A program made the translations under genes and the position numbers. A stretch of 64,000 bases of DNA, taken from Macrococcoides bohemicum (GTDB lineage Bacteria > Bacillota > Bacilli > Staphylococcales > Staphylococcaceae). This document shows positions 1-64,000 of this stretch, piece after piece. The notes below the pieces were generated by a model, which saw only the letters and a list, made by a program, of their open reading frames with translations, ran no database searches and was not told where the DNA came from. The DNA is taken from NCBI RefSeq assembly GCF_003259675.1, contig NZ_PZJG01000005.1, positions 62,001 to 126,000 of the forward strand, read 5' to 3'. Numbering within the stretch: the stretch's first letter is position 1; each line of letters starts with the position of its first letter.

Positions 1-353
1 TTGTTGAGCCACCAGGCAAACGTCGTCAAAATTTAAATCTTTTATCAGGTGGGGAACGAGCGCTCACTGCGATTGTATTATTATTCTCAATTTTACAGGC
101 AAAAAGTGCGCCATTTGTTATACTAGATGAAGTAGAAGCGGCACTTGATGAAGCAAATGTTAATCGATTTGCTGATTTCCTAAGTACTTTAACACATGAT
201 ACGCAGTTTATCGTAATTACGCATCGAAAAGGTACGATGGAAAAAAGCGATCGTTTATATGGTGTTACGATGCAAAACTCTGGAATAACACAACTTGTTA
301 GCGTGAATTTAAAAGATTTAGATGATAAAAAACTAAAGGAGCTGACTAAATAA
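1..353 (+). CDS. smc: Chromosome segregation protein SMC, C-terminal end (5' truncated)
   Basis: This is the last ~116 codons of an open frame that enters from the left edge. The residues include the ABC signature LSGGERALTA, the Walker B motif VILDEVEAALDEAN and the switch histidine in ITHRKGT, which together form the C-terminal half of an SMC ATPase head. SMC dimers compact and segregate the chromosome with ScpA/ScpB. The TAA stop (351-353) shares its last A with the ATG of ftsY, so the two genes are translationally linked. Only the head end is visible, so hinge and coiled coils cannot be judged. Confidence 0.95.
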   Translation, partial: VEPPGKRRQNLNLLSGGERALTAIVLLFSILQAKSAPFVILDEVEAALDEANVNRFADFLSTLTHDTQFIVITHRKGTMEKSDRLYGVTMQNSGITQLVSVNLKDLDDKKLKELTK

Positions 354-1618
354 TGAGTTTTTTTAAGAAACTTAAAGATAGATTCGTCGCAAAAGAGGAA
401 CCGAAAAATTTACAAGATGACCTGCAACCATTAGATGATATTGGAACACAGGATATCGATCCCCAAAGCGAGAGTCAAACGAAAACGTACGATCATAAAC
501 CGGTAGATGTATTTGAACAGCCACAGCATGAAACAAAGTCAGCACCTAAGAAACAATCTAATGGTTGGGAATTTGACTTTGAAGATGATGATTTAATCTC
601 TATAGAAGAGTTCGAAGAATGGGAATCACAACAGCTTGGTGCGAAATTCCGAGAAGGTTTAGAGAAATCTCGTGAAAACTTCCAGAATAAATTAAATGAT
701 TTATTAGCGATGTATCGTACTGTAGATGAAGATTTCTTCGAGGCATTGGAAGAAATGTTAATTCAGGCGGACGTCGGATTTAATACAGTGATGGAACTTG
801 TAGAATCATTACGTATGGAAGCGAAACGCCAAAATATCACTGAAACAGCAGATTTACGTGAAGTTATCGTTGAAAAAATTGTAGAAATTTACGAGCAGGA
901 AGACGATGAACTTCAAAAGATGAATATTCAAGAAGGCGAGTTAACTGTTATTTTAATGGTTGGGGTAAACGGTGTTGGTAAAACGACAACAATCGGTAAA
1001 CTCGCGCACCGTTATAAAGCGCAAGGTAAGCAAGTTATGCTTGCAGCAGGAGACACTTTCCGTGCCGGTGCTATTGAACAATTACAAGTATGGGGAGACC
1101 GTGTCGGTGTTGAAGTCATTAAACAGAAGGAAGGATCAGATCCAGCAGCTGTTATGTATGATGCAGTAAATGCTGCGAAGAACCGCGGTGCAGACATTTT
1201 AATCTGTGATACTGCAGGTCGTTTGCAAAACAAAGCGAACTTAATGACAGAGCTTGAAAAAGTGAAGAAAGTATTATCAAAAGCTGTACCAGGTGCACCA
1301 CATGAAGTATTATTGGCACTTGATGCAACGACCGGTCAAAATGCTTTAGTTCAAGCGAAAGCTTTTAAAGAAGTAACAGATGTTTCAGGTATCGTATTGA
1401 CTAAATTAGATGGTACAGCAAAAGGTGGTATCGTACTTGCTATACGTAATGAATTACACATTCCTGTTAAGTTTGTCGGACTAGGTGAAAAGCTGGATGA
1501 CCTGCAGCCATTCGATGCAGAAAGTTATGTATACGGATTATTTGCTGATATGATTGAACAATCTACAGAGGAAGAAAACAAAGCAGCAGAAGTTTTAAAG
1601 GATGCTCGAGATGAGTAG
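353..1618 (+). CDS. ftsY: Signal recognition particle receptor FtsY
   Basis: SRP receptor GTPase that docks the Ffh-ribosome complex at the membrane. The 421-residue product has an acidic, low-complexity N-terminal A domain (about residues 1-110), then the NG GTPase domain. G motifs are visible: [10 protein letters not shown] near 204, DTAGR near 289, and [10 protein letters not shown] near 350. The start overlaps the smc stop by one base, and the end overlaps ylxM. The smc-ftsY-ylxM-ffh order is typical of staphylococci and bacilli and places both SRP GTPases together. Length is normal for a Gram-positive FtsY with an extended A domain. Confidence 0.97.
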
Positions 1619-1952
1619 TGATTTAGTTAAAACGATGCGCATGAATTATTTGTTTGATTTTTATCAGTCATTATTAACAGATAAACAGCGCAATTATTTG
1701 GAGCGCTATTACTTACTGGATGAATCACTTTCTGAAATTGCAGAAACTTTTAATGTGTCACGTCAGGCTGTTTATGATAATATTAGACGTACTGACGAAT
1801 TATTAGAAGATTATGAAACGCGTCTAGGCTTATATGAAAAGTTTGAAGAAAGACAACAATTAATTAATAGCATTCAAACAGAGTTAGCAAAGGTAACAAT
1901 TAACAAAGATAAGATTAATCAATATATTGAAGCATTACAGAAAATAGAATAA
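1611..1952 (+). CDS. ylxM: YlxM-family SRP-associated helix-turn-helix protein
   Basis: Small 113-residue protein of the UPF0122/YlxM family, encoded between the two SRP GTPase genes. Family members have a sigma-70 region 4-like helix-turn-helix, and in streptococci YlxM has been linked to SRP function. The visible hallmark is the segment with [19 protein letters not shown], a sigma-4-like HTH. An ATG at 1602 is also in frame, but I chose 1611: the AAAGGA at 1597-1602 is then about 8 bases upstream, and [19 protein letters not shown] matches how homologues begin. It overlaps the ftsY end by 8 bases, which suggests coupling. Confidence 0.9.
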
Positions 1953-1964
1953 GGGGGTCATTGT

Positions 1965-3317
1965 ATGGCTTTTGAAGGATTATCAGATCGACTCCAGGCT
2001 ACAATGCAGAAAATTAAAGGAAAAGGTAAAGTTACTGAAGCGGATATAAAAGTGATGATGCGTGAAGTACGTTTAGCATTGCTTGAGGCAGACGTTAACT
2101 TTAAAGTTGTTAAGCAGTTCGTTGCAACTGTTTCGGAACGCGCACTGGGTTCAGATGTTATGAGTTCTTTAACACCTGGACAACAAGTCATTAAGATTGT
2201 ACAGGATGAATTAACAACATTGATGGGTGGAGAAAACACTCAGATTAATATGAGCAAGAAACCACCGACAGTTATTATGATGGTGGGTTTGCAAGGGGCA
2301 GGTAAAACAACAACTGCAGGTAAGCTTGCACTATTAATGAGAAAGAAATATAATAAAAGACCTTTACTTGTTGCCTGTGATATTTATAGACCAGCAGCAA
2401 TCCAGCAGTTACAAACAGTTGGTAAGCAAATCGATATACCTGTATTTACTTTAGGTGATCAAGTATCTCCTGCTGAAATTACAGAACGCGCATTGCAACA
2501 TGCACAAGAGGAACATCTTGATTTTGTGATTATCGATACTGCAGGTCGACTGCATATTGATGAGAAGCTGATGCAGGAACTTGTAGATGTTAAAGAAGTA
2601 GCGAAACCTGATGAAATAATGCTCGTTGTAGATTCAATGACTGGTCAGGATGCAGTAAATGTTGCTGAAAGCTTTGATGGGCAATTAGATGTTACGGGTG
2701 TTACTTTAACTAAACTTGATGGAGATACACGTGGTGGTGCGGCGCTATCTATTCGTAGCGTAACGCAAAAACCTATTAAGTTTGTTGGTATGAGTGAGAA
2801 GATGGACGGCTTAGAACCTTTCCATCCCGAACGTATGGCATCACGTATTTTAGGTATGGGTGATGTATTAAGCTTAATCGAAAAGGCTCAATCTCAAGTT
2901 GATGAATCGAAAGCAAAAGAATTAGAACAAAAGATGCGTACTTCATCATTTACTTTTGATGATTTTCTGGATCAGCTTGAACAGGTGAAAGCACTTGGAC
3001 CTTTAGATGATCTGCTTAAAATGATACCGGGTGCAAATAAGATGAAGCAGGTTAATCAGCTGAATATGAATCCAAAGCAAATTGATCATATACAGGCGAT
3101 TATTCGAAGTATGACGAAAGAAGAGCGTGAAAATCCCGCGATCATCAATGTGAGTCGTAAAAAACGTATTGCTAAAGGCTCAGGACGTAGTTTATCGGAA
3201 GTCAACAAACTGATTAAACAGTTTGATGAGATGAAGAAAATGATGAAGCAGTTTAGCGGAATGAAAAAAGGTAAAAAAGGCAAAAATCCATTTGCGGGTA
3301 TGAATTTACCATTTTAA
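1965..3317 (+). CDS. ffh: Signal recognition particle protein Ffh (SRP54)
   Basis: GTPase and RNA-binding subunit of the bacterial SRP, which captures signal peptides at the ribosome and hands them to FtsY. The 450 residues hold an N domain, a G domain (GLQGAGKTTTAGKLA near 106, DTAGRLH near 188, TKLDGDTRGG near 247), and a methionine-rich M domain from about 300 containing the RNA-binding segment SRKKRIAKGSGRS. A strong AAGGGGG ribosome binding site precedes the ATG. It lies 12 bases after ylxM and ends before a clear terminator, closing the smc-ffh transcription unit. Confidence 0.97.
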   Translation: MAFEGLSDRLQATMQKIKGKGKVTEADIKVMMREVRLALLEADVNFKVVKQFVATVSERALGSDVMSSLTPGQQVIKIVQDELTTLMGGENTQINMSKKPPTVIMMVGLQGAGKTTTAGKLALLMRKKYNKRPLLVACDIYRPAAIQQLQTVGKQIDIPVFTLGDQVSPAEITERALQHAQEEHLDFVIIDTAGRLHIDEKLMQELVDVKEVAKPDEIMLVVDSMTGQDAVNVAESFDGQLDVTGVTLTKLDGDTRGGAALSIRSVTQKPIKFVGMSEKMDGLEPFHPERMASRILGMGDVLSLIEKAQSQVDESKAKELEQKMRTSSFTFDDFLDQLEQVKALGPLDDLLKMIPGANKMKQVNQLNMNPKQIDHIQAIIRSMTKEERENPAIINVSRKKRIAKGSGRSLSEVNKLIKQFDEMKKMMKQFSGMKKGKKGKNPFAGMNLPF

Positions 3318-3349
3318 TTAGATAATGATTTTATATTTCATAGTTTATT

Positions 3350-3397
3350 ACTGTAGGCAACCACTTCAATTAGAAGTTAATGTCTACAGTTTTTTTA
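3350..3397 (+). terminator. Rho-independent terminator after ffh
   Basis: ACTGTAG (3350-3356) pairs with CTACAGT (3384-3390), with an inner ACTTC/GAAGT stem, followed by a run of T. It ends the SRP gene unit before the separately promoted flavin oxidoreductase gene. Confidence 0.8.
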
Positions 3398-3413
3398 ATG
3401 AAATACTCGATAA

Positions 3414-3442
3414 TTGACAAAAAATCATATAAATATTATATT
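3414..3442 (+). promoter_or_regulatory. Sigma-A promoter for the luciferase-like monooxygenase gene
   Basis: TTGACA at 3414-3419 and TATATT at 3437-3442 are separated by 17 bases. The promoter lies after the ffh terminator and about 40 bases before the next gene, so that gene is probably transcribed independently. Confidence 0.7.
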
Positions 3443-3480
3443 TAGTATATTAATTATATCTTGAGAGAGAAGGTTTAAAG

Positions 3481-4530
3481 ATGAAAGTTGAATTAGGTTT
3501 AACATCATTTGGAGATAATAGTGATATTCATACACCAGCAGGCATTTTACCGAAAATACCTGCTGCTGAAAGAATGAGAAATATTGTAGAAGAAATTAAA
3601 CTCGCCGAAGAAGTCGGATTAGATATATATGGATTAGGTGAACACCATCGTAAAGATTTCGCAGTGTCAGATCCTGTTACTGTACTAGCTGCAGCAGCAA
3701 CACAGACAAAGCATATTAAACTAACATCTGCAGTTACTGTACTTTCTTCTGATGATCCCGTCAGAGTATATCAGAGATTTGCAACATTAGATGCTTTATC
3801 TAATGGCCGTGCAGAAATAATGGCTGGCCGTGGTTCATTTATTGAGTCATTTCCATTATTCGGTTACGATTTAAATGATTATAATTTATTATATGAAGAA
3901 AAATTGGATTTACTGATAAATATCAACAAAAATGAAATCGTAAATTGGTCAGGTAAAACACGTGCGCCGATAAATGGTTTGGGTGTATACCCACGTGCTG
4001 TCCAAAAAGAGATACCGATTCATTTGGCCACTGGTGGTACACCTGAATCATCAGCTAGGGCTGGTATTTTAGGGCTGCCGATTACATATGCGATTATTGG
4101 TGGTAATCCAGCGAGATTTCGTTATAATGTTGAAATATATAAAGCAGCGGCAAGAGAACATGCCCATGATCTATCTAAGTTGGTGATTGCCAACCATTCA
4201 TGGGGATACATTGCAGATACGGATGAACAAGCCTTTAAAGCATATTATCCTTCAATGGCCGCGAGTCATGCAGTACTTGCAAAAGAACGTGGCTGGGGGG
4301 CGTATACAATGGAAAATTATATGACTGAAATTGAACACGGATCGTTGTATGTAGGTGGCCCAGAGCGCGTTGCCCAAAAAATTATTAATACGATGGAAAC
4401 GCTCGGTTTAACACGATTTATGATTCATCTACCGATGGGATCAATGCCACATGAGCAAGTGATGCATGCGATAAAACTTTACGGCACGAAAGTTAAACCA
4501 ATTGTTGATGCACATTTTGAAAATAAATAA
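3481..4530 (+). CDS. Luciferase-like (LLM class) flavin-dependent oxidoreductase
   Basis: A 349-residue member of the bacterial luciferase-like monooxygenase superfamily, TIM-barrel enzymes that use FMN or F420. The N-terminal portion has EVGLDIYGLGEHHRKDF, where the EHH segment is characteristic of the family, followed by the strand ITSAVTVLS-type segment and DALSNGRAEIMAGRGSF. The substrate is unknown. A good AGAAGG precedes the ATG. The gene has its own promoter and sits between ffh and rpsP, which are neighbours in the staphylococci I recall, so it looks like an accessory insertion. It resembles the LLM subgroup typified by the 2I7G structure, but that subgroup assignment is from memory. 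Confidence 0.85.
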   Translation: MKVELGLTSFGDNSDIHTPAGILPKIPAAERMRNIVEEIKLAEEVGLDIYGLGEHHRKDFAVSDPVTVLAAAATQTKHIKLTSAVTVLSSDDPVRVYQRFATLDALSNGRAEIMAGRGSFIESFPLFGYDLNDYNLLYEEKLDLLININKNEIVNWSGKTRAPINGLGVYPRAVQKEIPIHLATGGTPESSARAGILGLPITYAIIGGNPARFRYNVEIYKAAAREHAHDLSKLVIANHSWGYIADTDEQAFKAYYPSMAASHAVLAKERGWGAYTMENYMTEIEHGSLYVGGPERVAQKIINTMETLGLTRFMIHLPMGSMPHEQVMHAIKLYGTKVKPIVDAHFENK

Positions 4531-4535
4531 TTAAT

Positions 4536-4559
4536 CTGTAAAGAAAAAATACTTTACAG
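4536..4559. repeat. Perfect 8-bp inverted repeat between the LLM gene and rpsP
   Basis: CTGTAAAG (4536-4543) and CTTTACAG (4552-4559) flank an A-rich 8-base loop. There is no T run downstream on the + strand, so it is a weak terminator candidate. It could be an operator or an RNA hairpin upstream of rpsP. Confidence 0.4.
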
Positions 4560-4620
4560 GAAGAAAAGAGTCTGTTATTATTAATTCTTGTAGAAAGTTA
4601 TGAAATGGAGAGATTTAATT

Positions 4621-4896
4621 ATGGCAGTAAAAATTCGTTTAACTCGTATGGGATCTAAAAGAAACCCATTCTATCGTATCGTAGTAGCAGACGCTCGTTC
4701 ACCTCGTGACGGACGTATCATTGAAGCAATCGGAACATATAATCCGGTTGCTAAACCAGAAGCTGAAATTAAAGTTAATGAAGAGTTAGCTTTAAAATGG
4801 TTAGCTGAAGGTGCTAAACCTACTGATACAGTACGTAATATCTTGTCTGGACAAGGTATCATGGAAAAATTCCATAACCAAAAAATCGCGAAGTAA
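4621..4896 (+). CDS. rpsP: 30S ribosomal protein S16
   Basis: Primary 30S assembly protein of 91 residues, beginning [22 protein letters not shown], the classic S16 N-terminus. An upstream in-frame ATG at 4600 would add seven residues not found in S16. I chose 4621 because GGAGAG lies 10-15 bases upstream. It heads the rpsP-khpA-rimM-trmD-rplS ribosome assembly and tRNA modification cluster. The next gene starts 5 bases after the stop. Confidence 0.97.
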
Positions 4897-4901
4897 TTCC
4901 G

Positions 4902-5129
4902 ATGGAAAAATTATTACAAACGATTATTGAACCACTCGTCGATCATCCGCAAGATATTAAGATTGAAAAAGAAGAACATGCAACGAGTATTACCTATCAT
5001 TTAATACTACATTCAGATGATGTTGGAAAAGTAATAGGTAAACATGGACGTATTGCGAAAGCGATTCGAACGGTCGTTTCAGGGTCTAATAACGAGTCAA
5101 GTAAGAAAGTGTTTGTAGAAATTGATTAA
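4902..5129 (+). CDS. khpA: KH-domain RNA-binding protein KhpA (YlqC)
   Basis: A 75-residue single KH domain protein. The GxxG loop is visible in VIGKHGRIAKAIR (about residues 45-57). KhpA proteins bind RNA, often with KhpB/Jag, and affect cell division and sRNA biology in Firmicutes. The gene follows rpsP by 5 bases and lacks a good ribosome binding site of its own, so it probably depends on translation coupled to rpsP. Its stop codon overlaps the start of a terminator stem. Confidence 0.92.
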   Translation: MEKLLQTIIEPLVDHPQDIKIEKEEHATSITYHLILHSDDVGKVIGKHGRIAKAIRTVVSGSNNESSKKVFVEID

Positions 5130-5157
5130 GAGTGCCATTTTTGGTACTCTTTTTTTA
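5129..5157 (+). terminator. Terminator between khpA and rimM
   Basis: AGAGTGCCA (5129-5137) pairs with TGGTACTCT (5142-5150) with one mismatch and a TTTT loop, followed by a T run. The stem begins at the last base of the khpA stop, so it may partly attenuate transcription into rimM-trmD. Confidence 0.75.
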
Positions 5158-5181
5158 TGAGGATGAGTGGAGGTAATCATA

Positions 5182-5682
5182 ATGAATGTAATTGTTGGAA
5201 AGATTGTAAATATGCATGGTGTTAAAGGTGAGGTTAAAATATTATCAGCATCTGATTTTGCTGAAGAACGGTTTCAGCCCGGTAAAGTATTATTGATTCC
5301 TTTTAAAGATGAAACAGTAGAACTTACAATTAAGTCATATCGTGTGCATAAGAACTTTCATATGGTCTCATTCGTTGGCATTAATAATATTAATGACGTT
5401 GAACAATATAAAGGTCTTGATGTGTATCAGGATGTTGATACTTCATCACTACCTTTAGAAGAAAATGAATATTATTATAGTGATATCATTGGATGTGAAG
5501 TTTTTAATGATGGGGTATCAATCGGTAAAGTGACAGATATTTTTGAAACAGGTGCAAATGATGTTTGGGTAATTCGTGGAGAAAAAGAGCATCTTATTCC
5601 ATATATTGAAGATGTCGTAAAAGAAATTGATATTGAAAATAAACGTATTACAATAGAAGCGATGGAAGGTCTTTTATCGTGA
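5182..5682 (+). CDS. rimM: 16S rRNA processing protein RimM
   Basis: Assembly factor that matures the 30S head domain around S19. The product is 166 residues with an N-terminal beta barrel ([17 protein letters not shown]) and a C-terminal PRC barrel ([15 protein letters not shown]... [15 protein letters not shown]). An in-frame GTG at 5167 lies upstream, but the GGAGGT at 5169-5174 is correctly spaced for the ATG at 5182. It overlaps trmD by four bases, as expected for a coupled rimM-trmD pair. Confidence 0.95.
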
Positions 5683-6404
5683 GAATTGATTATTTAACAC
5701 TTTTTCCGGAAATGTTTGATATATTAAATCATTCTATTATGAAACGTTCACAAGATAAGGGCATCGTTCAATTCAATACTGTTAACTTTAGAGATTATTC
5801 AAATAATAAACATCATCAAGTTGATGATTATCCATATGGTGGGGGGCAAGGGATGGTGTTAAAACCAGAACCAATCTTCAATGCGATGGATAGTCTTGCT
5901 ACCACAGATAAAACACGTGTTATCTTAATGTGTCCCCAAGGAAAACGATTTGATCAGGCTAAAGCAGAGGAATTAGCACATGCAGACCATCTCGTATTTA
6001 TTTGTGGTCATTATGAAGGATATGATGAGCGTATTCGTACAGAACTTGTAACAGATGAAATTTCTTTAGGAGACTTTGTATTAACAGGTGGAGAATATGC
6101 AGCGATAACAATGACGGATGCGATTGTTCGGCTAATACCGGAAGTATTAGGTAATGAAGTATCTCATGAAGATGACTCATTTTCAAGTGGTTTACTGGAG
6201 CATCCTCAATATACAAGACCGGCAGAATTTCAAGGGTTAAAGGTGCCAGACGTATTAATGAGCGGCGATCATAAACGCATTGCAGATTGGCGTCATAAAG
6301 CATCTTTAAAAAGAACGTTTGAACGTCGTCCTGATTTGTTAGAAACTTATCCTTTAACTGAGCAAGATTTAAAAATATTAAAGCAATTGAAAGATAATAA
6401 ATAG
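5679..6404 (+). CDS. trmD: tRNA (guanine-N1-)-methyltransferase TrmD
   Basis: SAM-dependent SPOUT-class enzyme that makes m1G37 in tRNAs reading CCN, CUN and CGG, which prevents +1 frameshifting. The 241 residues include [41 protein letters not shown] and [12 protein letters not shown], the trefoil-knot SAM-binding motifs. Translation begins at GTG 5679 within the rimM stop (GTGA overlap). Length is normal. Confidence 0.97.
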
Positions 6405-6422
6405 GATAATATAAATAATATA

Positions 6423-6451
6423 TTGACTTGTATTATGTAACCTAGTATAAT
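6423..6451 (+). promoter_or_regulatory. Strong sigma-A promoter for rplS
   Basis: TTGACT at 6423-6428 and a perfect TATAAT at 6446-6451 are separated by 17 bases. It starts 18 bases after trmD and lies about 80 bases before rplS, so L19 can be transcribed separately from the rpsP-trmD genes. Confidence 0.85.
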
Positions 6452-6457
6452 TATAAA

Positions 6458-6520
6458 AGTGTGAAAAACACATAAATCACTATGATCCGCTGAGCAAAGC
6501 CTTAAGAACATAGGTAGAAG
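6458..6520 (+). ncRNA. Probable L19 (rplS) autoregulatory leader
   Basis: The RNA between the promoter and the rplS ribosome binding site can fold into a small GTGT/ACAC hairpin (6459-6471) and a stem closed by CTATG (6480-6484) with CATAG (6509-6513). The core GATCCGCTGAGCAAAG resembles, from memory, the L19 leader known upstream of rplS in low-GC Gram-positives. A covariance-model search was not possible here. Confidence 0.55.
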
Positions 6521-6532
6521 GAGAAGAATAAT

Positions 6533-6883
6533 ATGTCAAATAATGTATTAATCGATGCAATTACAAAAGACCAATTGCGTACAGACTTACCATCATTCCG
6601 TCCTGGAGATACTTTAAAAGTACACGTACGTATCGTTGAGGGATCTCGCGAACGTATCCAGGTTTTCGAAGGTGTTGTCATTAAACGTCGCGGTGGCGGA
6701 ATTTCTGAAACTTTCACGGTTCGTAAGATTTCTTATGGTGTTGGTGTTGAGCGTACATTCCCTGTACATACACCTAAAATCGAGAAAATTGAAGTATTAC
6801 GTCGTGGTAAAGTACGTCGTGCGAAACTTTATTACTTACGTAGCCTTCGTGGTAAAGCTGCTCGTATTAAAGAAATTCGTTAA
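6533..6883 (+). CDS. rplS: 50S ribosomal protein L19
   Basis: L19 lies at the 30S-50S interface. The 116-residue product contains [45 protein letters not shown] and the basic C-terminus [15 protein letters not shown], all standard for L19. AGAAGGAG precedes the ATG. The gene has its own consensus promoter and leader, and a terminator follows it. Confidence 0.97.
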
Positions 6884-6900
6884 TAGAAGCAACAATTTGA

Positions 6901-6930
6901 GTCACTTCAGAAATGAAGTGGCTTTTTTAT
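6901..6930 (+). terminator. Terminator after rplS
   Basis: GTCACTTC (6901-6908) pairs with GAAGTGGC (6915-6922) around a six-base loop, followed by seven T. It faces the minus-strand terminator of the convergent glycosylation operon. Confidence 0.85.
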
Positions 6931-6934
6931 TAAA

Positions 6935-6978
6935 AATAAACACCCTTAAAGTTGAATTTAAAGATTCATTTAAGGGTT
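6935..6978 (-). terminator. Terminator of the minus-strand glycosylation operon
   Basis: CCCTTAAA (6943-6950) pairs with TTTAAGGG (6969-6976), with an inner TGAAT/ATTCA stem. On the minus strand the stem is followed by TGTTTATTTTTAATA. It lies 30 bases beyond the last gene of the operon, defining its 3' end. Confidence 0.7.
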
Positions 6979-7007
6979 TACTTCATAACAGCCTCATGCA
7001 TTTTTCG

Positions 7008-9086
7008 TTATCTTTTTAATATTAGAATCTCTGGTGTAGATAAGCGGTATTCTTTATAACCATGATTCATATATTGTGCGATTAACTGAGACTGTGCAGA
7101 ACCATCACTTGATAATGTTCTTGGAACAACAACATACTCAATATTCGTATCAATTTTTTTATCATTATGATAATCAAGATCATATAAATATTTGTTTTGA
7201 GCAAGCTGCGTCGTATAAAAGCCATATGCCAATATTTTTTTATTTTGTGGCAGTGATTTTAACGTTTGCTTTTTTTCTTTAAAATACGTACTTTGTCTAG
7301 CATATGCTTTAATACCGTAAGTTGATGGATGCATCAGTGTAAAGAATATTGACGCTGACATAATGCATGCGCACGTTAATAATAATATGATGTTGCGTTG
7401 ACCTTTCGTCATTAAGGTTAATTGTTGTTTTTGATCCTGTTCATTGATTGAATCTCTTTTTTTGAGTAATATATTTACTGCAAGCATTGTCATAAATAAT
7501 AACAATGCTGTACTTCCATAATGGTACTGAAAGCCGAAGTCAGCCTGATAAGGGAAATCACTTAATAGATTAATGACCAGCATTGGAAGCAGTAGTATAT
7601 AATTGATCCAATGTTTCTGTATTAGTGGTAAAAATACATACATTGATAGCAGGGTGATGATGTATTTGATTTTATTAAACGTAAACAGCGCACTAAGGAA
7701 ATAGGTTGGATTTATGAATATGTTGATAATTACATCCTTTAGACCCGTTTGTCCTGGCAACATAAAGTTTGTGAAACGCGTTGTCATTGAACCATCACCA
7801 ATTGTATTTAAATAATACATACATATTGCAAAGTAACATATTGGTATAAAAATTTGAGTTATTACGATAAAGATTGTACGTTTCGTAGATATTTTGAATT
7901 CTTTTTGAAAAGTAAAATACAATCCAATCGCAATAATATAGATCATAATATCCTCTTTAATGAGTAATGTGAATCCTAAAATAATAATTAGACGATACGT
8001 CCAGCCTTTTAAGTTTGCCAGTACTAACCATAACAAAAGTGGTGTAAGAAAACAGTTCTCATGTAAGCCGTATAAATGAGAACTTGAAAGTGTTGGTGTA
8101 ACAATAAATAGTAATAAAAACAATGATTGTATTACTCGGTTGAACTGGAAATGTTTCAGTATTAAGTATAGCGGGATAATACCGCTCATTGTAACAAGCA
8201 CCTGTAATAATTCCAGCGTTTCAGGTTTCGGCCATAGCATATAGAAAGGGAGCATTAAATAAAATATTGGTGAGACATGCACATGAAAATGTGACATCCA
8301 CTGATCTCTTTCAAGCGAAGTCATCGGGCCTCTTCCTTGACGCATACTTTCAAACATTTGTGTAAATAATCCTTTGTCATATGTTGCAAAACCCATGACG
8401 AGCTCTTTACCAATCATGATTATCGATGTGTAAGTTGTCATGATAATCAGGATAACGATAACAAGCGTCATTAAAATATGTTTTATCTTTAATTTATGAA
8501 TTATTTTATCAGAAATTTTAGAGCGTTGTAATACATAAAGTATACCAACCATAAAAATTGATAGATATAGTCCAGTTAATAACCCTTTTTTTAAATCTTT
8601 CTCTTTATCTGTGATAACATAGTTGAACTTTTGTAAAGCTTCACCATTTGCATCATGTAAAAATATTCCTTTAATCATGATTACAATAAAACAAATACCG
8701 ATAAATATCGCAACCGTGCTTTTCTCAAATAATAGTTTCGTAAATATCATGATACTGATTACTAGAAAACCGACAATGATTAAAGGGCTTGGTGCTTTTA
8801 AACAAACACTTATCATATAAGCGCTTAAACATATACTTGTTAATTCAAATGGAGAAATAGGTATGAAACGATTCATAAAATAACATCCAATTGCAAGGGC
8901 TAAAACTGAAAGACAAACCACTGAGAACTCATATGGACGTGTCAAATGAAAATATAAATTGTTGGAATCAATAGTAAAAAGAGTGAAAAGTGCATACATA
9001 GTATATGCACTTAAAAAGTAATAGAACCAATTTGAAATAATGCGCTTAGAAAAATTTAATGCGTGTTGATTTGCTTCATTATTCAC
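7008..9086 (-). CDS. DUF2079-type polytopic membrane protein, putative GT-C glycosyltransferase
   Basis: A 692-residue protein with more than a dozen hydrophobic segments and short loops. The segment WMSHFHVHVSPIFYLMLP followed by LWPKPETLELLQ is typical of DUF2079 proteins, which are uncharacterised but share the multi-spanning layout of GT-C glycosyltransferases. It begins inside the end of the second yfhO-like gene (8-base overlap) and is the last gene of a five-gene operon for lipid-linked sugar synthesis, flipping and transfer. I infer that it transfers sugar to, or supplies the acceptor for, a cell-surface polymer. No direct functional evidence is visible. Confidence 0.75.
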   Translation of the reverse strand: MNNEANQHALNFSKRIISNWFYYFLSAYTMYALFTLFTIDSNNLYFHLTRPYEFSVVCLSVLALAIGCYFMNRFIPISPFELTSICLSAYMISVCLKAPSPLIIVGFLVISIMIFTKLLFEKSTVAIFIGICFIVIMIKGIFLHDANGEALQKFNYVITDKEKDLKKGLLTGLYLSIFMVGILYVLQRSKISDKIIHKLKIKHILMTLVIVILIIMTTYTSIIMIGKELVMGFATYDKGLFTQMFESMRQGRGPMTSLERDQWMSHFHVHVSPIFYLMLPFYMLWPKPETLELLQVLVTMSGIIPLYLILKHFQFNRVIQSLFLLLFIVTPTLSSSHLYGLHENCFLTPLLLWLVLANLKGWTYRLIIILGFTLLIKEDIMIYIIAIGLYFTFQKEFKISTKRTIFIVITQIFIPICYFAICMYYLNTIGDGSMTTRFTNFMLPGQTGLKDVIINIFINPTYFLSALFTFNKIKYIITLLSMYVFLPLIQKHWINYILLLPMLVINLLSDFPYQADFGFQYHYGSTALLLFMTMLAVNILLKKRDSINEQDQKQQLTLMTKGQRNIILLLTCACIMSASIFFTLMHPSTYGIKAYARQSTYFKEKKQTLKSLPQNKKILAYGFYTTQLAQNKYLYDLDYHNDKKIDTNIEYVVVPRTLSSDGSAQSQLIAQYMNHGYKEYRLSTPEILILKR

Positions 9087-11772
9087 TTATTTCATCTCCA
9101 TACATCTCAGTTGTTAAATGATGATCAAACTGTTTATCTTCTTCATTATAAGTAATGCTGTTTCGTTTATGATGTAAGAATTTACGTTGATAGACTGCTT
9201 TAGTAAACAGGATAGCTATAATAATAGATATTATTGAGATAAATTGCATCAAGTGAAAATAGGGAGGCGTGTAGCGAATAATGATTTGCTGTGCTCCTTT
9301 TTTAATTGGGACAACTGTCATTAAATAGTTACCTTCCTGAACTTCACTTGTCTTTCCATCTACTTCAGCTTTCATCCCTTTTAAATAGGGTACCGGAATA
9401 ACCGCGTAACCTCCATGATGCTTACCCAGTTTAATAATCATCTTATCTTTATCTTGTGTGAACTGATGATTATTTTTTTGTTTTGCTGCTTGTTTTAATA
9501 TTTTATAATCCTCACCATAGATGCCATTTAGTTTGTAACGATATTCACCAGGTTTAAGTTTTAATTCTAATAAAGCACTTGATTTAACTTTCAATGTTAT
9601 CGTTGGATTAAATCGACGATAGTCATCATCAAGAGGTTTACGTGATTGATAAATCTCATTGATCCAGACATAATGAAAATCTTTAAATGTTTTTGATTCT
9701 ATGCTTAAAGTGACATAGAGATCTTTATATTGATCGACGATTTCTTGAGGTAATTGTATTCTCGGACCACCATTTTCCTGAGTAACAATTAATTTATTAC
9801 CATCAAATGTAGCATCTTTATAAGTGATTTGAGATTGATCTAATAAGTTTTTAGCAGGTTGTTTAGATGCTTTGCCCTTTCTATCAAGGACTACACCATT
9901 TAACATCGCATGTTCACGGTCGATAGGTGTGTTTAGTGTCTGTACATTATACACATTGTTTGTAACGCGGACAAATGGTAGTTGATTTTCATTGTTATAG
10001 ACAATATATTGTTTGGTACCATTAGGTTCAGCGTATGTTTTATCCTTTGAGAAACCATAGGGTAATGTACTGCTTTCTGTATTTCTGATTGTAGTATCGA
10101 CATTAAATAAACTATAAAGATTTGCCCGTTCTCCAAGGCCATAATAGATAGAGTTGCTATCTGTCGGCATCGTAATATTCAGTTCTTTATCATAAAACTT
10201 TAAAATGTCCTGATCAAAGATTGATGAATATAATTTAATGCCATTGAATTTTTGATACATCGGTGTATTATGGGTACTTGAAGTTTGCCATTCAATGCGT
10301 TCACCAGGCAATTGGTCTTTCTTAATACCATTGATTATTTTTTGCTGGGTCTTTGAATTAAAGTTTTCAGAGTTTAAGAAATCAATATTATGTTCTTTTG
10401 CAGGATGTAATGTATCCATCTGCTGCGTCACATAATCATAGACAAAAACTAAGTTCATAATAATGATGGTTGCATGTAATAATTGATATGTAGTTCTATT
10501 TTTACTGTATAAATAGAAACCTATTATGATACAGATGATTGGAATAAACAATAACCACATCAATGCTTTTTCATGACCATACATTGATACCGGATAAATA
10601 ATGCATACCGGAATAAGTGAAATCAGAAATGTCTTTAAATCAATTTGTCTTAAATGATTTAAATAGTGGGCAATCAATACAGCTGATGTAAATACGAGTA
10701 GATAGATCCAGCGACGCTGATCGATTGAAAAGCCATTAAAAAAACTGTCGAATAATGGGCTTAATGAACAAATCATAAAGATTAACGTAATCGTTGCAAA
10801 CAGTCGGTACATATAATGTCGATACATTTTAAATGACATTAATGCCAGAACGGTGATAAAGCAAATAACAACGTAATAGCCATCATAGAATAGATTATAA
10901 AAACCTACCATATCGATGAATGGCTTAACCTGAATTGGTGGTAATGTTCTATCATTCATCAAATAACTTGATATTCCAGTAAATATACCTACAGCTGCTA
11001 TACCAAGACCGAGTATTGAGGCTATCGATAATAATAATACTTTTTGAATACGAACAACGACATCGGTCTCTTTTGGGTAAATAATGCGATACAGAAAATA
11101 AAATAAAACAAAAATAAATTCATAATAGCTAAAGTAAAAATTCGAATGTAATGTGAGTGCAATCGCTGTAATAAATAGCCCGATCTTTCTTTCATGAAAG
11201 AAACGTTCCATGCCTAAGATAGTTAAAGGCAACCATAACATCACATCACTAAAAAAACTCCATGTAAACGTAAAGAAGAAATATGCTGTAGACCAGCCAT
11301 ATATAAATGCACCAACCCAGCTTGAAAGTTGATTAAGATTGATATAACGTAAAAGTTTATAAGTCGTAAAGATAATAAACGTAAGCTTTATAATAGAAAT
11401 GACAAATTGATTCTTTGCCCAGAAAACTGGGTCAGTCGTATCAATTGGTAAGATGATATTGCTAAGCCAAACGATTGCGAAATTTAAATATGAAAGCGGG
11501 GCAGTTGAATAGTAATAAGCAAGACTTCTAAAAAAGTCTCCGCCTATGCCAAAGTCAATATCATAAAAGAAATGCAAATGTGTGAATTTATCATACAAAT
11601 ACATTTGAAATGGAATCATTTGTGCGATACCATCACCTTTACCCGTAAATAAGGTGCCATCCTTAAATAATCGAAAAAGGACGAAACTATGAGCAAGGAG
11701 TGACAATATAGTTGCCACTCCTAAGATTTTTATGTTAGACCAGTTCCTGTTTTTTATTTTTTGAGAAAACAT
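9079..11772 (-). CDS. YfhO-family membrane glycosyltransferase, second paralog
   Basis: An 897-residue YfhO-like protein (GT-C fold) with about 12 N-terminal membrane helices, a large extracytoplasmic region from about 450 to 830, and one last helix near the C-terminus. The family acidic motif appears as TGKGDGIAQMIP (D47), and YDIDFGIGGD follows. In S. aureus, B. subtilis and Listeria, YfhO-type proteins add sugars from a lipid carrier to lipoteichoic acid outside the membrane. The start overlaps the previous yfhO-like gene by 38 bases, and AGGAAG lies about 12 bases upstream of it. It is clearly paralogous to its neighbour, but diverged. Confidence 0.85.
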   Translation of the reverse strand: MFSQKIKNRNWSNIKILGVATILSLLAHSFVLFRLFKDGTLFTGKGDGIAQMIPFQMYLYDKFTHLHFFYDIDFGIGGDFFRSLAYYYSTAPLSYLNFAIVWLSNIILPIDTTDPVFWAKNQFVISIIKLTFIIFTTYKLLRYINLNQLSSWVGAFIYGWSTAYFFFTFTWSFFSDVMLWLPLTILGMERFFHERKIGLFITAIALTLHSNFYFSYYEFIFVLFYFLYRIIYPKETDVVVRIQKVLLLSIASILGLGIAAVGIFTGISSYLMNDRTLPPIQVKPFIDMVGFYNLFYDGYYVVICFITVLALMSFKMYRHYMYRLFATITLIFMICSLSPLFDSFFNGFSIDQRRWIYLLVFTSAVLIAHYLNHLRQIDLKTFLISLIPVCIIYPVSMYGHEKALMWLLFIPIICIIIGFYLYSKNRTTYQLLHATIIIMNLVFVYDYVTQQMDTLHPAKEHNIDFLNSENFNSKTQQKIINGIKKDQLPGERIEWQTSSTHNTPMYQKFNGIKLYSSIFDQDILKFYDKELNITMPTDSNSIYYGLGERANLYSLFNVDTTIRNTESSTLPYGFSKDKTYAEPNGTKQYIVYNNENQLPFVRVTNNVYNVQTLNTPIDREHAMLNGVVLDRKGKASKQPAKNLLDQSQITYKDATFDGNKLIVTQENGGPRIQLPQEIVDQYKDLYVTLSIESKTFKDFHYVWINEIYQSRKPLDDDYRRFNPTITLKVKSSALLELKLKPGEYRYKLNGIYGEDYKILKQAAKQKNNHQFTQDKDKMIIKLGKHHGGYAVIPVPYLKGMKAEVDGKTSEVQEGNYLMTVVPIKKGAQQIIIRYTPPYFHLMQFISIISIIIAILFTKAVYQRKFLHHKRNSITYNEEDKQFDHHLTTEMYGDEISE

Positions 11773-14368
11773 ATTTTATCTGCTTCCTTTCACCACGCGA
11801 ATTTCTTGTGTACAACACAGAAAGAATAATACCTAATAGCGATATTGTGACCATCAAATAAAAATATGGTGGCGTATAACGAAATTCTACAGTTTTTGTA
11901 TTATTATCGACTTTCACAGCGCTCATAATATAGTTTGCTCTTTCAACATCAACTTTTTTACCATCAACATATGCGCGTATACCATCGCGATATGTAATAG
12001 GTACTGTTAAGTAACCGTCTTTTGATGATTTAAGCTGAACAGTCATTTTATTACCGTTATCAGTGAACGTATAATTTTTTGTCTGATTCACTTTAGATAA
12101 AGTTTTATAGTCTTCTCCATAAATACCATTGATTGTTAATTGATACGTTCCACCTGTTAAACCGATCAATATCTTTCCATTTTTCGGTGACTTCACTCTA
12201 TACATCAGATCATCATAATGTGTGCGATATTTACTCGTTTGAAATAGTCGGTTATTCGCGTATCCATTGATATTAATCTGATGATTTGTGACAGGTGATT
12301 GTATCTGTACATGCATATCTACATAAAAATCTTTATACGCTGTTAATAAAGCTTTTGGGATGTCTATTACTAATCCACCGCTAGGAGGATTCACCTTTAA
12401 TGTCTTATTATCAGCAATCCATTCAGCGCCTGAAGGTGTCACTTTCATTTCAGATAATAAATTTTTTGCTGGATTGATCTTGTAATTCGTTGCTAAACGA
12501 TCAGATACGATACCTTTAATCATTGCATGTTCTCTGTCAATCGGAGTTGTTAAATCCTTGCTGTTTACTACGTTGGATGTAATTCGAGCGAAAGGAATCA
12601 TTTTAGTATTTTCATATATTTTATATTTACCATTATCAGCAATTAACTTAAAGTTTTCAGGGATATCTGTCTGATAAGACTTTCTTACTAAATAACGAAT
12701 ATTCATAAGTGACTCTAAGTTACTTCTTGAATTAAAAGTAGAGTATCGAGATAATGACTCTTCTTTAATATTGATTTTTAATTGCTTATAGAAAAAATCA
12801 ATAAGTGAGCCATCAAAGATACTTGAATATAATGAAACCCCGTTAAAATTTTGATACATCGGTGTGTTATCTTGTTCTAATACACGCCAGTCGATACGTT
12901 CCCCGGGCTTTAATTTTTTCTTTAGTTCATCTACAATTTGCCTTTGCAAAGGAGAGTCATAAACACTAGACTCGATATAACTCATCTTTGCACGCTCTTC
13001 AATACCTGGATTATAGTTATCGAGTTTATTGTGTACGCGAACAATATCCCAGTTCAGTATAATAATCATTGCAATCAGTAAATAGTAAATTGTCTGTTTG
13101 ACTGCATTGTCTTTGACGATTAATACAATTAATCCAATAATAGCGATAACAGGTAAAAGCCAGACCCAGGTTACAGCTTTATCTATATAATGATGACTCA
13201 TAAATACAATGACAAATCCCGGAATTAAAGAATATAAGTAATTCTGGATTGAAATCTCTTTAAATTTCATAATATAGAATCCGATTAGGCCACTCGTAAA
13301 GAATGTAATTAAATAGTGCCAGCGTTTTTGAGGTGCACTAAAACCATTAAATACTGAGTCGATAAAAGGTGTGAAGCTAAGTAACATCAAAGCTATAGAC
13401 ATAACTGCAAAAAAGCGATAGAAATAATTTTTATAGAATTTAAAAGTAAGTAATGCCTGTATAGTAATAAATAGGACGATGACAAGATAATTATCATAAA
13501 AGATATTGGCATTTTGATCGAACGGATCAAATAAAGGTATCTTTACGTTATAAGGCGCACGTTCATTCTGTAGAAAACTCTTTGCCCCATAAAAGAATGC
13601 AAAAGCACTGATCATTAGACCAAGTACAGCCATAATCACAAAATTAATCCACTGCTTAGCGCGTTCAACTGTATCATACTCACTTCTGAAAATATTTCTT
13701 AGAACAAAATAGATTAATCCGAATAACACCTGATAATATGCAAAGTAGAAGTTATTGATAAAAATACAAGCAGCAGCAATGATAAAAATACCTTTTTTCT
13801 CATCTTGTATGTAACGTTCAATACCTAGTAATAATAATGGTAAGAAAATAAAAACATCACTAAAGAATGACCAGTATAATGTAAACCTAAAGTATATTGC
13901 TGATGTTAAGAATAAAAAACCAGACAATAATGCATGAATCGGTGTCATCTTTATCTTTCTGAAATAATAGTAACTCGCTAAAATACCAGCAGTTGATTTA
14001 GCTATCGAGATAAAGAATGCATTTTTAGCCCAGAAAGTAACAGTGTCTACTTGAAAGTTAAAAAATAAATCAAAAAAACGTACAGCGAGCATATTAATAA
14101 AGAAAATAATCGATGTAGAATAGTAATATGCTAAATCTGTATAATAATCTCCCCCAAGCCCAAAGTCTAAATTATAAAAGAATTCCCCGGAGATGAATTT
14201 ATCATATAGATATAGCTGCATCGGTAACATTTGTTCCAGTCCATCATTTGGTCCTGTAAAGATAGTCCCGTCTTTAAAGAATCGATAGATGTAAAAACTA
14301 TGACCGAATATAGCTAATAATAATGCGATTACAGTTAACAATAGTGGTGAGTATTTTTTGTTCTTCAT
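11735..14368 (-). CDS. yfhO: YfhO-family membrane glycosyltransferase, first paralog
   Basis: An 877-residue GT-C type protein. The acidic loop motif is TGPNDGLEQMLP (D42), followed by YNLDFGLGGD, which parallels the second paralog. Both proteins also share a C-terminal beta-rich region ending in RYTPPYF, then a final membrane helix. An upstream in-frame start at 14449 lies inside gtrA. I chose 14368 because GAAGGAG lies directly upstream and this start overlaps the gtrA stop as ATGA. YfhO works with a CsbB-type transferase and a GtrA/GtcA flippase in lipoteichoic acid glycosylation (family knowledge). The polymer and sugar here are unknown. Confidence 0.87.
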   Translation of the reverse strand: MKNKKYSPLLLTVIALLLAIFGHSFYIYRFFKDGTIFTGPNDGLEQMLPMQLYLYDKFISGEFFYNLDFGLGGDYYTDLAYYYSTSIIFFINMLAVRFFDLFFNFQVDTVTFWAKNAFFISIAKSTAGILASYYYFRKIKMTPIHALLSGFLFLTSAIYFRFTLYWSFFSDVFIFLPLLLLGIERYIQDEKKGIFIIAAACIFINNFYFAYYQVLFGLIYFVLRNIFRSEYDTVERAKQWINFVIMAVLGLMISAFAFFYGAKSFLQNERAPYNVKIPLFDPFDQNANIFYDNYLVIVLFITIQALLTFKFYKNYFYRFFAVMSIALMLLSFTPFIDSVFNGFSAPQKRWHYLITFFTSGLIGFYIMKFKEISIQNYLYSLIPGFVIVFMSHHYIDKAVTWVWLLPVIAIIGLIVLIVKDNAVKQTIYYLLIAMIIILNWDIVRVHNKLDNYNPGIEERAKMSYIESSVYDSPLQRQIVDELKKKLKPGERIDWRVLEQDNTPMYQNFNGVSLYSSIFDGSLIDFFYKQLKINIKEESLSRYSTFNSRSNLESLMNIRYLVRKSYQTDIPENFKLIADNGKYKIYENTKMIPFARITSNVVNSKDLTTPIDREHAMIKGIVSDRLATNYKINPAKNLLSEMKVTPSGAEWIADNKTLKVNPPSGGLVIDIPKALLTAYKDFYVDMHVQIQSPVTNHQININGYANNRLFQTSKYRTHYDDLMYRVKSPKNGKILIGLTGGTYQLTINGIYGEDYKTLSKVNQTKNYTFTDNGNKMTVQLKSSKDGYLTVPITYRDGIRAYVDGKKVDVERANYIMSAVKVDNNTKTVEFRYTPPYFYLMVTISLLGIILSVLYTRNSRGERKQIKYVFSKNKKQELV

Positions 14369-14754
14369 TTTTGCTCCTTCGTTAAAATATAAGTTGTAAT
14401 GATATATGTTATTGGAATTGTAAAGATTAATGCAGGAAAAGGTGCCCACACTTTATTGATAGAAAGAATATCAACGAATATATACAGTAATACTGTCTGT
14501 ATTCCCATATTGACAACCTGTGTTAAAGGAAAAGCTATAAATTTTTGCCATGTAGGTTTAACGCTATAAACAAAGTAGCAGTTTAGGAAAAATGAAATAA
14601 TAAACGAACAGATGAACCCTGTTAGATGACTAAATAAATAGTTGGCAGATACTATTTTTAATAAGAAAAGATATATCACATAATAGTTGAATGTATTGAT
14701 GATACCTACAACTATAAACTTGATAAATCGTTGATATGATTGATTAAGTTTCAT
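14365..14754 (-). CDS. GtrA/GtcA-family flippase of undecaprenyl-phosphate-linked sugar
   Basis: A 129-residue protein with four membrane helices, beginning MKLNQSYQRFIKFIVVGIIN. FIKFxxVGxxN is the GtrA hallmark. GtrA proteins are thought to flip undecaprenyl-phosphate-sugar to the outer leaflet. A longer frame reaches 14823, but it overlaps the upstream gene heavily. The ATG at 14754 has GGTGA six bases upstream and matches family starts. It overlaps the GT2 gene by 11 bases and the first yfhO by 4, consistent with one coupled operon. Confidence 0.88.
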   Translation of the reverse strand: MKLNQSYQRFIKFIVVGIINTFNYYVIYLFLLKIVSANYLFSHLTGFICSFIISFFLNCYFVYSVKPTWQKFIAFPLTQVVNMGIQTVLLYIFVDILSINKVWAPFPALIFTIPITYIITTYILTKEQK

Positions 14755-15691
14755 CTGATTCACCAGCACTGTGTTTAATATTCGTATCCTTAATAATATA
14801 GTGTGGTCGTTTCTTCGTTTCAAAATATATTCTACCGATATACTCTCCGATAATGCCTAAACTAAAAAGCTGTAGGGCACCTAAAAACAACACCGATGAA
14901 ATAATCGTGAAATAGCCGGGTTCATCAATGCCGTGCGTCATGATCTGGATTAAAGTCATTAAAATATATAATAAACATAGCACCATCGTGACGCTTCCTA
15001 AATAAAAACAGATTCTAAGTGGCTTATTATTATAACTGATGATACCATCGATGGCATAATCGATAAGCTTAAGGCTGGAAAATGATGATTGACCAGATTC
15101 ACGCTGCATATTCTTAAAAGGTATCGTTTTTTTGTTATAGCCAACCCATTCAAATATACCTTTTGAAAATCGGTTATATTCTTCCAGAGACACGATACTG
15201 TCAATCACATCACGTGATATTAAACGAAAATCGCCTTCGCCATCTGTTAATTTAACGTCAACTGTACTATTGATCAGTTTATAAAAAATTTGTGTCGGAA
15301 TTTTTCTTAAAAACTGTTCTCCGGATCGGTCTCTGCGCATCACAACCTGATCGTATCCTTCCTGAAATGCGGCAACCATTGTAGGAATAAATTCTGGTGG
15401 ATGCTGAAGATCGGCATCTAAAATGACTGCGCAGTCACCTGAACAATTTTTAAGACCCGCAAACATTGCTGCCTCCTTACCGAAATTTCTTGAAAAAGAT
15501 ATATATTTAAAATTGTGATGCTGTGTTGCAATTTCTTTTAATAACTGTAAAGAACGATCTTTTGAACCGTCGTTAACAAGCATTACTTCATAGTGGAAAT
15601 GATGTTTATCCATCGTTTGCTGAATCGTTACAGCCAGCTTATAAATATTTTTTTCTTCATTATAGATCGGAATAATCAAAGATATTAACAT
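14744..15691 (-). CDS. Family 2 glycosyltransferase, CsbB/DPM1-like
   Basis: A 315-residue GT2 enzyme with a cytoplasmic catalytic domain followed by two C-terminal membrane helices (about 228-250 and 262-290). NDGSKD (40-45) and the DAD metal motif (D92-D94 in VILDADLQHPPE) are visible, as is the QRESGQSSFS-type region of polyprenyl-phosphate glycosyltransferases. It should charge undecaprenyl phosphate with a nucleotide-sugar. It is the first gene of the minus-strand operon with GtrA, two YfhO proteins and DUF2079. AGAGGCG precedes its ATG. CsbB of B. subtilis and S. aureus is the best functional analogue. Confidence 0.88.
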   Translation of the reverse strand: MLISLIIPIYNEEKNIYKLAVTIQQTMDKHHFHYEVMLVNDGSKDRSLQLLKEIATQHHNFKYISFSRNFGKEAAMFAGLKNCSGDCAVILDADLQHPPEFIPTMVAAFQEGYDQVVMRRDRSGEQFLRKIPTQIFYKLINSTVDVKLTDGEGDFRLISRDVIDSIVSLEEYNRFSKGIFEWVGYNKKTIPFKNMQRESGQSSFSSLKLIDYAIDGIISYNNKPLRICFYLGSVTMVLCLLYILMTLIQIMTHGIDEPGYFTIISSVLFLGALQLFSLGIIGEYIGRIYFETKKRPHYIIKDTNIKHSAGESDET

Positions 15692-15738
15692 ATGTACGCC
15701 TCTTTTTTTAAAAAAATATCTTCATAATAGTATATAAT

Positions 15739-15766
15739 ATTATAATGACATTATAATAAAGGTCAC
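15739..15766 (-). promoter_or_regulatory. Candidate promoter of the minus-strand glycosylation operon
   Basis: Reading the minus strand, GTGACC (15766-15761) is followed after 16 bases by TATAAT (15744-15739). The -35 match is weak. The 116-bp divergent region 15692-15807 also has to serve rbgA on the + strand, and several overlapping TATAAT-like words make the exact start uncertain. Confidence 0.35.
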
Positions 15767-15807
15767 GTGTAAAATCATTAAATATATAGTAGGGAGATAT
15801 AATATAG

Positions 15808-16683
15808 ATGACTATTCAATGGTTTCCTGGTCATATGGCCAAGGCAAGAAGAGAAGTAACAGAACAATTAAAGCTGGTAGATGTAGTATTTGAGCTTGTA
15901 GATGCACGAATTCCGTATTCATCACGTAACCCGATGATTGATGAAGTCATTAAAGATAAGCCTCGTGTTGTGCTTTTGAATAAGATGGATATGGCGGATT
16001 TAAATAAGACGCGTCAATGGATGCAATATTTTGAAGAAAAAGATTTCTATCCAGTCCTTATTGATAGTAAAAATGGTAAAAATTTATCGCAAGTGACGAA
16101 AGCTGCAGAAATAGTAACGAAAGAAAAATTTAATCGCATGAAAGCAAAAGGTTTAAGACCACGTGCAATACGTGCGATGATAGTAGGTATCCCGAATGTT
16201 GGTAAGTCAACACTGATAAACCGTTTAGCAAAGAAATCAATCGCTAAGACAGGGAATATGCCAGGTGTTACGAAAAAGCAGCAATGGATTAAAGTAGGAA
16301 CCAGCTTAGAATTACTTGATACACCAGGTATTCTATGGCCGAAGTTTGAAGATCAGTTTGTCGGAAAAAAATTAAGTTTAACAGGGGCAATCAAAGATAG
16401 TATTGTTCATCTGGATGAAGTAGCGATATATGGGATTGAGTTTTTACAACAGCAAGATCTCCAAACACTGAATAAACATTACAACATTAATGTTGAAGCG
16501 GATACACCTTATGTTGAAGTATTTGATGCTATCGGAAAGTCTCGTGGAATGAAACTACGTGGTAATGAAATTGATTATGAAAGTGTTGTTGAATTGATTA
16601 TTCGTGATATACGTAATGAGAAAATCGGTAAATATACGTTTGATTCACTTGATTTATTAGAGGAAAAAGATGAAGAGCAATGA
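15808..16683 (+). CDS. rbgA: Ribosome biogenesis GTPase RbgA (YlqF)
   Basis: Circularly permuted GTPase needed for late 50S assembly. The 291 residues begin [17 protein letters not shown], nearly identical to B. subtilis RbgA. The G motifs appear in permuted order: G4 (LLNKMD near 60), G1 (GIPNVGKST near 130), G3 (DTPGI near 172). AGGGAG precedes the ATG. It overlaps rnhB by 14 bases, the usual rbgA-rnhB arrangement. Confidence 0.96.
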
Positions 16684-17437
16684 CTATAGTATCGCACAGT
16701 TAAAATCATTGGTACAATCAATTCCGGTGAGTAATCTTGATAAATTCTTTGCGACTGAGACAAGAACGGGTGCTTTAAAAATTAAAAAGCAGCAAAAAAA
16801 AATTTATGAAAAACAAAAGCAATTAGTTGAACAATACGATGAGATGCTTTTATATGAAAATAAATATCCGGGGAAAGTTATAGCCGGTATTGATGAAGTT
16901 GGGCGTGGGCCATTAGCAGGTCCAGTAGTAGCGTGTGCTGTTATACTCAATGAGAATCATGCATTTTACGGGCTAAATGATTCTAAACAAATGTCTAAAA
17001 TCAATCGTGCAAAAATAGAAGCTGATCTAATTGAAAATGTAACTTATGCAATCGGTATAGCAACGGTAGAAGAAATAGACGCTGTAAATATTTATGAGGC
17101 GACTAAAATAGCAATGTTGCGTGCGATTGAAGGATTACCTGTAACACCTGATGTGCTGTTAATTGATGCGATGAAGTTACAGACGGGATTAATAGAAGAG
17201 TCCATCATAAAAGGTGATAGTACAAGTATTTCAATTGCAGCAGCAAGTGTAATTGCTAAACAATACCGTGACCGTTTAATGGCAGAATTAGCCGAAATCT
17301 ATCCGGGTTATGATTTTGAAAATAATGCTGGATATGGTACGAAGAAACATCTGGAAGGTTTAGCGACTTATGGCATAACACTTATTCACCGAAAAACATT
17401 TGAACCAATTAAATCGATGAGAACACGCAATTTTTGA
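16670..17437 (+). CDS. rnhB: Ribonuclease HII
   Basis: Cuts RNA in RNA-DNA hybrids, including single ribonucleotides in DNA. The 255-residue protein has an N-terminal extension of about 70 residues (common in the Bacillus type), then [15 protein letters not shown] with the catalytic DE pair, and later LIDAMKL and the [12 protein letters not shown] segment. Its start lies inside rbgA, with GAGG about 9 bases upstream. A strong terminator follows. Confidence 0.96.
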
Positions 17438-17452
17438 TTTAAACGTTACTTT

Positions 17453-17505
17453 AAACGTGTTTTTACTCATTTTTGAAAAATTTGAGTGAAAACACGTTTC
17501 TTTTT
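17453..17505 (+). terminator. Strong terminator after rnhB
   Basis: A 17-base arm beginning AAACGTGTTTTT (17453-17469) pairs with the arm ending AACACGTTT at 17499, followed by CTTTTTA. The long stem separates rbgA-rnhB from the sucCD promoter that follows immediately. Confidence 0.85.
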
Positions 17506-17517
17506 AGGTTTATTCAG

Positions 17518-17546
17518 TTTACAATAGCGCTTACATTTTCTATAAT
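17518..17546 (+). promoter_or_regulatory. Sigma-A promoter for sucCD
   Basis: TTTACA (17518-17523) and TATAAT (17541-17546) have a 17-base spacer. About 40 bases separate the -10 from the sucC start. A cre-like operator fills the spacer. Confidence 0.8.
17522..17536 (-). promoter_or_regulatory. Candidate CcpA (cre) operator within the sucCD promoter
   Basis: The minus strand reads ATGTAAGCGCTATTG. Compared with the cre consensus WTGNAANCGNWNNCW, 13 of 15 positions agree and the core TGTAAGCG is perfect. Its location between -35 and -10 would let CcpA block polymerase. Glucose repression of succinyl-CoA synthetase by CcpA would fit Firmicutes TCA-cycle control (inference). Confidence 0.65.
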
Positions 17547-17589
17547 TGAAACGTAACATAAATAATTGTGCAATCTAGGAGGATGGAAG

Positions 17590-18759
17590 ATGAATATCCA
17601 TGAGTATCAAGGGAAAGAAATTTTTCGCTCGATGGGTGTAGCAGTACCAAATGGTTCAGTTGCATATACACCTGAAGAAGCAGTTGAAGTAGCAAAAGGT
17701 TTAGCAGAAGGCGTTTATGTTGTTAAAGCTCAAATTCACGCTGGTGGCCGTGGTAAAGCGGGTGGTGTTAAAATTGCTAAATCATTGGATGAAGTAGAAA
17801 GCTATGCCAAAGAATTATTAGGCAAAGTTTTAGTTACGCACCAAACTGGCCCGGAAGGTAAAGAAATTAAACGCCTTTTAATTGAAGAAGGTTGCGACAT
17901 TCAAAAAGAATACTACCTAGGTTTTGTATTAGACCGTGCAACAGATTCAGTTGTATTAATGGGATCTGAAGAAGGTGGAACTGAAATTGAAGAGGTAGCA
18001 GAAGCTACTCCGGAAAAAATCTTCAAAGAAGTCATCGATCCTGTAGTAGGATTAATGCCTTATCAAGCACGCCGTTTAGCATTCAACATTAATATTCCTA
18101 AAGAATCTGTAAATAAAGCAGTTAAAATTATGATGGGATTATATGATGTATTCATTCAAAAAGATGCATCTATTATTGAGATTAACCCATTAGTAACAAC
18201 AGGTTCTGGCGACGTTTTAGCTTTAGACGCTAAGATTAACTTTGACGCCAATGCTTTATTCCGTCAAAAAGACGTAGTTGAATTACGTGATTTAGACGAA
18301 GAAGACCCAAAAGAAATCGAAGCATCTAAATATGATTTATCATACATTGCTTTAGATGGAAATATCGGCTGTATGGTTAACGGTGCGGGTCTTGCAATGG
18401 CTACAATGGACACAATTAACCACTTCGGCGGAAATCCGGCGAACTTCCTGGATGTAGGGGGCGGCGCTACAAAAGAGAAAGTTACTGAAGCTTTCAAGAT
18501 CATTTTAGGTGATGAAAAAGTTGAAGGTATTTTTGTAAATATCTTTGGTGGTATCATGAAATGTGACATTATCGCTGAAGGTGTTGTAGCAGCAGCGAAA
18601 GAATTAGAATTAACTATTCCATTAGTTGTACGTTTAGAAGGTACAAACGTTGAACAAGGTAAAGAAATTCTAAACAATTCTGGATTAGCAATTACTCCAG
18701 CTAGCACAATGGCTGAAGGTGCACAAAAAATCGTTGAATTAGTAAAAGAAGCTAAATAG
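17590..18759 (+). CDS. sucC: Succinyl-CoA synthetase (ADP-forming), beta subunit
   Basis: With SucD it converts succinyl-CoA, ADP and phosphate to succinate, CoA and ATP in the TCA cycle. The 389-residue product starts [17 protein letters not shown] and has an ATP-grasp fold: [18 protein letters not shown] near 45, and EINPLV near 205 for Mg2+. An upstream in-frame TTG at 17566 is rejected because AGGAGG at 17577-17582 is spaced for ATG 17590. sucD follows after 15 bases. Confidence 0.97.
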
Positions 18760-18774
18760 GAAGCGGGGATAAAC

Positions 18775-19683
18775 GTGGGAGTATTTATTGATAAAGATAC
18801 GAAAGTAATCGTACAAGGTATAACAGGATCAACAGCATTATTTCATACAAAACAGATGATTGAGTATGGTACAAAAATCGTTGCAGGTGTTACACCTGGT
18901 AAAGGCGGCATGGAAGTTGAAGGCGTGCCAGTATTCAATACAGTAGAAGAAGCAGTTAAAGCTACTGGTGCAACAGTTTCGGTTATCTATGTACCAGCAC
19001 CATTTGCTGCTGATGCAATCGTAGAATGTGTAGATGCAGAGTTAGATTTAGCAATCTGTATCACTGAACACATTCCAGTGTTAGATATGGTTAAAGTTAA
19101 ACGTTATATGCAAGGCAAGAAAACACGTTTAGTGGGACCTAACTGTCCAGGTGTTATTACTGCTGACGAATGCAAGATTGGTATCATGCCAGGATATATT
19201 CATAAAAAAGGACATGTTGGTGTTGTAAGTCGTTCTGGAACATTAACATATGAAGCGGTACATCAATTAACACAATTAGGTATTGGTCAAACGACAGCAG
19301 TTGGTATTGGTGGAGATCCGGTTAACGGAACAAACTTTATCGATGCTTTAGAAGCATTTAATAATGACCCTGAAACTTTAGCAGTAGTAATGATTGGTGA
19401 AATCGGTGGAACTGCTGAAGAAGAAGCAGCAGAATGGGTTAAAGCAAATATGACAAAACCAGTTGTAGGATTCATAGGTGGGCAAACAGCACCTCCAGGA
19501 AAACGTATGGGACACGCTGGTGCAATCATCTCTGGTGGTAAAGGTACAGCTGTAGAGAAAATAAAAGCGATGAATGCTGCAGGCATTAAAACAGCAGCAA
19601 CGCCATCTGATATCGGTTCAACATTAGTAGAACGCATTAAAGAAGAAGATGGGTTATACGAAAAATGTTTAACTGTTAAATAA
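18775..19683 (+). CDS. sucD: Succinyl-CoA synthetase (ADP-forming), alpha subunit
   Basis: CoA-binding and phosphohistidine subunit of succinyl-CoA synthetase. The 302 residues contain a Rossmann CoA-binding N-terminus ([13 protein letters not shown]), VGPNCPGVI, and the active-site histidine segment [18 protein letters not shown] near 245. Translation starts at GTG 18775 with AGCGGGG upstream. It forms a two-gene operon with sucC and is closed by a terminator. Confidence 0.97.
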
Positions 19684-19694
19684 TAAATGTTAGT

Positions 19695-19730
19695 AAGCCA
19701 AGACTCAATTAAGAGTCTTGGCTTTTTTAT
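19695..19730 (+). terminator. Terminator after sucCD
   Basis: AAGCCAAGACTC (19695-19706) pairs with GAGTCTTGGCTT (19713-19724), a 12-bp perfect stem followed by a T run. Confidence 0.9.
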
Positions 19731-19955
19731 TTAGAGTAATTCAGGAGAAAACGTGTTGATAATATGTACTAAATAAATCAATTAGGGATAATACAATATT
19801 GGAAAATAAGTAATGTTTTTTTTACATATATTATGAAATAAAAGAGTAAAAAAATATTTTAACCCTAAAATTTTTATTAAATCTCAATAATATTATGAAT
19901 TAAATTAACAATGAGTTAATATCAAATAATTATTGTATTGTTTGAGGTGATAAAA
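19731..19955. other. AT-rich intergenic region before dprA
   Basis: About 225 bases with very high AT content and no credible open frame. It contains a short TTAAC/GTTAA inverted repeat (19905-19919) and one AAAA-N5-TTTT box (19848-19860). I could not assign a clear promoter. In S. aureus, as I recall, cell-wall genes occupy this position between sucD and dprA; none are present here. Confidence 0.5.
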
Positions 19956-20828
19956 ATGAATTATTCACATGAAGAGCAACTCATATTAAGACTCATCGCA
20001 TCTGGATTTACAACGCAACAACTTCATAAAATAAATCAGAACTTTAATACATTTGATATACCTTACAAACGTGTCTTTCCGATATTAAATAATTTACTTA
20101 ATCGTGATAATAAATTATATTTAAAAATTCAACGATTCAATTCACTTAGTATTGAGGAAATACACCACGCTTTATCTTCCCGTTTTATTACACCTGTATT
20201 TTACAATTCTGATCAATTTCCATCTTTATTAAAACAGATCTATGATGTTCCATTTGTTATTTTCTGTAAAGGTGATATTTCTATTTTATCGCGTAAGCAT
20301 TTTTTAGCGATTGTCGGTAGTCGCAATAGAACAGACTACACATCAGAAGTTATAGATCAATTTATGCCGCATTTAGTGAAACATAATATTACAATTGTAA
20401 GTGGTTTAGCTAAAGGTGCAGATAGTGATGCACATTTGGCTGCAAATTATCATGGCGGCAAAACCATTGGAGTTCTTGGTTTCGGTCATGATTACTATTA
20501 TCCAGAAGAGGTGACGCTATTACGACGCAATATGGAATGTCATCATCTTGTTATTAGCGAATATTATCCAACGACACAGATTGCTAAATTTCAATTTCCT
20601 GAACGTAATAGAATTATCAGTGGATTATCACAAGGCGTTTTAATTACTGAAGCACAACTGAGAAGCGGTAGTTTAATAACGTGTGATCAGGCTTTAGATC
20701 AAAATCGAGATGTTTACTGCTTGCCTGGTAAGATTATTTCAAAACTTTCTCAAGGATGTAATCAAAAGATTGCTGAAGGAGCTAAAATAATTGTTCAAGT
20801 AGAAGATATTCTAGAGGATTTTATATAG
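19956..20828 (+). CDS. dprA: DNA processing protein DprA (Smf)
   Basis: Loads RecA on incoming single-stranded DNA during natural transformation. The 290-residue protein carries the Rossmann-like DprA domain: AIVGSRNRTDY near 120, IVSGLAKGADSDAH near 150, the GVLGFG segment near 176, FPERNRIISG near 215, and SGSLITCDQALDQNRDVYCLPG near 242. An in-frame TTG at 19938 is possible, but GAGGTGA at 19944-19950 is spaced for ATG 19956. It is shorter than DprA with a C-terminal winged helix, so the gene encodes mainly an N-terminal segment plus the core fold. Confidence 0.93.
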   Translation: MNYSHEEQLILRLIASGFTTQQLHKINQNFNTFDIPYKRVFPILNNLLNRDNKLYLKIQRFNSLSIEEIHHALSSRFITPVFYNSDQFPSLLKQIYDVPFVIFCKGDISILSRKHFLAIVGSRNRTDYTSEVIDQFMPHLVKHNITIVSGLAKGADSDAHLAANYHGGKTIGVLGFGHDYYYPEEVTLLRRNMECHHLVISEYYPTTQIAKFQFPERNRIISGLSQGVLITEAQLRSGSLITCDQALDQNRDVYCLPGKIISKLSQGCNQKIAEGAKIIVQVEDILEDFI

Positions 20829-20923
20829 ATGAGTTTCTTCTATTATAAATAATATATTTTATAAATTTTTTCATCATTTTTATTGTTTATATTTTAATTT
20901 TTGTATGAATTTAGAAATAAAAT

Positions 20924-20953
20924 TTGACAAGATAGAAATGAAACGTATATTAT
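20924..20953 (+). promoter_or_regulatory. Sigma-A promoter for topA
   Basis: TTGACA (20924-20929) is followed by overlapping -10 candidates TATATT (20946-20951, 16-base spacer) and TATTAT (20948-20953, 18-base spacer), about 50 bases before topA. Confidence 0.65.
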
Positions 20954-21000
20954 TTATCATTGAAAAGCAAAACAGATTTAAATTAAAGGGGGATATCAAA

Positions 21001-23067
21001 ATGGCAGAGAATCTCGTCATTGTAGAATCGCCTGCAAAAGCAAAAACCATTGAGAAATATTTAGGAAAAAAATTTAAAGTTGTCGCATCAATGGGACATG
21101 TTAGGGATTTACCTAGAAGTCAAATGGGTGTGGATACTGAGAACGATTTTGAACCAAGATATATCACGATACGCGGTAAGGGACCTGTTGTACAGGATTT
21201 AAAGAAACATGCGAAAAAAGCGAAAAACGTTTATCTCGCAAGTGACCCGGACCGCGAAGGGGAAGCGATTGCCTGGCATTTAGCACATATTTTAGATATA
21301 GATCAATCAGCAAAATCTCGCGTCGTATTTAATGAGATAACAAAAGATGCTGTTAAAGAAAGTTTTAAAAATCCACGTGAGATCAAGCATGAGTTAGTTG
21401 ATGCACAGCAGGCGCGACGTGTCTTAGATCGTCTCGTTGGTTATAATATCTCGCCTGTTTTATGGAAAAAAGTAAAGAAAGGACTTTCTGCTGGCCGAGT
21501 TCAGTCTGTTGCATTGAAACTCATTATTGATCGTGAAGAAGAGATTAATGCATTTAAACCTGAGGAATACTGGACAATTGACGGTTTGTTTTCTTTTAAA
21601 AATAAAGAATTTAAAGCAAAGTTTTTGCATGAATCAAACAAACCTAAAAAGTTATCGAACGACGAAGATGTTAAAGCGATTGTTAGTCAGCTTAAGACCG
21701 ATATGTTTGAGGTGACAGATGTTACAAAGAAAGAAAAGCTTAGAAACCCAGCATTACCTTTTACGACAAGTTCATTACAGCAGGAAGCTGCCCGTAAACT
21801 TAACTTTAAAGCACGTAAAACGATGATGTTGGCGCAACAATTATACGAAGGTATAGATCTTAAGAAGCAGGGAACTGTAGGTTTAATAACGTATATGCGT
21901 ACCGATTCAACACGTATCTCTGATACAGCAAAAACTGAAGCTGCTAGCTACATTGAAGAAAAATTTGGTAAAGAATATTTATCGAAACGTAAAGCGAACG
22001 CTAAAGGTGGTGCTCAAGATGCCCATGAAGCAGTACGTCCAACTTCTGCACTTCGAACACCGACTGAAATGAAAGCTTATTTATCACGAGACCAGCTTCG
22101 ACTATATAAGTTAATCTGGGAACGTTTTATGGCAAGTCAAATGGCACCTGCTGTTATTGATACTGTAAGTGTCGATCTTGTTCAGGATAATATTAAATTC
22201 CGTGCGAATGGTCAGACGATTAAATTTAAAGGGTTTATGAGCGTATACGTTGAAGGTAATGATGAAGATAAAGAAGAAGGTGAAAATCGTTTACCTGAAC
22301 TGAATGTCGGAGATAAAGTAAAGGCAGTAAATATTGACGAAAACCAACACTTTACACAACCGCCTCCACGTTACACTGAAGCGCGTCTTGTTAAAACTTT
22401 AGAAGAAAAAGGTATTGGTCGTCCTTCTACATATGCACCGACGATTGATACGATTCAAAAACGTAACTATGTTAAAGTTGACCAGAAAAAATTCTATCCG
22501 ACAGAACTCGGTCAAATTGTTCATGAATCTGTAAAAGAATATTTTCCAGAGATTATTGATATTGATTTTACAGTTAATATGGAAACGCTTCTTGATAGAG
22601 TTGCTAACGGAGAAATAGAGTGGAAGAAGGTTATTTCAACATTCTACGGTGACTTTAAGACACATGTTGATCGTGCAGAACAGGAAATGGAGAAAATTGA
22701 AATCAAAGATGAGCCAGCTGGTGAAGATTGCGAGAAATGTGGTTCACCTATGGTATATAAAATGGGTCGATACGGAAAATTTATGGCATGTTCAAATTTT
22801 CCTGATTGTCGTAATACGAAAGCAATAGTTAAGACAATCGGCGTACCATGTCCTAAATGTAACGATGGTGAGGTCGTTGAACGTAAATCGAAGAAGAATA
22901 GAATCTTTTATGGTTGTAGTAACTTCCCAGAATGTGATTACTTATCATGGGATAAACCAATCGCACGTAAATGTCCAAAATGTGATACGCAACTTGTTGA
23001 ACGTAAAAAAGGCAAACAAACGCAAGTCATATGTACAAATTGTGATTACGACGAAAAAGCACAATAA
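21001..23067 (+). CDS. topA: DNA topoisomerase I (type IA)
   Basis: Relaxes negative supercoils by cutting one strand and forming a 5'-phosphotyrosine. The 688 residues begin [22 protein letters not shown] with the Toprim domain ([13 protein letters not shown] near 82-94). The active site is [11 protein letters not shown] with Tyr298. Three C-terminal CxxC zinc-ribbon repeats begin near 578 ([24 protein letters not shown]). The open frame extends up to 20905, but AGGGGG precedes ATG 21001 and homologues start there. Confidence 0.97.
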
Positions 23068-23071
23068 CGAA

Positions 23072-23110
23072 AGATGTGCACATCAAATATACAGATGTGC
23101 ACATTTTTTG
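23072..23110 (+). terminator. Terminator after topA
   Basis: ATGTGCACATC (23074-23084) pairs with GATGTGCACAT (23094-23104), followed by a T run. Each arm is itself nearly palindromic around GTGCAC. Confidence 0.85.
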
Positions 23111-23140
23111 TTTTTGTAAATTTTCTATTAAGAATTAGAC

Positions 23141-23157
23141 GAATTTATAATAAATTC
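23141..23157. promoter_or_regulatory. 17-bp perfect palindrome upstream of trmFO
   Basis: GAATTTAT-A-ATAAATTC is a perfect 8+1+8 palindrome about 65 bases before the trmFO start. It embeds a TATAAT word, so it may be a -10 region with dyad symmetry or an operator. It does not match the PerR, Fur or CodY consensus that I know. Confidence 0.35.
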
Positions 23158-23223
23158 AGATAAATCTCTTTTTAAAAACATGAAAATATATTACAATCGG
23201 GTAGGACTTAGAGGAGGAATAAA

Positions 23224-24525
23224 ATGAAGACAGTAAATATCATTGGAGCAGGTTTAGCAGGTTCTGAAGCTGCATATCAATTAGCAAAACGAGACGTGAA
23301 AGTTAAATTATATGAAATGCGCCCAGTCAAACAGACTCCGGCACATCATACAGATAAATTTGCAGAGTTAGTATGTTCCAATTCGCTACGAGGAAATGCA
23401 CTTACAAATGCAGTGGGTGTATTAAAAGAAGAAATGAGACGATTAGATTCATTGGTAATTAAAGCTGCCGATAATGCTTCAGTTCCAGCAGGAGGTGCAT
23501 TAGCTGTCGACCGACATGAATTCAGTGGTTATATTACCGACACTTTAAAAAATCATCCGAATATTGAAGTCATCAATGAAGAAATAACCAGTGTACCTGA
23601 CGGTCCTACAATTATTGCTACGGGTCCTTTAACGACAGAAAGTTTGAGTAAAGATATCCAACGCTTGACTGGACAAGAACATCTTTATTTTTATGATGCT
23701 GCTGCCCCAATCATAGAAAAGGATTCCATTGATATGGAAAAAGTTTATTTAAAATCTCGTTACGACAAAGGTGAAGCTGCTTATTTAAATTGTCCGATGA
23801 CAGAAGAGGAATTTAATCGATTCTATGATGCTTTACTAGAAGCAGAAGTTGTTCCGTTAAAAGATTTTGAAAAAGAGATTTATTTTGAAGGCTGTATGCC
23901 ATTTGAAGAGATGGCTAAACGCGGACGAAAAACTTTATTATTTGGACCGATGAAACCTGTTGGATTAGAAGATCCTAAGACAGGAAAACGTCCATATGCA
24001 GTTGTTCAATTACGCCAGGATGATGCTGCCGGAACTTTATATAATATAGTAGGTTTTCAGACACATCTTAAATGGGGTGCACAAAAAGAGATATTAAAGC
24101 TAATTCCTGGATTAGAAAATGTGGAAGTTGTCAGATATGGCGTTATGCATCGTAATACATTTATTAATTCGCCAACTAATTTACAACAGACATATCAATT
24201 CAAAGGCAACGATGAATTATTTTTAGCTGGCCAGATGACTGGTGTTGAAGGATACGTAGAATCAGCAGCGAGTGGATTAGTTGCAGGTATTAATATGGCT
24301 AAGCATATTAGTGGTGTTGCGCCTGTACTATTCCCTGAAAAAACAGTGATCGGTTCTATGGCTTATTATATTACGCATACGAACAGTAAAAACTTTCAAC
24401 CGATGAATGCCAACTTTGGCCTTCTTCCTAATTTAGATACACGTATTAAAGATAAAAAAGAGCGCTATGAAGCACTTGCAAATCGCGCGTTAACTACTTT
24501 AGAACATTTTAAAGTTACACTTTAA
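23224..24525 (+). CDS. trmFO: tRNA (uracil-5-)-methyltransferase TrmFO, folate/FAD-dependent
   Basis: Forms T54 in the T-loop of tRNA using methylenetetrahydrofolate and FAD, the usual route in low-GC Gram-positives. The 433 residues start with the dinucleotide-binding motif [17 protein letters not shown] (GxGxxG at 8-13). [10 protein letters not shown] (near 50) and the later [16 protein letters not shown] segment are GidA-superfamily hallmarks. GAGGAGG precedes the ATG. xerC follows after about 70 bases. Confidence 0.96.
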
Positions 24526-24556
24526 TTTTATGATAGAAATCATTTCAAAATAGAAA

Positions 24557-24575
24557 TGAATTGTGTTACAATTCA
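24557..24575. promoter_or_regulatory. 19-bp palindrome overlapping an extended -10 upstream of xerC-hslVU-codY
   Basis: TGAATTGT (24557-24564) and ACAATTCA (24568-24575) form a perfect inverted repeat with a 3-base centre. The element TGTTACAAT inside it fits an extended -10. A second inverted repeat, CATTTC/GAAATG (24541-24558), overlaps its left edge. This could be an operator controlling the xerC-hslVU-codY genes. Confidence 0.4.
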
Positions 24576-24594
24576 GATAAATAGGGGTGAAAGT

Positions 24595-25470
24595 ATGATG
24601 AACACTGAAGTTAAAGCATTTCTTAAATATTTAGAACAAGAACGCAACTTTTCAGAGCATACGATTACTGCCTATGAAAATGATTTACAGAATTTTTTAT
24701 TATTTTTACAAAAAGAATGTTTAACGATATCAATATTTGAGTACCGAGATGCGAGAAATTATTTAGTCCACATGTATAACAGAGGACTTAAAAGAACGAC
24801 TGTTTCCAGACACATCTCATCATTAAGGTCATTTTATAAATATTTATATCAGGATTCAGAAAAAGTTAATCCTTTTAATCAGCTCGTTCATCCAAAACAA
24901 GAAAAATATTTACCTAAATTTTTTTATGAAGAAGAGATGGCACAATTATTTGAAGCGATTGACACATCGAAACCTTTATATACGCGTGATAAAGTAATTT
25001 TGGAATTACTTTATGCAACTGGTATACGGGCAGCAGAGTTAACGAATCTTAAACTTACGGATCTTGACCAGCAAATGATGATGTTAAAAGTTCGAGGTAA
25101 AGGGAATAAGGAGAGAATAGTGCCGTATGGTGCATTTGCACAAAGTGCTATTGAAGATTATCTTGCACTGAGAGAAACCCGAAAAATTGATCATGATTAT
25201 TTATTGATAAATAACAGAAATGCCCCGCTAACAGAAAGGGGCGTTCGTTATGTCTTAGACCAAATCGTAAAGAGAGCAACTGGACCGAATGAAATTCATC
25301 CACATAAACTGAGACATACATTTGCCACTCATTTATTAAATAATGGTGCAGATTTACGAACAGTGCAGGATTTACTCGGTCACGTTAACTTATCTACAAC
25401 CGGTAAGTATACACATGTTACAAAAGAACATCTCAGAAAGTCTTATTTAAATGCACATCCTAGAGCTTAA
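24595..25470 (+). CDS. xerC: Tyrosine recombinase XerC
   Basis: With XerD it resolves chromosome dimers at dif. The 291-residue protein has the SAM-like core-binding domain ([16 protein letters not shown]), then the catalytic domain. The catalytic residues lie in ATGIRAAEL (Arg), GKGNKER (Lys), [12 protein letters not shown] (His, Arg), [15 protein letters not shown] (His, Tyr). The open frame extends to 24556, but GGGGTGA at 24584 favours ATG 24595 (or the adjacent 24598). It heads the xerC-hslV-hslU-codY group, the same order as in B. subtilis and S. aureus. Confidence 0.95.
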
Positions 25471-25482
25471 GGAGCTGATATT

Positions 25483-26025
25483 TTGAATAATCAATTACAT
25501 GCTACAACGATATTTGCTATTCGTCATAATGATCAATGTGCTATGAGTGGTGATGGACAAGTAACACTCGGTCAGCAAGTTATTATGAAACAAACTGCAC
25601 GCAAAGTGCGAAGATTATTTAATGATGAAGTAGTTGCCGGATTTGCTGGTAGTGTAGCAGATGCATTTACATTGTTTGAAAAGTTTGAAATGAAATTACA
25701 TGAATATAATGGTAATTTGTCCCGTGCAGCAGTAGAACTAGCTAAAGAATGGCGTGGAGATAAAATGTTGCGCCAGCTTGAAGCAATGTTAATCGTGATG
25801 AATAAAAATGAGTTACTTGTTGTTAGTGGAACGGGTGAAGTGATACAACCAGATGACGACATTATCGCAATCGGTTCTGGTGGTAATTATGCACTTAGCG
25901 CAGGACGTGCGTTAAAAAAACATGCCAGTCATTTAAGTGCAAAAGAAATTGCACTGGCTTCTCTTGAAACTGCTGCTGATATATGTGTGTTTACAAACCA
26001 TAATATTATCGTTGAAGAATTATAG
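25483..26025 (+). CDS. hslV: ATP-dependent protease subunit HslV (ClpQ/CodW)
   Basis: Peptidase subunit of the HslUV proteasome-like complex. The 180-residue product begins [17 protein letters not shown], and later [32 protein letters not shown] and [16 protein letters not shown] match the family. The start is TTG, with GGAG 8 bases upstream; no in-frame ATG is available. The conserved TT pair is at residues 8-9, so an N-terminal Thr nucleophile would require removal of seven residues. There is no Ser at position 2, as described for B. subtilis CodW. hslU follows after 14 bases. Confidence 0.95.
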
Positions 26026-26039
26026 TTGGAGGGTTAAAC

Positions 26040-27422
26040 TTGGATAAAAATAATTTAACGCCGAAAGCAATTGTTGCAAGTCTTGATGAACATATTATAG
26101 GACAAGCAGATGCTAAAAGGAAAGTTGCGATCAGTTTACGCAATCGTTATCGTCGTATGGCTTTAGACGAAAACATGCAAAAAGAAATTATACCGAAAAA
26201 TATTCTTATGATTGGACCTACTGGTGTCGGCAAAACAGAAATTGCACGACGTATGGCGACGCTTGTTGGTGCGCCGTTTGTCAAAGTGGAAGCAACAAAG
26301 TATACAGAAGTTGGTTATGTAGGTCGTGATGTAGAAAGTATGATTCGTGATTTAACCGAAAACGGTGTGCGATTAATTAAAAATAGAATGAAAAATGAAG
26401 TGCGTACTGAAGCAGAAAAAAATGCAACAGAGCGTCTCATAAAATTATTAGCACCAGCAATGAAGAAAAAAGAAAAGCAATCTTCAAATCCTTTTGAAAT
26501 GTTGTTTAATCAAACGATGCAACAGGAAGAAGAGGTTGAAGATGTACCTGATGAAAATGTAAAACTTAAGCGTAAAGATATTAGAGAAAGACTACTAGCA
26601 GGTCAACTTGAAGATGAGACTGTAAAGATCAAGGTGGAACAGGAATTGAAAGGTTTAGGTATGTTTGGTATGAACGGCATGCAGGATAACATGCAGGATA
26701 TGTTCAGTCAAATGATGCCTAAGAAAAAAGTAGAACGCACATTACCTGTATCACGTGCGCGTGAAATTCTTATCGATGAAGAAGCAACGAAATTGATTGA
26801 TGAAGAGTCTGTACAAGATGAAGCGATTCAGCTTGTAGAAACGATGGGAATTGTCTTTATCGATGAAATCGATAAGATTGCTGGAAGTAATCAAGGTGCA
26901 GATGTTTCCCGACAAGGTGTGCAACGAGACATTTTACCGATCGTTGAGGGTAGTGTTGTTCAGACGAAATATGGAGCAGTCAATACAGAGCACATATTAT
27001 TCATCGGAGCCGGCGCATTCCATGTATCTAAACCAAGCGACTTGATACCAGAATTACAAGGTCGATTTCCAATTCGTGTTGAATTAGAGAAGCTTTCTGT
27101 AGAAGACTTTATTAAAATATTAAAAGAACCGAAAACATCACTACTAAAACAATATGAAAGTTTAATGCAGACAGAACATGTAACAATCAACTTTACAGAT
27201 GAAGCAATAGAGAAGCTTGCTCAAATTGCATATGATGTCAATCAGGAAACGGATAATATCGGAGCGCGTCGTTTGCACACGATATTAGAAAAAATGCTTG
27301 AAGATTTATCATATGAAGCGCCTGATATGCCGCATGCATCTGTTGAAATAACTGCGCAATATGTTGAGTCAAAGCTTGGAACAATCGCTAAAAATAAAGA
27401 TTTAAGTGAATTTATATTATAA
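26040..27422 (+). CDS. hslU: ATP-dependent protease ATPase subunit HslU (ClpY)
   Basis: AAA+ unfoldase partner of HslV. The 460 residues include Walker A GPTGVGKT (59-66), the pore motif in [15 protein letters not shown] (near 85-95), Walker [13 protein letters not shown] (near 272), and the C-terminal sensor-2 region [21 protein letters not shown]. The C-terminus ends in EFIL, which fits the tail that inserts into HslV pockets. Translation starts at TTG 26040 with GGAGGG upstream, so both hslV and hslU use TTG. Confidence 0.96.
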
Positions 27423-27481
27423 GAATCCTTAAATGAAAAAGTTAAATATTAAATATAAATATATTTTAAAGGAGAATCATT

Positions 27482-28255
27482 ATGTCATTATTAAAAAGAA
27501 CGCGTGAAATCAATCAGTTATTACAAGAACATAAAGGTTTAGCAGTTGATTTTAAAGAGATGGCCGATCAATTAGGTTCGACGATGCAGTCCAATGTATT
27601 CATCTTATCTCGTCGCGGTAAATTATTAGGGTTTGGTGTTAATGAACTTTTAAAAAATGAACGTATTATTAAAATGCTGGAAGAACGCCAATTTCCAAAA
27701 GAATATGTTGATTTATTACTAGAAGTTGATGTTACTAAAAGTAATATATCATTAGATAATAAATTATCAGTTTTTCCACCAGAAAATGAAGAACTGTTTA
27801 AAAAGTCAAGTACAGTTGTTATACCTATTAAGGGTGGCGGTACACGTTTAGGTACTTTAGTGCTTGGACGCGTAGATAAAGATTATGATGAAAATGATCT
27901 TGTTTTAGGTGAATATGCTGCAACAGTAGTAGGTATGGAAATTTTAAGAGAAAAGCATGCTGATATTGAAAAAATTGCACGTGATAAAGCAGCGATTAAT
28001 ATGGCTATCAGTTCGCTATCATATTCTGAAAAAGAAGCGATTGAACATATTTTTGAAGAACTTGGTGCTAACGAAGGATTACTTGTTGCTTCAAAAGTTG
28101 CAGACCGTGTTGGTATAACACGTTCAGTTATTGTTAACGCATTAAGAAAGTTAGAATCTGCGGGTGTTATTGAATCTCGTTCATTAGGTATGAAAGGTAC
28201 CTTCATTAAAATTAAGAAAGAAAAATTCTTAGAAGAATTGGCAAATGCGCATTAA
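27482..28255 (+). CDS. codY: GTP- and isoleucine-sensing global repressor CodY
   Basis: Transcriptional regulator that represses amino-acid, uptake and virulence genes when branched-chain amino acids and GTP are plentiful. The 257-residue protein has the N-terminal GAF effector domain (about 1-155) and a C-terminal winged helix ([25 protein letters not shown] near 200-225). AAAGGAG precedes the ATG. The gene lies 59 bases after hslU in the conserved xerC-hslVU-codY order and is followed by a terminator. Length and termini match staphylococcal CodY. Confidence 0.97.
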
Positions 28256-28267
28256 AATAAAAAGAAT

Positions 28268-28319
28268 ACACGTTTCATCACTATTTTACATTTAAAGTAT
28301 TGATGAACGTGTTTTTTTA
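28268..28319 (+). terminator. Terminator after codY
   Basis: ACACGTTTCATCA (28268-28280) pairs with TGATGAACGTGT (28301-28312) with one bulge, followed by seven T. Confidence 0.8.
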
Positions 28320-28328
28320 TGATATATT
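28300..28328 (+). promoter_or_regulatory. Candidate promoter for rpsB overlapping the codY terminator
   Basis: TTGATG (28300-28305) and TATATT (28323-28328) have a 17-base spacer. The -35 lies in the descending arm of the codY terminator. It would produce a leader of about 115 bases before rpsB. Confidence 0.5.
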
Positions 28329-28334
28329 TACATA

Positions 28335-28448
28335 TGGCCTGAAAAAAGCCAAATTCACACACTATGGATGAATATTTTGGATGGTGCAACGCAAGTTGTT
28401 TCCGAAGTTGCCTGTAGTGGAGGAATAAAACCAATTAGGAGGAAATTA
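28335..28448 (+). ncRNA. Structured 5' leader of rpsB
   Basis: The predicted leader can form a TGGC/GCCA hairpin (28335-28351), an outer helix CACTA/TAGTG (28360-28364 with 28415-28419), an inner helix GCAAC/GTTGC (28386-28390 with 28407-28411), and an alternative AACgcaaGTT hairpin inside. Its position and folding suggest an autoregulatory S2-binding leader. I do not recognise it as a named family, and the fold is by eye only. Confidence 0.45.
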
Positions 28449-28450
28449 AA

Positions 28451-29227
28451 ATGGCAGTAATCTCAATGAAACAATTGTTAGAAGCTGGTGTACACTTTGG
28501 TCACCAAACACGTCGCTGGAACCCAAAAATGAAGAAATATATCTTCACAGAAAGAAACGGAATTTACATTATTGACTTACAAAAAACAGTTAAAAAAGTT
28601 GAAGAAGCATACAACTTTATGAAATCTGTATCTGAAGAAGGCGGTACTGTATTATTCGTAGGTACTAAAAAACAAGCACAAGATGCAATTAAAGACGAAG
28701 CAATTCGCTCAGGTCAATTCTTTATTAACGAACGTTGGTTAGGTGGAACTTTAACAAACTACAAAACAATCAACAAACGTGTAAAACGTATTTCTGAAAT
28801 TGAAAAAATGGAAGAAAACGGTACTTTCGACGTACTTCCTAAAAAAGAAGTCGTTGAACTTAAAAAAGAATATGATCGTTTAATCAAATTCTTAGGCGGA
28901 ATTCGTGAAATGAAATCGATGCCTGCAGCATTATTCGTCGTTGACCCTCGTAAAGAGCGTAACGCGATTGCTGAAGCTAAAAAATTACACATTCCTATTG
29001 TTGGTATCGTTGATACAAACTGTGATCCAGACGAAATCGATTATGTTATCCCAGCAAATGATGACGCAATCCGTGCCGTTAAATTATTAACTGGTAAAAT
29101 GGCAGATGCTATCTTAGAAGGACGTCAAGGCGTTTCTAATGAAGAAGTAGCTGCTGAACAAAATATCGATTTAACTGAAGCTGCTGAAGAGCCTGCTGCA
29201 GAAGCAACAGAAACTACAGAAGCATAA
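28451..29227 (+). CDS. rpsB: 30S ribosomal protein S2
   Basis: Late-assembling 30S protein that also helps to recruit S1-like factors. The 258 residues start [25 protein letters not shown] and contain [16 protein letters not shown] and [14 protein letters not shown], all S2 hallmarks. The C-terminus is Ala/Glu-rich and acidic, as in staphylococcal homologues. AGGAGG precedes the ATG. Unlike some genomes, rpsB and tsf are separated here by a terminator. Confidence 0.98.
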
Positions 29228-29241
29228 GTTTTAAAATGAAG

Positions 29242-29274
29242 GTGATAAGTGTATAACATTTATCACTTTTTTTA
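29242..29274 (+). terminator. Terminator between rpsB and tsf
   Basis: GGTGATAA (29241-29248) pairs with TTATCACT (29260-29267) with an inner TGT/ACA extension, followed by a T run. It would let S2 be expressed in excess of EF-Ts or independently of it. I could not assign a convincing tsf promoter in the 80 bases that follow. Confidence 0.75.
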
Positions 29275-29360
29275 AGAATTAACACTTTACTTTAGCGTTT
29301 TTAGCTTGAGTTTAGTATTATTATATTGTAAAAACACAAATTCTTTGGAGGTATTATATA

Positions 29361-30242
29361 ATGGCTATTACAGCACAACTAGTTAAACAATTACGTGAAA
29401 GAACAGGCGCAGGTATGATGGACTGCAAAAAAGCATTAACTGAAACAAACGGAGATATCGACGCAGCTGTTGATTACTTACGTGAAAAAGGTATTGCTAA
29501 AGCAGCTAAGAAAGCTGATCGTATCGCAGCAGAAGGTACTACTTATGTAGCTTCTAAAGGAAACGATGCAGTATTATTGGAATTAAACTCTGAGACTGAC
29601 TTCGTTGCACGTAATGAAGGCTTCCAAGCTTTAGTTAAAGAAATCGCTGATCACATTTTAGCAACAAAACCTGCAGATTTAGATGCTTTAATGGATTCTG
29701 AAATCGAAGCTGGTAAAACTGTTGAAGTTAAAATGAACGAAGCTATTTCAACAATCGGTGAAAAATTAACTTTACGTCGTTTCGTATTAGTTTCTAAAAC
29801 TGATGCAGATACATTCGGTGAATACTTACACATGGGTGGACGTATCGGTGTATTAGCTTTAGTTGAAAATTCAACTGATGCAGAAGGCGCTAAAGACGTT
29901 GCGATGCATATTGCTGCTTTAAATCCTAAATTCGTATCACGTGAACAAGTTTCTGCTGAAGAGTTAGAACATGAAAAGAACGTATTAAAACAACAAGCTT
30001 TAAATGAAGGTAAACCTGAAAATATCGTAGAAAAAATGGTTGAAGGTCGCTTGCGTAAATATTTAGAAGAAATTTGTGCAGTTGACCAACCATTCGTTAA
30101 GAATCCAGATCAAACAGTTGCTGAATTCTTAAAATCTAAAGGTGGAACTTTAAAATCATTCGTTCGTTATGAAGTTGGAGAAGGTATCGAGAAACGTCAA
30201 GATAACTTTGCTGATGAAGTAATGGGTCAAATGGGTAAATAA
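29361..30242 (+). CDS. tsf: Elongation factor Ts
   Basis: Nucleotide exchange factor for EF-Tu. The 293-residue protein starts [26 protein letters not shown] with the UBA-like N-terminal domain, includes the TDFVARN motif (near 80) that contacts EF-Tu, and has two dimerization subdomains ([11 protein letters not shown] near 180). GGAGG precedes the ATG. A UUCG-loop terminator follows. Confidence 0.98.
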
Positions 30243-30250
30243 TATGAATT

Positions 30251-30275
30251 AAAGACACTTCGGTGTCTTTTTTTA
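30251..30275 (+). terminator. Terminator with UUCG tetraloop after tsf
   Basis: AAAGACAC (30251-30258) and GTGTCTTT (30263-30270) flank a TTCG loop, followed by more T. UUCG loops give unusually stable hairpins. Confidence 0.9.
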
Positions 30276-30333
30276 TACATATTGAATAAATGTAAGGTTT
30301 ATTCTAATTTTCTTTTCATTCATAATTATTTAT

Positions 30334-30363
30334 TGGTATAATACTCATAGTTTTGTGTATAAT
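30334..30363 (+). promoter_or_regulatory. Two tandem extended -10 promoters upstream of pyrH
   Basis: TGGTATAAT (30334-30342) and TGTGTATAAT (TG at 30355-30356, TATAAT at 30358-30363) each combine a TG dinucleotide with a perfect -10. Neither has a good -35. They lie about 85-105 bases before pyrH, after the tsf terminator. Confidence 0.6.
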
Positions 30364-30446
30364 AGAATTTAAATTAATGCAGTTTTTTGAGTGAATGAAT
30401 TACGAAAATTTAGCATTAATATCATTGAGAGGGCGGAGTTAATAAA

Positions 30447-31169
30447 ATGAAAGAATTATCTAAATACAAACGTGTCGTATTAAAATTAAGTGGTGAAGCA
30501 CTTGCTGGAGAAACTGGTTTTGGTATCAACCCTTTCGTTATTAAAAGTATTGCTGAACAAGTTGCCGAAGTTGCTAAAATGGATTGTGAAGTTGCAGTTA
30601 TTGTTGGCGGAGGTAATATCTGGCGCGGTAAAACAGGTAGTGACTTAGGTATGGACAGAGGTACAGCTGACTACATGGGTATGCTGGCAACTGTAATGAA
30701 TTCTTTAGCCCTGCAGGATTCATTAGAACAATTAGACTGTGATACTCGCGTGTTAACATCTATCGAAATGAAACAAGTTGCTGAGCCGTATATTAGACGT
30801 CGTGCGATTCGTCATTTAGAAAAAGGCCGTGTTGTAATATTTGCAGCAGGTATCGGTAATCCATACTTCTCAACAGATACAACAGCAGCATTACGTGCAG
30901 CTGAAATGGAAGCAGATGTAATTCTTATGGGTAAAAATAATGTAGATGGTGTTTATTCAGCTGATCCTAAAGTAGACCCTAATGCTGTTAAATATGAAAA
31001 GTTAACGTATATCCAAATGTTGCAGGAAGGATTACAAGTAATGGATTCAACTGCAAGCTCATTCTGTATGGATAACGATATTCCTTTAGTTGTATTCTCG
31101 ATTATGGAAGATGGCAACATTAAACGAGCGATTATGGGAGAAGAAATTGGTACGACGATTACGAAATAA
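30447..31169 (+). CDS. pyrH: Uridylate kinase (UMP kinase)
   Basis: Phosphorylates UMP to UDP. Bacterial PyrH belongs to the amino-acid kinase fold. The 240 residues show [16 protein letters not shown] at the N-terminus, the glycine-rich [14 protein letters not shown] near 52-65, and [12 protein letters not shown]-type and [14 protein letters not shown] segments further on. GAGGGCGGAG precedes the ATG. frr follows after 43 bases, the usual pyrH-frr pairing. Confidence 0.97.
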
Positions 31170-31172
31170 TTT

Positions 31173-31181
31173 GGTATAATA
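31173..31181 (+). promoter_or_regulatory. Possible extended -10 promoter for frr
   Basis: TGGTATAAT lies 32 bases before the frr start, directly after the pyrH stop. No -35 is recognisable. It may give extra transcription of frr beyond readthrough from pyrH. Confidence 0.35.
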
Positions 31182-31212
31182 ATATTATCAATGATATAAA
31201 AGGAGATTCATA

Positions 31213-31770
31213 ATGACGACTGAAATAATTAATGAATTAAAGTCTAAAATGGAAAAAAGTATTGAAAGCCTAGTTCGTGAATTTGCTGCTATTCGTGCAG
31301 GACATGCAAATGCAAATTTATTAGAACGCGTATCTGTAAACTACTATGGTGCTGATACGCCTGTTCAACAATTAGCTGGTATTTCTGTACCAGAACCAAG
31401 AATGTTACTTGTAACACCATATGATAAATCTTCAATCGATGATATTTTAAAAGCGATTAATATGGCAAACTTAGGTGTTAATCCTACTTCAGATGGTAAC
31501 GTTATTCGTATTACAGTGCCGGCATTAACTGAAGAACGCCGTAAAGAATTAGTTAAAGAAGCGAAAAAAGAAGCTGAAAATGCTAAAATTGCAATCCGAA
31601 ATATTCGTCGTGATGCAAATGATGCATTAAAGAAAGCTGAAAAGAATGGTGAACTGACAGAAGATGATTTAAAATCATTTACAGATAATGTTCAGACAGA
31701 AACTGATAATCATATTAAAAAGATCGATGCACTAACTGCTGAAAAAGAAAGCAGTATTTTAGAAGTTTAA
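31213..31770 (+). CDS. frr: Ribosome recycling factor
   Basis: Splits post-termination ribosomes together with EF-G. The 185-residue product has the RRF pattern: [23 protein letters not shown] near 25-47, [22 protein letters not shown], and the C-terminal helical [29 protein letters not shown] precedes the ATG. It is ended by a strong terminator. Confidence 0.97.
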
Positions 31771-31783
31771 TCTTTTATATTTA

Positions 31784-31820
31784 GACTGAGATAATTGTAA
31801 TCTTATCTCAGTCTTTTTTT
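31784..31820 (+). terminator. Terminator after frr
   Basis: GACTGAGATAA (31784-31794) pairs perfectly with TTATCTCAGTC (31803-31813), followed by seven T. Confidence 0.9.
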
Positions 31821-31901
31821 GTCCTTTTTTCTGTATATCCATGTCACTCTGTTATATTTATGATAGAATATATTAATAATGTTTTGAATTTGGAGGACAT
31901 C

Positions 31902-32675
31902 ATGATTCCTTTCTTAAAAAGAAAAAATAATAAAAGAAATATAGATAAGAATATTAAACAAAAACATGCAGCTACAGAAGCTGTTCCAACGCATATTGCG
32001 ATTATTATGGATGGTAACGGAAGATGGGCAAAACAGCGTAATATGCCGCGTATAAAAGGTCATTATGAAGGGATGCAGACAGTTAAAGCGATAACGAGAC
32101 ATGCGAGTGATATTGGCGTTAAGTATTTAACACTATATGCTTTTTCTACTGAAAACTGGTCACGACCTAAAGATGAAGTCAACTATTTGATGAAATTACC
32201 TGGTGATTTTCTTTCAACATTTTTACCGGAACTGATTGAGAAAAATGTAAAAGTAGAAACGATTGGCTTTATCGATCAGCTACCGGAACATACGCGAAAA
32301 GCAGTGCTTGAAGCTAAAGAAAAGACGAAAAATAATAGTGGTTTAACATTAGTCTTTGCATTAAATTATGGTGGACGTAAAGAGATTGTATCTGCAGTAC
32401 AGTTTATTGCTGAACGTTATAAAGATAATCAGATTGATTTAAGTGAAATTAATGAAGAAACTTTTGCAGATTATTTGTTTACAAAAGCAATACCAGATCC
32501 TGAGTTAATGATAAGAACATCAGGAGAAGAACGATTAAGTAACTTTTTAATCTGGCAAGCCTCATATAGTGAATTTGTATTTGTAGATACATTATGGCCA
32601 GATTTCGATGCAGAAGAAATGGATCGTTGTATAGAAGAATACCATAGCCGACATAGACGATTCGGCGGATTATAA
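31902..32675 (+). CDS. uppS: Undecaprenyl diphosphate synthase
   Basis: Cis-prenyltransferase that makes the C55 carrier for peptidoglycan, teichoic acids and lipid-linked sugars, including those used by the glycosylation operon in this window. The 257 residues contain HIAIIMDGNGRWAK (catalytic Asp37), YAFSTENWSRP, and the C-terminal IRTSGEERLSNFLIWQ with the conserved acid and basic residues. An in-frame ATG at 31860 is rejected because GGAGG at 31892-31896 serves ATG 31902. cdsA follows after 10 bases. Confidence 0.95.
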   Translation: MIPFLKRKNNKRNIDKNIKQKHAATEAVPTHIAIIMDGNGRWAKQRNMPRIKGHYEGMQTVKAITRHASDIGVKYLTLYAFSTENWSRPKDEVNYLMKLPGDFLSTFLPELIEKNVKVETIGFIDQLPEHTRKAVLEAKEKTKNNSGLTLVFALNYGGRKEIVSAVQFIAERYKDNQIDLSEINEETFADYLFTKAIPDPELMIRTSGEERLSNFLIWQASYSEFVFVDTLWPDFDAEEMDRCIEEYHSRHRRFGGL

Positions 32676-32685
32676 GGAGTAAAAA

Positions 32686-33477
32686 ATGAAAACGAGAACA
32701 ATAACAGCAATCATTGCTATGGCAATTTTCTTACCTGTTGTTATATATGGCCAATTACCATTACTGATAATGGCATATTTATTAGCAATTGTTGCATTAA
32801 AAGAAGTATTAAATATGAAAAATATTAAACTATATTCATTACCAGGTATATTTAGTGTAGTGGCTTTATGTTTAATTATGTCGCCTCAGAAAAGTGATCT
32901 CGTGTCACTTGATTATCAAGTACCATTTTTAACATTAATGAGTTTAATTATGCTGAGCTATACAGTAATGTCTAAAAACCGTTTTAACTTTGTAGATGCT
33001 GCGTTTTGTATGTTGGCCGTAGCCTATATCGGTATCGGTTTTATGTATTTTTATGAAACGCGAGCAGCTGAAAATGGATTAGTCTTTATACTATATGCAT
33101 TATTAGTTGTCTGGGTCACAGATACAGGAGCTTATATTTTTGGTAGATTATTAGGTAAGCATAAATTATGGCCGGAGATTAGTCCGAATAAAACAATTGA
33201 GGGTTTTTTGGGAGGCATTGCATGTAGTACGATCATTGCAGTAATCTTCAGCATAAATTATGATATGCCACTCTCTATCATACCTTTATTACTTGTAACT
33301 TGGTTATTTAGTATGTTCGGACAGTTAGGTGATTTAGTAGAATCTGCATTAAAGCGACATTTTGATGTGAAAGATTCCGGAAACTTATTACCTGGACATG
33401 GTGGTATATTAGATCGATTTGATTCATTTATCTTTGTATTACCATTGATGAATATATTTCTTATTAATTTTCAGTAA
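32686..33477 (+). CDS. cdsA: Phosphatidate cytidylyltransferase
   Basis: Makes CDP-diacylglycerol from CTP and phosphatidate for all membrane phospholipids. The 263-residue protein has about 7-8 membrane helices and the family signature [27 protein letters not shown] near 218-245. It sits directly after uppS and before dxr-rseP, the conserved uppS-cdsA-dxr-rseP order. Confidence 0.96.
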
Positions 33478-33478
33478 C

Positions 33479-33516
33479 AAACACGTAGATATTTATTCTA
33501 CGTGTTTTTCTTTTTG
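33479..33516 (+). terminator. Terminator after cdsA
   Basis: AACACGTAGA (33479-33489 region) pairs with TCTACGTGTT (33497-33506), followed by TTTTCTTTTT. Confidence 0.8.
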
Positions 33517-33588
33517 AAAGTCCAAAGTAGGTGTTCATTTTATTTTGTGATAGAATTAAACTAATACATTTTAGAATAAGGTGAAGTC

Positions 33589-34725
33589 ATGAAACATATA
33601 GGAATATTAGGAGCAAGTGGCTCTGTTGGAATGCAAGGGATAGATATTATTCGTGAGCATTCAGATAGCTTTAAACTCGTTAGTTTTGCGGTTGGAAAAT
33701 CAGTAGAGATTGCACAGAATATCATCGATGAATTTGAACCAGATATTTGTTGTATTCAAAATGAATCTGATGTAAATAAACTTAATTTAGTAGGAAAACA
33801 CACTAAAGTAGTATTTGGTGATGAGGGTTTACTCAAAGTAGCCGGTTATGAAAAAAATGATATATTACTCAACTCTATCTTAGGTAGTGTAGGGTTAAAG
33901 CCTACACTACACGCCATTGATCAAGGCATTGATATCGCACTTGCTAACAAAGAAACGCTTGTTGTAGCAGGAGAGATCGTTATGCAGCGTGCAAAAGAAA
34001 AAAGAGTAAACATATTACCTGTAGATTCTGAGCATTCAGCAATATTTCAATGTCTAAATGGTGAAAGTCATAAAAATATTGAAAAATTGATTGTTACTGC
34101 AAGCGGCGGTTCTTTTAGAGATAAGACGCGTGAACAGTTAAAAGATGTAACGCTTGAAGATGCTTTAAATCATCCCAACTGGTCAATGGGTAAGAAAATA
34201 ACGATAGATAGTGCGACAATGATGAATAAAGGCTTAGAAGTTATCGAAGCAAAATGGTTATTTGACCTACCCATCGAGAAGATTGAAACAATATTACATA
34301 AACAAAGTATTATACATTCTATGGTAGAATTTAACGATACAAGTGTTATTGCGCAACTGGGGACACCAGATATGCGTATGCCGATTCTGTATGCATTCAG
34401 CTATCCAGACCGCAAACCGCGTAATGCCGAACGACTTGATTTAGCAAAAGTTGGCACACTTGATTTTAAGACAATGGATCTTGAGCGCTATAAATGCCTG
34501 GCACTTGCTTATCGTGCAATTGAAGTAGGTGGGACTTTACCGGTTGTGATGAATGCAGTAAATGAAGTAGCAGTACAGCTGTTCCTGGATGGTAAAATCT
34601 CATTTTTAGATATTGAAACAATCATAGAACGTGAAATGGATGCACATATCGTGACAGAAAATCCAGATTTAGATACAATTTTAGCAGTAGACGCAGACTA
34701 TAAATCAAGGAATTACGAGGTGTAA
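33589..34725 (+). CDS. dxr: 1-deoxy-D-xylulose 5-phosphate reductoisomerase
   Basis: NADPH-dependent enzyme of the MEP isoprenoid pathway, converting DXP to MEP. The 378 residues start [15 protein letters not shown] with the nucleotide-binding motif, contain [11 protein letters not shown], the metal site in [12 protein letters not shown] (near 145), [17 protein letters not shown], and IHSMVEFND. Presence of dxr argues that the MEP pathway is used. Staphylococcus makes isoprenoids by mevalonate and, as far as I recall, S. aureus lacks dxr, so this gene is a notable difference. rseP starts 1 base after the stop. Confidence 0.95.
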
Positions 34726-34726
34726 T

Positions 34727-36004
34727 ATGGGGATTATTGCTTTTATCATAATATTTGGTTTGCTCGTAACCGTGCATGAATATGGACATCTGCTCTTTGC
34801 GAAAAGAGCAGGGATTATGTGTCCGGAATTTGCAATCGGTATGGGACCAAAAATATTTTCTTACAAAAAAGATGAAACTTTATATACGATTAGACTTTTG
34901 CCGGTAGGTGGCTATGTCATGATGGCAGGAAGCGGAATGGAACAAAATCCGTTAACAGAAGGTATGACAGTCAACATTAAACGTAATGAAGCTGGTGAAG
35001 TTACACATATTTTGTTAGATGATCAGCATCAGTTTCAACAGATTGAACAGCTTGAAGTAACTGACTCTGATTTTGAGGATCGATTATTTATTGAAGGTAT
35101 CAATCAATACACAAATGAACAAGTGAGATATAATGTGGCACATGAAGCGTACTTTGTACGTGAAGGAGATTTAATTCAGATTGCGCCACTGGAACGCCAA
35201 TTTAAGAATAAAAAACCTTGGCCTAAATTCCTTGCACTTTTTGCCGGTCCATTGTTTAACTTTATTTTAGCTTTTGTATTGTTTTTAGCACTTGCGTTTA
35301 TGGTAGGTGCACCGACAACGACGATTAGTGGTGTCGCTAAGGATAGTCCAGCACAAGAAGTTGGACTTAAAAAAGGTGATACGATTAAGCAGTTAAATGA
35401 TGAGAAAGTGACAAGCTTTAACCAGATTAGAAACTATCTCGATAAAAATGGTGGAAAGTCGATTAAGGTCATTGTCGAACGTGATGGTAAAGAAAAGACA
35501 TTTAATTTAGAGCCTAAACTGATGCAACAGAAAGTAAGTAAAGGGAAGAGTTTAGATCGATATATCATTGGATTTGGTCCGGAGTTTGGTGGTAGTTTAT
35601 TAGATAAATTACAATACGGTGTATCGATGACAATTGATGGTGCTACAAAGATTTTCACTTTACTTGGAATAATGTTTGCCTCTATTTTCAATGGCACATT
35701 CTCATTTGATATGCTGAATGGTCCGGTTGGTATATATAAGAATACTGAAAAAGTTGCCAGCATGGGTCTTGAAACATTAATTGGCTATACTGCAATGCTT
35801 TCAGTCAACTTAGGGATTATGAACTTATTACCAATACCAGCGCTTGACGGTGGTAGAATTTTATTCGTGATTTATGAAGCGATTTTTAGAAAACCAGTCA
35901 ATAAAAAAGCAGAAATGTATATCGTCGCAGCTGGTGCGCTATTCGTCTTCTTTGTCATGATCATGGTAACATGGAATGACATTTCAAGATATTTCTTAAA
36001 ATAA
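34727..36004 (+). CDS. rseP: Site-2 intramembrane zinc metalloprotease RseP (Eep)
   Basis: Cleaves membrane-anchored substrates such as anti-sigma factors and signal-peptide remnants. The 425-residue protein has HEYGH (His17, Glu18, His21) in the first membrane helix, a PDZ domain near 190-270 ([22 protein letters not shown]), and the third metal ligand in [12 protein letters not shown] near 365. Four membrane helices are visible. It lies in the dxr-rseP-proS order known from bacilli. Confidence 0.95.
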
Positions 36005-36009
36005 TGATG

Positions 36010-36033
36010 ATCCGACTTCGGTCGGATTTTTTT
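36010..36033 (+). terminator. Terminator with UUCG tetraloop after rseP
   Basis: ATCCGAC (36010-36016) and GTCGGAT (36021-36027) flank a TTCG loop, with seven T in the tail. Confidence 0.9.
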
Positions 36034-36101
36034 ATTAATAATTCGTTCTATTATTATTTACTAAATAACAGTATTTATATTATGTTAACTTACATTTTTG
36101 T

Positions 36102-36129
36102 TTAACAATTAATCAATTTATTATATGAT
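36102..36129 (+). promoter_or_regulatory. Candidate promoter for proS
   Basis: TTAACA (36102-36107) and TATGAT (36124-36129) have a 16-base spacer in a very AT-rich region. I see no T-box leader (no conserved T-box antiterminator sequence) in the roughly 130 bases before proS. Confidence 0.4.
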
Positions 36130-36162
36130 ATATATATATTATCGAAATTCAAGGAGGCAGCT

Positions 36163-37869
36163 ATGAAACAGAGTAAAATGTTCATTCCAACATTAAGAGA
36201 AGTACCTAATGATGCTGATTCAAAAAGTCATCAGCTATTACTAAAAGCAGGTATGATAAAGCAAGTAGCAAGTGGGGTTTATAGTTACCTGCCGATTGCT
36301 AAACGTGTACTTAATAAGATTGAAGCAATCGTTCGCGAAGAGATGGAAGCTATCGATGGTGTAGAAATATTAATGCCTGCATTACAGCCTTCTGAATTAT
36401 GGTCAGAATCTGGTCGCTGGCAGAGTTATGGTGCAGAGTTAATGCGTATGACAGATCGTCATGGCCGTGAATTTGCACTCGGACCAACACATGAGGAAAT
36501 CATCACGTCTTTAGTACGTGATGAATTAAAATCATATAAGAAATTACCGGTTACGTTATTCCAGATTCAAAATAAATTCCGTGATGAAAAGCGTCCACGT
36601 TTCGGATTGTTGCGTGGTCGTGAATTTATTATGAAAGATGCATACAGTTTCCATGCAACAGATGAAAGTTTAGATGAAACATATCAGGATATGTATGGTG
36701 CGTATTCAAGAATTTTCTCTCGTGTGAATCTTAATTTCCGTCCGGTTATAGCGGATAGTGGTGCGATTGGTGGTAGTCATACACACGAATTTATGGCTTT
36801 AGCAGAAATTGGTGAAGATACAATTTGCTATACTGATGAAAGTGACTATGCTGCTAACATTGAAAAAGCTGAAGTGAAATATGTACCAAATGTAGAACAT
36901 ACAGAAGAAAAGGATTTAGAAAAGGTACATACACCTGGTGTCAAAACAGCACAGCAATTAGCAGACTTATTAGGTAAACGCTTAGATGAAATTGTAAAAT
37001 CAATGATTGTAAAAGTTGATGATCAGTTTATCATGTTCTTAATTCGTGGACATCACGAATTAAATGATGTAAAAGTTAAATCTTATTTTGGTACTGAAAC
37101 AGTGGAAATGGCTACTGATAAAGAAATTCAGGCGATTTTAGGTGCTACACCAGGTTCGCTTGGGCCAGTTGGTGTTGAAAAGATTGAAATTTATGCAGAT
37201 AATAGTGTTCAGGATATTAATAATTTAGCGGTTGGTGCGAATGAAACGGACTATCACTATATTAATGCAAACCTTGGACGTGACTTTAATGTTAAAGTAT
37301 TCGATGACTTCAGATTTATATTAGAAGGTGAAATGGCTGCTGATGGTAGTGGTCCGATTAAGTTTGCTGAAGGTATTGAAGTTGGACAAGTATTCAAGTT
37401 AGGTACGAAATACTCTGAGTCAATGAATGCAACATTCTTAAATGACCAGGGTCGAGCTGAACCGATGATCATGGGTTGTTATGGTATTGGTGTATCACGT
37501 ACATTATCAGCGGTTATCGAGCAACATCATGATGAAAAAGGTATCATCTGGCCAACATCAATTACACCATTCGATATCCATATCATCACTGCTAATGCGA
37601 AACAAGACACACAACGTGAACTAGCAGATCAGTTATATGATGCCTATAAACGTGACTATGAAGTATTATATGATGATCGCAATGAACGTGCAGGTGTTAA
37701 ATTTAACGATGCTGATTTAATCGGAGTGCCAGTTCGAATCGTTGTAGGTAAACAGGCATCAGAAGAAATTGTAGAAGTTAAGAACAGACGTACCGGAGAA
37801 TCATTTGAAGTACCAGTTTCTGAACTTGACACAAAAATTAAAGCAATCTATGCATCATTTGAACATTAA
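36163..37869 (+). CDS. proS: Prolyl-tRNA synthetase, bacterial type with editing domain
   Basis: Class II aminoacyl-tRNA synthetase charging tRNA-Pro. The 568 residues begin [23 protein letters not shown], include motif 2 in [26 protein letters not shown], an inserted YbaK-like editing domain (about 235-385, with [12 protein letters not shown]) that removes Ala-tRNA-Pro, motif 3 in [14 protein letters not shown], and an anticodon-binding C-terminus. AAGGAGG precedes the ATG. Confidence 0.97.
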
Positions 37870-37890
37870 TTTGTTATAATAGAAGAAATA

Positions 37891-37925
37891 AGTGTGGGAC
37901 TTTTGTCTCACGCTTTTCATTTTTG
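37891..37925 (+). terminator. Terminator between proS and polC
   Basis: AGTGTGGGAC (37891-37900) pairs with GTCTCACGCT (37905-37914), with two wobble pairs and a TTTT loop, followed by TTTCATTTTTG. Confidence 0.65.
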
Positions 37926-37940
37926 ATAAGGTGGTTACTC

Positions 37941-40900
37941 ATGACGTTAACACACACAGAAAAATTTAATGTATTACTTACGCAATTGGGTATTACAGAC
38001 CTATTTGAAGATATTCATAACGGTGAATTATCTCGTATCGATATTTCAAAGGAAGAACGATTATGGCACATGCATTTTACATTTGAAACACATTTGCCAT
38101 TTGTGCTCTATAATATGTTACAAACCAAACTTCATGAACACTTTTCACATATCGCTAATGTCAGCTTTGAAATAAAGGTTAAAGATGACACATATTTAAC
38201 GGATCGTATTCGTGAATATATTCCTTATGCAATCGATCAGACAGAGATGAGTCCAAGCTTAAAAGGACAGTTGAAACAAAAGTTGTTTAATTTTTCAGGA
38301 GATGTACTTAAGTTTCAGGTTGTTAATGAAATTGAACAGAAGCATTTTGAGAAATCATGTAACGGCAAATTAATGGCGGCGTTCAAACAGGCAGGATTTC
38401 AGTTATCTCAGATTATCTTTGAAATTAGTGATGAAGATCAACTCCGTGAACTTGCTTCTCTTGAGGCACATATACAGGAAGAAGAAGCACAACAAAGCGT
38501 GCTTCTACGCGAAAAGATGGTTGAGCGAGAGAAACAGAAAGCAGAAAGTGTATCTGAAGAGATTACACATTGTTCTATCGGTAAAAAGATTCAGGTAGAA
38601 ACGATTAAACCGATTGAATCAATTATTGAAGAAGAGTTTAAAGTTGCTTTAGAAGGGGTTATCTTTGATATTGAAATTAAAGCACTTAAAAGTGGTCGAC
38701 ATATCGTTCAGCTAAAGATAACGGATTATACAGATTCTCTAATACTAAAGATGTTCACCCGTAAAGGTAAAAATGATCTGGATCATCTTTCATCATTAAA
38801 AGTTGGTGATTGGGTACGTGCCCAGGGACGTATCGAGCAAGATACATTTATTCGTGACCTTGTGATGATGATGAGTGATATTGAAAAGATAAATAAAGCT
38901 TCGAAACAAGATAAGTCAGAAAATAAGCGAGTTGAATTTCATTTACACACAGCGATGAGTCAAATGGATGGGATTACTCATATTAGTAGATATGTTGATC
39001 AGGCAGCGAAGTGGGGTCATAAAGCAATTGCAATTACAGATCATAATGGATGTCAAGGTTTCCCGGATGCCCATGCAGCAGCAAGTAAAGCAGGCATTAA
39101 AATGATTTACGGAATAGAAGGTATGCTGGTTGATGATGGCGTGGCAATTGCATATAAACCCCAGGATATAGACTTAAAGACAACGACGTATGTTGTGTTT
39201 GACGTTGAAACTACCGGTCTTAGTTCTCAATATGATAAAATTATTGAACTTGCAGCAGTAAAAGTTAAAGATGGGGAAATTGTTGATAAATTTGAACGCT
39301 TTAGCAATCCTGGTGAACGTTTGAATGAAACGATTAAAAATTTAACTGGTATCACAGATGATATGTTAGTCGATGCACCACCGATAGAAGAAGTATTGAA
39401 TGACTTTAGAGATTTTGTTGGTGATGCCATCTATATCGCGCATAATGCAAGCTTCGATATGGGCTTTATCGATACAGGATTTGAACGTTTAGGTTATGGT
39501 GCGACGACAAATGGTGTTATTGATACGCTGGAATTATCAAGAACGATCAATACTGAGATGGGTAAACACGGTTTAAATTTTCTGGCCAAAAAATATGGCG
39601 TAGAATTGACGCAACATCACAGAGCGATATATGATGCAGAAACAACAGCACATATCTTCGTAAAGATGTTAAAACAAATAGAGCAGCTTGGTGTTACAAA
39701 TCATAACGAAATTGATGCTAAACTTTCAAATCAGGATGCTTACAAACGTGCGCGTCCGATGCATGTCACTTTAATTGTACAAAATCAGACAGGCCTTAAA
39801 AATTTATTTAAGATTGTCAGTGAATCGATGGTCAATTATTTCTATCGAACACCACGTATTCCAAGATCGCTTCTTATGGAGAATCGAGAAGGTATATTAG
39901 TGGGGAGTGCGTGTGATAATGGTGAAGTATTTACTGCGGTGATGCAAAAAGATCAGGAAGAAGTTGAACGCATTGCTAAATTTTATGACTTTTTAGAAGT
40001 TCAACCAAAAGCATTGTATCAACATTTATTGGAAAAAGATCTTATTCGCGATAATGAAACAATGGAAGAAATTTATGATCGTATAATCCGAGTTGGTGAT
40101 AAATTAAATATTCCGGTAATCGCAACCGGAAATGTACATTATCTGTATGAACATGAAAAGCCTGCGCGTGAAATATTAATTGCATCTAATCCAGGTAATC
40201 CTTTAAATCGACAAACTTTACCGGATGCACATTTCAGAACAACTGATGAAATGCTTGATGATTTTCATTTTCTAGGTGAAGAGAAAGCTTTTGAGATTGT
40301 TGTAACGAATACGAACGATTTAGCAGATGCTATTGATACTGTTATCCCGATTCGTGATGAATTGTACACGCCAACGATAGAAGGGGCAAATGAAGAGATA
40401 CGTGAAATGAGCTATAATCGAGCGCGTAGTATTTATGGAGATGATTTACCTGAAATCGTTGTAGCTAGACTTGAAAAAGAACTGGATAGTATTATCGGTA
40501 ATGGGTTTGCCGTTATCTATTTAATTTCACAAAAACTTGTTAAGAAATCACTAGATGATGGATATCTCGTTGGTAGTCGTGGCTCTGTAGGTTCAAGTTT
40601 TGTAGCTACGATGACAGAAATTACGGAAGTTAATCCTTTACCACCCCATTATATTTGTCCGAAATGTAAATCGAGTCATTTCTTTGAAGATGGTAGTGTA
40701 GCAAGTGGATTTGACTTACCGGATAAAAATTGTCCGGAATGTAACGTTCCATATATTAAAGAAGGACAAGATATTCCGTTTGAAACTTTCTTAGGATTTA
40801 AAGGGGACAAAGTTCCCGATATCGATTTAAACTTCAGTGGAGAATATCAGCCGATCGCGCATAACTATACGAAAGTACTTTTCGGAGAAGATAAAGTATT

Positions 40901-42242
40901 CCGCGCCGGGACAATAGGTACGGTTGCTGAGAAAACAGCATTTGGATATGTTAAAGGCTACCTGAATGATTCTGGTATTCATAAACGTGGGGCTGAAATC
41001 GATCGTTTAGTGAAAGCATGTACCGGTGTAAAACGTACAACCGGACAGCATCCAGGTGGTATTATCGTTGTACCTCAAAATATGGATATCTACGACTTTA
41101 CGCCGATTCAATATCCAGCTGACCAACAGGATTCAGCATGGCGAACAACACATTTTGATTTCCATTCAATTCATGACAATTTATTAAAGCTTGATATATT
41201 AGGACACGATGATCCTACGATGATTCGTATGTTACAGGATTTATCTGGCATGGATCCAAAGACGATACCAGTCGATGATAAAGAGACGATGAAAATATTT
41301 TCTAGTCCAGAGTCATTAGGAGTAACTGAAGATGATATTTTATGTAAGACAGGAACGCTTGGTGTACCTGAATTCGGTACGGGGTTTGTAAGACAAATGC
41401 TAGAGGATACGAAACCTTCGTCATTTAGTGAACTGGTACAAATTTCAGGGTTATCACACGGTACGGATGTATGGTTAGGGAATGCTCAAGAACTCATTAA
41501 ATCAGGCACTTGTGATTTATCAAGTGTAATCGGTTGTCGTGATGATATCATGGTATATTTAATGTATGCAGGTCTTGAACCTTCACTTGCCTTTAAAATA
41601 ATGGAATCCGTGCGTAAAGGTAAAGGACTTACTGAAGAGTTTGAAGCTGCGATGATTGAGAATAATGTACCTGCCTGGTATCTGGATTCATGTAAAAAGA
41701 TTAAGTACATGTTCCCGAAAGCCCATGCAGCAGCATATGTTTTAATGGCGGTGCGTATTGCTTACTTTAAAGTACACCATCCATTATTCTATTATGCAAG
41801 TTACTTTACAGTAAGAGCATCTGACTTTGATTTAATTACAATGGTTAAAGATAAACATACGATTAAATCGACTGTAAAAGATTACTATGCACGTTATCAT
41901 GATCTGGGAAAAAAAGAAAAAGATGTACTGACTGTCTTAGAGATTACAAATGAAATGGCACAACGTGGATTTAAGGTGCAACCTATTTCACTGGAAAAAA
42001 GTACAGCCTTTGAATTTATTATTGAAGGTGATACATTAATTCCACCATTTATTGCTGTCCCGGGACTTGGTGAGAACGTAGCAAAACGTATCGTTGCAGC
42101 ACGTGATGAAGGACCATTCCTATCAAAAGAAGAATTAAACAAAAAAGCTGGCGTCTCACAAAAGATTATTGATTATCTTGATGAATTGGGTAGTTTAAAT
42201 GATATGCCGGATAAAGCACAGCTATCAATATTTGATTTATAA
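37941..42242 (+). CDS. polC: DNA polymerase III alpha subunit, PolC type
   Basis: Main replicative polymerase of low-GC Gram-positives, carrying its own 3'-5' exonuclease. The 1433 residues show an N-terminal domain and OB fold (about 1-325), a PHP domain start (VEFHLHTAMSQMDG near 328), the exonuclease (VVFDVETTGLSSQ near 415, ending HRAIYDAETTAH near 555), the PHP continuation, the catalytic palm (VGSRGSVGSSFVA near 872 and DIDLNFSGEY near 955), a four-cysteine zinc site (CPKC...CPEC near 910-930), and HhH/beta-binding C-terminal parts. An in-frame TTG at 37923 is rejected because AAGGTGG serves ATG 37941. Confidence 0.97.
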   Translation: MTLTHTEKFNVLLTQLGITDLFEDIHNGELSRIDISKEERLWHMHFTFETHLPFVLYNMLQTKLHEHFSHIANVSFEIKVKDDTYLTDRIREYIPYAIDQTEMSPSLKGQLKQKLFNFSGDVLKFQVVNEIEQKHFEKSCNGKLMAAFKQAGFQLSQIIFEISDEDQLRELASLEAHIQEEEAQQSVLLREKMVEREKQKAESVSEEITHCSIGKKIQVETIKPIESIIEEEFKVALEGVIFDIEIKALKSGRHIVQLKITDYTDSLILKMFTRKGKNDLDHLSSLKVGDWVRAQGRIEQDTFIRDLVMMMSDIEKINKASKQDKSENKRVEFHLHTAMSQMDGITHISRYVDQAAKWGHKAIAITDHNGCQGFPDAHAAASKAGIKMIYGIEGMLVDDGVAIAYKPQDIDLKTTTYVVFDVETTGLSSQYDKIIELAAVKVKDGEIVDKFERFSNPGERLNETIKNLTGITDDMLVDAPPIEEVLNDFRDFVGDAIYIAHNASFDMGFIDTGFERLGYGATTNGVIDTLELSRTINTEMGKHGLNFLAKKYGVELTQHHRAIYDAETTAHIFVKMLKQIEQLGVTNHNEIDAKLSNQDAYKRARPMHVTLIVQNQTGLKNLFKIVSESMVNYFYRTPRIPRSLLMENREGILVGSACDNGEVFTAVMQKDQEEVERIAKFYDFLEVQPKALYQHLLEKDLIRDNETMEEIYDRIIRVGDKLNIPVIATGNVHYLYEHEKPAREILIASNPGNPLNRQTLPDAHFRTTDEMLDDFHFLGEEKAFEIVVTNTNDLADAIDTVIPIRDELYTPTIEGANEEIREMSYNRARSIYGDDLPEIVVARLEKELDSIIGNGFAVIYLISQKLVKKSLDDGYLVGSRGSVGSSFVATMTEITEVNPLPPHYICPKCKSSHFFEDGSVASGFDLPDKNCPECNVPYIKEGQDIPFETFLGFKGDKVPDIDLNFSGEYQPIAHNYTKVLFGEDKVFRAGTIGTVAEKTAFGYVKGYLNDSGIHKRGAEIDRLVKACTGVKRTTGQHPGGIIVVPQNMDIYDFTPIQYPADQQDSAWRTTHFDFHSIHDNLLKLDILGHDDPTMIRMLQDLSGMDPKTIPVDDKETMKIFSSPESLGVTEDDILCKTGTLGVPEFGTGFVRQMLEDTKPSSFSELVQISGLSHGTDVWLGNAQELIKSGTCDLSSVIGCRDDIMVYLMYAGLEPSLAFKIMESVRKGKGLTEEFEAAMIENNVPAWYLDSCKKIKYMFPKAHAAAYVLMAVRIAYFKVHHPLFYYASYFTVRASDFDLITMVKDKHTIKSTVKDYYARYHDLGKKEKDVLTVLEITNEMAQRGFKVQPISLEKSTAFEFIIEGDTLIPPFIAVPGLGENVAKRIVAARDEGPFLSKEELNKKAGVSQKIIDYLDELGSLNDMPDKAQLSIFDL

Positions 42243-42246
42243 TCAT

Positions 42247-42275
42247 TTGAGTTATGCACCAATATGTGCTATCAT
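42247..42275 (+). promoter_or_regulatory. Promoter of the rimP-nusA-infB operon
   Basis: TTGAGT (42247-42252) and TATCAT (42270-42275) are 17 bases apart, with TGC before the -10 making it an extended type. It starts 5 bases after the polC stop and precedes a hairpin that may attenuate the operon. Confidence 0.6.
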
Positions 42276-42305
42276 TACATTGTTAAAGAAAATACTCTAC
42301 AAGCG

Positions 42306-42334
42306 AAAAGAGTGGGATATCCCGCTCTTTTCTT
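42306..42334 (+). terminator. Terminator or attenuator before rimP
   Basis: AAAAGAGTGGG (42306-42316) pairs with CCCGCTCTTTT (42321-42331) around ATAT, with a T-rich tail. It lies downstream of the likely operon promoter, so besides ending polC transcription it could attenuate rimP-nusA transcription. Attenuation by NusA-dependent termination would be a natural feedback (inference). Confidence 0.75.
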
Positions 42335-42355
42335 AAGTTTTGTGAGGAGGATTAT

Positions 42356-42823
42356 ATGTCAAAGATAACTGAACGTGTAGAAGAGATTGTTGCACCTATT
42401 GTTCAATCATTAGGATTTGAGCTGGTAGATGTAGAATATGTTAAAGAAGGCCCTGATTATTATTTGCGTATTGCAATTGATAAGCCAGGTGGCATCGATA
42501 TCGCTGACTGTGCACTAGCGAGTGAGCATATTAGCGAAGTGATGGATAAAGAAGATCCTATAACAGAAGCTTATTTTATGGATGTTTCTTCACCTGGTGC
42601 TGAACGTCCACTTAAGAAAGAAAAAGACTACGAAAATGCTGTAGGAAATAATATTTACGTAAAACTATATGAACCGATTGCTGGCGATAAAGAGTGGATA
42701 GGTATTTTAGAACAGTATAACGAGGATTTCATAACGATAAATGCAAAGATAAAGACACGAACGAAAACGATTGAAATTGACCGTAAAAAAATAGCAAAAA
42801 TTCGTCGTGCTGTCGTTTTATAA
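42356..42823 (+). CDS. rimP: Ribosome maturation factor RimP
   Basis: 30S assembly factor (formerly YlxS/P15a). The 155 residues include GFELVDVEYVKEGPDYYLRIAIDKPGG at the N-terminal alpha/beta domain, YFMDVSSPGAERPLKKEKDY, and a C-terminal SH3-like barrel ending IDRKKIAKIRRAV. GAGGAGG lies before the ATG. It is the first gene of rimP-nusA-ylxR-ylxQ-infB. Confidence 0.95.
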   Translation: MSKITERVEEIVAPIVQSLGFELVDVEYVKEGPDYYLRIAIDKPGGIDIADCALASEHISEVMDKEDPITEAYFMDVSSPGAERPLKKEKDYENAVGNNIYVKLYEPIAGDKEWIGILEQYNEDFITINAKIKTRTKTIEIDRKKIAKIRRAVVL

Positions 42824-42836
42824 TTTGGAGGGAAAC

Positions 42837-43901
42837 ATGAATAAAAATAATGAATTATTAAATGCAATTGATTACCTTGAAAAAGAAAAATCAATTCCAA
42901 GAGAAGTTTTAATTGAAACAATAGAAGCTGCATTAATTACAGCATATAAAAAGAACTATAATTCAGCGAACAACGTTCGTGTTGAGTTAAATATGGATAA
43001 CGGAGCTTATCGCGTTTATTCACGTAAAGATGTTGTTGAAGAAGTAATGAATCCACGTGATGAAGTAAGTTTAGAGATGGCTTTAGAGTCTAATCCAGCT
43101 TATGAAGTTGGCGATATTTATGAAGAAGATGTAACACCTAAAGATTTCGGTCGCGTCTCAGCACAAGCAGCAAAACAAGCGGTAATGCAACGATTACGCG
43201 ACGCTGAACGTGGTATTTTATACAACGAGTTTATCGATAAAGAAGATGATATTATGACTGGTATCATTGACCGCGTCGATCATCGTTATGTGTATGTAAC
43301 TTTAGGTAAAACGGAAGCGGTATTATCTGAAGCTGAACGTAGTCCGAATGAAGAATATCGTCCAACTGAACGCATAAAAGTTTATGTGAATAAAGTAGAA
43401 CAAACAACTAAAGGACCTCAAATCTTTGTATCTCGTAGTCATCCTGGTTTATTAAAACGATTATTTGAACAAGAAGTTCCGGAAATTTTTGATGGCACTG
43501 TTATAGTTAAATCTGTTGCGCGTGAAGCAGGCGACCGTTCTAAGATTAGTGTGTTCTCGGAAAATCCTGATATCGATGCTGTAGGTGCATGTGTAGGTGC
43601 AAAAGGTGCACGTGTTGAAGCGGTTGTTGAAGAATTAGGTGGCGAGAAGATTGATATCGTTGAGTGGAGTGGTGATACAAAGACATTCGTTAAGAATGCT
43701 TTAAGTCCATCTCAAGTCGTTGATGTTTTAGTGGATGAAGCTAATCAATCAACGACTGTAATCGTACCAGATTATCAATTATCTCTTGCTATTGGTAAAA
43801 AAGGTCAAAATGCGCGTTTAGCTGCAAAACTGACTGGCTGGAAAATCGACATTAAATCTGAGACAGATGCAAAAGAAGCAGGCATTTATCCAGTAGAATA
43901 G
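42837..43901 (+). CDS. nusA: Transcription termination/antitermination protein NusA
   Basis: RNA polymerase-binding factor that modulates pausing, termination and rRNA antitermination. The 354 residues have an N-terminal RNAP-binding domain, an S1 domain (about 135-200), and KH1/KH2 (AVGACVGAKGARV near 245-260; LSLAIGKKGQNARLAAKLTGW near 310-330). There is no C-terminal acidic repeat region, as usual in Firmicutes. An upstream in-frame start at 42807 overlaps rimP; TTTGGAGG before ATG 42837 decides the start. Confidence 0.96.
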   Translation: MNKNNELLNAIDYLEKEKSIPREVLIETIEAALITAYKKNYNSANNVRVELNMDNGAYRVYSRKDVVEEVMNPRDEVSLEMALESNPAYEVGDIYEEDVTPKDFGRVSAQAAKQAVMQRLRDAERGILYNEFIDKEDDIMTGIIDRVDHRYVYVTLGKTEAVLSEAERSPNEEYRPTERIKVYVNKVEQTTKGPQIFVSRSHPGLLKRLFEQEVPEIFDGTVIVKSVAREAGDRSKISVFSENPDIDAVGACVGAKGARVEAVVEELGGEKIDIVEWSGDTKTFVKNALSPSQVVDVLVDEANQSTTVIVPDYQLSLAIGKKGQNARLAAKLTGWKIDIKSETDAKEAGIYPVE

Positions 43902-43909
43902 GTGACATT

Positions 43910-44197
43910 ATGAAACAAAAAAAGATACCTATGCGCAAATGTATATTAAGCAAGGAAATGAAACCGAAAAAAGAAATGATACGTGTTGTTAAGACGAAAG
44001 AAGATGAAATCTTTGTTGATTCGACAGGTAAACAAAATGGCCGTGGTGCATATGTTTCGATGGATTTAGAAGTTATAGAAGCTGCACGTAAAAAGAAGAA
44101 ACTTGAGCAATTCTTTGAGAGCGATACTGAACGTCTCAATCCTATATATGATGAAATTATTCGTTTAATATATCGGGAAATGATACCGAAACGATGA
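43910..44197 (+). CDS. rnpM: YlxR-family protein RnpM, RNase P modulator
   Basis: A 95-residue YlxR (DUF448) protein. The hallmarks MRKCILSKEMKPKKEMIRVV and the GRGAYVS motif are present. In B. subtilis and other Firmicutes YlxR has been described as an RNase P-binding modulator and as a nucleoid-associated regulator, from memory. It lies 8 bases after nusA and overlaps the next gene by ATGA. Confidence 0.9.
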   Translation: MKQKKIPMRKCILSKEMKPKKEMIRVVKTKEDEIFVDSTGKQNGRGAYVSMDLEVIEAARKKKKLEQFFESDTERLNPIYDEIIRLIYREMIPKR

Positions 44198-44526
44198 ATA
44201 ATCAAGATAAATTATTTAATTTACTTGGTCTTGCGATGCGTGCACGCAAACTTGCCACTGGCGAAGAACTTGTCATCAATGAAGTGAGAAATAAGAAATG
44301 TAAACTTGTAATACTAGCGACTGACGCTGGACCAAATACGACAAAAACTGTTACGAATAAATGTAATTCGTTTAATGTGCCGCTCGTGCAGCACGGAACG
44401 CGTTATGAGTTAGGATATGCGATTGGTAAGGCCGAACGGGTTACAATCGGTATCCTGGATGCTGGATTTGCAAAATCTATCCAAACGCTCATTCGTAACA
44501 TCAATGAGGAGAGAACCTATGATTAA
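44194..44526 (+). CDS. ylxQ: L7Ae/L30e-family RNA-binding protein YlxQ
   Basis: A 110-residue protein of the L7Ae/L30e fold, which commonly binds kink-turn RNA. Visible segments are [34 protein letters not shown] and [16 protein letters not shown]. Its role in bacteria is not settled. The gene overlaps rnpM by 4 bases and infB by 8 bases, so it is tightly embedded in the nusA-infB operon. Confidence 0.9.
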
Positions 44527-46717
44527 AAAGAGAATATATGAATACGCAAAAGAAGTTAAATTAAAAAGTAAAGATATCATTGATGAACTGAAAAAAATGA
44601 ATATCGAAGTAACAAGCCATATGCAGGTGATTGAAGATAAAGAAATTAGTGCATTAGATAAAATCTTTAAAAAAGATCAGGTGAAAGCTGAACAGAAGGC
44701 TGAAAGTAAACCTGCAGAAAAAGTTGAGCCGAAAAAAGAACAACCGAAACAAGAGACGAAACCTGCAGCGAAACCTGCAGCTAAGCCTGCTGACAAACCA
44801 GCTAATAAGCCAGCTCAAAAACCGCGTCATAACAATAATCACCGACCAGGTAGCAATAACAAACCAGGAACAGGCGGTCCCAACCGTAATAAAAAAGGTA
44901 AAGGTAAAGGTAATCCGAAACCAGCACCAGTCGAACAAGCACCTGTAGTTAAAGAAACACCTTCTAAGATTACTTATGAAGAAGGTATTACAGTTGGAGA
45001 ACTTGCTGAAAAATTAAATAAAGATGCATCTGAAATTGTTAAACATTTATTTATGGTTGGTATTATGGCGAACATCAACCAAGGTTTAAATCAAGATGCG
45101 ATTGAATTAATCTGTGATGAATATGGTGTTGAAGCTGAACTTGAAGTTGTAGTTGATGCAACAGATTTAGAAACTTATTTCGAAGATGTTGATGCAAATC
45201 CTGAAGATATTATTGAAAGACCGTCAGTTGTAACGATTATGGGTCACGTTGACCATGGTAAAACAACGTTACTTGACTCTATCCGAAACACACGTGTTAC
45301 TGCTGGAGAAGCTGGTGGAATCACACAACATATTGGTGCATACCAAATTGAGAATGAAGGTAAGAAGATTACCTTCTTAGATACACCTGGACATGCTGCG
45401 TTTACAACGATGCGTGCACGTGGTGCCCAAGTAACGGATATTACAATTTTAGTGGTTGCTGCAGATGATGGTGTTATGCCACAAACTGTTGAAGCGATTA
45501 ACCATGCCAAAGCTGCTGAAGTGCCTATTATCGTAGCAGTTAATAAAATCGATAAACCAACAGCTAACCCAGATCGCGTAATGCAGGAATTAGGTGAACA
45601 CGGATTATATCCTGAAGACTGGGGTGGAGATACAATCTTCGTGCAGTTATCAGCGATTAAAGGTGACGGAATTGATGAATTGTTAGAAATGATCTTACTT
45701 GTTTCAGAAGTAGCAGAATTAAAAGCAAATCCTAAACGTACTGCAATCGGTACAGTTATCGAAGCAGAGTTAGATAAATCACGTGGACCAGCTGCATCAT
45801 TATTAGTTCAGGATGGTACACTTGAAATTGGTGATTCAATTGTTGTAGGTAACACGTTTGGGCGTGTACGTGCAATGGTTAACGATTTAGGTAAACGTAT
45901 TAAATCTGCAGGACCATCTACACCAGTTGAAATTACTGGTTTACAAGATGTACCTTTAGCGGGCGATCGTTTTGTAGTATTCAAAGATGAAAAACGTGCA
46001 CGTCGAATCGGTGAAGCACGTCAACAACAAAACATCTTAGCACAACGTCAGGAAAGTCAAAAAGTTTCATTGGATAATTTATTCGAACAAATTAAACAAG
46101 GTGAAATGAAAGACTTAAACGTAATTATTAAAGGTGATGTTCAAGGTTCAGTAGAAGCTTTGGCAGCGTCTTTAATGAAGATTGATGTAGAAGGCGTTAA
46201 CGTACGTATTATTCATACAGCCGTTGGTGCAATCAATGAATCAGATGTTACTTTAGCATCAGCATCAAACGGTATCATTATCGGATTCAACGTACGTCCG
46301 GATGTAAATGCGAAACGTGCAGCTGAAGCTGAAGGCGTAGATATGCGTTTACACAGAATTATCTACAAAGTAATCGAAGAAATCGAACAAGCGATGATCG
46401 GTATGTTGGATCCTGAATATGAAGAGAAAGTGATTGGACAAGCTGAAGTACGTCAAACAATCAATATTTCTAAAGTAGGTACGGTAGCAGGTTCTTACGT
46501 AACAGAAGGTAAGATTACACGTGATTCTCAAGTACGTATCATTCGTGACGGTATCGTTGTATATGAAGGTCAAGTTGATGCGTTGAAACGTTTCAAAGAT
46601 GATGTGCGTGAAGTCGCTCAAGGTTACGAATGTGGTATCACAATCGAAAATTTCAACGACGTTAAAGAAGGCGACATCTTCGAAGCATTTATTATGGAAG
46701 AGATTAAGCGTAAATAA
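44519..46717 (+). CDS. infB: Translation initiation factor IF-2
   Basis: GTPase that places initiator tRNA on the 30S subunit and promotes subunit joining. The 732-residue protein begins [19 protein letters not shown] (IF2N domain), has a charged Lys/Pro/Ala-rich linker (about 60-145) with repeated AKPA-type units, a second IF2N segment, then the G domain (GHVDHGKT at 242-249, [12 protein letters not shown]) and C-terminal domains. The open frame reaches back to 44417 within ylxQ; ATG 44519 has GAGGAGA upstream and matches homologues. A terminator follows, so rbfA is not in this operon. Confidence 0.97.
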
Positions 46718-46727
46718 TTACTTTTTG

Positions 46728-46759
46728 GCACTCACAAATAATTGTGAGTGCTTTTTTTG
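46728..46759 (+). terminator. Terminator after infB
   Basis: GCACTCACAA (46728-46737) pairs perfectly with TTGTGAGTGC (46742-46751), followed by seven T. In related genomes infB and rbfA are often cotranscribed; here they are separated. Confidence 0.92.
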
Positions 46760-46957
46760 TTTGAGAAAATTTAATTATTTTTATGCACATTTTATGAATA
46801 ATATGCTGCAGAAAATCATTTTCTGTTAAAAAATTTTGTAGAATATTAATTATTGTAGTAATTTTGAATATTCTTGTATAAAAGTACGATAAAGTATACA
46901 TTTTAGGCTGTTTGCATGCTCAGTAATTATGTTTTATATTCATTTTGAGGTGATAAC
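46760..46957. other. AT-rich intergenic region before the NERD gene
   Basis: About 200 bases with AT content well above its neighbours. A palindromic AAAATCATTTT core appears near 46815-46825, but no good promoter could be assigned. It separates the infB terminator from the accessory NERD-domain gene. Confidence 0.45.
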
Positions 46958-47854
46958 TTGTTTATAAAAACTGCCGTCAAACAACCACAGCTTGAATATT
47001 TAGAAGAAGTTCATGGACGTATACATATGCCTGAATCTGATAGACGAAAATATTTCAATTTAAAATTGGGTTTTGAAGGTGAAAAGAAGGTTTATAATTT
47101 TCTGAATCAATTTAAGCAAGGTGTTTGTATTTGGGATATTCGACTGGATATTTACGGAGAGATACAATTTGATTTCTTTGTCATAGTTAATGGTATTATT
47201 TTTATATTAGAAATAAAAAATTTTTACGGAAACTATACATATAAAGATGGCAACTTGAAAAGTGAAAGTGGTTATGTTTGTCGAGATGTATTTTCTCAGG
47301 CAAGTAATGAACGAGATAAATTTGAAGCGTTTTGTTATGAACAAAACATTCATTATAAAATTATTAATGAAGTCGTATTTGTTAACGATACTTTCAAAGT
47401 GATCAATGATGTGAAAGATATTAAATTCAATAATATGTCTGATATTGAAAATCTAGCTAAATATATGTGTAGTTTCAATATTACCGATGAGGACATTGCG
47501 ATTGGTGAATTGATTGTTAAACATCATATTGAGCAATCGAAAAATGAACAGAAATATTTTTATCCTTATGACAAAATGACTCGTGGGTTAAAGTGCCCAG
47601 AATGTCATAGATTTCTGGAAGTGAATCGCACTGTGAAGAAAAAAGTAAAATGCAGATGCGGGCATGTAATGGCTAAATCTGAAGCTATACTAGAATCATT
47701 TAGAAAAATCGAAATGCTGAAAAGGGACAGTGTCAGTGTGAGTGAAGTAGGTGAGTGGGTTGACTGTAATCCATCAGGCATTCGAAAATTATTAGGAGAA
47801 AATTTTATTAAAATAGGTACAAATAAGAACAGGAAATATAAAACTATTAAATAA
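46958..47854 (+). CDS. NERD (nuclease-related) domain protein with C-terminal zinc ribbon
   Basis: A 298-residue accessory protein. GFEGEKKVYNFL (38-49), a D72 in QFDFFVI, and EIK (85-87) in IFILEIKNFYG match the NERD fold, a relative of Holliday-junction resolvase/restriction endonuclease-like nucleases. A putative zinc ribbon follows (CPEC near 213 and CRCGH near 233), then a possible helix-turn-helix near 255-290 (VSEVGEWVDCNPSGIRKLL). Translation starts at TTG with GAGGTGA upstream. It sits between infB and rbfA, followed within 10 bases by a palindromic repeat array. Function is unknown; DNA or RNA cleavage is inferred only from the fold. Confidence 0.8.
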   Translation: MFIKTAVKQPQLEYLEEVHGRIHMPESDRRKYFNLKLGFEGEKKVYNFLNQFKQGVCIWDIRLDIYGEIQFDFFVIVNGIIFILEIKNFYGNYTYKDGNLKSESGYVCRDVFSQASNERDKFEAFCYEQNIHYKIINEVVFVNDTFKVINDVKDIKFNNMSDIENLAKYMCSFNITDEDIAIGELIVKHHIEQSKNEQKYFYPYDKMTRGLKCPECHRFLEVNRTVKKKVKCRCGHVMAKSEAILESFRKIEMLKRDSVSVSEVGEWVDCNPSGIRKLLGENFIKIGTNKNRKYKTIK

Positions 47855-47861
47855 TAAGTCA

Positions 47862-48079
47862 GATGCTAGCGACAAACCAGAAATATCGCTAGCAACCTGT
47901 AATATAATGTTGGAATTGTATAGATGCTAGCGACAAACCGGAAATATCGCTAGCAACCTGTAATATAATGTTGGAATTGTATAGATGCTAGCGACAAACC
48001 GGAAATATCGCTAGCAACTGTCAAAATAATGTTGGAATTGTATAGATGCTAGCGACAAACCGGAAATATCGCTAGCACC
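47862..48079. repeat. Four-copy tandem array of 61-bp units, each with a 31-bp palindromic hairpin
   Basis: Each copy contains TGCTAGCGA, a 13-base loop (CAAACCGGAAATA), and the exact reverse complement TCGCTAGCA. The left arms start at 47864, 47925, 47986 and 48047, and the right arms end at 47894, 47955, 48016 and 48077, a constant 61-base period. The 30-base interval is identical between copies 1-2 and 2-3, and slightly diverged between 3-4. Copy 1 differs at one loop base (CCAG instead of CCGG). There is no T run after the hairpins, so they are not ordinary terminators. The intervals are repeated rather than unique, so this is not a CRISPR. It fills the gap between the NERD gene and rbfA (47855-48179) up to the rbfA promoter. 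Confidence 0.92.
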
Positions 48080-48113
48080 TCAGTGCCCACTTTCCTTGTA
48101 ACCACCCCTTCAA

Positions 48114-48142
48114 TTGACATCAACTGGCTACCCACGTATAAT
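48114..48142 (+). promoter_or_regulatory. Perfect consensus sigma-A promoter for rbfA
   Basis: TTGACA (48114-48119), a 17-base spacer, and TATAAT (48137-48142): both hexamers are perfect. It lies about 38 bases before rbfA, directly downstream of the palindromic array, and should drive rbfA-truB independently of infB. Confidence 0.85.
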
Positions 48143-48179
48143 TGACACTATTCAATAGATACAAATGAGGTGAAAATAT

Positions 48180-48524
48180 ATGAGTTTAAGAAGTGAACGT
48201 GTTGGTCAACAAATGAAGAAAGAAATCAGTGAGATCATCAACCAGAAAATCAAAAATCCTAATGTTGGATTCGTTACAGTTACTGAAGTAGAGGTTACTG
48301 GCGATTTATCAATTGCTACTGTGTATGTAACAGTTCTTGGTGAAGAGCGTGAGCGCAAAAAATCTCTGGAAGCTTTAGAAAAATCTAAAGGTTTCATTAA
48401 ATCAGAGATTGCACATCGTATGGACTTACGTATCGTACCTGAACTAAAATTCCAGTACGACGAGTCAATCGATTACGGTAACAAAATCGAGCGTATGTTA
48501 GCTGATTTAAATAAAGGACATTAG
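48180..48524 (+). CDS. rbfA: 30S ribosome-binding factor A
   Basis: Small KH-fold factor for 16S rRNA 5'-end maturation and cold adaptation. The 114-residue protein has [20 protein letters not shown] at the N-terminus, [21 protein letters not shown], and [17 protein letters not shown] near the C-terminus. GAGGTGA precedes the ATG. It has its own consensus promoter, consistent with the insertion that separates it from infB. Confidence 0.95.
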
Positions 48525-48528
48525 ACCA

Positions 48529-48581
48529 AACACACTTTTTCATGTAAACTATTCTAGAGTTTACTGAAAGGGTGTTTTTTT
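48529..48581 (+). terminator. Terminator-like hairpin overlapping the truB ribosome binding site
   Basis: The inner stem GTAAACT (48544-48550) pairs with AGTTTAC (48558-48564). An outer stem pairs ACACTTTTTC (48532-48541) with GAAAGGGTGT (48566-48575), with wobbles and a bulge. A T run reaches 48581, immediately before the truB ATG at 48582. The AAAGGG ribosome binding site lies inside the descending arm, so the hairpin could both end transcription and hide the site. Confidence 0.65.
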
Positions 48582-49481
48582 ATGGATGGTATTATAGCAA
48601 TTAATAAACCGCGTGGTATGACAAGTCACGATGTGGTGTTCAAACTACGTAAAATTTTAAAGACAAAAAAAGTTGGACATACAGGTACACTGGATCCTGA
48701 AGTAAATGGGGTGTTACCGATTTGTATTGGGCGTGCGACACGAGTCAGTGATTATATGATGGATTCAGGTAAAACTTACATCGCTGAAATCACACTCGGT
48801 ACACAGACGTCGACTGAAGACCAGACAGGTGAGGTTATCGCCACTAATATAATAGAAGAAAATCAATTTTCTACAACCCAGATCGACGCTGTACTTTGGC
48901 AACTCACTGGTGAAATTGAACAGACACCACCGATGTATAGTGCTGTAAAAGTCAATGGTCGTAAGCTGTATGAATATGCCCGTGAAGGTAAAGTGATTGA
49001 GAGACCTTCAAGAAAAGTAAAAATCAGCAACATCACGCGTACGACAGAACTAACGTACCATGATGATCAAGTTACATTTGAAATTATCGTGAAATGTGGA
49101 AAAGGTACTTATATTAGAACACTTGCAACACAAATTGCGGAAGCACTACAAACAGTAGGTCATATGTCTAAACTTACGCGTACTGAAAGTGGTGGATTTA
49201 CGCTTGAACAAAGTTATACTTTAGAAGCACTACAAGAGATGCCACTTGAATCTATCAAGTCACTTCTACATCCATTGGAAAAGGGGCTAATGCATCTTCC
49301 GCATCATGAAGTAGACGCACAAACTGCACAACGTATTATGTGGGGACAAAAATTAAAAGATACCACACCGCCGCTTACTGAAGAAACTGTAATGACACAT
49401 AATGAAAAGGCGCTAGCAATCTATATGCCACATCCGGAATATTCAAATGTAATAAAAGCACGTAAAGTTTTTACAGATTGA
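48582..49481 (+). CDS. truB: tRNA pseudouridine(55) synthase TruB
   Basis: Makes pseudouridine 55 in the T-loop of tRNAs and also acts as an RNA chaperone. The 299 residues include GIIAINKPRGMTSHDVV, the catalytic motif GHTGTLDPEVNGVLPI (Asp38), IEQTPPMYSAVKVNGRKLYEYAREG, and CGKGTYIRTLA; a PUA-like C-terminal region follows. The usual GTLDPxAxGVL reads PEVNG here. The AAAGGG ribosome binding site lies in a strong hairpin. The frame runs to within 4 bases of ribF upstream sequence. Confidence 0.95.
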   Translation: MDGIIAINKPRGMTSHDVVFKLRKILKTKKVGHTGTLDPEVNGVLPICIGRATRVSDYMMDSGKTYIAEITLGTQTSTEDQTGEVIATNIIEENQFSTTQIDAVLWQLTGEIEQTPPMYSAVKVNGRKLYEYAREGKVIERPSRKVKISNITRTTELTYHDDQVTFEIIVKCGKGTYIRTLATQIAEALQTVGHMSKLTRTESGGFTLEQSYTLEALQEMPLESIKSLLHPLEKGLMHLPHHEVDAQTAQRIMWGQKLKDTTPPLTEETVMTHNEKALAIYMPHPEYSNVIKARKVFTD

Positions 49482-49546
49482 GCAATACACGCACGAACGA
49501 ATACAAAAAATGCTACACTAAAGAAAAACAAATTCAGAGGTATATG

Positions 49547-50491
49547 ATGATAACAATAGAAATGAACCACCCAATAGCATCGCATTATAATCATCCGGAA
49601 TTAGCTTTAGCTATCGGTTTTTTTGATGGCTTACATTTAGGGCATCAATCAGTAATCAATGAAATGATAAAAATTGCAGAACAAAAAGGCTTAAAAAAAG
49701 CAGTCATGACATTTGATCCACATCCATCCGTGGTACTGAATCCAGAAAAAAAGCGTACTGATTATTTAACGCCATTACAGGAAAAGAAAAATATTTTAGA
49801 GAAAATGGGTATCGATTATTTATTTATCGTACCGTTTACTTCGTCATTTGCAAAAATGGAAGAACGTACCTTTATTCAGGATTATTTTACACGTAATAAA
49901 GTGAAACATGTTATTGCAGGCTTTGACTTTACTTATGGAAAATTCGGTAAAGGTAATATGCTTAAACTTGATGCAGACAAAGACGGCTTTGATGTGACTG
50001 CTGTACCGAAACTTGCAATTGACAACGAAAAAATTTCAACTACACAAATTCGTGAAGATTTACAAAAAGGGGACATCAAACATGCCAATGCACAACTTGG
50101 TCGAGTATATAAAATTACTGGCCTGGTCGTTCAGGGAGAGAAACGTGGACGCACAATTGGGTTCCCAACTGCAAACGTTATGCCAAATGAAGAATTTGTA
50201 CTTCCAAGACTAGGGGTATACGCAGTTACTTTAAAACGTGAATCAACAGGAATAACATATCAGGGTGTTTGTAATATTGGTGTTAAACCGACATTTCACG
50301 ATCCTGAAAAATCCCAAGTTTCGATTGAAGTGAACATCTTTGATTTTAATGAATCTATTTACGGTGAACGCGTTGAAGTAGAGTGGCATGACTTTATTCG
50401 TCCTGAGCAAAAGTTCGACGGTATTGATGCATTAATCAACCAAATCAATCAGGACAAACAAACCGCAATTGAAATATTAGCAAATTTATAA
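49547..50491 (+). CDS. ribF: Bifunctional riboflavin kinase/FMN adenylyltransferase
   Basis: Converts riboflavin to FMN and then FAD. The 314 residues combine an N-terminal nucleotidyltransferase domain (AIGFFDGLHLGHQSVI near 22-37, IAGFDFTYGKFGKGN, STTQIREDL) and a C-terminal riboflavin kinase domain (GRTIGFPTANV near 200, GVYAV, CNIGVKPTF). The open frame reaches 49478 within truB, but AGAGG at 49536-49540 points to ATG 49547 (or 49544). It follows truB after about 65 bases, the usual truB-ribF order. Confidence 0.95.
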   Translation: MITIEMNHPIASHYNHPELALAIGFFDGLHLGHQSVINEMIKIAEQKGLKKAVMTFDPHPSVVLNPEKKRTDYLTPLQEKKNILEKMGIDYLFIVPFTSSFAKMEERTFIQDYFTRNKVKHVIAGFDFTYGKFGKGNMLKLDADKDGFDVTAVPKLAIDNEKISTTQIREDLQKGDIKHANAQLGRVYKITGLVVQGEKRGRTIGFPTANVMPNEEFVLPRLGVYAVTLKRESTGITYQGVCNIGVKPTFHDPEKSQVSIEVNIFDFNESIYGERVEVEWHDFIRPEQKFDGIDALINQINQDKQTAIEILANL

Positions 50492-50492
50492 C

Positions 50493-50520
50493 TTGAAACT
50501 TTTTGGAAACATGATATAAT
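50493..50520 (+). promoter_or_regulatory. Sigma-A promoter for rpsO
   Basis: TTGAAA (50493-50498) and a perfect TATAAT (50515-50520) have a 16-base spacer. It begins directly after the ribF stop and would produce the structured rpsO leader. Confidence 0.75.
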
Positions 50521-50525
50521 TATCA

Positions 50526-50592
50526 AGTACCTTTCCTTGGTATTGAGACGCTCCGACTGATACTCGGGTTATGGTGTAAATTAAATTATAGG
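50526..50592 (+). ncRNA. S15 autoregulatory leader of rpsO
   Basis: The leader contains ACCTTTCCTTGGTATTGAGA, CGCTCCGACTGATACTCGGG and TTATGGTG in succession. This closely resembles, from memory, the Geobacillus/Bacillus rpsO leader that folds into a three-way structure bound by S15. It lies between the promoter and the AGGAGG ribosome binding site at 50590-50595. Confidence 0.7.
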
Positions 50593-50604
50593 AGGCTACT
50601 AATA

Positions 50605-50874
50605 ATGGCTATTACTCAAGAACGTAAAAATGAAATCATCGCACAATACCGTGTACACGAAACTGATACTGGATCTCCAGAAGTGCAAATCGCAGTTTTA
50701 ACTGCTGAAATCAATGCTTTAAACGAGCATTTACGTACGCACAAAAAAGATCACCATTCTCGTCGTGGATTATTAAAAATGGTAGGTCGTCGTAAAAACT
50801 TATTAACTTATTTACGTGAAAACGATGTTCAACGTTACCGTGAATTAATTAAATCATTAGGTTTACGTCGTTAA
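50605..50874 (+). CDS. rpsO: 30S ribosomal protein S15
   Basis: Primary 16S rRNA-binding protein and central-domain organiser. The 89 residues read [25 protein letters not shown] at the start, with [32 protein letters not shown] and the C-terminal [13 protein letters not shown], which is standard. It has its own promoter, leader, ribosome binding site (AGGAGG) and terminator. Confidence 0.98.
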
Positions 50875-50886
50875 TTTTTAACACAA

Positions 50887-50918
50887 AGAGCACAAATGAA
50901 TTTGTGTTCTTTTTTTTA
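50887..50918 (+). terminator. Terminator after rpsO
   Basis: AGAGCACAAA (50887-50896) pairs with TTTGTGTTCT (50901-50910) with one G-T wobble and a TGAA loop, followed by a T run. Confidence 0.88.
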
Positions 50919-50926
50919 TGCAATTT

Positions 50927-50956
50927 GTGACAATATAACCACTGTCGTGGTATGAT
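50927..50956 (+). promoter_or_regulatory. Candidate promoter for pnp
   Basis: GTGACA (50927-50932) and an extended -10 TGGTATGAT (50948-50956) have an 18-base spacer. About 38 bases separate it from the pnp start. Confidence 0.55.
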
Positions 50957-50994
50957 TAAAGATATATGCTAAGAGCTAAGAGAGGAAGATATGA

Positions 50995-53103
50995 ATGTCT
51001 CAAGAGAAAAAAGTATTTACAACGGAATGGGCTGGCCGTCCATTAACAATCGAAACAGGTCAACTTGCAAAACAAGCGAATGGTGCAGTACTTGTGCGCT
51101 ATGGTGATACAGTCGTATTATCAACTGCAACTGCAAGTAAAGAACCGAGAGATGTGGATTTCTTCCCATTAATGGTAAATTATGAAGAAAAATTATACGC
51201 TGCAGGAAAGATTCCAGGAGGCTTTAATAAGCGAGAAGGTCGTCCTGGTGAAGATGCAACTTTAACATCTCGTCTAATTGATAGACCGATTCGTCCTTTA
51301 TTCCCGAAAGGTTACAGAAACGATGTTCAGGTTATTTCAATTGTAATGAGTGTTGATCCGAACAACTCACCAGAAATGGCAGCAATGATTGGGTCTTCTA
51401 TGGCACTTTCAGTTTCTGATATTCCTTTTGAAGGACCGATTGCTGGCGTAAACGTTGGTTTAATTGATAATAAATTTATTATTAATCCGAATGTAGAAGC
51501 GCGCGAACAATCAATTTTGGACTTACAAGTTGCTGGACATTTTGATGCGGTGAACATGGTAGAAGCAGGTGCTAAGGAAGTAACCGAAGAAAAAATGTTA
51601 GAAGCTATTATGTTTGGACATGATGAAATTAAAAAGTTAGTGACTTTCCAAAAAGAAATTATCGCTGAACTGAATCCAGTGAAAAAAGAATTTGTTCCTG
51701 TTGAAACTAATACTGAAGTTGAAGAAGCTGTAACAAAGCAAGCTGAAGCATTAAATTTAGCTGCAGCAATTCAAACACAGGAAAAGCAAGAACGTGAAGA
51801 ACGTATTACTGCGATTAAAGTACAAATTGTTGAAAACTTCCAGGAACAAGGGGAAGAAGCTATCGCGATCGTTAATAAAACATTTGATGCTTTAGTTAAA
51901 GCTGAAGTGCGTCGCCAAATTACAGAAGATAAAGTACGTCCAGATGGTCGTCGTCCTGATGAAATCAGACCATTATCTTCTGAAGTAGGTCTGTTACCTC
52001 GAGCACACGGTTCTGGTTTATTTACACGTGGTCAAACACAAGCGTTCTCTATTGCAACTTTAGGTGCATTGGGTGAACATCAAATTATTGATGGTCTTGG
52101 TGTAGAGGAAGAAAAACGCTATATGCATCATTATAATTTCCCGAACTTCTCAGTTGGTGAAACAGGTCCAGTGCGTGCACCTGGACGTCGTGAAATAGGT
52201 CATGGTGCTTTAGGTGAACGTGCTTTATTACAGGTAATTCCTGATGAGAAGGAATTCCCATACACAATCCGTGTTGTTTCAGAAGTATTAGAATCAAACG
52301 GTTCAAGTTCTCAAGCCTCAATCTGTGGATCTACTTTAGCGTTAATGGATGCTGGTGTTCCTATTAAAGCACCAGTAGCTGGTATTGCTATGGGACTAGT
52401 AAAAAAAGATGAACATTATACCATTTTATCTGATATTCAAGGTATGGAAGATGCATTAGGAGATATGGACTTTAAGGTGGCAGGTACATCTAAAGGTATT
52501 ACTGCAATCCAGATGGATATTAAAATTGATGGGTTATCAGAAGACATTTTACGTGAAGCTTTAGAACAAGCACGTATCGGTCGTCTGCATATTATGGAAC
52601 ACATGTTATCTACAATCAGTGAACCAAGCGCTTCACTGAGCCCATATGCGCCGAAAATTAAAATCATTCATATCAATCCAGATAAAATCAGAGATGTTAT
52701 TGGACCAGGTGGTAAGAAAATCAATGAAATCATTGATGCAACTGGTGTTAAATTAGATATCGAACAAGACGGCACTGTATTTATCGGCTCAAGTGATGAG
52801 GAAATGATCGCTAAAGCACAGGAATTAATTGAAAATATCGTGCGTGAAGCTAAAGTTGGTGAAATTTATATGTCGACAGTGAAACGTATTGAGAAGTTCG
52901 GTGCTTTCGTTGAAATCTTCCCAGGTAAAGATGCACTTGTTCATATTTCACAACTTGCAAAAGAACGTGTCAATAAAGTTGAAGATGTGATTAAGATGGG
53001 AGATCAGTTCTTAGTAAAAGTCACTGAAATAGATAAACAAGGTCGTGTGAACGCATCTCGTAAAGTTTTACTTGAAGAAGAAACTAAAAAAGAAGAAAAA
53101 TAA
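50995..53103 (+). CDS. pnp: Polyribonucleotide nucleotidyltransferase (PNPase)
   Basis: Phosphorolytic 3'-5' exoribonuclease of the RNA degradosome. The 702-residue protein has two RNase PH domains (N-terminal [27 protein letters not shown] split near 78-104; second core around 310-555 with [13 protein letters not shown] and the [20 protein letters not shown] segment), then KH ([11 protein letters not shown] near 565) and S1 ([20 protein letters not shown] near 622) domains. GAGGAAG precedes ATG 50995; an out-of-frame ATG at 50991 is a decoy. Confidence 0.97.
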
Positions 53104-53109
53104 GCAATT

Positions 53110-53146
53110 ATGAGACTACCGCTTTTGCGTTAGTCTCATATTTTTA
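53110..53146 (+). terminator. Terminator after pnp
   Basis: ATGAGACTA (53110-53118) pairs with TAGTCTCAT (53131-53139), with an inner CGC/GCG stem, followed by ATTTTTAG. The downstream M16 peptidase gene starts only 54 bases after the pnp stop. Confidence 0.75.
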
Positions 53147-53163
53147 GAAATTGAGGGTTATAT

Positions 53164-54357
53164 TTGGAACAAAAAATATTAGAAAATCAATTGAAAGTAG
53201 TACATCATAATACTTCGATGCAAATTGTCCATATTGCTATGTATATTAAGGTGGGTACAGCTGATGAGACGAATTATCCAAATGGTATCGCGCATTTCAT
53301 AGAACATATGCTATTTAAAGGTACAGAACGTTATCCTTTTAAATTGTTAGCTGAATCGATTGATGCAATTGGTGGTGAGGTTAATGCCTATACTACGAAA
53401 ACATATACTTGCTATTCTATTAAAACGTTAAAACGTTTTGAACAAAAAGCGATTGATATATTAAAGGAAATGTTGTTTTATGCAACATTTGATGAAGAAG
53501 AACTTGAAAAAGAACGTCTTGTCATCCTTGAAGAAATAAAAATGATTGAAGATGATGATGAAGAAAATGCATTTGAACGTTTTGAAACAATTTTATATAA
53601 AGATACGCCTTATAATACGCCAATCTTAGGAACTGAAACATCTGTAAAAGCAATCACGCAAGATGACTTAAAACGTTTCTATCAAGCTTTCTACCAGCCG
53701 GATAACATGATCATGTCATATGTAGGAAACGATGTTGAATATATATATGAAGTCTTTCAAATTGAAGGTAAACGGACTACTGAACAAAAACGTCAGACAT
53801 TTAATATGAATTCTTGCACAGTGACGCAGTATAAAGCTGGTCTGGAACAAGCCCATGTCATATTAGCCCATCCGGCTGTTGGTTATCGTGATGAAGCCCA
53901 ACCCGTGTTTGAAATTATCAACAATTTATATGGTGGATCAATGACAAGTATGCTGTTTAGAAAGCTACGAGAAGAAGAGGGTTTATGCTATAGTTTATAT
54001 TCTTCAGTAGATAGTTATTACTCAGGCGGCGTACTTTACACTTATTTCGCGACGGATAATGATAACGTACAGAAATGTATATCGATTATTGATGAAATAC
54101 ATGCAACACTCGTTAACGGTATTGATCAGGAACTTTTAGATAAAACCAAGCAATATTTAATTACTAATCTGCATATGAATCTTGATTATGATGGGGCAAT
54201 TTTAGAACATATGGGGAAAAGTATGTTACTCTATGACAAAATCATCGATATCGCTGTGATTGAAGCACAAATCAATGCAGTAACATTAGAACAGGTAAAC
54301 AAGACACTACAAATATTTAAATATTCGAATGCGTCATATCAATTACTACCGCAATAA
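53164..54357 (+). CDS. M16-family zinc metallopeptidase, MlpA/YmxG-like
   Basis: A 397-residue peptidase of the mitochondrial processing peptidase/insulinase family. The inverted zinc motif HFIEH (His44, Glu47, His48) and the downstream Glu in LEKERLVILEEIKMIEDDDEEN are visible, so it should be catalytic. The C-terminal half shows MLFRKLREEEGLCYSLYSS, the conserved substrate-binding RxxxGLxY region. Translation starts at TTG with GAGGG upstream. B. subtilis has a similar gene (ymxG/mlpA) after pnp. The substrate is unknown. S. aureus, as I recall, lacks it here. Confidence 0.9.
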   Translation: MEQKILENQLKVVHHNTSMQIVHIAMYIKVGTADETNYPNGIAHFIEHMLFKGTERYPFKLLAESIDAIGGEVNAYTTKTYTCYSIKTLKRFEQKAIDILKEMLFYATFDEEELEKERLVILEEIKMIEDDDEENAFERFETILYKDTPYNTPILGTETSVKAITQDDLKRFYQAFYQPDNMIMSYVGNDVEYIYEVFQIEGKRTTEQKRQTFNMNSCTVTQYKAGLEQAHVILAHPAVGYRDEAQPVFEIINNLYGGSMTSMLFRKLREEEGLCYSLYSSVDSYYSGGVLYTYFATDNDNVQKCISIIDEIHATLVNGIDQELLDKTKQYLITNLHMNLDYDGAILEHMGKSMLLYDKIIDIAVIEAQINAVTLEQVNKTLQIFKYSNASYQLLPQ

Positions 54358-54386
54358 TTGGCAAGTAATAAATTTAACGGTATAAT
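54358..54386 (+). promoter_or_regulatory. Sigma-A promoter for the 84-residue orphan gene
   Basis: TTGGCA (54358-54363) and TATAAT (54381-54386) have a 17-base spacer, starting right after the stop of the M16 peptidase gene. Confidence 0.75.
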
Positions 54387-54420
54387 ATAAATGTAAACGT
54401 ATACAAGGAGATGAAAAGTA

Positions 54421-54675
54421 ATGGTATTTGACAAAATTCAAGTGAATGGTCAGGAATTTAAAACAGATGGTCGATTTTCAGTAGATGAAGAATTATTAAA
54501 AATCTCAACTGCGAATGGTGATGTCGGTTTATTATTCAAACAAATTGAAGCTACAAGTGAGCCTGTAGAAGTGGTTCTTTTCAAAGGGGAAACAGACCGT
54601 TACCATTCAAAAGATTTAAAGTTGACGCACTACACAGTAGCTGGTGGAGATTTTAAGATGGAATTACTAAAATAA
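54421..54675 (+). CDS. Hypothetical 84-residue protein
   Basis: I do not recognise this protein. It is 84 residues, begins MVFDKIQVNGQEFKTDGRFS, and has alternating hydrophobic/polar stretches that suggest an all-beta or small alpha/beta domain; it has no cysteine, no signal peptide and no membrane segment. AAGGAG precedes the ATG. It has its own consensus promoter and its own terminator, so it is a monocistronic gene between the M16 peptidase gene and rnjB. This context suggests a real, expressed gene rather than a chance frame. Confidence 0.8.
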   Translation: MVFDKIQVNGQEFKTDGRFSVDEELLKISTANGDVGLLFKQIEATSEPVEVVLFKGETDRYHSKDLKLTHYTVAGGDFKMELLK

Positions 54676-54681
54676 TTAATT

Positions 54682-54711
54682 GCGAGCAGAATATTCTGTT
54701 CGCTTTTTTTA
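54682..54711 (+). terminator. Terminator after the 84-residue orphan gene
   Basis: GCGAGCAGA (54682-54690) pairs with TCTGTTCGC (54695-54703) with one mismatch/wobble, followed by seven T. Confidence 0.85.
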
Positions 54712-54741
54712 TTGTTAATTAATCTGCAAATAGCTTATAAT
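54712..54741 (+). promoter_or_regulatory. Promoter for rnjB
   Basis: TTGTTA (54712-54717) and TATAAT (54736-54741) have an 18-base spacer, about 45 bases before the rnjB start. Confidence 0.6.
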
Positions 54742-54787
54742 AAAGAAGTATGAATTGTACGGGCGAATGAATTTAGGAGGAAATATT

Positions 54788-56461
54788 TTGAACTTAGTTA
54801 AAAAAGAAAATCAACATATAAGAATGATACCTTTAGGTGGTGTCGGTGAAATTGCAAAGAACATGTATATCGTAGAAGTTGACGATGAAATGTTTATGCT
54901 GGACGCAGGACTAATGTTTCCGGAAGATGAAATGTTAGGGATTGATGTCGTAATTCCGGATATTAATTATGTTATTGAGAATAAAGATAAGTTAAAAGGT
55001 ATCTTTTTGAGTCACGGACATCAGGATGCAATTGGTGCGTTACGTTATATTATTGATCGAGTAGATGCACCAATTTATGGTTCACGTTTAACGATTGCAC
55101 TTGTTAAAGATCAGATGCGTGAGGCGAAAGTAACAAAGAAGATTAAATACTATACAGTAAATAATAATTCAATTATGCGTTTTAAAAATGTGAACGTGTC
55201 TTTCTTTAGTACAACGCATAGTATTCCGGATTCACTTGGTATTGTGATACATACGTCACAAGGAGCTGTTGTTTATACTGGTGAATTTAAATTTGATCAA
55301 AGTATGACAGGCGCATATGCACCAGACATTACTAAGATGGGTCAAATTGGAAACAAAGGTGTATTAATGTTGATCAGTGATTCAACTGAAGCGGAGAAAC
55401 CTGGTTATAATACACCGGAAAATGTTATTGAAAGTCACATTGTTGATGAATTTGCTAAAGCGCAAGGACGTATTATCGTATCGTGTTATGCATCAAACTT
55501 TATCCGAATACAGCAAGTACTAAATGCTGCAGCACGATTAAACCGTAAAGTTTCATTTTTAGGTAAATCTTTAGAATCATCATTTAATATTGCACGTAAA
55601 CTTGGATACTTTGATATTAAAGAACAACTATTAGTACCAATAAAAGATGTTGAGAAATATCCAAAAAATGAACTGATTATTATATCTACTGGTTCTCAAG
55701 GTGAGCCGATTGAAGGATTAGGACAAATGGCATTACAAAAACACAGCATTTTAAATATTGAAGAAGGTGATACTGTATTTATTACAACGACACCATCTTC
55801 AAATATGGAAGTTATTTTAGGCTCAACGATCAACCACCTTGTTAAAGCAGGTGCGAAAGTGATTCCGACGAATAAGAAGATTCATGCATCAGGACATGGA
55901 TGTATGGAAGAGCTAAAATTAATGCTGAACTTAATGAAACCGACATACTTTGTACCGGTACAAGGTGAATTTAAAATGCAGATTGCGCATGCAAAACTCG
56001 CTGCTGAAGCGGGTGTGTTACCGGAACATATTTTCCTACTTGAAAAAGGTGATGTCATCAATTATGACGGAGAACGTATGGTAGCCAATGAGAAAGTACC
56101 AGCAGGAAATGTTCTGATAGATGGTATCGGTGTTGGCGATGTAGGTAATATTGTTTTACGTGATCGACGATTGTTAAGTGAAGATGGCATTTTCATAGCT
56201 GTTGTAACATTAGATCCAAAAAATAGACGTATCGTAGCTGGACCACAGATTCAGTCACGTGGCTTTGTTTATGTACGTGAAAGTGAAGAATTAATGCGTG
56301 AAGCTGAAGAAAAAGTGCGTGAAATTGTTGAATTAGGCTTAATGCAAAATCGTATTGAATGGTCTGATATTAAGCAGGAAATGCGTGATAAATTAGGAAA
56401 GTTCCTATATGAAAATACGAAACGTCGTCCAATGATCATTCCGGTTATCTCTGAAATTTAA
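54788..56461 (+). CDS. rnjB: Ribonuclease J2
   Basis: Beta-CASP metallo-beta-lactamase RNase that partners RNase J1 in 5'-end RNA decay and processing. The 557-residue length and ending MIIPVISEI match S. aureus RNase J2. Motif II reads H76-G-H78-Q-D80-A81 instead of HxHxDH, so the last metal-binding histidine is missing, which agrees with the weak or lost catalysis known for J2 proteins. The frame opens at 54755, but AGGAGG at 54776-54780 supports the TTG start at 54788 ([10 protein letters not shown]). Confidence 0.93.
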
Positions 56462-56468
56462 AGATAAT

Positions 56469-56510
56469 AAACAAATGAACAAGCTAACTTTAGCTTGTTT
56501 ATTTGTTTAT
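56469..56510 (+). terminator. Terminator-like hairpin after rnjB
   Basis: AACAAGCTAA (56478-56487) and TTAGCTTGTT (56490-56499) are complementary, extended outward by AAACAAAT/ATTTGTTT. The tail is T-rich but not a clean run. Confidence 0.65.
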
Positions 56511-56529
56511 ATAAAGCAGGTGAAAATGA

Positions 56530-58818
56530 ATGGCAGTTAAGAAGAAAACGACCAGAAAGAAAAAAACAAATAAAAACAAAAGTAATGAACCATATCGTTT
56601 TATTATCTCTATTTTGTTTATCGCGATACTGTTATTAGGTGTTTTTCAGTTTGGGTTATTAGGTGTAGGCATAGATAGTGTAATGACTTATATTTTCGGT
56701 TCAGCTCGTTTTTATGCATATATTCTACTCATACTCATAACAATCTATTATGCTGTAAACAATAGATGGATTCCTATCAATCGTCGTGTTAACGGCTGGT
56801 TATTACTTTTAATAAGTACACCATCCTTTATGCAGGTGATTCAGCACTTTTTACACAGAAAATCAGTTATACCTGTTTTTGATAAAATCTTTGAATTACA
56901 GTCTAAATCTGGCTTTCATTTTTTCGGAGGCGGTATGATTGGTTTTTTATTTGATTCAGTCTTTTCTACGCTATTAAGTGTTTTTGGTGCATTTATATTA
57001 TCCATTATTATGATTATTTTAAGTATTCTTTTGATATTAGGACGTTCTATACGTAATACAGCACAGAAATTTCTGCTTTATCAAGTTGATAAAACGAAAG
57101 ATTTATCTAGGCAGGCAAAAGTTCAATTAGAACAAAGAAAACAAAGAAGGATGGAACAAACGGTTAAAGATGTTTCTGATTTACCAGAAATTACTGCAAT
57201 TGAAGCTGAATCTGAGCACTATCCTGAAGCAGAAATACCAATATATGAAGGCAATCAGGCAGTAGCGTTTCAAAATGATCTGCAAGGTGTCGAAGAAGTG
57301 CATCAAAATAATAATTCTGAATCTGAGACTATTGATACGAGTCAAGATGAACATTCAACACTTTCCGACGACACTGAACAAAGTGAAACTAGTGAAATGG
57401 AGAACGAAGATTATGATTTGCCTCCTATAACATTACTTTCTCCGACACCAGATAAAGCAAAATCAAATATGCAGGCAGTAAAAAAGCGTGGTCAGTTACT
57501 TGAAACAACATTGAAGAATTTTGGTGTGAATGCTAAAGTATCACAAATCAGAATAGGACCAGCTGTAACACAATATGAAGTGCAACCAGCGATGGGGGTA
57601 AAGGTTAGTCGTATTGTGAATTTACATAATGATATTGCTTTAGCGCTCGCTGCAAAAGATATTAGAATAGAAGCACCGATACCTGGTAAATCTGCTGTAG
57701 GTATTGAAGTACCGAATAGTTCTACATCAATGGTAACATTAAGAGAAGTAATAGAAGCTTCACCTGTTGAAGAAAATAAGTTAAAAGTTGTACTTGGGCG
57801 AGATATCAGTGGTGAAGCCATCACAGCAGAACTTGATAAAATGCCGCATTTACTTGTTGCAGGAGCAACAGGTAGTGGTAAGTCTGTATGTATCAACGGT
57901 ATTATCACAAGTATTTTGATGCATGCTAAACCACATGAAGTGAAATTAATGATGATTGATCCTAAAATGGTAGAGTTAAATGTATACAATGGTATCCCTC
58001 ATCTATTGACACCTGTCGTAACGAATCCACAGAAGGCTGCTCAAGCTTTACAGAAAATTGTAGGTGAAATGGAAAGACGTTATGATCTTTTTAGTCATAC
58101 AGGAACACGTAATATTAAAGGATATAATCAATATTTACGACGCCAAAATGCAGAACTTGGCGAGAAAAATGCTGAATTACCGTATATCGTTGTAATCGTT
58201 GATGAGCTTGCAGATTTAATGATGGTCGCTAGTAAGGATGTTGAAGCAGCAATTATGCGTATCGCGCAAATGGCACGTGCAGCTGGCATTCATTTAATTA
58301 TTGCGACACAAAGACCATCTGTTGATGTCATTACAGGTCTGATTAAAGCGAATATTCCTTCTCGTATTGCATTCAGCGTTAGTTCAGCAGTTGATTCTAG
58401 AACGATTCTAGATATGCAGGGTGCTGAAAAATTACTAGGCAAAGGTGATATGCTTTACTTGCCATATGGTGAATCAAAACCTAAACGTATTCAAGGGGCA
58501 TTTTTATCAGACAAAGAAGTTGAAGATGTAGTTAACTTCGTCTGTAAACAACAATCAGCAAACTATGTTAAGTCACTGGAACCAAGTGAAGAGCATACAC
58601 AAAAAGGTGAGTCAGAAGATGAACTTTATCCAGAAGCTTATCAATTTGTCGTTGAAAAACAAAAAGCATCAGCAAGTCTATTACAACGACAATTTAGAAT
58701 TGGTTATAATAGAGCTGCAAGACTAATCGATGAACTTGAAGCAAATGGCGTTATTGGACCAAGTACAGGTAGTAAACCTAGAACGGTATTAATCGAAAAC
58801 AATGAAATTGTAGAATGA
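56530..58818 (+). CDS. spoIIIE: DNA translocase SpoIIIE/FtsK
   Basis: Septal DNA pump that clears chromosomal DNA from the closing division site. The 762 residues have a basic N-terminus, four membrane helices (about 18-170), a low-complexity acidic linker (about 190-295), the RecA-like motor ([18 protein letters not shown], Walker A near 445; [11 protein letters not shown], Walker B near 557), and a C-terminal winged-helix gamma domain ([23 protein letters not shown]) that reads KOPS/SRS sites. Several genomes carry two FtsK homologues; this is the spoIIIE-type copy by locus. Confidence 0.95.
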
Positions 58819-58828
58819 GGTGGAGTAC

Positions 58829-59551
58829 ATGTCTGTAAATAGAGAGGTCGTCTTTATTAAAGATTGGATTTTAGAACAGATAAATTCAGGAAAATTTGAA
58901 CTGCATAGACCTTTACCATCGCAATACGAAATATCTCGAATGATCGATCGATCGAGAGATGATATAGAATTAGCTTTTCACGAATTAGTGACCGAAAAGA
59001 TTATTTCAGAACATTTTCAGGAAGGTTATTATATTAAGTCCAAACCAATATTTTTCTATCCAATTGATGAACTCAAAAGTATAACGAGTATGATAGAAGA
59101 AGGAGGACAATCAGCAGGTACAATGATGATAAGTCATGATATTGAACAACCTTCTATTGATGATAAACGCATATTAAATATTGAGGATGAATGCGATATT
59201 ACAGTTATCGAACGTATCAGAACAGCAAATGATGAGCCTATCGTATATTGCTTAGATAAGATTGTTGCAGCGCCCTTGGAGGGTGAACACGATATATTGA
59301 GCCATTCATTATTAGAAATTATGGATCGTACTAATGAACTTAAAATTGTGTATGCTGAAAGTGAAATCGAATCAATTGCATATGAACCGTATATTTCTAA
59401 TGCGTTGCAATGCACACCGGAAGAAAGCTTATTATTATTTAAACAAATCCATTATAATACACAAGATGAACCTGTATTATATTCATTGAATTATTTTAAA
59501 TCGAGTCAGGTACAATTCGTTATTCAAAGAAAAGTAAGGAGTATTCTATGA
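58829..59551 (+). CDS. ymfC: GntR-family regulator with UTRA domain, YmfC-like
   Basis: A 240-residue HutC-subfamily transcription factor. The N-terminal winged helix is visible in HRPLPSQYEISRMIDRSRDDIELAFHEL, and the C-terminal UTRA effector-binding domain covers about 85-235 (IERIRTANDEPIVYCLDKIV). The effector is unknown. A GTG at 58820 is in frame, but GGTGGAG lies correctly upstream of ATG 58829. It overlaps ymfF by ATGA, so it is coupled to the ymf peptidase genes. Confidence 0.88.
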   Translation: MSVNREVVFIKDWILEQINSGKFELHRPLPSQYEISRMIDRSRDDIELAFHELVTEKIISEHFQEGYYIKSKPIFFYPIDELKSITSMIEEGGQSAGTMMISHDIEQPSIDDKRILNIEDECDITVIERIRTANDEPIVYCLDKIVAAPLEGEHDILSHSLLEIMDRTNELKIVYAESEIESIAYEPYISNALQCTPEESLLLFKQIHYNTQDEPVLYSLNYFKSSQVQFVIQRKVRSIL

Positions 59552-60777
59552 CAATTAATTTACTGAACACAGAGAAATTTAAGACGGTATCAATTGTACT
59601 TAAATTTAAAGCACCTCTTGATATCGATACGATGAGCAGAAGAGCAATTTTATCTAAACTTATTCAAAAGACAACTGAAAAATATGCTGACGAACAGGCA
59701 ATGATTAATCATCTTGCATATTTATATGGTGCACATCTTTATAGTCATGTCATAAAACAAAACAATGCACATGTATTAACTGTAGGTATCGATATCATTA
59801 ATGATAAATATCTTATTAATGAAGATTTATTACAAAAGGCATTTCAATTACTACATGAGGTTATATACGCACCTAATATAGAAGGTGAGTCTTTTCGAGA
59901 AGAATTATTAACAACTGAGAAACATCTATTTAAAAATAAGTATGACGCTATAAAAGAGAATTTAGGCCAATATGGTTTCTATCAGTTATTAAAAACAATG
60001 TTTGAAGATGAGTCGATGCGTAATCCAAGTTTTGGAGATATACAAAAGTTAGAACTTGTTACAGGTGAAGAAGTTTATCAAGCATATAAAGCTATGTTAA
60101 AGGATGATGAAGCACATCTTTATATCGTTGGAGATGTAGATGAGTCGAGAGTTTCTAAACTAGCAAAAGAATATCTGGATTTACCCGAAAATAAAATTGA
60201 TTTAACACAGGTAAAATTAAAGGATATTCATACACCTCAGACAGTTGTTGAATACATTGAGACGAAGCAAGCACGTATTAATATGGGTTATAAGCTAAAT
60301 GTTAAACATCCTGAGAAAAGCTACTACGCATTTATTTTACTCAATCAAATATTTGGTGGTGATCCATCAAGCATGTTATTTACCAATGTGCGTGAAAAAT
60401 TGAGTTTAGCATATCAAATTCATAGTCAGATTGATGCAAGAAGCGGTATGTTATATGTACTCTCTGGTGTCAATCAGGATAAACGTCAGCAGGCGATTGA
60501 CACTATTAATGATGAATTTGAAAAGATTAGACAAGGTGATTTCGATAATGAACTATTGAATACAGCGAAACGTATGATTATTAATCAGAAGAAAGAATCA
60601 ATGGATCGACCGAAAGGCTTTGTAGAAATTGAGTTTTCTAATACGTTTGGTGCACACGTTGATGAAGTTGAATGGATAGAAGGTATACAGACAATAACGA
60701 AAGAAGATATTATAAATCTTGCACAAACAGGGGCTTTACATACTGTGTATTGTTTAACAAGTGAGGGAACAGAATGA
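59548..60777 (+). CDS. ymfF: Inactive-type M16 peptidase homologue YmfF
   Basis: A 409-residue M16-family protein without the HxxEH zinc motif: the corresponding N-terminal region reads LAYLYGAHLYSHV. The C-terminal half keeps the M16 substrate-binding pattern (NVREKLSLAYQIHSQID). M16 enzymes often pair an active and an inactive subunit, and YmfF lies directly before the active YmfH, with ATGA overlaps on both sides. A heterodimeric complex with YmfH is therefore likely (inference). Confidence 0.9.
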   Translation: MTINLLNTEKFKTVSIVLKFKAPLDIDTMSRRAILSKLIQKTTEKYADEQAMINHLAYLYGAHLYSHVIKQNNAHVLTVGIDIINDKYLINEDLLQKAFQLLHEVIYAPNIEGESFREELLTTEKHLFKNKYDAIKENLGQYGFYQLLKTMFEDESMRNPSFGDIQKLELVTGEEVYQAYKAMLKDDEAHLYIVGDVDESRVSKLAKEYLDLPENKIDLTQVKLKDIHTPQTVVEYIETKQARINMGYKLNVKHPEKSYYAFILLNQIFGGDPSSMLFTNVREKLSLAYQIHSQIDARSGMLYVLSGVNQDKRQQAIDTINDEFEKIRQGDFDNELLNTAKRMIINQKKESMDRPKGFVEIEFSNTFGAHVDEVEWIEGIQTITKEDIINLAQTGALHTVYCLTSEGTE

Positions 60778-62048
60778 AACAAACTTATTATAAAGCAATA
60801 GATGAAACATTATTTGAAACAGTATTAGATAATGGCATGCAGCTATTTATTATTCCAAAAAAAGGGTTTCAGAAATCGTATGTCACAATGACAACAAAGT
60901 ATGGATCTATACATAATGATTTTGTTAGACAAGATGGAACGAAAGTACATATGCCAAAAGGCATTGCACATTTTCTTGAACATAAAATGTTTGAGAAAGA
61001 AGATGGTGATATGTTTAACGTATTCTCAAAATATGGAAGTTCTGCCAATGCATTCACTTCATATGACAGAACAAGTTATTTATTTACTACTGTTGAATCA
61101 TTAAAAGAAAACATTAAATTATTAGTAAATATGTTACAAACTCCATATTTTACAAAAGAAAGTGTAGAAAAAGAAGTAGGTATCATTGCTGAAGAAATTA
61201 AAATGTATCAGGATCAGCCTAATTATCGCCTTTATTATCAGACTTTAAAAGCAATGTATCATACGCATCCAGTACGTGTTGATATTGCAGGTACAGTTGA
61301 AAGTATCAATGAGATTACTGATCAGACTTTATATGATTGCTATAATACATTCTATCATCCGAAGAATATGGTGATGTTTATTGTAGGGAATGTTGAACCG
61401 AAAGCAATGACCGAGTATATTAACGGCATTATCAAACCATTTAACACTTTTCAGCCAGTTAATATATTACCTTTTGAAGAACCTGCAGGTGTAGTACTTA
61501 ATGAGGTTAAGTCGATTGATAATGTGCAAATGGATAAATTAATGCTTGGTATTAAAACAGATAATTTTAAAAGTACAGATAACTTAATATTAACTGAACT
61601 CAAGATACTTTTTGCTTTAGATATGCTTTTTGGAGAACAAACAGATTTTTATCAGTCACTGTTGAAAGAACAATTAATAGATGATTCTTTCGGATTTAAT
61701 TTTACGATAGAGCCAACTTTCTCACATATGTTTATAGCTGGTGCCACTCGCGATGCCGAAAGATTAAAGCAACGGATAATCAGTCAATTATATAACTTTG
61801 ACTTATTAAAAGACCAAAAATCCTTTGATTTAATTGTACGTCAAACCATCGGTGAATATGTTTCAAGCATGAATAGCCCTGAATATATTGCGAATCAGTT
61901 TACACGATATTTCTTCAATGATGTTATATTATTCGATATTCTGCCACTTTTAGAACAACTGACATTAGCTGAGTGCATTGAAACTTATAAAAGTACATTA
62001 AATAATGCTCATATTACGGATAGTAGAATTGTGAAGCGCAATGGGTAA
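60774..62048 (+). CDS. ymfH: M16 zinc metallopeptidase YmfH
   Basis: A 424-residue active-type M16 peptidase with the HFLEH motif (His66, Glu69, His70) and a downstream Glu in VEKEVGIIAEEIKMYQDQPNYR. It overlaps ymfF by 4 bases and ymfI by 8. The ymfF-ymfH pair is conserved near the pnp-spoIIIE region in Bacillus. Substrate is unknown; roles in peptide or signal-peptide turnover have been suggested for relatives. Confidence 0.92.
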   Translation: MKQTYYKAIDETLFETVLDNGMQLFIIPKKGFQKSYVTMTTKYGSIHNDFVRQDGTKVHMPKGIAHFLEHKMFEKEDGDMFNVFSKYGSSANAFTSYDRTSYLFTTVESLKENIKLLVNMLQTPYFTKESVEKEVGIIAEEIKMYQDQPNYRLYYQTLKAMYHTHPVRVDIAGTVESINEITDQTLYDCYNTFYHPKNMVMFIVGNVEPKAMTEYINGIIKPFNTFQPVNILPFEEPAGVVLNEVKSIDNVQMDKLMLGIKTDNFKSTDNLILTELKILFALDMLFGEQTDFYQSLLKEQLIDDSFGFNFTIEPTFSHMFIAGATRDAERLKQRIISQLYNFDLLKDQKSFDLIVRQTIGEYVSSMNSPEYIANQFTRYFFNDVILFDILPLLEQLTLAECIETYKSTLNNAHITDSRIVKRNG

Positions 62049-62751
62049 ATATCTCGTTATTGGAGCAAGTGGTGATATTGGCAAACAAATAACACATGAT
62101 TTGTTATTTAAAGGGCATGAAGTAATTGCGCATTATAATAATACGGACATTACTGCTTTACAAAATGAATTTCAAAATGAAGCAATAAGTTTTGTTCAAT
62201 TTGATTTAAGTAAACCACTTTATGAAAATCCATTACAGGACTGGATGACAAGTTATCTGGATGGTATGATCTATACAGCAGGAACTGCTTATTATGCACC
62301 TATACAAGAAGTGACAACTGAAGCTATGGATGCTCAATATCATATTCACTTTTCAAACCTTGTAAAGTTAACTCAATTTGTTTTGAGTGGTATGCAAAAC
62401 AATGAGTATGGCCGCATTGTTGTAATCAGCTCAATTTGGGGAGAAACTGGCAGTGCAACTGAATCCATCTATAGTGGCATGAAAGCAGCACAAATTGGCT
62501 TTATTAAATCCATGGCGAAAGAACTTATACAAACAAACATTACAGCAAATGTTGTAACACCCGGTGTAGTTAATGGTAAAATGACATTACAGTTAAATGA
62601 AGAAGATATACAATTATTAATATCACAATTACCACAACAAAGGTTCATTTCACCGAAAGAAATTAGTCATACTGTATTGTATTTACTAGATGATTTATCA
62701 CAATCTATTACGGGTACAGTACAAAGCGTGAATGGTGGTTGGTATATATAG
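62041..62751 (+). CDS. ymfI: Short-chain dehydrogenase/reductase YmfI (FabG-like)
   Basis: A 236-residue SDR. The nucleotide-binding GASGDIG (8-14) and the catalytic YxxxK in YSGMKAAQIGF (near 148) with the upstream Ser in VVISSIWGETGS are visible. SDRs near here are called YmfI, from which an elongation-factor-like fatty-acid role has been proposed. The ATG overlaps ymfH by 8 bases and the next gene follows with no gap. Confidence 0.88.
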   Translation: MGKYLVIGASGDIGKQITHDLLFKGHEVIAHYNNTDITALQNEFQNEAISFVQFDLSKPLYENPLQDWMTSYLDGMIYTAGTAYYAPIQEVTTEAMDAQYHIHFSNLVKLTQFVLSGMQNNEYGRIVVISSIWGETGSATESIYSGMKAAQIGFIKSMAKELIQTNITANVVTPGVVNGKMTLQLNEEDIQLLISQLPQQRFISPKEISHTVLYLLDDLSQSITGTVQSVNGGWYI

Positions 62752-62762
62752 GGGGTTTGTTA

Positions 62763-63557
62763 ATGACAGTAATTCAGGAAACGAAAGAATGGTATCTTGA
62801 ATATGAAATTAAGATTAACAGAGCTGGTTTACTTGGAGATGTTTCAAGTTTACTTGGTGTTCTTGGCATCAGTATCATAACAATTAATGGTGTTGATCAA
62901 GGTGTCCGTGGGTTATTAATTAAAACAGATGATCTTGAAAAAGTGACGCGTTTTGAAAATATTATCAGTCAGTTAGAAGATATTGAAATCATAAAACTAC
63001 GAAAACCTTTGTTACAGGACCGTTTAGCGGTTAGACATGGTCAGCATATTGAAAGAGATAATAAAAATAAGCATATCTTTAAATTTGTGCGTAAAGATTT
63101 AGGTATCCTTGTAGATTTAATGGCGGAGTTGTTTAAGCAGGATGGCAACCTGGTGATTGGTGTGCGAGGGATGCCACGTGTAGGGAAAACAGAATCTGTC
63201 GTTGCTGCAAGTGTTTGTGCGCATAAGAAGTGGTTATTTATTTCTTCTACGATGATTAAACAAACCGTTCGTAATAAATTGTATAAGGGCGAGTATGATG
63301 ATAAGCATATCTTTATCATAGATGGCGCTTTGACTATTAAACAAAATGCTGAACATCTTAATCTTGTGAGAGAAGTTATGTCATTGCCTACAACAAAAGT
63401 TATAGAGCATCCAGATTTATTTGTACAGAAAACAGATTACACTTTAGAAGATTTTGATTATATTATAGAATTACGTGAAACAGAAGATCAGGAAATTACG
63501 TACGAAAAGTTATCAAAGAACAGTTTATTTGATAATGACGAATTTGCGTTCTTTTAA
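62763..63557 (+). CDS. ymfK: YmfK (DUF3388) protein with ACT-like N-terminus and P-loop
   Basis: A 264-residue protein of the DUF3388/YmfK family, function unknown. The N-terminus (about 8-80) reads like an ACT small-molecule binding domain: INRAGLLGDVSSLLGVLGIS. A Walker A motif, GMPRVGKT (136-143), follows, with a possible Walker B in HIFIIDGALT near 190. A GTG/ATG upstream in frame at 62739 overlaps ymfI; the run of five G at 62751-62755 supports ATG 62763. It precedes rodZ as in B. subtilis ymfK-ymfM. Confidence 0.85.
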   Translation: MTVIQETKEWYLEYEIKINRAGLLGDVSSLLGVLGISIITINGVDQGVRGLLIKTDDLEKVTRFENIISQLEDIEIIKLRKPLLQDRLAVRHGQHIERDNKNKHIFKFVRKDLGILVDLMAELFKQDGNLVIGVRGMPRVGKTESVVAASVCAHKKWLFISSTMIKQTVRNKLYKGEYDDKHIFIIDGALTIKQNAEHLNLVREVMSLPTTKVIEHPDLFVQKTDYTLEDFDYIIELRETEDQEITYEKLSKNSLFDNDEFAFF

Positions 63558-63575
63558 GCTGTAAAGGGGGCAATT

Positions 63576-64000
63576 ATGAAACCAATCGGACAAATATTAC
63601 GTTCAAAACGTGAGTCGTTAGGTATGACATTAATAGATTTAGAGAAAAAAGTGAAAATTCAAAAGAAATACATAGAAATGATTGAGAAAAATGAGTTTGA
63701 TCGTTTGCCTAATCCTGACTATACACGAGGTTTTATAGAGAAATATGCAAAAGCAGTTAATTTAAATGCAGAAAATCTATTGAAAGAGCATCAAAATGAA
63801 TTACCAACTAAAAAACTAAGTGCTAAAGAAGCAAGTAAACTCATTAAAAATACACAAACAACACGAAGTACAGATCAAAGTGTGCAAAAATTACTTGCAT
63901 GGCTGTTAGGGATTATTCTTATAATGTTTTTAATTTGGCTTATATTTTCACAGTTTATCTTCACAGATAAAAATAGTGAGTGGCAGGCAGAAGATATTAA
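63576..64000 (+). CDS. rodZ: RodZ family HTH membrane protein (3' truncated)
   Basis: Elongasome protein that anchors MreB to the membrane. The 141 visible residues start MKPIGQILRSKRESLGMTLI with an HTH_25 helix-turn-helix (about 1-65; LPNPDYTRGFIEKYA is typical of RodZ), then a polar linker, and one membrane helix (about 105-128, KLLAWLLGIILIMFLIWLIF). The extracytoplasmic domain is cut off by the window end. AAGGGGG precedes the ATG, 18 bases after ymfK. The gene corresponds to B. subtilis ymfM. Confidence 0.9.
   Translation, partial: MKPIGQILRSKRESLGMTLIDLEKKVKIQKKYIEMIEKNEFDRLPNPDYTRGFIEKYAKAVNLNAENLLKEHQNELPTKKLSAKEASKLIKNTQTTRSTDQSVQKLLAWLLGIILIMFLIWLIFSQFIFTDKNSEWQAEDI

Follow-up and report, generated by a model that had tools for sequence, protein, structure and literature searches.

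The array between infB and rbfA

Why should a tandem array of hairpins with an exact period lie among housekeeping genes, directly behind a gene for a NERD-domain protein, and does the one depend on the other? In the 64 kb stretch of M. bohemicum DNA analysed here (the window), the NERD gene and its array form a unit flanked by infB, rbfA and truB, housekeeping genes whose names are our reading of their translations. The unit and its boundaries are as follows.

46728..46758, + strand: intrinsic terminator of infB (GCACTCAC..GTGAGTGC followed by T7), upstream boundary of the NERD-array unit
46958..47854, + strand: NERD-domain protein, 298 aa (PF08378, E 7e-9)
47864..47894, + strand: palindrome unit 1, loop CAAACCAGAAATA
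47895..47924, + strand: 30-base interval 1
47925..47955, + strand: palindrome unit 2, loop CAAACCGGAAATA
47956..47985, + strand: 30-base interval 2, same sequence as interval 1
47986..48016, + strand: palindrome unit 3
48017..48046, + strand: 30-base interval 3, 5' end differs
48047..48077, + strand: palindrome unit 4
48114..48142, + strand: rbfA promoter, downstream boundary (TTGACA at 48114-48119, 17 bp, TATAAT at 48137-48142; consensus)

The array starts 9 bp past the NERD stop codon, with no terminator between them, and ends 36 bp ahead of the -35 box of rbfA. At the same infB-rbfA site a sister species (G002) has just the terminator and the rbfA promoter. In another part of this neighbourhood, the rbfA-truB gap of one genome (G001:C1:965711-970513) measures ~3.8 kb and the two genes are adjacent in other species, which suggests another insertion.

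All four palindromes have the form TGCTAGCGA-N13-TCGCTAGCA (31 bp each, 9-bp arms, 13-base loop) and follow one another with a period of exactly 61 bp. The loop of unit 1 shows a single-base difference (CCAGAAA vs CCGGAAA), and two of the three intervals are identical, the third deviating at its 5' end. TRF, run on the whole window, gave the array a score of 404 with 97% matches and found it to be the sole array of its kind there; such palindromes appeared in none of 100 shuffles, where none are expected. Thus the preliminary description of this locus proved right as to the four units and their exact period, the near-identical intervals, the NERD-domain gene in front and the consensus promoter behind. 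Each palindrome, folded as single-stranded DNA, gives a much better fold than shuffled versions of itself (z ~ -4.2; 0/200 as good), and the sense and antisense strands of the array fold equally well as DNA.

Could the array be a repeat of a known type, namely a CRISPR, a STAR element, a REP/RAYT element or a terminator? Its 31-bp palindromic repeat and 30-bp interval give it a CRISPR-like unit length, and STAR arrays, which are intergenic staphylococcal direct repeats, have themselves been called false CRISPRs (PMC5294841). However, the intervals are near-identical within the array rather than unique spacers, and no T run lies 3' of any unit as read in the sequence, so that the earlier exclusion of both CRISPR and terminators stands. 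GGCCC is absent from the units, which therefore do not carry the STAR consensus T(G/A/T)TGTTG(G/T)GGCCC(C/A) (PMC3532100), and the Y1 transposase (PF01797) was found in G008 only, every genome with GCTAGCGA arrays lacking it. Each type's defining features being absent, all four identities are refuted for the window array, and we give this explanation hardly any credence. Hairpins with a AGCTAGCGAC stem, which resemble the array palindromes but carry T runs, were likewise rejected as array members; they represent one conserved bidirectional intrinsic terminator found elsewhere, between convergent genes (L056 4060-4085; L051 4019; L053 3968).

NERD proteins and the arrays at their 3' ends

The window protein matches PF08378 with 36.6 bits against a cut-off of 22.1, and so do 29/29 homologs. 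It carries a PD-(D/E)xK-like site (E42, D72, E85, K87) and a CxxC...CxC zinc ribbon (C213, C216, C232, C234). E42, D72, D/E85, K87 and the zinc-ribbon cysteines are conserved in 52 homologs and in a 29-row alignment, the nuclease-site residues being retained in nearly all copies among the 52 proteins; this is the pattern expected of a PD-(D/E)xK site and marks the protein as a putative nuclease. Its C-terminal region is HTH-like and, as with the nuclease site and the zinc ribbon, kept in the family, with weak HTH matches in some homologs only, and weak transposase zinc-ribbon matches occur in some members. An AlphaFold model built from three sequences had a mean pLDDT of 37.5, too low for use, and its low-confidence secondary structure is by itself no proof of the fold. 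A PDB profile search returned no meaningful match, PADLOC and NCBIfam gave just weak, scattered matches, and no NERD relatives were found on plasmids, phages or viral contigs.

Several NERD paralogs are present in each of the nine Macrococcus species sampled (one genome per species). Searching for the inner core GAYAAA-N4-5-AATATC uncovered 61-bp arrays with other arms, several of them directly beside other NERD paralogs, and ~50 NERD loci were collected from the nine species for an array survey. Nearly all paralogs have a palindrome array directly 3', each with its own arm sequence, the classes including GGCCGATA, GTCCGATA, TTTCCGGAT, GCGGCTGTA, GATGTTGATA, AAGTACCAGA, GTGGCGAAC, CTGCCGAAC, TTGGCTCAT, GTGGCACGT and others. 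The period is mostly 61-62 bp, in a few cases 51 or 84 bp. Even the four species without GCTAGCGA arrays have NERD-palindrome pairs of other classes.

Across 338 kb, comprising the ~50 NERD loci and the window, TRF arrays (period 40-130, score >=100) lay at a NERD 3' end in 32/32 cases and nowhere else; 26 of them start <=200 bp past the script-placed NERD stop and 6 in the last codons. Where a NERD locus lacks a TRF array, one or two palindromes spaced 51-61 bp are mostly still present. A test for exact palindromes, combined with a terminator filter, scored 27/47 NERD loci vs 14/135 genes (p 4e-10), and is conservative because the filter discards A-rich units. The 338-kb count replaces an earlier control in which 17/188 other ORFs had an array, a control that appears confounded because those ORFs sit in NERD-array loci. 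At 21 loci checked, the 600 bp ahead of the NERD gene held no cognate arm.

It might be argued that these are ordinary minisatellites, in which slippage expands palindromes near gene ends and the link to NERD genes comes as a side effect; tandem arrays do typically have homogenised copies and degenerate units at their edges. Yet all 32 arrays lie at NERD genes, and the 200-bp zones 3' of these genes make up 3% of the sequence.

The survey also gave some observations on individual loci. In at least three species a distant NERD clade (L201-L204) has downstream arrays with a 51-bp period, their palindrome being weaker. At L197, the one clear NERD pseudogene that has an array, the palindrome has degenerated as well, which favours a tie between gene and repeat, while the array is still homogeneous. 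Against such a tie, the NERD gene L164 of M. goetzii has an internal stop, yet an intact array.

Co-variation and spread of the palindromes

When 52 NERD proteins are placed in a tree, every supported clade proves to carry an arm class of its own. Loci of the same class have common upstream flanks and are thus positional orthologs, inherited vertically; one locus retains the NERD gene and palindrome in 9/9 species, with diverged arms. Where stem pairs differ between related palindromes, 17/20 have changed on both sides, all from Watson-Crick to Watson-Crick, and 3 on one side only; the palindrome pairs for this comparison were hand-chosen (the first sequence of pair 'c' is of the G005 type, L198). 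Such compensatory change keeps the palindromicity, which together with a class that tracks the gene phylogeny argues against simple minisatellites, an explanation that we consider highly improbable. Overall, NERD identity correlates with arm similarity (Mantel r 0.51, p 0.0002), but between different genomic loci significance is lost (r 0.19, p 0.15); common descent may thus explain some of the co-variation, and recognition is suggested rather than demonstrated. Also against it, the NERD proteins at L177 and L178 are 98% identical, yet their inner arms differ.

The window array is not a one-off, as the search of its own and related genomes proposed in the preliminary description made clear. 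M. bohemicum has a second GCTAGCGA array with the same arms, another loop and interval and the same 61 bp period, flanked by a DJ-1/PfpI-like gene and an sgtB-like glycosyltransferase gene. GCTAGCGA arrays occur in 5/9 Macrococcus species, both at the window site and at others that lack a NERD gene (ileS-lspA, rplT-cbiX, DJ1-sgtB, beside panE and others), and are absent from the other 4/9 even when two mismatches are allowed. They are confined to the five species with a GCTAGCGA-class NERD gene, just as orphan GGCCGATA arrays are found in species carrying a GGCCGATA-class NERD. A search of 99 more Staphylococcaceae genomes, from four other genera, found no GCTAGCGA-type array, and 76 kb of one sister-genus genome (G009), a small sample, held neither NERD gene nor array. 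Beyond what had been described, the element is genus-wide, falls into many sequence classes and also occupies NERD-free sites.

GCTAGCGA arrays reach 12 units, all holding the 61 bp period without indels. Their arms are nearly invariant, with an outer pair of T-A or A-T, the loop and interval are array-specific, and the edge units are degenerate. They sit between the terminator of the upstream gene and the promoter of the downstream gene, and array-less sister species have those two only. Trans copies come and go between species, and within a species their intervals resemble those of the cis array (0.67 for G003, 0.63 for G005, vs 0.29 and 0.32 when shuffled), which indicates that whole units were copied.

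A few hairpins at these sites are of another kind. The DJ1-sgtB gap holds an array in four sister species; in G003 (L079/L083) it holds one hairpin, GTGACATGACTGATAAACGCGAATATCAGTCACTTCAC, whose inner core is the same but whose arms are different, and in G002 (L076) a different long inverted repeat (GTTCACGTGACGACC...). A lone hairpin with the same core, TTGCGATAAAGAWGGATATCGCAA, lies between the ileS terminator and the first array unit in L040 and L046. Draft assemblies break in or near arrays (L176 end and L213 end in G007; L042 start; G003:C8 start), so true copy numbers may be higher.

Perhaps the arrays act as RNA, transcribed with the NERD gene or antisense to it, the hairpin RNA guiding or inhibiting the nuclease or being cut by it, in the manner of a type III toxin-antitoxin system. 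Compensatory stem changes would suit this, and so would the uninterrupted passage from the NERD stop into the window array. The strand with the A-rich loop of GCTAGCGA arrays is co-directional with the flanking genes; however, the GTGGCGAAC and GTGCCGAAC classes have a T-rich loop on the sense strand, opposite to most classes. Changes are also biased to antisense-strand G.T (94 vs 31 cells), a bias that is only suggestive as to the choice of strand and comes mostly from one innermost pair. Moreover, trans arrays often lie beyond a terminator, and Rfam returned no family at gathering score, with chance miRNA matches below that score on the window array and none on five other arrays. We therefore regard an RNA system as doubtful.

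Only slightly better placed, and still unlikely to our mind, is a pure DNA-binding platform, with the NERD protein, or some other HTH protein, sitting on phased palindromes to regulate genes or organise the DNA, and with no cutting or mobilising. The periods (51, 61-62 and 84 bp) come close to whole numbers of turns of the helix, from which we infer a fit with binding on one face of the DNA, and such a role would agree with the exact period, the HTH-like C-terminus of the NERD protein, the conservation of arms within a class and the sites adjoining promoters. Yet the arrays are downstream and none of the 21 loci checked has a cognate arm in the 600 bp before the gene, making simple autoregulation unlikely, and a platform would account poorly for the retention of the nuclease-site residues or the gain and loss of trans copies between species.

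A candidate partnership of nuclease and repeat

The linkage of arrays to NERD genes, the class-specific palindromes, the 61-62-bp period in most classes, the kept palindromicity and the spread to NERD-free sites are all observed. Our preferred reading, to which we give a probability of roughly 55%, is that the window array belongs, as its cognate repeat, to the NERD gene just upstream, one of many genus-wide pairs of a NERD gene and a palindrome array in which the NERD protein would recognise the palindrome and drive its amplification. That NERD proteins recognise and cleave the palindrome is suggested by the sequences. The protein, with its nuclease domain, zinc ribbon and HTH-like C-terminus, may recognise its own palindrome either in duplex form or as a hairpin, extruded or single-stranded, and may nick or cut it, or promote replication slippage there. 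Recombinational repair between neighbouring units could then expand and homogenise the array in place while keeping the exact period; now and then, copies of whole 61-bp units would enter intergenic gaps elsewhere that have a terminator on one side and a promoter on the other, and gene and repeat would co-evolve at a fixed locus. The suggestion in the preliminary description that the palindrome was amplified in tandem, possibly under the action of the NERD protein, has thus gained strong circumstantial support from the paralog arrays in nine genomes and from the way in which class tracks the NERD tree, while the action of the protein itself stays at the level of inference.

If so, the palindromes are a likely substrate for a NERD-protein family of unknown function, and several gene-palindrome pairs in one genus provide material for tests of specificity. 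A partner nuclease would also be a testable model for the origin and movement of intergenic tandem repeats, such as STAR, in staphylococci and their relatives.

In type III toxin-antitoxin systems (ToxIN) a nuclease gene lies beside a short tandem repeat array. NERD arrays differ in lying downstream rather than upstream of the nuclease gene, in being paired with an unrelated protein family, and in having trans copies and an orientation that varies among classes. The STAR/SIRU repeats of Staphylococcus aureus, whose spread mechanism is unexplained, are likewise direct repeats that occupy intergenic sites at several loci and differ in copy number (PMC3532100), but have another consensus and no described NERD link. 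SmdA of S. aureus is a NERD-domain protein (PMC9040797), and with it the Macrococcus proteins have the NERD domain in common, but the papers found report no palindrome array for SmdA or other NERD-domain proteins. NERD goes unmentioned in the M. goetzii/epidermidis/bohemicus genome paper (PMC6008420), and no report of NERD with repeats was found in a partial coverage of the literature, which makes the novelty provisional.

The closest parallel is REP/RAYT, in which repeat and gene phylogenies match (PMC2817692). Here too the palindrome class tracks the phylogeny of the linked gene, trans copies are intergenic, and the cognate gene correlates with the presence of the repeat. The differences are a NERD (PD-(D/E)xK-like) protein instead of a Y1 HUH transposase, one-sided tandem arrays of direct repeats rather than two inverted REPs flanking the gene, and few arrays per genome in Macrococcus. 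A REP/RAYT-like (REPIN) partnership in which an unrelated nuclease replaces the Y1 transposase is most likely. For the broader proposal, a new nuclease-repeat partnership in which a NERD multigene family would have each member co-evolving with its own array and propagating it in cis and in trans, parallel to REP/RAYT and of independent origin, we see about even odds.
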